A DNA stretch of 23,096 bases from a virus, in the IMG/VR virus record IMGVR_UViG_3300027754_000458, positions 1 to 23,096 of that record; one strand, written 5' to 3'. Under the pieces are notes generated by a model, which had not been told where the DNA came from, did no database searches, and saw only the letters and a program-made list of their open reading frames with translations. The position numbers were made by a program, and so were the translations under genes. Shown piece after piece: positions 1 through 23,096 of this stretch. Every line of letters starts with the position of its first letter. Position 1 is the first letter of the stretch.

Positions 1-141
1 GAGGGATCTATTTTTTGGAATTATAAAAATGGTGAGGATAGAATAAGTCAGGATGAGGCAAAGTTTTGGATTGATTCCGCAAAAAAAGAGTGTTCATACA
101 CTAACGAACGAGAAATAAAATACGAACCCCAAGAAATTTAA
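1..141 (+). CDS. C-terminal fragment of an unknown protein
   Basis: An open frame enters from the left edge and ends at TAA 139-141, giving 46 residues that finish in EPQEI. The last base of the stop is the first base of the next ATG (TAATG), a coupled arrangement typical of phage operons and the main reason to believe the frame. The visible part is charged, with two Trp and one Cys, and has no motif I recognise. The start and most of the gene lie outside the window, so no function is offered. Confidence 0.6.
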   Translation, partial: EGSIFWNYKNGEDRISQDEAKFWIDSAKKECSYTNEREIKYEPQEI

Positions 142-884
142 TGTCTATAGACGAAACAAACATAATTTTAGAAAAAAAAAAGAAAGGTAGAAAACCAACA
201 GTAAATAATTATTTTGATGAAAGAGAAGAGAGCGCAGTTAGACTTTTTTTAATTACAGAATCTCAAGAAGAAAGAAATAAAATATATAATGAGTTTTTAA
301 GACATCCTTTAGATAAAATGATATCTTCAATAATAAGAAGGTATAAGTTATATAGAAAAAATATGACTTTTGAAGAAATACACACAGACACACATTCTTT
401 TTTAATGACAAAAATTGAAAAATTTAAACCATCAAAAGAAAAAAAGGCATATTCTTACTTTGGAACAATTTGTAAAAATTACCTAATGGGTCAAATTATG
501 AAGGATCAAAAAGAAATGAATAGAAAAATATCATATGAAGATATATCATCTGATTTGTGTAATAGACCAGAAATGTCTTATTTGATAGATAATGATGATT
601 TAAAATCTGAACATGTAATTAAAAAATTTTTACAAATACTTAAAAATGATTTAGATAAAATAACATCTGACGAACAAGAAAAAAAAATAGGGTCAGCCAT
701 TTATGATCTTTTTGAAAATTATGATACGTTTTTTCCGGAAACAAACAATAATAAATTTAATAAAAATATTATTTTATTTGAGTTAAGAGAAATGACAAAT
801 TTATCAACAAAAGAAATACGAAACTCAATAAAAAAATACAAAAAAATGTATTTTGAGTTAGTTCAAGAATTACTTAAACATTAA
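141..884 (+). CDS. 55: T4 gp55-like late-transcription sigma factor
   Basis: This 247-residue protein resembles the divergent sigma factors that redirect host RNA polymerase to phage late promoters (T4 gp55 family). The N-terminus is basic (KKKKGRK at 12-18). An NYF segment follows at 23-25, then a helical stretch at about 43-95 that alternates acidic and aromatic residues. The best match is AYSYFGTICKNYL at 103-115 followed by a basic helix, which corresponds to the sigma region-2 core (A-x-x-YF-x-x-I-x-x) seen in marine T4-like gp55 proteins. T4 gp55 is 185 residues, so this one is longer. Its ATG overlaps the preceding stop, and the next gene follows after 4 bases. The C-terminus (FELVQELLKH) is hydrophobic, where gp55 carries its sliding-clamp contact; equating the two is inference. 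No homology search was possible. Confidence 0.75.
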   Translation: MSIDETNIILEKKKKGRKPTVNNYFDEREESAVRLFLITESQEERNKIYNEFLRHPLDKMISSIIRRYKLYRKNMTFEEIHTDTHSFLMTKIEKFKPSKEKKAYSYFGTICKNYLMGQIMKDQKEMNRKISYEDISSDLCNRPEMSYLIDNDDLKSEHVIKKFLQILKNDLDKITSDEQEKKIGSAIYDLFENYDTFFPETNNNKFNKNIILFELREMTNLSTKEIRNSIKKYKKMYFELVQELLKH

Positions 885-888
885 TGAT

Positions 889-1263
889 ATGGCTAGACCA
901 CAAAAAAAAGAAATTAATTTAACTAAGGAATCAATGTTATCTTTGATGCAAGAGATCTATAATGAGCTTGTAGAACAAAGAAACACTGCAATTAGAATAC
1001 AAAACAAGATGTTAACAATGATGAAAGAACCAGAAGATATGACTCTTATTGGTCCTGTTATTGAAAAACAACAAAAAATTATTAATGATTGTGTTGAGAA
1101 AAAACTATCGTTATCAAAACTACAAGCTCAGATTTGGCAAAAATCTCAGGATAAACAAGAAGATAATTTTACTTTGTCAGATTTGGATCTTGAAGATGAA
1201 ACTTTTAAAAATTTATTAAAAAAAGATATTGAAAAAGATAATACTTATAAAATGAATAAATAA
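889..1263 (+). CDS. Small helical protein of unknown function
   Basis: This 124-residue protein starts at ATG 889, only 4 bases after the sigma gene, and ends 7 bases before the next start, so it is almost certainly co-transcribed. Residues 12-90 are predicted by eye to be long amphipathic helices with coiled-coil character (ESMLSLMQEIYNELVEQ and later IEKQQKIINDCVEKKLSL). The tail at 93-120 is acidic and then basic. I do not recognise the family. Position next to a gp55-like gene would suit a gp33-like co-activator, and size plus coiled coil would suit a small terminase, but neither is supported by a motif. T4 gp33 ends in a clamp-binding hydrophobic tail that is not seen here. Confidence 0.8.
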   Translation: MARPQKKEINLTKESMLSLMQEIYNELVEQRNTAIRIQNKMLTMMKEPEDMTLIGPVIEKQQKIINDCVEKKLSLSKLQAQIWQKSQDKQEDNFTLSDLDLEDETFKNLLKKDIEKDNTYKMNK

Positions 1264-1270
1264 TTAAAAA

Positions 1271-3199
1271 ATGGCTGTTGACATAAATAACGAATTAAAA
1301 AAATCTACTGAAAAAACAAATGTTTATAAGACTTATAGTGAATATAAAAAAGATTATAACGAATTAAAAAAAAAATCTGGTGACTCACAGGAGTTGAATA
1401 ATAAAAAACTAAAACAACCTATTGATAAATTTGTTAAAGGGAGAAAAAAACATACAACAACCACAAAAACTTTAACAGATGAACTTATAAAACAATTAAA
1501 ACAAATTAAAGGTAGTGGGTTAGAAACGGATACATTAATTAAAAGAGTTTTTGTAAATTCTTTAAAAAAAATTAAACCAGAAATTAAAACCATACTAATT
1601 GATGAGTTAAAAAAAGTTCTATCTTGTAGTAATTCACAATCATATCAGATTAATTTAACTTATTATATTCCTGTAAAATCTGTCGATTTGTTTGGTATTT
1701 TTGAATCGTCTCCCGATGATAAAATTGGTAAATTATTTTATGAACAAAAAAATATGTCATTTAATACATTTCCGTATTCAATGAATAGACAATTGTATGA
1801 TAGGACTCAAAATTTAAATCAACCTTATACTGCTGTTGCTGGTAGTAATTATTTGGGAACGTCACAACAAAATCTTTTTGATATAACATATGTGGAAAGT
1901 TATATTGATCCTATAACTGTTCAACCAATACAAGGTAGTTTTTTTAAAGTTGATTTAAAACCAAGACAAACATTTCCAACTATTGATGAATTTTTAAATG
2001 ACTATTATAGTACAATTGATATTTTAGATTATAAAACTTTTTTTGCAAACTTGGTTGATTATGTAACTGGAGCCATTTCATTTGGTAGAGGTGACGGTAA
2101 ACTAAAGTTATCGTCAATTCAAAAAACTTTGATAATTATGCAAAGAATGTTAGGGTTATGTTCGGATAGTTCTAAAGAGATTGAGGTTGGGGGAACATCT
2201 AAACTTTCCGAGATTGATAATATTGATGAATCGTTTTATGAATTTAATGATGTTGATTTAAGAATTATAGACCAACTAACCTCAGACATAAAATTAGGGG
2301 TTGTAGAGTTTGAGGAATGTGACAATGTTAAAGTTCCATTAAATGTTGATGCGGTGTTAAATGCGTTAGACAATTTAAAATTTTTTGAGGATACTTCAGA
2401 CGTAAATGAAATAAATGATGCTCTTGGTATTATATACCCTGTGGTAGACGAAGATCCGGCTTTTAAGTTATCATTAGATGAGGGATTTTTTGAGCAATTT
2501 ATAAAGGCGGTTATGAGCACTGTTTTGTCCCCAAAAGCAATACTTCCGGTAATGGTTGGAGCTGGTATGGTAAATCAACCAATTTGGAAAAACATAAGTA
2601 ACATTGAAGATTTTCAAAAATTATTTAAAAATTTTTTTAAAGAGGTTTTAACTAAGATTTCTGCCATTTTTACCAAAGCAATTTTTAACGAGTTAAAAAA
2701 AGAAATTAAAATATTGGTTTCATTAATTTTGGGAGATATTGTAATTGAAAAACAAAAGAAAAAATATATTATGATACTTTCTATAGTTTCAATTTTACCA
2801 TCTTTAATTAATATTACTAAAGATTTTAGAGAATGTAAAAGTGTGTTAGATGAACTTTTACAACTTTTAAATATTGGCGTAAGTAAAACACTAAGTTCCA
2901 TTTCAAGCATTGGTGGTGAAATTCCATTACCTTTATTATTGGCGGCAAAATCTTTAGATGGATTCTCTGCAACTAGATCATTTTTAAACACCGTACAAAA
3001 CTTACAAGAAATTGGCGTACCAACAGGCCCAATGCCTGACGGAAGCCCTAATAAATTCCTAGCATCAATAAAAGCAACTATTGATGGTAACTCTAAAGAA
3101 ATTGCCGAAAATGGTAAAGTTTCAATTGGTGTTGGAGTTTTAACAGTAACTCCGTCAGGAGTAACAATTCCCAAAGACGCATATGGAAAATTCTTTTAA
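1271..3199 (+). CDS. Large virion structural protein, probably baseplate
   Basis: This 642-residue protein sits directly upstream of a gp5-like baseplate hub gene, and that context is the main reason for a baseplate assignment. The N-terminal ~65 residues are Lys-rich and helical. The middle (about 120-230) is mixed and aromatic (LTYYIPVKSVDLFGIFE). Residues 440-520 contain long hydrophobic helices such as IMILSIVSILPSLI near 500, which may be membrane-active or buried. The C-terminal ~90 residues are rich in Gly, Pro and beta-branched residues (VGVLTVTPSGVTIPKD). The length is close to T4 gp6 (660 residues), but I see no gp6 motif. Its last 17 bases overlap the next gene in another frame. 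Function is inferred from neighbours only. Confidence 0.8.
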   Translation: MAVDINNELKKSTEKTNVYKTYSEYKKDYNELKKKSGDSQELNNKKLKQPIDKFVKGRKKHTTTTKTLTDELIKQLKQIKGSGLETDTLIKRVFVNSLKKIKPEIKTILIDELKKVLSCSNSQSYQINLTYYIPVKSVDLFGIFESSPDDKIGKLFYEQKNMSFNTFPYSMNRQLYDRTQNLNQPYTAVAGSNYLGTSQQNLFDITYVESYIDPITVQPIQGSFFKVDLKPRQTFPTIDEFLNDYYSTIDILDYKTFFANLVDYVTGAISFGRGDGKLKLSSIQKTLIIMQRMLGLCSDSSKEIEVGGTSKLSEIDNIDESFYEFNDVDLRIIDQLTSDIKLGVVEFEECDNVKVPLNVDAVLNALDNLKFFEDTSDVNEINDALGIIYPVVDEDPAFKLSLDEGFFEQFIKAVMSTVLSPKAILPVMVGAGMVNQPIWKNISNIEDFQKLFKNFFKEVLTKISAIFTKAIFNELKKEIKILVSLILGDIVIEKQKKKYIMILSIVSILPSLINITKDFRECKSVLDELLQLLNIGVSKTLSSISSIGGEIPLPLLLAAKSLDGFSATRSFLNTVQNLQEIGVPTGPMPDGSPNKFLASIKATIDGNSKEIAENGKVSIGVGVLTVTPSGVTIPKDAYGKFF

Positions 3200-3419
3200 T
3201 CTAAACGAAAAAAAAATAAAATCAGGTGAGATTTTATTAATTATTAAAGAACATAAGGAAAGATCAAACAAAGATCTTCAAATGGCAATGGACTTTATCC
3301 AAGAAGATTTTAATTATACAAAAGAAAACGTAATTAAATTAACGCAACATTTAGATAAATTAGAAAATACCTATAATTTATTACATAAAGAATACACTGA
3401 TAGGAACGGTAAAAAATGA
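3183..3419 (+). CDS. Small coiled-coil protein
   Basis: This 78-residue, highly charged protein is almost entirely helical by eye, with heptad-like spacing in the last 40 residues (NVIKLTQHLDKLENTYNLLH). Its ATG lies inside the end of the preceding gene (17-base overlap), and its TGA overlaps the next ATG (ATGA at 3416-3419). This double overlap strongly suggests translational coupling with the structural genes on both sides. A chaperone or small baseplate/tail assembly factor is plausible. No family is recognised. Confidence 0.75.
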   Translation: MENSFNLNEKKIKSGEILLIIKEHKERSNKDLQMAMDFIQEDFNYTKENVIKLTQHLDKLENTYNLLHKEYTDRNGKK

Positions 3420-4963
3420 ATTTAGATAAAATAATATTTCAGGGATACGTATTAAATAATCAAGATCCATTGATGTTGGGAAGAATTAGGGGGTTGGCGG
3501 CAGACGCCGTAGAGTCTCAGTTATTACCCGAAGATTGGACCCCTAGTAAAGAGTGGACTTCTGAAGATCCATTAATTTATTTACCGTTACTTCCTTATTA
3601 TATTAGTCAAGTTCCAAAAGTTGATGAATACATTCATATATTCTATTACAACAAAAAACAACAAGTAGACAACACAAAATTTTATATTCAAGGTCCAATA
3701 TCACGACCTCAAAATAATAATTTTGAAGATTGGCATAATTCAGAGTCTATGTTAGCCAGTGGTGAATTTTTAAAACAGGCAAACGACATAAAGGACAAAG
3801 TAACTTTTGAAAATAAAGGTCAATCATATGGTATATATCCTGAACCAGGTGATAACTCACTTTTAGGTAGAGGAACTGCAGATGTAATTGTTAAACAAGA
3901 TGAAGTCTTAGTTAGGGCGGGAAAAAACATTACAACCCAAACATCAAATTTTAATTTACCAACCCCAAGACAAAATAGATCGTTTCTTCAAATTTCCATG
4001 TTTGATTTAGAAAAAAAATATAATGACCCAATTAGAAAAAGATTTTTTGAAAATTTACCACAATTGGTTAAAAAATTGGTTGAATGGGAAATTACCGATC
4101 AAATAATTATAACAGGTAATACCGCAGGTGGTGGTGTTACAGGATCTACGTTTTATAATGGTAATGTAATGTTATATTCTTTATTACCCAAAGATCAAAC
4201 AAAAACCACTGAAATTGATATGACCACCACATTGGATGATTTTAAGAGTAGTCCTGAATATACTTTAGAGTTTACAGGAAAAACATTGGATGAGGGCGTA
4301 AAAATAATTAATCAATTTATTTACGGAATTAATAAAGGAAAAATAAATGTTGATGGGTATGAACAATATCCGTTTGATTCAAGTTCTAAATTAACTAAAC
4401 AATTTCCATTTTATTTTAGACCAAACAAAAATAATGTAGATAAATTGGCGTCTTCAGGATCGTCAGATTTTAATATGGTTAATAGTTTCTTTAAAAAAGT
4501 TAAATTATTACCATCTGATAAACAATTTGGTAGTGTTTTAGTTTGGCAAGAAAATGTTGTTGGAGAACAGTTAACTTTTAAATCCGTATTGTTGGAACAA
4601 CCAGTATATACCCCTAAACCTATTTCTTACAGCACATTGGCGGCGGATTTTGTTTACATGTTATCACATAATTCAGACATACCATCTAAATCAAAAATTA
4701 ACCTACAACCAAAAGAAACTTTATATGGCATTAATCAACCATATTTCACAGACGTTATGTTACCTAACACCGATCCAATGGTTAGAGGTAATGAACTAAT
4801 GAAACTATTAACACTAATTGTTAAGTTTTTATCATCACATGTTCATAATATAAATGAAGCTCCAATTCCAATAGGAATTGATGGTACGGAGTTGGATCAG
4901 ATAAACAAAATCCTACAAGATGCCGATAATTCAATTTTAAATCAAAATATTAGAATTAATTGA
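3416..4963 (+). CDS. gp5-like baseplate hub protein with OB-fold
   Basis: This 515-residue protein has the N-terminal pattern of the gp5/VgrG-type OB domain: GYVLNNQDPLMLGRIRG at 10-26, comparable to the 'DPLKLGR-R' segment in T4 gp5. That domain sits at the centre of the baseplate and caps the tail tube. Residues 149-170 (LLGRGTADVIVKQDEVLVRAGK region) resemble the strand-rich part that follows in hub proteins. A conserved-looking SSHVHNINEAPIP segment lies near the C-terminus. Unlike T4 gp5, no lysozyme domain is evident, so it should not be called a tail lysozyme. It is coupled to the upstream coiled-coil gene by ATGA. Hub assignment is fairly firm; the exact T4 equivalent is not. Confidence 0.65.
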   Translation: MNLDKIIFQGYVLNNQDPLMLGRIRGLAADAVESQLLPEDWTPSKEWTSEDPLIYLPLLPYYISQVPKVDEYIHIFYYNKKQQVDNTKFYIQGPISRPQNNNFEDWHNSESMLASGEFLKQANDIKDKVTFENKGQSYGIYPEPGDNSLLGRGTADVIVKQDEVLVRAGKNITTQTSNFNLPTPRQNRSFLQISMFDLEKKYNDPIRKRFFENLPQLVKKLVEWEITDQIIITGNTAGGGVTGSTFYNGNVMLYSLLPKDQTKTTEIDMTTTLDDFKSSPEYTLEFTGKTLDEGVKIINQFIYGINKGKINVDGYEQYPFDSSSKLTKQFPFYFRPNKNNVDKLASSGSSDFNMVNSFFKKVKLLPSDKQFGSVLVWQENVVGEQLTFKSVLLEQPVYTPKPISYSTLAADFVYMLSHNSDIPSKSKINLQPKETLYGINQPYFTDVMLPNTDPMVRGNELMKLLTLIVKFLSSHVHNINEAPIPIGIDGTELDQINKILQDADNSILNQNIRIN

Positions 4964-4971
4964 TATTTATA
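4962..4971 (+). promoter_or_regulatory. TATTTAT motif upstream of 4984 gene
   Basis: GATATTTATA ends 12 bases before the ATG at 4984 and overlaps the TGA of the preceding gene. A T4-type TATAAATA (4968-4975) overlaps it. Confidence 0.5.
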
Positions 4972-4983
4972 AATAAAAAGTAA

Positions 4984-6450
4984 ATGTCAATTAATAACTC
5001 TTATTTTAGTAGAAACAATACTATCGTATTAAATAGTTATGTTAATACTGGTAGAAATCCTGTTACACAACTTTATTATGGTGATGGTGGTCTCTCAAGT
5101 CCAATCGGTTATTCTCGTTTTATTTTTGATTTAGATTTAACACTTCTAAAAGAAAAATCAGCAACTGGAGTAATATCAACAGGATGCACAACCCAAATCA
5201 CACACGTATTAAAGATGACAAACACCTCATCGTTTAATGAAGAATTATTAAATACATCTATGCCTGACGGTAGTCTTAGGGCAACATCGTTTGATTTAAT
5301 ACTTTTTAGAATACCACCAATAGATTTTGACGATAATCAACCTCAATATTGGGATGAAGGGGTTGGGTATGATTTTTATGATTATGGGGAACCATTAGGT
5401 CCAAACAGAGATTATTCAGAAAGACCATCAAATTGGTTTCAAAGAACAACAATAAATAATTGGCAACAACAAGGAATATATAATAATTTAAATTTAGGTT
5501 CGGTTCCTTTTTCATCTATCACAATTTTAGATATACAACATTTTGAGTTTGGTAATGAAAATATTGAATTTGACATGACAGATGAAATTAATATGATTCT
5601 TAACGGGACTATTACTGGATCCACAGGATGGGGAATCGCATACTTACCTGATGTAGAGAATTTAAGGGGAACAACGGGTAATTATTCGGTTGGGTTTTTT
5701 ACAAGACACACACAAACATTCTATGAACCATATCTACTTACAACCTACGATGATATAATCAATGATGACAGAAATAATTTTAGTTTAGGAAAAGTAAACA
5801 AACTTTATTTATATATCTATGAAGATGGGGATTTTAAAAATTTAGACGAAACACCATTAGTTTCTATTTCTGATTCGGGAGGAATACCAATACAAGGATT
5901 ACAGAATTTAACAACTTGTTTAAAAACTAAAGGAGTTTATGAAGTAACAATTCCGCCATTAACTGGATATAAAACTCCTTGTATGTTTACGGATATTTGG
6001 TCAAATTTAAAACTAAATGGTTTTAGTTTACAAAATCAAATAAACGAATTTACTGTTTATACATTTAGAAAATCAATACAAATTGGAACATCAACAAACG
6101 ATCCATCACAATACGGGTTTTCTTATTATGGAATAAAACAAAATGAAAAGATTTTAAATACCGACATTAGAAAAGTGGGGGTTATAATTAAACAAGCTTA
6201 TACAACTAATAAACAACTTCCAAACGTAGATGGACAATATAGAGTTTATGTAAAAGAAGGAACAACAGAAGTAACAGTTCAAGATTGGACTGAGTTAAAT
6301 AGAACCCCAAATGAATACTACTTTATCTTTGATACGAGAGATAAAATACCTAATCAGTATTTTATAGATATTAAAGTGACGACCTCAGGTCAAGTTAATG
6401 TTTACAAACAACAAATAAATTTTCAAATTGTAAATGAAAAAGTAGAATAA
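4984..6450 (+). CDS. Beta-rich virion structural protein (DNRLRE-like start)
   Basis: This 488-residue protein begins with an N-terminal region (NNTIVLNSYVNTGRNPVTQL, then SRFIFDLDLTLL) that has the layout of DNRLRE-type beta-sandwich domains: an extended strand, an 'npv..lyyg' loop, then a strand ending in FDLDL. The rest is rich in Thr, Asn, Tyr and aromatic residues (YYFIFDTRDKIPNQYFIDI near 445), typical of tail or baseplate-attached proteins. No signal peptide or membrane segment is seen. It follows the hub gene after 20 bases that contain a TATTTAT motif and a T4-type TATAAATA (4968-4975). A tail-fibre attachment or baseplate accessory role is likely, but the family is not certain. Confidence 0.75.
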   Translation: MSINNSYFSRNNTIVLNSYVNTGRNPVTQLYYGDGGLSSPIGYSRFIFDLDLTLLKEKSATGVISTGCTTQITHVLKMTNTSSFNEELLNTSMPDGSLRATSFDLILFRIPPIDFDDNQPQYWDEGVGYDFYDYGEPLGPNRDYSERPSNWFQRTTINNWQQQGIYNNLNLGSVPFSSITILDIQHFEFGNENIEFDMTDEINMILNGTITGSTGWGIAYLPDVENLRGTTGNYSVGFFTRHTQTFYEPYLLTTYDDIINDDRNNFSLGKVNKLYLYIYEDGDFKNLDETPLVSISDSGGIPIQGLQNLTTCLKTKGVYEVTIPPLTGYKTPCMFTDIWSNLKLNGFSLQNQINEFTVYTFRKSIQIGTSTNDPSQYGFSYYGIKQNEKILNTDIRKVGVIIKQAYTTNKQLPNVDGQYRVYVKEGTTEVTVQDWTELNRTPNEYYFIFDTRDKIPNQYFIDIKVTTSGQVNVYKQQINFQIVNEKVE

Positions 6451-6453
6451 ACA

Positions 6454-6463
6454 GATATTTATA
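6454..6463 (+). promoter_or_regulatory. TATTTAT motif upstream of 6474 gene
   Basis: GATATTTATA ends 10 bases before the ATG at 6474, just after the stop of the preceding gene. The ten bases are identical to those upstream of 4984 and of the minus-strand gene at 8584. Confidence 0.5.
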
Positions 6464-6473
6464 ATAAAAAATT

Positions 6474-6890
6474 ATGGCAACATTATATTATGTGGCTCCT
6501 TGTCAAGGAGGTGACCAAATTGAGGTTGATGAGGGATCACTTACCCTAAATCCGGGTGAGGTAATCTCATTTAGTTCACCAACAAGCGGTGTAATATGTG
6601 GGACTGTTGGGTCGCCGGTAAGAGATCCCGCACCTACAAGTTATACCGCGATCGCAGTTTTTACTGGTTGTGAAAATTGTAATAATGAAAATAATATTTT
6701 TGATTACCAATCCCCAAGAAGTGCTTACACAGAACAAATAATATGTGTTCAAGTTTGTGATGCGGTAGATGGATCAACCGTTGTGGTAGCTGTTAATCCC
6801 CCTCATCCAGTATGGACGGATAATTATGGAACCGAAGTGACTCAATTAAATGCGGTTACTTTAGGTGGTGTAAATGGATTAAATAATTAA
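6474..6890 (+). CDS. Small Cys-rich protein, probably virion-associated
   Basis: This 138-residue protein is rich in Val, Thr, Gly and Pro, implying a beta-sheet fold. It has six cysteines: C10, C42, C66 and C69 in GCENCNNEN, then C91 and C95 in CVQVC. The two close pairs (CX2C and CX3C) could bind a metal or form disulfides. No signal peptide or membrane helix is visible. It ends 2 bases before the next ATG and is preceded by a GATATTTATA motif, so it probably starts a short transcription unit with its neighbour. I do not recognise the family; the structural role is inferred from position and composition. Confidence 0.75.
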   Translation: MATLYYVAPCQGGDQIEVDEGSLTLNPGEVISFSSPTSGVICGTVGSPVRDPAPTSYTAIAVFTGCENCNNENNIFDYQSPRSAYTEQIICVQVCDAVDGSTVVVAVNPPHPVWTDNYGTEVTQLNAVTLGGVNGLNN

Positions 6891-6892
6891 AC

Positions 6893-7354
6893 ATGAGAAA
6901 TTTAAATCAAATTATTAGAAAAGTTATTAGAGAAACACACGAAGAAAAATCTCAAAGATATATGTTCTTTTCTAATTTAGAACAAATGAAAAGACAATGT
7001 GAAATATTATTAGATATGGATCAAGACATGGTTGAATCTATTTTAGATAATGGTCATGATTGGGCACAAGATCATATTTCAGAAGCAAAAAACAATATGG
7101 ACCAAGTCTTTGATTTTTTAATGAATGAGACGGAAAGAGATGGTATGGAGATGAACATGGATGATGAAGACATGGTCATGATGGAAGGTCGTAAAAAAAC
7201 AGGAACTCCTCTTTGTGCAAGAGGTAAGGCATCAGCAAAGGCAAAATATGACGTGTACCCAAGTGCTTATAGCAATGGCCACGCTGTCCAAGTTTGTAAA
7301 GGAAAAATCAAAGGTCTTGATGGTAAAAGACATTGTTCAGGAGATTATTGTTAA
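6893..7354 (+). CDS. Cys-rich protein with capsid-targeting-like N-terminus
   Basis: This 153-residue protein starts MRNLNQIIRKVIRE, closely matching the start of the minus-strand gene ending at 7880 (MDRLSKIIKKVIKE). Both end in I-x-E at residue 14, the kind of site cut by gp21-type prohead proteases. Residues 84-98 are Met/Asp/Glu-rich. The C-terminal domain (101-153) carries a KYDVYPSAYSNG motif and four cysteines (C108, C135, C148, C153). I associate this pattern with small domains of uncharacterised phage proteins, possibly related to DUF5872. It could be an internal protein packaged in the capsid. The domain name is tentative; the shared N-terminus is directly visible. Confidence 0.75.
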   Translation: MRNLNQIIRKVIRETHEEKSQRYMFFSNLEQMKRQCEILLDMDQDMVESILDNGHDWAQDHISEAKNNMDQVFDFLMNETERDGMEMNMDDEDMVMMEGRKKTGTPLCARGKASAKAKYDVYPSAYSNGHAVQVCKGKIKGLDGKRHCSGDYC

Positions 7355-7393
7355 TTTTTTTTTAAAAATATTTTTTTATTCAGATAATATCTA

Positions 7394-7401
7394 TATATTT
7401 G
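7394..7401 (+). promoter_or_regulatory. Bacteroidota-type -7 promoter element
   Basis: TATATTTG matches the Bacteroidota sigma-A -7 consensus TAnnTTTG exactly and lies 22 bases upstream of the ATG at 7424. No TTG is found at the usual -33 distance, so it is only half a promoter. A perfect 11-base palindrome (AGATAATATCT, 7382-7392) lies immediately upstream and could be an operator. Confidence 0.4.
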
Positions 7402-7423
7402 TAGAAACAAACAATATATTTAT

Positions 7424-7852
7424 ATGGAAAACAAAATAAAAAGATTTTTTAGTAGATTAAAGATTAAATTTTATATTTGGTCAAAAAAATCATCAAGTAT
7501 TGTACCAACTTATCAGGATAAAATCATATCATATGAAAAGACATGTTTTAAAATATGTCTTAAAATAATTCAACATAAAAATACTGAATTTATGATAGCC
7601 CCAATGTCTGACAAACGTTATCTTAAAAATGACGATATGAAAATTTTCATAACAATGACAGACCATAGAGTTGAGATCACTAATCACGTTTATAACTATA
7701 ATGTTAAACTACATGATAGGGATTGGGAAAGATTAACATATATTTTTGATCTTGAGGCAGATAAGAGAAGACTTAATTATGAGGTTGACGTTAATTCACA
7801 AATCACTAACTCTCTACATAATATCTTAGAACGAGTTTCTAATTTTGATTAA
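7424..7852 (+). CDS. Uncharacterised 142-residue protein
   Basis: The protein has a basic N-terminus (KIKRFFSRLKIKFYIWSKK), then a compact alpha/beta region with IAPMSDKRYLKNDDMKIF at about 58-75 and ITNHVYNYNVKLHDRDWERLTYIFD at about 87-111. The last 30 residues are helical. The pattern recalls small uncharacterised proteins I associate with Bacteroidota, but I cannot name a family. It is the last plus-strand gene of the block and is separated from the structural genes by 69 bases holding a TATATTTG element, so it may be expressed from a host-type promoter rather than with the late genes. It converges on the next gene with a 27-base gap. Confidence 0.75.
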   Translation: MENKIKRFFSRLKIKFYIWSKKSSSIVPTYQDKIISYEKTCFKICLKIIQHKNTEFMIAPMSDKRYLKNDDMKIFITMTDHRVEITNHVYNYNVKLHDRDWERLTYIFDLEADKRRLNYEVDVNSQITNSLHNILERVSNFD

Positions 7853-7879
7853 AATGTTACCAACCAAAAAATCTATTGA

Positions 7880-8584
7880 TTATTTATTACTAACCATAAT
7901 AGGTTTTTGTCCTTTACCGGATTGTGTATCATTTTTTTCGGCAGACCTCTTACGTTGACAAGCAGATCTTTTTGCTGAATCGCTCATTTTACCGGCAACG
8001 CCAGCGGCCCTACATTTAGGGTATGAACCCTTAGAGGTATCTTGTCGTCCACAGGGAGGATGTTTACCGTCAACTTTACGACAAATGTCAACCCAAGGTC
8101 CTTTTGGTTGAGAAGATCCCTTAGGTTTCTTCTTTTTACCAAACCAAACGGCAAGATCTTCATTTATATTTCCTTTGTCAGAAATCTCAATCCATTCATT
8201 AAATGGGACTTTTTCGGTGAACGGATCCATTTTTTCTTTATGTGGAGCTTTTTTTGAGTTTTGAGAATATTGGTTAATAATACCTCCATCATCATCAGAA
8301 AATGTTGAATATGGGTGGTGTTTAATATAATTTGTAATTTTTTTTGCGGTTGCTTCTATTTTTTTTATCTGACCTAATCTTTCATCCATAGATCCATCAT
8401 AACTATCATATGATAAAAGTGGGCTATCATAATCAGAAACAGATTTTGTGTAAGGACTTAATGAAGTGTCACCCCATGGTCTAAACCCTGGTTGTAATGG
8501 AGAAACATACGACCCTCTAGCTCCACTACTGTCTCCAGTTGATTCTTTAATTACTTTTTTTATAATTTTACTAAGTCTATCCAT
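7880..8584 (-). CDS. DUF5872-like protein with capsid-targeting-like N-terminus
   Basis: I start this gene at ATG 8584, giving 234 residues. A longer frame to 8707 adds a hydrophobic stretch unlike the rest and overlaps the divergent gene. The N-terminus MDRLSKIIKKVIKE shares 8 of 14 positions with the protein at 6893 and ends in I-x-E at residue 14, a gp21-like cleavage pattern. Residues 20-60 are Ser/Tyr/Pro/Gly-rich. The C-terminal domain (about 148-220) contains PKGPWVDICRK, HPPCGR, KGSYPKCRAAGVAGKMS and a basic KRSACQRKRSAEK helix, with four cysteines (169, 178, 191, 209). This fits my memory of DUF5872-type phage domains. A DNA-associated internal virion protein is plausible from its basic tail. 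A GATATTTATA motif sits 12 bases upstream. Confidence 0.75.
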   Translation of the reverse strand: MDRLSKIIKKVIKESTGDSSGARGSYVSPLQPGFRPWGDTSLSPYTKSVSDYDSPLLSYDSYDGSMDERLGQIKKIEATAKKITNYIKHHPYSTFSDDDGGIINQYSQNSKKAPHKEKMDPFTEKVPFNEWIEISDKGNINEDLAVWFGKKKKPKGSSQPKGPWVDICRKVDGKHPPCGRQDTSKGSYPKCRAAGVAGKMSDSAKRSACQRKRSAEKNDTQSGKGQKPIMVSNK

Positions 8585-8596
8585 TTGATTATATAT

Positions 8597-8606
8597 TATA
8601 AATATC
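8597..8606 (-). promoter_or_regulatory. TATTTAT motif shared by two divergent genes
   Basis: The minus strand reads GATATTTATA, ending 12 bases before the ATG at 8584. The plus strand reads TATAAATATC, ending 13 bases before the ATG at 8620, so its first eight bases equal the T4 late promoter consensus TATAAATA. One element could serve both genes. Confidence 0.45.
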
Positions 8607-8619
8607 TTATATTTCAAAT

Positions 8620-8829
8620 ATGGAAAAAGAAAATACAAATTATGGTAATTTATTTGGAACCATTGATTTATTAAGTGAAGAACATCTTGAAATAATACTA
8701 TCAACAATGAATAATGACCACGCTTTATATTACCTTATTGAGGCGATTAAATCCGCACATTCTAAAGGAGTGTTCACTATTGGTGAATCTGAAGTGATAT
8801 CAAAATCTATTAGGACTTTAATTAAGTAA
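8620..8829 (+). CDS. Small unknown phage protein, 69 residues
   Basis: This plus-strand gene lies between two minus-strand genes. The protein has a well-formed globular look: LLSEEHLEIILSTMNNDHALYYLIEAIKSAHSKGVFTIGESEVISKSIRTL reads as three or four helices with regular hydrophobic spacing and no low complexity. That, and its AT-rich but structured codons, make it more than chance. It diverges from the 8584 gene across 35 bases and converges with the HNH gene, sharing 12 bases at their 3' ends. No function recognised. Confidence 0.65.
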   Translation: MEKENTNYGNLFGTIDLLSEEHLEIILSTMNNDHALYYLIEAIKSAHSKGVFTIGESEVISKSIRTLIK

Positions 8830-9507
8830 TTTATTAGATTTTTTAATATTTTCATCACCCCACATAGGTTGTAGATTATCTAATGACCAACATTTCATAA
8901 ATTCACTATCTCCCATTTCTTGAATATTAAAATGAGTTATAGGCAATTTATGGTCTACATGCCACTCACCGTAATTGTCCCAAGTCATTGTATCCTTAAA
9001 TTTTAATTCTAAATGTGTTATTAATTGTTCAGGTGTGTATTTTAGTATGTCAAAATAGTGTTTGTTTTTTTCTACATTACTCTCCTTTAATACTTGATAT
9101 ATCGCGGTTCTGAAATTACTGATTAATTTATAGAGGGGATCTCTCGCTTTACGATTTCTTTCGTAATCACGTTTTATTTGCCTAATTTTATCAACATTAT
9201 TTTCTCGGTATTCTTTAATGTATTTACTTAAATGTTCTTTATTTTTTTCCGCCCAATTTTTATGATTTTCACTTTTTCTTTTTTTTGTTTCAGGTTTTGA
9301 TTCATATTTTTTTATGGCAACTTCTCTACCGCCAATATTTCTCCTACCGGATGGTCCAAGAATAACACCATTTTCTTTAAGTATTCTTAATATTTGTTGT
9401 TTGTTTAATCCTAATTTTTCTGATATTGTTTGACTCCCAATCAAATCCTCGTTATACATCTTAAGAATATCGTCTATTTCTTTTTGTGATGGAATATATT
9501 TCTTCAT
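8818..9507 (-). CDS. HNH homing-type endonuclease
   Basis: This 229-residue protein starts at ATG 9507; an upstream in-frame start at 9534 would add nine unrelated residues. Residues 21-47 form a helix-turn-helix (IGSQTISEKLGLNKQQILRILKENG). A long basic helical linker follows at about 75-120 (NWAEKNKEHLSKYIKEY). The catalytic core is at 181-225: EWHVDHKLPI gives the paired H183 and D185-H186, and NLQPMWGDENIKKSNK gives the conserved Asn and Lys of phage HNH enzymes. No zinc-binding CxxC pairs are present. Such free-standing nucleases cut related genomes at intron-less sites and spread into them. It sits downstream of the MCP gene, beyond a terminator, with a TATATTTATA motif 3 bases before the ATG. 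Confidence 0.85.
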   Translation of the reverse strand: MKKYIPSQKEIDDILKMYNEDLIGSQTISEKLGLNKQQILRILKENGVILGPSGRRNIGGREVAIKKYESKPETKKRKSENHKNWAEKNKEHLSKYIKEYRENNVDKIRQIKRDYERNRKARDPLYKLISNFRTAIYQVLKESNVEKNKHYFDILKYTPEQLITHLELKFKDTMTWDNYGEWHVDHKLPITHFNIQEMGDSEFMKCWSLDNLQPMWGDENIKKSNKLLN

Positions 9508-9510
9508 AAT

Positions 9511-9520
9511 TATAAATATA
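9511..9520 (-). promoter_or_regulatory. TATTTAT motif upstream of HNH gene
   Basis: The minus strand reads TATATTTATA, ending 3 bases before the ATG at 9507. At that distance a T4-style transcription start would fall inside the gene, so it may act as a translation or upstream element instead. Confidence 0.3.
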
Positions 9521-9564
9521 CAACATTCAACCAAAAAATCAATTGTTATTTAATTTAAATAAAA

Positions 9565-9588
9565 AAAGGGACAATTTCTTGTCCCTTT
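9565..9588 (-). terminator. Intrinsic terminator after the MCP gene
   Basis: The plus strand shows AAAGGGACAA, loop TTTC, then TTGTCCCTTT: a perfect 10-bp stem with a GGGAC core. On the minus strand it is followed by a T-run (complement of the A-run at 9561-9567), and it starts 24 bases after the MCP stop. It should end transcription of scaffold and MCP before the HNH gene. Confidence 0.85.
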
Positions 9589-9611
9589 AGTGTTATTTTT
9601 TAAGATTTTGA

Positions 9612-11522
9612 TTATCTCAATTCTCTTAAATCGAATGTTCTAACACCATCAACGGTAATGCGGCCATAAAACCTGTTGTTTACCATTTTTTTCGCGTATC
9701 TCGTCATTATTCCTTTGATCGGAGTAAAGTTGAACGGGTTATACATTGTAGGTGTTAATTGTAGAGGTACGTACGGTGCGTAGATGTAACCTGTGTCTAA
9801 CAATGACGTTCCTTTGTGTCCTACTAACACTTGGTTAGCTGGGAAGTAAGGGTCACGGTAAACTTGGTAACGACCTGATAATGTACCAACTCTTTCAATA
9901 CCCATGTTATACTGATCTTGATCAGGAGCCGCATTAGATACGTGGAAGTATTCTAAATCGTCAAAGATAGCTGAAACTTCAGAAGATACAACAATCCAGT
10001 TAGCTCCACCTCTTAATGTAGATTTGTGGATTTGTGCTGACAATTGGTTAATTGCAGTAATCAAAGTTTGGTTCCAGTCTTTTTGAGTATAAGAAGCTTG
10101 GTTAGCAATTCTTCTCCATCCGTTGTAATCCCAACGTAGGTTCCAAGCTGCACCTTTACGTAAGTCACGTAAAATTTCACGGTCAATCTCAGCAGCCACT
10201 TGTTCTGACAATAATGCTGTTAATTCAGCTTCAGCGTCAATGTTATGGAATGCTGCAACGTCTTGTGCCAATTCAGGAGACCATTGTGCTCTTAGTTTTC
10301 TTTCTGTAACAGAAACTGTAACTGACTCAAGGTCAAAAGAAACTTCACCAATTTCATCTTCAAACTCAAGGTTTGCATATCTTCTATAGAAAGCTACAAA
10401 AGAACCACCTGAAGTACCTGAGTAGATTGTACTACCTGTGTATCCGTCAAGTGATGTTGCGTCACAATCAGCACATATAGGACAAGAAAGATCTACTTCT
10501 AAGTATATACAACCATTTTGAGAACAGATGTCATTATAACTTCCACCATTTCCAGTGTTAGTATTATATGCATTACCACTGTTTCCAAATGCGGTTTGTG
10601 TGTTAGTACTTGTTGGAGTAACAATACCTTGACCGTAAATTTGAGTTACTACTCTAAATAATAGAGGAACATACTGACCAGCAGCATTTGTAAATATATT
10701 ACAAGGTGTTGTAGATCCCGAAATAATTGAGGTTCCGTAAATTCTTAAATCAGAAAGAAAAGACTCTGTATCAATTTCACTACCGTCAGGACCAATTAAT
10801 TTTCCAGTTCCAGCATTTGCAAAACCACAAAGTTTCATAATAACTTTTCTTGTGTTTCCTGAATAAGCATTTAATGATGCATCAACTAAGCTACTACCAG
10901 CCCATACTTGTACAGTTGTGGAAGCAGTAACTGCGGTCCATTTACCTTTAGAGTAATCAAACAATCCTGGAGGATCTAAACCAGCCTCATTACCTTCGTA
11001 AAATGAATCATAAAGATTTTTTTTGTAAGGGAAGTTAGTTGCACTTGCATCACCGTAACCACTGTTTGGTGTTTGAGTTGCAGCCGCGTTAGGTGCTCCA
11101 TAAGGAGCGTAATGTTCACCACCAGAGTTTTGTAATCCAGTTTGTAAGTTTCCATTAGCATCGTATGAAGATGAATTAGCGTATCCTTGAATTTTAGGCA
11201 CAAAATAGAATAATTTACCAATAGGTAAGTTCATAGCTTGTACAGATACGATGTCGTTAGCCAATAATTTAGAGAATACTCTTCTTACGATTGGAAAAAC
11301 AACTGTTTCAAAAGCTCCGTTAGATGCTCCGTCTGATGTTGCTTCGTTAATTAAGTGAGACGCTTGGTTCTCATATAATTGTGCAACGTTTTCTTTTAGG
11401 TGGCCTCTAAGACCTTCAAGGAATCCTAAACGATCCCATTTGTTAATTGTGTCTTCTTTGATAACTTTGAGGTGTTTTAACCCGATGTTACCAACAAGAC
11501 CTGATTCTAATAATGCTCCCAT
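9612..11522 (-). CDS. 23: Major capsid protein (gp23-like)
   Basis: This 636-residue protein forms the capsid shell. It carries an N-terminal delta region followed by SHLINE-ATSDGASNGAFETVVFPIVRRVF at 56-83. The I-N-E at 58-60 is in the position where gp21-type proteases cut gp23 (after Glu65 in T4). The HK97-like fold continues with LLANDIVSVQAMNLPIGKLFYFVP at 86-109. The C-terminal half has RKLRAQWSPELAQDVAAFHNIDAEAEL at 408-434 and GVRTFDLRE at the end. T4 gp23 is 521 residues; the extra length lies mainly between about 120 and 375, a surface-insertion region with a cysteine cluster (333, 338, 347, 350, 353). The gene is visibly less AT-rich than its neighbours, as expected for a highly expressed gene. 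Only 30 A-rich bases separate it from the scaffold gene. Confidence 0.95.
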   Translation of the reverse strand: MGALLESGLVGNIGLKHLKVIKEDTINKWDRLGFLEGLRGHLKENVAQLYENQASHLINEATSDGASNGAFETVVFPIVRRVFSKLLANDIVSVQAMNLPIGKLFYFVPKIQGYANSSSYDANGNLQTGLQNSGGEHYAPYGAPNAAATQTPNSGYGDASATNFPYKKNLYDSFYEGNEAGLDPPGLFDYSKGKWTAVTASTTVQVWAGSSLVDASLNAYSGNTRKVIMKLCGFANAGTGKLIGPDGSEIDTESFLSDLRIYGTSIISGSTTPCNIFTNAAGQYVPLLFRVVTQIYGQGIVTPTSTNTQTAFGNSGNAYNTNTGNGGSYNDICSQNGCIYLEVDLSCPICADCDATSLDGYTGSTIYSGTSGGSFVAFYRRYANLEFEDEIGEVSFDLESVTVSVTERKLRAQWSPELAQDVAAFHNIDAEAELTALLSEQVAAEIDREILRDLRKGAAWNLRWDYNGWRRIANQASYTQKDWNQTLITAINQLSAQIHKSTLRGGANWIVVSSEVSAIFDDLEYFHVSNAAPDQDQYNMGIERVGTLSGRYQVYRDPYFPANQVLVGHKGTSLLDTGYIYAPYVPLQLTPTMYNPFNFTPIKGIMTRYAKKMVNNRFYGRITVDGVRTFDLRELR

Positions 11523-11552
11523 TTTTTTGGTTTTTTATTTTTTTAGTTTATT

Positions 11553-13241
11553 TTATTTTATTTTTGTCATTAAATCCTTCATTCTTAAAAATTGTGGATT
11601 CTCATACGTTTTTGATTCAATCAAATTAACTGAAGATCCTGTATCAGCAGTTTTATTAACAGTTCTTTGAATTGACTCGTTTATTTTTTGTTCACCTGTA
11701 GAACCATTAGATGATAATTCACCTTTAATTGTTCTATATAGGTTTTTTGATTCTTTTAAAGATTCAAGATTATCAAATCTTCTTAAAATATTTATTTTTT
11801 CTTGTTTTGTTGTTGAATGTTCGGTAAAAAGTCTCGTAGCGTAAGCCAAGTTAGAATTAAATACTGCAACTTCATTTAATTTTGTTCTAAAAACATCAAG
11901 AGCCGCTTTGTATTCTTCATTTTTTTCTTTTAATAAATAAACTTCATTATTTGAATAGTTTTCCGAAATTTTAAATGGACTGTATTCATAATTTCTGTTG
12001 TTTGTTTTCGCTTTTCTTAAACCACGGCTACCATCTTTAGATCCATTACCATAAGTTCTTGCCGCTTCTTTGGTCTCAACTTTTTTCACCATAGACGATT
12101 TTCCCATGTCTGAACTTTCCTTATATTCAAATTTTGGTTTTCCAGTTCCAGTAGCTTTAATACCTTTACCAAACGCTTCTTTTCGTTTTTCGTTAAATCC
12201 GCCACCCATATTAGGTTTTTTGTCATATGAAAATTTAGGACCTCTACGGTTTTCAGTTCCTTTTGATTTTAAAGATTTTAAAGATTTTTTAACAGCTTCC
12301 ATTACTCCTTCAACAGAATTCATGTCCATACCATCATCATCCATCATTTCATTCATGTATGATCCAGGACATGATGAGTCATCTGGATTTTCACGACAAA
12401 ATTCTACAAATTCTCTATCGTATTCATTAATTTCGTTTCTATCCATACCTTCCATAGATTCCATTCTTCCCATACCTTCAGTATCATCTCCATCTATTTC
12501 CAACTCATATGATGTTTCTTCATCATCATCATCCATGTCTGAAAATCTATTTCTACCTCTTGGTTCAAAACCCATTTCTTCATCATCCATGTCATCCATG
12601 TCTGAAAATCTATTTCTACCTCTTGGTTCAAATCCCATTTCATCATCCATATCATCCATGTCATCCATATCATCCATGTCATCCATGTCATCCATGTCAT
12701 CCATGTCACCCATGTCACCCATGTCATCCATTTCGATTTCATATATTAGTTGATTACGATTATTACCGTAAGATTCTCCTAATTGAATCATATATTCATT
12801 ATCACCGTCTTTAAGGTTTATATTACCACCTTCTTTTTTTATTACGATTCCATCCTCATCACCCATAGCTTTAAAAACTCTAAGAACTTCCGCGTCTGAC
12901 GCATCTGTCATATCAATAGTTTCATCATCCATTTCAGGGTCCATTCCCATTTCAGGGTCCATTCCCATTTCAGGGTCCATTTCCATGTCTTCATCATCCA
13001 TTTCCATGTCTTCATCATCCATTTCCATGTCTTCATCATCCATTTCCATTTCAGGATCCATTTCCTCATCGTCAACGGGTTCTTCAATCTCATCTTGTTC
13101 TCTAAGAGATTCTTTTACTAATTGTTTGATTTCTTCACTCATTGTAGATTGAAGTATTCCTTTTGCGTTCTCTTGAAGAGTCTCTTCCAAATTTCGTATT
13201 TGAAATAAAGCGTCTTCTACTACATTTTTGTTATAATTCAT
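11553..13241 (-). CDS. 22: Prohead scaffold protein (gp22-like)
   Basis: This 562-residue protein forms the temporary core on which gp23 assembles and is then degraded by the prohead protease. The diagnostic part is the C-terminal segment LNEVAVFNSNLAYATRLFTEHSTTKQEKINILRRFDN, followed by SLKESKNLYRTIK, matching the conserved core of gp22-type scaffolds. T4 gp22 is 269 residues, so this one is about twice as long. The extra length comes from two acidic Met/Asp repeat regions (about residues 56-107 and 171-239) and a basic, Lys/Gly-rich middle (about 315-425). Several I-x-E and L-x-E sites could be cut by the protease. It sits directly upstream of MCP, as in T4, after a terminator that separates it from the protease unit. 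Confidence 0.9.
   Translation of the reverse strand: MNYNKNVVEDALFQIRNLEETLQENAKGILQSTMSEEIKQLVKESLREQDEIEEPVDDEEMDPEMEMDDEDMEMDDEDMEMDDEDMEMDPEMGMDPEMGMDPEMDDETIDMTDASDAEVLRVFKAMGDEDGIVIKKEGGNINLKDGDNEYMIQLGESYGNNRNQLIYEIEMDDMGDMGDMDDMDDMDDMDDMDDMDDMDDEMGFEPRGRNRFSDMDDMDDEEMGFEPRGRNRFSDMDDDDEETSYELEIDGDDTEGMGRMESMEGMDRNEINEYDREFVEFCRENPDDSSCPGSYMNEMMDDDGMDMNSVEGVMEAVKKSLKSLKSKGTENRRGPKFSYDKKPNMGGGFNEKRKEAFGKGIKATGTGKPKFEYKESSDMGKSSMVKKVETKEAARTYGNGSKDGSRGLRKAKTNNRNYEYSPFKISENYSNNEVYLLKEKNEEYKAALDVFRTKLNEVAVFNSNLAYATRLFTEHSTTKQEKINILRRFDNLESLKESKNLYRTIKGELSSNGSTGEQKINESIQRTVNKTADTGSSVNLIESKTYENPQFLRMKDLMTKIK
12525..12731 (-). repeat. Asp/Met repeats and a duplicated 16-residue unit in scaffold
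   Basis: Residues 171-200 are mostly (M-D/G-D) triplets, encoded by tandem 9-base-like DNA repeats. They are followed by two copies of MGFEPRGRNRFSDMDD at about 202-217 and 223-238. The DNA copies are nearly identical (near 12540-12640), which suggests recent duplication. Confidence 0.85.
12921..13076 (-). repeat. Acidic MDDEDME repeats in scaffold
   Basis: Residues about 56-107 contain repeats of a seven-residue acidic unit (DMEMDDE) followed by three MDPEMG-type units. The DNA repeats in register. The strong negative charge resembles scaffold and core proteins that exclude or mimic DNA. Confidence 0.85.
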
Positions 13242-13261
13242 ATTTTTTATAATAGTTCATC

Positions 13262-13271
13262 AATAAATATC
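13262..13271 (-). promoter_or_regulatory. TATTTAT motif upstream of scaffold
   Basis: The minus strand reads GATATTTATT, ending 20 bases before the ATG at 13241 and lying just after the terminator at 13315-13350. A new transcript starting here for scaffold and MCP would fit the layout. Confidence 0.5.
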
Positions 13272-13314
13272 ATTAACTTTTAAAAAAACAATAATTTTTT
13301 ATTTTTTAGGCATA

Positions 13315-13350
13315 AAAAAAGGAAAAAGATTATTTTCTTTTTCCTTTTTT
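13315..13350 (-). terminator. Intrinsic terminator between protease and scaffold units
   Basis: A perfect 15-bp stem (AAAAAAGGAAAAAGA and its complement) encloses a 6-base loop at 13330-13335. A T-run follows on both strands, so it could work in either direction. On the minus strand it ends the protease and DUF4494-like unit 18 bases after the stop at 13368. Confidence 0.8.
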
Positions 13351-13367
13351 GTCTTATTAAAAATATT

Positions 13368-13580
13368 TTAATTTTCAATAACCTCATTAATTTTTGATTC
13401 AACAATTGCTGTTATTCTCCAATCCATTGAATAATTTTCAAAAATTTTAGTAACTTTAGCCTCAACATCTGTTGGACTATACCCTTTTACTAATTTTTCT
13501 TCTTTTATTTTTTTTACTTTTCCTGTTTCATTATCAACCACATCGGTTGTAATTCTTGATATAAAATACTTTTCGTCCAT
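13368..13580 (-). CDS. DUF4494-like small protein
   Basis: This 70-residue protein has the layout of DUF4494: ISRITTDVVDNETGKVKKIKEEKLVKGYSPTDVEAKVTKIF, meaning a strand, a 'G-x-x-K-K-x-x-E-x-x-L-V' strand, then a helix beginning with S-P-T-D-V-E-A and a final strand. DUF4494 is a short family I know mainly from Bacteroidota genomes and their phages; its function is unknown. It follows the protease gene after 11 bases and is followed by a terminator, so it is the last gene of that unit. No membrane segment or cysteines are present. The family call rests on pattern memory and could be wrong. Confidence 0.6.
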   Translation of the reverse strand: MDEKYFISRITTDVVDNETGKVKKIKEEKLVKGYSPTDVEAKVTKIFENYSMDWRITAIVESKINEVIEN

Positions 13581-13591
13581 AATAATTTTTT

Positions 13592-14320
13592 TTATTTATC
13601 TAAATAATGAGTTAATCTTTTCATTAAGTCAAGCGATTTATTACCAGACTCCCCAACATTTCTTTCTACGGACATTCTTTTTTCTTCATCTAAATTTTCT
13701 TCGTATTTCATTCTATCGTTTCTATCTGTGAATAAGTATGCACCAGGTGTAGAAGGTGAAGATACAAGATCAAAACATATTAATTCAAAATCATCCTGAA
13801 CTTCATTTTGTTCCCCAACTTTTTTTAATGACCCAACACCACGAGAAGATATTCCTAATGTAACTCCTTGACGAAGATAGTTTGCCGCTAAATCACCTTT
13901 TGTTGATACAATACCTCTTTCGTGAAATCCTGGACTTGTCAGTAATTTTAATTTACCCAATAAAACAGGACCGTCCCACCATATTTCTGTGATCATGTGA
14001 GAAACCCTATCTAAATCAATTAGAGAAGATTCAGGATGGTTTAATTCAGAAAGAGATGTTCCTTTATTAATAATTTTTTTATAATTGTCAGCTTCCCTTT
14101 TTAATATTTTTTCAGGATAAATTCTTCCGTTTCTATTTGGGGTATTGTATTTTTGTAAAACAGCGTAAAACTCAAATGGTTTTGAATGATCCAACATATC
14201 TCGATTTTCTCTTATCATAGATAAGTTTCTTCGTTCATTTGGGTCTATATAACCAGCATCATACTCAACAAGAATCCCACGTCCAGAATCTTTTGGTCCC
14301 AATATTTTTAAGTTTTCCAT
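13592..14320 (-). CDS. 21: Prohead core protease (gp21-like, S77)
   Basis: This 242-residue serine protease (T4 gp21 is 212) matures the prohead by cutting scaffold, internal and capsid proteins after I/L-x-E. Family landmarks are all visible: YNTPNRNGRIYP at 58-69, the catalytic His in SELNHPES (H95), the nucleophile in LGISSRGVG (Ser158 or Ser159), and DLVSSPSTPGAYL at 184-196. The N-terminal extension and acidic C-terminal tail (about 200-240) may be self-processed. It sits upstream of a DUF4494-like gene and, past a terminator, the scaffold and MCP genes, in T4-like order. An AGTATTTATA motif lies 14 bases upstream of the ATG. Confidence 0.95.
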   Translation of the reverse strand: MENLKILGPKDSGRGILVEYDAGYIDPNERRNLSMIRENRDMLDHSKPFEFYAVLQKYNTPNRNGRIYPEKILKREADNYKKIINKGTSLSELNHPESSLIDLDRVSHMITEIWWDGPVLLGKLKLLTSPGFHERGIVSTKGDLAANYLRQGVTLGISSRGVGSLKKVGEQNEVQDDFELICFDLVSSPSTPGAYLFTDRNDRMKYEENLDEEKRMSVERNVGESGNKSLDLMKRLTHYLDK

Positions 14321-14334
14321 CTATCTATTTTATA

Positions 14335-14344
14335 TATAAATACT
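14335..14344 (-). promoter_or_regulatory. TATTTAT motif upstream of protease
   Basis: The minus strand reads AGTATTTATA, ending 14 bases before the ATG at 14320 and overlapping the stop of the preceding gene. The spacing is close to that at 4984, 8584 and 15796. Confidence 0.45.
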
Positions 14345-14810
14345 AAATAGTTTCAGTTTCTTTCTTTATGATTTTTGTATTTCCATTTTTAGTAAGATAA
14401 AATTTAAAATATTTGTTTTTATTCATTATTTCCCCATATATTAATTTAATTAAACTTTTTACAATTCTTTTTAATTTTGGAGATTTAAAATCCATTTTTT
14501 CTAACAGAAACAAATTAATCTCTAAATTCATAAATGATTTTTTTTTAAGATGTAATCCGCTAGTTCTTAAATCAAGATCAACAATAAATTTAGTATCAAT
14601 AATATCTTTATTTATGTTATTTAAAAGTGCGTGTTTAACGGATCTTGACATGTTTAATACGACCCTATTCCAATCTTCAGCCTCATATTTTGGTTCTACC
14701 CAACTTTGTATGTTTATAAAAATTGATTTTAAATTTTGGGAATCAATTGTCCCGTATTGTGATTTAAATGATCTATACCCGTTTAATTTGGCGGTTTTTC
14801 CTTTCTTCAT
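14343..14810 (-). CDS. Uncharacterised basic protein, 155 residues
   Basis: The N-terminus is basic (MKKGKTAKLNGYRSFKSQYG). Residues 30-75 include a Trp-rich helix (IQSWVEPKYEAEDWNRVVLNM), and a strand-like IDTKFIVDLDLRTSGLHLKKKSFMNLEI follows at about 70-97. The remainder is helical and Lys-rich. No family recognised. It lies between the bS21 gene (divergent, 87-base gap) and protease on the same strand, in the region where T4 has its prohead core genes 67 and 68, but the sequence shows no acidic core-protein character. Its upstream gap contains an inverted repeat. Confidence 0.75.
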   Translation of the reverse strand: MKKGKTAKLNGYRSFKSQYGTIDSQNLKSIFINIQSWVEPKYEAEDWNRVVLNMSRSVKHALLNNINKDIIDTKFIVDLDLRTSGLHLKKKSFMNLEINLFLLEKMDFKSPKLKRIVKSLIKLIYGEIMNKNKYFKFYLTKNGNTKIIKKETETI

Positions 14811-14840
14811 AAATTTTCTTCATATACTTAATGTTTATTT

Positions 14841-14875
14841 TGATATAATTATAATTAATTATTATTGTTATATCA
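14841..14875. repeat. Inverted repeat between bS21 and its divergent neighbour
   Basis: TGATATAA (14841-14848) and TTATATCA (14868-14875) are perfect 8-base arms around a 19-base spacer that itself holds a 12-base palindrome (14851-14862). Its midpoint is about 40 bases from the bS21 ATG and 47 from the ATG at 14810, a good place for an operator acting on both genes. AT-rich background makes chance possible. Confidence 0.4.
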
Positions 14876-14897
14876 ACAAACTTAATAAAATGAAAAT

Positions 14898-15086
14898 ATG
14901 TTAATTGTGACAGTAAAAAAGGGGGGTATTGAGAAATCCTTAAAACTTTTAAAAAGAAAATTAATTAATACAAATCAAAATGAAATCTTATTAAATAGAA
15001 AAGAGTATATTAAACCATCTATACTTAATAGAGAAAAAAACAAAAAAGCGATTTATATTCAAAAATTAAAATTAAATAAAGATTAA
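14898..15086 (+). CDS. rpsU: Phage-encoded ribosomal protein bS21
   Basis: This 62-residue protein matches bS21 along its length. It has the short first strand MLIVTVKKGG, the basic helix IEKSLKLLKRKL at 11-22, the turn, then LLNRKEYIKPSILNRE at 31-46 (the RxxYxKPS signature) and a final helix KKAIYIQKLKLNKD. bS21 joins the 30S platform near the 3' end of 16S rRNA. In Bacteroidota it helps hold the anti-Shine-Dalgarno sequence in a pocket; the Tyr at 53 aligns with the tyrosine I recall as contacting that sequence in the flavobacterial ribosome. The gene is on the strand opposite to its neighbours and so needs its own promoter. No Shine-Dalgarno is visible. Its stop overlaps the convergent gene's stop. 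Some other phages also carry bS21. Confidence 0.85.
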   Translation: MLIVTVKKGGIEKSLKLLKRKLINTNQNEILLNRKEYIKPSILNREKNKKAIYIQKLKLNKD

Positions 15087-15796
15087 AGACTTTCTTTAAG
15101 TTGTTTTAAGTGATAATAGTTTAATTCTGAAAAAGATTCTTTTTGAATTTTTAATAAAACTTGGTCTATTGTATTAATTGTATCAGAATCGTTTTCATTG
15201 TCTTTCTTTTCATTTAACTTTTCTAAAACCAAATCCTTAGTGTCATTGTAATTTTCAATTAATTGTGTTTTTGGTGTTGATAGAATTTTTTTAAGTTCTT
15301 TTTGTTCTGATTCTTTTAATGAGGAAATAAATTTCCCAACAGTTTTATTTGCAACATTTAACATTGACTTCAATGGAACATTAATAATTTCTTTTTTTTC
15401 CTGTTCTTTAGTTTTTAAAATTTCGCAAATAATTTTTTTACTTTTAATTTTACTTTCTAAAGTTAAAACATTGGTTGAAAACAGATTATCTATTTCTTTA
15501 TATTTGTTTTCGCATTTTATGTGACCAACCCACATTTTAATTTCTTTTAAACTATAAGGATTTACCTTATTAGTTAAATTCTCATATGCGGTGATTGATT
15601 CATTTATAAATTCATTTACAATACTTTCTTGAAGTCCCTTTTTAGTTGATAATTCATCATACAAAAAAAATATTCTAGATATGTTTTTGTTTTTTAACAC
15701 TAACTCCTCAAATATAAATAAGTTATCTTTTAAAGTTCCCTTTTTATACGACTCACTTAAGTAAATTTCTATTTTTGATTTTAATTCTCCAAACAT
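15083..15796 (-). CDS. Uncharacterised helical protein, 237 residues
   Basis: The protein is nearly all helix by eye and rich in Lys, Glu, Leu, Ile and Asn. The start is MFGELKSKIEIYLSESY, with an L-S-E|S possible protease site at 13-16; LKSMLNVANKTVGKFISSLKESEQKEL runs from about 142 to 168, and a charged tail follows. Low aromatic and high charged content would suit a prohead core or scaffold-associated protein, and it lies between portal and protease, where T4 has genes 67 and 68. That is inference; there is no sequence match I can point to. It shares 4 bases with bS21 at convergent stops. A GATATTTATT motif ends 13 bases before the ATG. Confidence 0.75.
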   Translation of the reverse strand: MFGELKSKIEIYLSESYKKGTLKDNLFIFEELVLKNKNISRIFFLYDELSTKKGLQESIVNEFINESITAYENLTNKVNPYSLKEIKMWVGHIKCENKYKEIDNLFSTNVLTLESKIKSKKIICEILKTKEQEKKEIINVPLKSMLNVANKTVGKFISSLKESEQKELKKILSTPKTQLIENYNDTKDLVLEKLNEKKDNENDSDTINTIDQVLLKIQKESFSELNYYHLKQLKESL

Positions 15797-15809
15797 TTGT
15801 ATTTTTTTA

Positions 15810-15819
15810 AATAAATATC
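15810..15819 (-). promoter_or_regulatory. TATTTAT motif upstream of 237-residue gene
   Basis: The minus strand reads GATATTTATT, ending 13 bases before the ATG at 15796. It starts inside the TGA stop of the upstream gene. Confidence 0.45.
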
Positions 15820-16276
15820 AAGATATTTTGTTTATTTCATCAATATCGGTGTCAGTTGTTTCTTCATCATATTCATCTCTGTCAATCATATCGCCATCCC
15901 ACCAATCTGAATTATCAAACCAACCCACAAAATCTTGAACATCGTCCTCATCTTCTAAATAACTCTTGAACGTGTTTTTCCAATATTCTCTCACACTAAT
16001 TGTTGCATATCTTCTTGTAGTGATTTCGTAAGTATGTAATTCAGGAATTTTAATTGGTTCAGTTTCATAATTAGGATTCATTCGGTATAACGAATAAATA
16101 AATGAAAAATCTTCGGTTTCAATCGACATTCCAATATCGTCTAAAATGTCTTTAACTATTTTTTCATTAACCCCCGAAACTAATTCTCTTGGTTTACCAT
16201 ATTTACCAATATCATTATTCATCTTTTTTAAAATGAACCTCATGTTTTTTTCGGTAAGATTTTTAAATTTACTCAT
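15818..16276 (-). CDS. Uncharacterised protein with acidic tail, 152 residues
   Basis: The N-terminal third is basic and helical (NLTEKNMRFILKKMNNDIGKYG). Residues 45-100 are mixed alpha/beta with many aromatics (FSFIYSLYRMNPNYE, YEITTRRYATISVREYW). The C-terminal 45 residues are strongly acidic with a Trp/Asp cluster (DFVGWFDNSDWWDGDMIDRDEYDEE). Acidic tails are common in T4 prohead core proteins, but this is only suggestive. It follows portal by 11 bases and is probably co-expressed with it. Family not recognised. Confidence 0.75.
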   Translation of the reverse strand: MSKFKNLTEKNMRFILKKMNNDIGKYGKPRELVSGVNEKIVKDILDDIGMSIETEDFSFIYSLYRMNPNYETEPIKIPELHTYEITTRRYATISVREYWKNTFKSYLEDEDDVQDFVGWFDNSDWWDGDMIDRDEYDEETTDTDIDEINKIS

Positions 16277-16279
16277 ATT

Positions 16280-16289
16280 AATAAATACT
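16280..16289 (-). promoter_or_regulatory. TATTTAT motif before 152-residue gene
   Basis: The minus strand reads AGTATTTATT, ending 3 bases before the ATG at 16276 and overlapping the TAG stop of portal. It is too close to the ATG for a T4-style -10 box driving this gene. Confidence 0.3.
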
Positions 16290-18102
16290 AATCACCAAGA
16301 AGTTTTGATAATTGATCTTCTAAATCACCTAAAGAATTATTTATTTTTTTAAAATCTAAAAACTCATCTTCATTAAAATCATCTTCATTTGATTCTAATA
16401 TTAATTTATTTTTATCTCTTCTCATTGATTCAGGTAGTGGTGCTCCTGCATCAGGTGGTGGTGGTGCTCCTCCTGCGTCAGGTGGTGGTGGTGATCCTCC
16501 TGCGTCCGCACCTGGTGCTCCTCCCGCTGGTAATGTTGTTCCTGTTACGGGTTTGTAAAGTCTATCTACGGTGTCAAAAATTCCCGTTCTAGTTACTATT
16601 GTTGCCGTATTATCTAATTCCGCAGAAACAGCTCTTTCCATTCTAATTTGTAATAGTTCGTTTTTAATTTCATCATCAGAAAACCCAAAAATGTGTTTTT
16701 TGGCCCAAGTAGCAGAAACTGGTTGAATTGATTTGGGAATTTCACTAACCATGTCTTTATATAATGTGATTTTTGTCGCCCAAACGTCGATCATTAATAA
16801 ATCGGCTTGTTTTGATGGGTTTGTAAGTTGTAATGTAAAATTTGATAATTCATCCTCAAATCCCATTAAAAATAAATGAATGATTGCTATTTTATTCATT
16901 TCTGCAATTGCGGATTTTTGAATCCTGTTAATTGTTCTTGCGAAACGAATATCTAATAAAGATAAATTCTTACCATCACCAACTGGTTCTTCAAACCCTA
17001 AATAAGCCTTTGGAACACGAAGAGCGGTAACTAATTTCTTTTGGATGTATTCAATATCTGCAATTTCAGACAAATTGGTTCCACCAGGTAATGTTTCAAT
17101 TGGCATAGTTGCTGCGGCATCCCTAACAGGAATAAAGTAATCTTGATCCACGGCCATTTGATTAAATCTTAAATCTACATTTCCCGTTTTTCTATCAACA
17201 ACCTGATCTCTTTTAAATTTATTTGCAACTCTTTGAACGTATGGTTCAACATCTTTGTCGTCCATATTACCAACAAATACTTTAAAAACTCTTCTTTCGG
17301 GAGCTCTTGACGTTCTATAAATTAACATTGCATCTTCTGCCAATACCAATTGTTTCCAAATACGACGAGCCTTTTCTAACATTGATGTCCCATAAGGTAG
17401 TTTTCTATCATCACCTAATAATCTAAAATGCCCAATCTCCCAAGTATTAAATTCAGTGCTTTTAACTTTCCAAATAAACTTAAGATCTTTTCTATTAACA
17501 TTAACCGTTGCAGTGCTAGTTTTAGATTCAATACCCCTCTCTAATCTTTCAATTTCAATATTTGGTAATTGCATACAACCTGTTACCCCTTTTTCTGAAT
17601 CTAATTTTAGATAAACAAAATTATCACCATACTTACACATGTTTCTAATCCACATTGGTAAATTGGTATTAATGTCTAAAACATTAACAAACAAATCAAC
17701 TAAAATACTTTTTATTCTTTTTGACTCTGAATACACCTGAAGAACATATCCATCCTGATTTGGTGTTGTTGATTCTTCAGAATATATATCTAAAGCTGTT
17801 GAAATTTCGGGGGTATACTCCATTGATTCGTAATCATAAAACGCAGCTAATCTTGTAGGTTCATAATAAACAGCTTGAGTATAAAGATTATTTTCAACTT
17901 TAGTCCAGTTAGCCCCCAAATAAAGGGATTGTTGTTTTTGTAGTTTTTCTCTTTCGTATTCTGCCTTGTCTTTAGTTTTTAAAATTTCTGATTTATCTAA
18001 CCTATAGTCAGGTTCCCCTTGACCTAATGTCCCATCAGGGCCAAATGTTTTAGATAGTTTTTGCCAAACTGTTAGATTTTGATTTTGATTATTATTTTCC
18101 AT
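16288..18102 (-). CDS. 20: Portal vertex protein (gp20-like)
   Basis: This 604-residue protein forms the dodecameric ring at one capsid vertex through which DNA enters and to which TerL docks. T4 gp20 is 524 residues. Recognisable stretches are YLGANWTKVENNLYTQAVYYEPTRLAAFYDYESM at about 41-74, then EISTALDIYSEEST, the stem region with YRTSRAPERRVFKVFVGNM near 263, and ADIEYIQKKLVTALRVPKAYLGFEE near 345-370. An extra low-complexity Gly/Pro/Ala segment (about 521-559, with PPPPDAGG repeats) precedes an acidic C-terminal helix; T4 gp20 lacks such an insert. It is separated from TerL by one small TP-repeat gene. A TATTTAT motif lies 20 bases upstream. Confidence 0.95.
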   Translation of the reverse strand: MENNNQNQNLTVWQKLSKTFGPDGTLGQGEPDYRLDKSEILKTKDKAEYEREKLQKQQSLYLGANWTKVENNLYTQAVYYEPTRLAAFYDYESMEYTPEISTALDIYSEESTTPNQDGYVLQVYSESKRIKSILVDLFVNVLDINTNLPMWIRNMCKYGDNFVYLKLDSEKGVTGCMQLPNIEIERLERGIESKTSTATVNVNRKDLKFIWKVKSTEFNTWEIGHFRLLGDDRKLPYGTSMLEKARRIWKQLVLAEDAMLIYRTSRAPERRVFKVFVGNMDDKDVEPYVQRVANKFKRDQVVDRKTGNVDLRFNQMAVDQDYFIPVRDAAATMPIETLPGGTNLSEIADIEYIQKKLVTALRVPKAYLGFEEPVGDGKNLSLLDIRFARTINRIQKSAIAEMNKIAIIHLFLMGFEDELSNFTLQLTNPSKQADLLMIDVWATKITLYKDMVSEIPKSIQPVSATWAKKHIFGFSDDEIKNELLQIRMERAVSAELDNTATIVTRTGIFDTVDRLYKPVTGTTLPAGGAPGADAGGSPPPPDAGGAPPPPDAGAPLPESMRRDKNKLILESNEDDFNEDEFLDFKKINNSLGDLEDQLSKLLGD

Positions 18103-18122
18103 ATTAAAAATTTAACTATATA

Positions 18123-18132
18123 TATAAATATT
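18123..18132 (-). promoter_or_regulatory. TATTTAT motif upstream of portal
   Basis: The minus strand reads AATATTTATA, ending 20 bases before the ATG at 18102, within a 62-base gap after the TP-repeat gene. Confidence 0.45.
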
Positions 18133-18164
18133 TCAATAGTTAGTTAGAATTTGTAAACTTACAA

Positions 18165-18485
18165 TCAAAACATTAAATATTCTTCGTTACCAACAACAAT
18201 ATATTCTCCGTTTTCTGTTATTATTGGATTAATCAATTGTTCTGGTGTAGGTGTGGGGGTAGGTGTAGGAGTAGATGTTGGTGTAACGCTAGGTGTTGGG
18301 GTATTTGTTGGTATTGGAATTGTTGGTGTTGCAATTGGTAAAGATTCTAATTTAGGATTTGGTGGTGCGCTTTTCTGACTAAAAGTGTTAGGAAAAACTT
18401 TTTGTCCGGTAGTAATTTGTCCGGGAACAATCAATCGTGATCCATTAGCAAGTTTTCCTGATCTTTTTCTAAACTCTAATCCCAT
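18165..18485 (-). CDS. TP-repeat protein between TerL and portal
   Basis: This 106-residue protein has a basic N-terminal part (EFRKRSGKLANGSRLIVPGQ), a Pro/Thr-rich stretch at 53-81 with TPTPTPTPTP, and a short C-terminal segment NPIITENGEYIVVGNEEYLMF that looks like two beta strands. Thr-Pro linkers with short repeated strand modules occur in other phage structural proteins, so a virion-surface or neck-attached role is possible. No signal peptide, lipobox or membrane helix is present. It starts 4 bases after TerL ends. In T4 this position holds the tail sheath and tube genes (18 and 19), neither of which is present here. Confidence 0.7.
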   Translation of the reverse strand: MGLEFRKRSGKLANGSRLIVPGQITTGQKVFPNTFSQKSAPPNPKLESLPIATPTIPIPTNTPTPSVTPTSTPTPTPTPTPEQLINPIITENGEYIVVGNEEYLMF

Positions 18486-18489
18486 TATA

Positions 18490-20268
18490 TTATTTTATTA
18501 AACCACCAAATAACCAACTATATTTTTGATAGTCTTCTTTTGATGCGCCATTATTATTTAACCCATATCTTTCATTTATAACATTTTGATTGGGTATTGA
18601 AGGATCAAAATGGGCCTCTTTAGACACCGATTCATTATTTACTACAGCCCATGACTCAATCATTGATTTTGCCTGTTCTGTGGCTTTTTCTAATTTTGAA
18701 AATGATGATTCAGCAATGTAGATTGCCATTGAAATTCCCATTATTAAATCATCATGTTGGCCTTTTTGGTGATCTGGTCTTCCATTAATATAAATAAAGG
18801 TATTCATCTCATTGTATAATCGAACACTTTTAATTTTAAATTTATGTCTTACCCACTCCTCAAACGCAGCTATTATTTGAACTCGTTTATTGTTAAAATT
18901 TATTCCAGGAATTTTTTCAACAGACGTTTTATTGTTTGCCCAAATATTAAACGGATCAATTCCCTCAACGTAAAGACTTCTATATCCAAGTTCTTGCATT
19001 TTTCTAACTGTTGTAATTCCCATTCCTCCTGTTATATCGACAACAACAAATGCGTTATACATCATTCCCCACTTATATGCTATTTCAGCTAAAGTATCTG
19101 GAGGAATTTTTCCAACATATTCAAAAACCTGTTCTCTATTATCAAAATCAACAATTTGAATTGATGAAAAATCCTCACTATCACCTCTAGAAACGTCAAC
19201 CCCCATAATGTATTTATGTCCCTCAACAGGATCGTTCCAAATCCAAATAGAATTACCCATAAGTTTTGACTTGGGTTCTTCAAGTGAGTTATTTTTTATT
19301 TCCTCAAGTTGATTATTGTCAAACACGTTATCTCCAGACCCTAAAAACTCACAATTTAATTCCTGATTTATTTTTCTTTTGTCATATTTAAGTTTTTTAA
19401 CCATTTTTTCATACCAAGGGGAACATGGTTTGTATCCTTGTTTAAAAAAATGATAAAGTTCTTCATAATCTCTATTGTATGGGTCACTATTTGAAAATGA
19501 TATATTTTTTGATAGGTCGTGATCATCGCGATTTAACAAATAATGAACAATATCGTTTGTTGGAACTAAATATAATTCTTTTGTATATCTTGGATCTTTA
19601 TACCAATACATTTCGGAAATTTTAAACTGATTCATTCCTTTTAATGCTTGGTCGTAAATTTCATAATAAATTGGGTCATACCCATTGGGGGTGGATATTA
19701 CTATTACTTTACCACCGGTGGATAAGGACGCCATACAAGCCGCCCAAAAATCATTATCTGCCTCAATAAAGGCTGCCTCATCAAAAACAAGAATAGTTGG
19801 TGTAAAACCACGAAGTGCATCTTTTGATGTTGCAACCGCCTTAACCTCAGATCCATTTGTTAATTTGTAATGTCTTTGTGAATTTTTTTCAACAGCAAAA
19901 CCAGCTCCAACCCATGATGGCCATTGAGACACAAAGGCCCTAATTTTATTTGCCATTTCTTGAGATGTGTCAAGTTTGTTTGCAATTATTAATATTTTTT
20001 CTGGTTGAGTTTTTTTTGCAAATACTAATTTTTTTGAAACCCAAGCTGCCGTAACCGTTGATACACCAGCTTGTCTATATTTTAAAGCAATATTTTCTTC
20101 ATATTCTTCATAATCTTTAAGTAGTAATATTTGATCGGGAAATAATTCTAATGGAACATACATTGAAACTGTGTTATCGTATGTTTGTAGATATGTTCTA
20201 AGGGCGTACGGAGTATCGTTCATACACTTAACATATTCAATCATTACTTGCTCTTTAGATAATCCCAT
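18490..20268 (-). CDS. 17: Terminase large subunit (gp17-like)
   Basis: This 592-residue protein (T4 gp17 is 610) is the ATP-driven DNA packaging motor and headful nuclease. The ATPase domain has KYRQAGVST at 63-71 in the Walker A position, Walker B ILVFDEAAF at 159-167 with D163 and the catalytic E164, and the coupling motif STPNG at 192-196. The RNase H-like nuclease domain has GVDVSRGDSEDF (D358), FVVVDITGG (D411) and QHDDLIMG (D506/D507). The Walker A lacks the usual lysine before Ser/Thr and instead has Lys63 at the beginning, like the deviant motif of lambda gpA. It lies upstream of the TP-repeat and portal genes. Confidence 0.95.
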   Translation of the reverse strand: MGLSKEQVMIEYVKCMNDTPYALRTYLQTYDNTVSMYVPLELFPDQILLLKDYEEYEENIALKYRQAGVSTVTAAWVSKKLVFAKKTQPEKILIIANKLDTSQEMANKIRAFVSQWPSWVGAGFAVEKNSQRHYKLTNGSEVKAVATSKDALRGFTPTILVFDEAAFIEADNDFWAACMASLSTGGKVIVISTPNGYDPIYYEIYDQALKGMNQFKISEMYWYKDPRYTKELYLVPTNDIVHYLLNRDDHDLSKNISFSNSDPYNRDYEELYHFFKQGYKPCSPWYEKMVKKLKYDKRKINQELNCEFLGSGDNVFDNNQLEEIKNNSLEEPKSKLMGNSIWIWNDPVEGHKYIMGVDVSRGDSEDFSSIQIVDFDNREQVFEYVGKIPPDTLAEIAYKWGMMYNAFVVVDITGGMGITTVRKMQELGYRSLYVEGIDPFNIWANNKTSVEKIPGINFNNKRVQIIAAFEEWVRHKFKIKSVRLYNEMNTFIYINGRPDHQKGQHDDLIMGISMAIYIAESSFSKLEKATEQAKSMIESWAVVNNESVSKEAHFDPSIPNQNVINERYGLNNNGASKEDYQKYSWLFGGLIK

Positions 20269-20272
20269 ATTT

Positions 20273-20282
20273 AATAAATATC
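20273..20282 (-). promoter_or_regulatory. TATTTAT motif upstream of TerL
   Basis: The minus strand reads GATATTTATT, ending 4 bases before the ATG at 20268. It is identical in its ten bases to the copies before scaffold and the 15796 gene, but much closer to its start codon. Confidence 0.35.
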
Positions 20283-20306
20283 AATCTGAGAGGTTTGTTG
20301 TAAAGA

Positions 20307-21101
20307 TTACTTTTTTCCTATTGAAAACATTTTTGCTATTGGTAATTCCATAGGGGCTTCATTAGAAAACATTGTCATTTTTTTTGGTTTGCGAAGAATC
20401 ATAGATTCAGATTCTTTTTTTGGTGTTTTTTTTCTTCTTTTTTTTTCCTCTTCTATCATTTCCAAAATTTTATTTTCCCAATATTTTTGTGAACCCTCAT
20501 TGGTTTTTTCGGGACTTTTTTTTTCTGGCATTTTTTTGTAATCTTTCTTAGATGTTGAATCTGAGAATTCTTTGGCCATTTTACACCATTTACATTTTTT
20601 GTCTGAACATTTATTACAACGAGCCCAAAATAAACCTTGTTGAGATTTAGACTGAAATTTTTCATTAATTTCTGATTCCGACATACCCATCATAGATCTA
20701 TTTTCTCCTGAGTCATCGCCCATACCATCATCTGCCATGTCATTAGCATCATGAGGTGATTCCTGTCCTGTATATGATTGTAGAGCATCTTTACCTAAAG
20801 CATTTGATGATGTTACATCATCCGTTTCATCTTCTTTGATTTCATTTTCCATTGGGGTTGCGGTTACGCTACCATCTGTATTTGTTTTAACATCATAACC
20901 TTTGGTATTTGGGGGTAATTTACCTGGCCCCGCAATTTTATATGAGGTTTTTGGTGGTTCAGTGACTTGTGTAACCTGTTCTTTAGTTTCCTTTTTAAAT
21001 TTTTCAACCAAAACTTTAACTTGACTATCAGTCATTTTTGACACAGTATTGATAGATAAACCATTTTCTATTAAAAAAACTATATTTTTTTTAGTTCTCA
21101 T
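20307..21101 (-). CDS. DUF3008-like phage protein with a four-Cys knuckle
   Basis: I use ATG 21101 (264 residues, MRTKKNIVFLIENGLS); an upstream in-frame TTG at 21119 is less likely. The N-terminal helix (about 1-40) is followed by a polar, disordered acidic stretch. Residues 150-193 hold KSQQGLFWARCNKCSDKKCKWCKMAKEF and DYKKMPEKK. The QQ-x-x-F, 'KMAKEFSDST' and 'K-x-x-PEKK' order fits DUF3008-type phage proteins. Four cysteines (162, 165, 170, 173; CX2CX4CX2C) could form a small zinc knuckle. The C-terminus is very basic (KKRRKKTPKKE). Nucleic-acid or capsid binding is plausible. It overlaps the preceding gene by 11 bases and lies just upstream of TerL, where a small terminase might be expected, but it does not look like one. 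Confidence 0.75.
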   Translation of the reverse strand: MRTKKNIVFLIENGLSINTVSKMTDSQVKVLVEKFKKETKEQVTQVTEPPKTSYKIAGPGKLPPNTKGYDVKTNTDGSVTATPMENEIKEDETDDVTSSNALGKDALQSYTGQESPHDANDMADDGMGDDSGENRSMMGMSESEINEKFQSKSQQGLFWARCNKCSDKKCKWCKMAKEFSDSTSKKDYKKMPEKKSPEKTNEGSQKYWENKILEMIEEEKKRRKKTPKKESESMILRKPKKMTMFSNEAPMELPIAKMFSIGKK

Positions 21102-21492
21102 AAATAACTTCTTTTTCAAATTGTAATACTATATCTCTTTCATATAGTTTGTTTTTAACAGATTCTTCATTTTCACCAAAATGGAAAACCATTCTTTTAA
21201 TTGAAGAGAAGTCTTTATCTTCATTTTCCCACCCTAAAGAAATAACTCCATCCATAGAATCAATAACCGAAAAAACGTCAGAGTTTTGTATTAAATCAAA
21301 CATAATCTCCTCATTCATTAATGTCCCAACTTTTTTTATATATTCAATATCTGGAGGTAATGGATATCCATTTGCTGGTTTTGAATCCCAATACTCACCA
21401 AAAACATCTAAAGTATCTGAAAATATAAATTCATAAATGTTGTCCCCTTTATAATTGGGGCCTAAACCATTTATGTAAATTAAATAATTCAT
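21091..21492 (-). CDS. Uncharacterised protein, 133 residues
   Basis: This is a compact, mixed alpha/beta, acidic protein. It starts MNYLIYINGLGPNYKGDNIYEFIFSDTLDVFGEYWDSKPANGYPLPPDIEYIKKVG and continues with FDLIQNSDVFSVIDSMDGVISLGWE at about 65-89. It has no low complexity or repeats, which sets it apart from both neighbours. Its ATG overlaps the preceding gene's TGA by 4 bases (coupled), and its end overlaps the next gene by 11 bases. It lies in the packaging/head module. No family can be named from memory with confidence. Confidence 0.8.
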   Translation of the reverse strand: MNYLIYINGLGPNYKGDNIYEFIFSDTLDVFGEYWDSKPANGYPLPPDIEYIKKVGTLMNEEIMFDLIQNSDVFSVIDSMDGVISLGWENEDKDFSSIKRMVFHFGENEESVKNKLYERDIVLQFEKEVIYEN

Positions 21493-22967
21493 ATTAATTT
21501 TCCGAACTTAGTAACTTTAACTTCATTAATGCCTTCTTTAAATATTAGATTACCTTTTGTTGATAAACCAATAAGTTTTACTCTAGGGTTTTCTTTTATA
21601 TACTCTAACGCGGAATCCAATTGATGTGTGGATTCAGATAATCTTATAATATTTTGTTTATTGTTTTGATAAACTTTATTTGATCTCCTTTCCCTATCAA
21701 GTTCGTATTGGTTTTTTTCGTCTTCACTTATAATAAAATATTTTGACAAAACTTTATCAGCTGAAGACTCCGCAAATGTTCCATGTGTAAATCTTTCAGG
21801 AGTTGGGTTATATATTCTTCTATTTCTTCTTTTTAAATGATAATCTTCGGGGTCATAATCTTCAAGTTGTTCAGATGCGGAAGATGTGTATGCTCCTCCC
21901 ATAAAATCTTGATATGCATCTCCAATATTATCATAACCTTCCGCCATTTCAGGTTCTTGTGGTGGTTCTGGCATAACTTCAGGTGGTGTTTCCGTGTCTT
22001 CATCACCAAATGAATCATCTTCTTCTTCTTCTCCTTCATCATCAACCCCCTCTAGTTTACCAATAATTTGTTCAATATCGTCTTCATCTAAAACATCCAC
22101 ATCTATAGCAGAAAGAATTGAGTTGATTATATATTTTACTTCTTTATTAGAAAGATCGCTTTCTTCTTCATAAGATCTTATTTTTTGAGCTAGTTTACCA
22201 ACTAAAATTTGTATCCTTTTTATTTCCGAAACTTTTTTCTCTTTTGGTTTTTCGTCGTCAAGTTCCTCTCCTTCCATATCAGGTGGTGGAGTGCCCATGT
22301 CACCGCCCATGTCAAGTGGTGGAGCACCCATGTCACCGCCCATATCAGGTGGTGGAGCGCCCATGTCACCGCCCATATCAGGTGGTGGAGCGCCCATGTC
22401 ACCGCCCATATCAGGTGGCGGAGCACCCATGTCTCCTCCCATATCAGGTGGCGGAGCACCCATGTCAAGTGGTGGTGGAGTTCCTAAATCTGCGGGTGGA
22501 GGTGGAACCCCTAAATCTGCAGGTGGAGGTGGAACCCCTAAATCAGGTGGTGGTGGAGTCCCTAAATCTGTTGGTTGAGATTTTTTTTTAGTCTTTAGTA
22601 TGAACTTTTTTTTTTGCTCACCAATTAGTGAGATACCTTCTTCATTTTCGTGAAGGACATTTATTTCCCTCACCATTAAGTTAAGTCTTTTCAAAGCCTG
22701 TGAATAGGAAGAATAATATTTTCTACCTTTCATTGGGTCAATATAATCAGAATCGGACTCATTTATTGACATTTTGATGATATATCCTTGTCTTTCTTTT
22801 TCAATTTTGTATAAGTTTCCATCCGCTAAAGAAATACTATATTCAGTAGATTTTGTTTCATTTACACTTTGTGGAAAATTTTCATTATAACGAGAAATTT
22901 CAATCATTCGTCTAATCTTATCAATTCCTTGAAGTTTTTCGCTTCCAATAGGTTTAATTCCTCCCAT
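21489..22967 (-). CDS. Repeat-rich acidic structural protein
   Basis: This 492-residue protein has an N-terminal globular part (1-130), with SISLADGNLYKIEKERQGYIIKMSINESDSDYIDPM at about 44-79. Next come two proline-rich repeat blocks (134-167 and 168-233). An acidic region follows at about 290-345 (EGEEEEDDSFGDED), and a C-terminal ~150 residues holds basic and helical stretches ending in VKLIGLSTKGNLIFKEGINEVKVTKFGKLI. Disordered acidic and Pro/Met/Gly-rich linkers suggest a virion or prohead-associated protein. Several I-x-E sites could be cut by the prohead protease. Family not recognised; the repeats make homology searches unreliable. It is the first gene of the minus-strand head module, with two TATTTAT motifs upstream. 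Confidence 0.8.
   Translation of the reverse strand: MGGIKPIGSEKLQGIDKIRRMIEISRYNENFPQSVNETKSTEYSISLADGNLYKIEKERQGYIIKMSINESDSDYIDPMKGRKYYSSYSQALKRLNLMVREINVLHENEEGISLIGEQKKKFILKTKKKSQPTDLGTPPPPDLGVPPPPADLGVPPPPADLGTPPPLDMGAPPPDMGGDMGAPPPDMGGDMGAPPPDMGGDMGAPPPDMGGDMGAPPLDMGGDMGTPPPDMEGEELDDEKPKEKKVSEIKRIQILVGKLAQKIRSYEEESDLSNKEVKYIINSILSAIDVDVLDEDDIEQIIGKLEGVDDEGEEEEDDSFGDEDTETPPEVMPEPPQEPEMAEGYDNIGDAYQDFMGGAYTSSASEQLEDYDPEDYHLKRRNRRIYNPTPERFTHGTFAESSADKVLSKYFIISEDEKNQYELDRERRSNKVYQNNKQNIIRLSESTHQLDSALEYIKENPRVKLIGLSTKGNLIFKEGINEVKVTKFGKLI
22269..22466 (-). repeat. Six tandem 33-base repeats (DMGAPPPDMGG)
   Basis: Residues 168-233 are six in-frame copies of an 11-residue unit, DMGAPPPDMGG. 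The fifth reads PPL and the sixth reads DMGTPPPDMEG. The central DNA copies are nearly identical, pointing to recent expansion by slippage or unequal recombination. Confidence 0.9.
22467..22568 (-). repeat. Four DLG-PPPP repeats
   Basis: Residues 134-167 are four units of the form DLG(T/V)PPPP(A), eight or nine residues long. They probably derive from the same ancestral module as the adjacent 11-residue units. Confidence 0.85.
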
Positions 22968-23000
22968 GTGTTTTTTATTTAGTTGTAAATTATTTTTATT

Positions 23001-23022
23001 AATAAATATATCAATAAATATA
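23001..23022 (-). promoter_or_regulatory. Tandem TATTTAT motifs upstream of head module
   Basis: The minus strand contains TATATTTATT twice (23001-23010 and 23013-23022). The nearer copy ends 33 bases before the ATG at 22967. This is the longest intergenic gap in the minus block and a natural place for its main promoter. Confidence 0.45.
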
Positions 23023-23043
23023 ATTATTTAATTTTTATTGTTT

Positions 23044-23096
23044 TTATTGTTTCATTGATAGTTTTTTATCAATAATTTCAGTGGGAACATCGTATA
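23044..23096 (-). CDS. Possible C-terminal end of an upstream gene
   Basis: On the minus strand an open frame enters from the right edge and reads YDVPTEIIDKKLSMKQ before TAA (23044-23046). The sequence is plausible as a protein end and would leave a 76-base promoter region before the next ATG. Only 16 codons are visible, and another frame is open for nearly as long, so this is weak. Confidence 0.3.
   Translation of the reverse strand, partial: YDVPTEIIDKKLSMKQ

Follow-up and report, generated by a model that had tools for sequence, protein, structure and literature searches.

A Bacteroidia-type bS21 gene in a phage head-gene block and its possible independence from host Shine-Dalgarno feedback

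Why should a phage carry a gene for the small ribosomal protein bS21 among its head genes, and how might such a protein influence the messages that are translated during infection? Bacteroidia are abundant bacteria, and their ribosomes ignore Shine-Dalgarno (SD) sequences because bS21 helps to hide the anti-SD. The stretch of DNA analysed here (the window) is a virus record of 23,096 bases. In the initial annotation it was described as carrying a 62-residue bS21 gene with an RxxYxKPS signature and Tyr53, located in a T4-like head module on the strand opposite to its neighbours, and it was suggested that the product could replace host bS21 and either keep ribosomes favouring the SD-less phage messages or alter the reading of SD-bearing host mRNAs. 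The sequestration of the anti-SD by bS21 and the autoregulation of rpsU, on which this suggestion drew, are both published for Flavobacterium johnsoniae.

A bS21 gene within the head-gene block

The position, strand, length, signature and tyrosine of the described gene all proved correct. The terminase, portal, protease and major capsid genes were likewise all located on the minus strand, leaving bS21 as the sole plus-strand gene within the T4-like head block:

18490..20268, minus strand: large terminase (TerL; PF03237, phrog_2)
16288..18102, minus strand: portal protein, gp20-like (PF07230, 259 bits)
15083..15796, minus strand: 237-aa conserved phage protein, convergent with bS21, the two genes overlapping by 4 bp at their stop codons
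14898..15086, plus strand: phage rpsU (bS21), ATG to TAA, 62 aa, ORF intact, without a Shine-Dalgarno sequence, Tyr53 equivalent to F. johnsoniae Tyr54
14840..14876, no strand: inverted repeat TTGATATAATTATAAT / ATTATTGTTATATCAA, 16-nt arms, 88% complementary
14811..14897, no strand: 87-bp spacer separating the divergent bS21 and 155-aa genes, aligned across 18 syntenic loci
14343..14810, minus strand: conserved phage protein of 155 aa, divergent to bS21 and shared by each of the 18 syntenic bS21 loci listed
13592..14320, minus strand: prohead core protease, gp21-like, S77 (PF03420, 78.9 bits)
9612..11522, minus strand: major capsid protein (MCP), gp23-like (PF07068, 250 bits)

The ORF matched Pfam family PF01165 over residues 4-53 (E 2e-7; 31.1 bits against a cut-off of 27), the profile whose absence had been named as grounds for giving up the bS21 identity. 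The NCBIfam equivalog TIGR00030 also matched (E 1.3e-5), at 24.9 bits and thus under its cut-off of 28.95, a value meant for naming cellular equivalogs, and the window bS21 is therefore a divergent member of the family. A phmmer search against the PDB returned bS21 chains only, among them 9i5v_9 (9e-8) and 7jil_z of F. johnsoniae (6e-7), and in this alignment Tyr53 was paired with F. johnsoniae Tyr54; the signature reads RKEYIKPS and occupies residues 34-41. The PHROGs search assigned no family to the protein. Its predicted model was helical (pLDDT 90.7), and since a fold search with this model produced no significant match (top PDB matches being mitoribosomal small-subunit chains, E 0.16), the fold was left out of the evidence.

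In 18 syntenic loci, bS21 was found between the same two gene families, the divergent 155-aa and the convergent 237-aa family, and in most of these its stop codon overlaps or abuts that of the convergent gene. In 74 contigs the sequence upstream of the 155-aa gene was long enough to be assessed; bS21 was present in 62 of these and absent from 12, and all 12 of the latter keep both flanking families, mostly with a short gap between them. As both families occur in these 12 contigs without it, bS21 is an insert that the stable head block can do without. The possibility that the 155-aa protein is a dedicated partner of bS21 was considered and is weakened by the same 12 contigs, in which the 155-aa gene occurs without bS21. 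This protein gave an AlphaFold pTM of 0.81, chance-level matches only in the Pfam and PHROGs scans, and a single strong match in the fold search, an uncharacterised myovirus protein. In one bS21-less relative (L251) a 148-aa ORF (MKIIITENQYKLIKENISLK...) at 2423-2869 occupies the gap between the flanking families, on the same strand as them; the bS21 site may thus be a spot where accessory genes come and go.

Other genes of the window were noted in passing. The gene at 8818-9534 (minus strand), which adjoins the capsid gene, matches Endonuclease VII / HNH-like proteins (phrog_1035, E 1.2e-15) and resembles a free-standing homing endonuclease. A low-complexity acidic protein with D/M/E repeats is encoded at 11553-13241 (minus strand), in the scaffold position ahead of the capsid gene, while a further low-complexity protein, with GAPPPDMGGDM repeats, is encoded at 21489-22967 (minus strand).

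Conservation and divergence among phage bS21 proteins

A first scan of viral contigs identified 58 bS21 loci, and loci added by a neighbour-gene search brought the set to 121, representing 74 distinct phage proteins. Pairwise dN/dS values, which derive from non-independent pairs, had a median of 0.26; of the 733 informative pairs, 96% stayed under 0.5 and not one exceeded 1. Judged by these ratios, the phage bS21 genes are under purifying selection. Given the relatives in the first scan, the size of the full set and the dN/dS median, the ORF is a real bS21 gene, beyond what chance would produce. Five loci (L050, L051, L059, L040 and L055) carry a phage bS21 in other genomic contexts, without the neighbour genes seen in the window.

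The alignment and tree that the initial annotation had called for were built from 149 bS21 sequences. The phage proteins made up a single cluster (90/88) nested among the Bacteroidia-type sequences (97/96); the finer forks are unsafe, since the tree was built on 64 columns only. At the position of F. johnsoniae residue 54, 64 of the 74 distinct phage proteins carry Tyr, five His and three Phe (the remaining two being L040, a pattern artefact that does have Tyr, and L052, a truncated copy), and the window protein, with Tyr53, is aromatic at this site. The host-conserved residues, numbered as in F. johnsoniae (K40, S42, R46, K51, A52, Y54 and Q56), are retained in 85-100% of 71 phage proteins. 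Loss of the residues that contact 16S rRNA had been put forward as the other observation that would count against the annotation; in the window protein and its phage relatives the C-terminal residues around Tyr54 are retained, contacts beyond Tyr54 being judged by residue conservation only. These comparisons support classing the window protein as a Bacteroidia-type bS21 in which the C-terminal residues near Tyr54 are preserved. Residues 23-37 diverge in the phage set: the host residue is absent, or all but absent, at positions 24, 27, 28, 30 and 37 (n=71), and T28 is replaced by Q in 97% of the 71 proteins.

In the INPHARED phage records, bS21 matches were obtained only in huge uncultured phages (41-48% identity) and in no isolate. 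The nearest isolates by TerL are the Flavobacterium phages 'immuto', at 25% identity.

Leaders and upstream motifs

In F. johnsoniae, rpsU is autoregulated via an extended SD that is read by ribosomes lacking bS21 (McNutt et al. 2023, PMC9976891), and pairing between leader and anti-SD at or below -13 kcal/mol, the threshold of the same authors, was taken as the sign of an autoregulated rpsU. All 80 Flavobacterium-type rpsU leaders, paired against the F. johnsoniae-type 16S tail, lay between -17.6 and -23.8 kcal/mol. In a sample of 70 genomes across the whole phylum, for which start codons were picked by script such that individual rows may be wrong, 39 rpsU leaders reached -13 kcal/mol. None of the 74 distinct phage bS21 leaders reached -10 kcal/mol with either the common or an alternative anti-SD (median -1.1, best -7.0), and the window leader, at -0.9 kcal/mol, is far from the -13 kcal/mol of an extended SD. 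The strongest phage leader is that of L050. As its leader lacks the strong SD feedback element of the host, the phage gene should sit outside the host autoregulatory loop.

The other 25 genes of the window also pair weakly (median -2.2, best -9.7 kcal/mol), so that a strong SD is absent from all 26, in agreement with the earlier description of the phage messages as SD-less. Random leaders of matching composition were equally weak (median -2.4 kcal/mol), and active depletion of SD sequences in the phage leaders was rejected on this basis. The missing SD of phage bS21 may consequently be passive, since the phage's other genes lack it too, at the level of random sequence.

The plus-strand TATATCA, which forms one arm of the inverted repeat at 14840-14876, is an element conserved upstream of phage bS21: 60 of the 74 distinct loci carry it within 60 bases upstream of the gene, compared with 1.8 for mononucleotide shuffles, a count in which kinship among loci overstates independence. 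A second motif, ATATTTA, was identified upstream of 10 of the 26 window genes (0.6 expected), chiefly head and structural genes; 29 of 74 loci have ATATTTAT ahead of bS21. Motifs of the ATATTTAT type, often GATATTTAT, were observed 10-40 bases ahead of start codons in the window, including those of the genes at 4984, 6474, 7880(-), 11553(-), 13592(-), 15083(-), 15818(-), 18490(-) and others. This is likely to represent a promoter motif for late phage genes, and in reverse complement it is similar to the T4 late box TATAAATA. Additionally, the 247-aa product of 141-884 (plus strand) weakly matches sigma-70 region 2 and the late sigma family phrog_234 (E 0.021); it is a possible gp55-like late sigma factor, and such a match would fit a T4-like late programme.

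Possible roles of the phage protein

We consider it somewhat probable that a Bacteroidia-type bS21 made late by the phage replaces host bS21 on the 30S subunit and keeps ribosomes SD-blind, to the benefit of SD-less phage messages. The protein would be produced late alongside the capsid proteins, in line with the late co-expression of bS21 published for relatives, and would take the place of host bS21 on the subunit, where its conserved C-terminal half, including Tyr53, would hold the 16S 3' tail sequestered. The retained C-terminal residues suggest that the phage protein does keep the anti-SD sequestered, by analogy with F. johnsoniae, and because Tyr54 is kept, favouring SD-less messages is the more consistent of the two options initially proposed. 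Ribosomes would in this way remain SD-blind, which would suit the phage. As the phage bS21 message has no SD, its translation would be independent of bS21-lacking ribosomes and could proceed on ordinary SD-blind ones, while host rpsU needs bS21-lacking ribosomes for good translation. By filling bS21-lacking subunits, the phage protein might then keep the SD-dependent host rpsU repressed, and the altered reading of SD-bearing host mRNAs, the other option, would amount mainly to this repression. Replacement would tend to run one way, because the phage message needs no SD while host rpsU is kept off. Such repression presupposes that the F. johnsoniae model applies in the host and that the anti-SD is still sequestered; as only 39 of the 70 phylum-wide leaders lie at or below -13 kcal/mol, the autoregulation argument is valid for some hosts only. 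The fuller proposal, that phage bS21, having escaped the host SD feedback, takes over from host bS21 and, by way of the host autoregulatory loop, also stops its renewed synthesis, in effect a one-way takeover of the anti-SD switch, is tentative, and we hold it to be possible but doubtful. Other observations count against the late replacement of host bS21: the lack of an SD may be passive, given the equally weak random leaders, the gene is not essential to this phage type, since 12 of 74 related contigs are without it, and the diverged residues 23-37 might weaken function.

Much of the same evidence would also suit a phage that does no more than top up a loosely bound ribosomal protein when late translation is heavy, leaving message choice unchanged and with SD-less leaders as the phage default. 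The C-terminal anti-SD contact region is conserved as in the host, the leaders of all phage genes are no more SD-less than composition-matched random sequence, and bS21 is co-expressed late in relatives (PMC9723584); however, residues 23-37 are consistently unlike the host in the 71 phage proteins, T28 for instance being replaced by Q in 97%, which suggests a specific change rather than a copy of the host protein, and we judge simple replenishment to be unlikely. The same divergence at positions 24, 27, 28, 30 and 37 speaks for a model put forward by Chen et al. 2022 (PMC9723584), in which the altered segment changes the mRNA entry or exit side of the 30S platform such that phage messages are preferred; these authors also found this region divergent and located where mRNA would bind. 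Phage and Bacteroidia host messages, though, share the lack of an SD and an A-rich region around the start (PMC9976891 for the host determinants), with no obvious feature by which a ribosome could tell them apart, and this model appears distinctly improbable. A role away from the ribosome, for instance as a protein packaged in the head, could draw on the location of bS21 among head genes, on a presence that does not strictly follow that of its neighbours, and on the suggestion of encapsidation by Chen et al. (PMC9723584), but conservation of the rRNA-binding C-terminal half with its Tyr54 equivalent speaks against it, making such a role very improbable indeed.

A phage supplying bS21 free of the host SD feedback would offer a natural means of testing whether the make-up of the ribosome governs the choice of messages and whether phages exploit rpsU autoregulation.

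Comparison with known systems

The architecture of the locus and the takeover hypothesis are already in the literature (PMC9723584, PMC9976891), and the interpretation, reasonable and plausible as it is, had been put forward before. Chen et al. 2022 (PMC9723584) described bS21-encoding Bacteroidetes phages in clades a-e, with freshwater Bacteroidetes as hosts, and set out the Tyr54 argument, the ribosome takeover hypothesis and the discussion of SD sequences, together with the late co-expression of bS21. In their phages, as in the window, bS21 is encoded on the strand opposite to the surrounding TerL-portal-protease-MCP block, between two conserved hypothetical genes, with Tyr or another aromatic residue at position 54. 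They differ in that a co-expressed neighbour gene was reported missing from two bS21-less outgroup phages, whereas here both neighbour families are present in 12 bS21-less contigs; whichever of the two families it represents, that neighbour is not strictly tied to bS21 in the larger set. The terms 'autoregul' and 'promoter' do not occur in their paper, and the contrast between phage and host leaders, the bS21-less contigs that keep both flanks and the TATATCA element were not found in PMC9723584 or PMC9976891. When the literature was searched for later studies connecting phage bS21 with Bacteroidota and SD sequences, with subscription papers mostly out of reach, nothing further emerged on the point.

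The bS21 of Pelagibacter phage HTVC008M enters E. coli 70S ribosomes (Mizuno et al. 2019, PMC6375957, as cited in PMC9723584); going by its description there, it is phage-encoded like the window protein but belongs to a proteobacterial host with SD-using ribosomes. A further close comparison is F. johnsoniae bS21 (PMC9976891; structure 7JIL), which is of the same family and shares the Tyr54 equivalent and the conserved C-terminal residues, whereas the phage protein diverges at residues 23-37 and has an N-terminal loop shorter by one residue, and the phage gene is without an extended SD. McNutt et al. 2023 (PMC9976891) discussed exchange with phage bS21 and regarded autoregulation as a possible host counter-measure. 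To this published picture the leaders analysed here add a testable refinement, namely that phage bS21 may escape the rpsU feedback, and the leader contrast turns published speculation into a reporter experiment that is feasible in F. johnsoniae.
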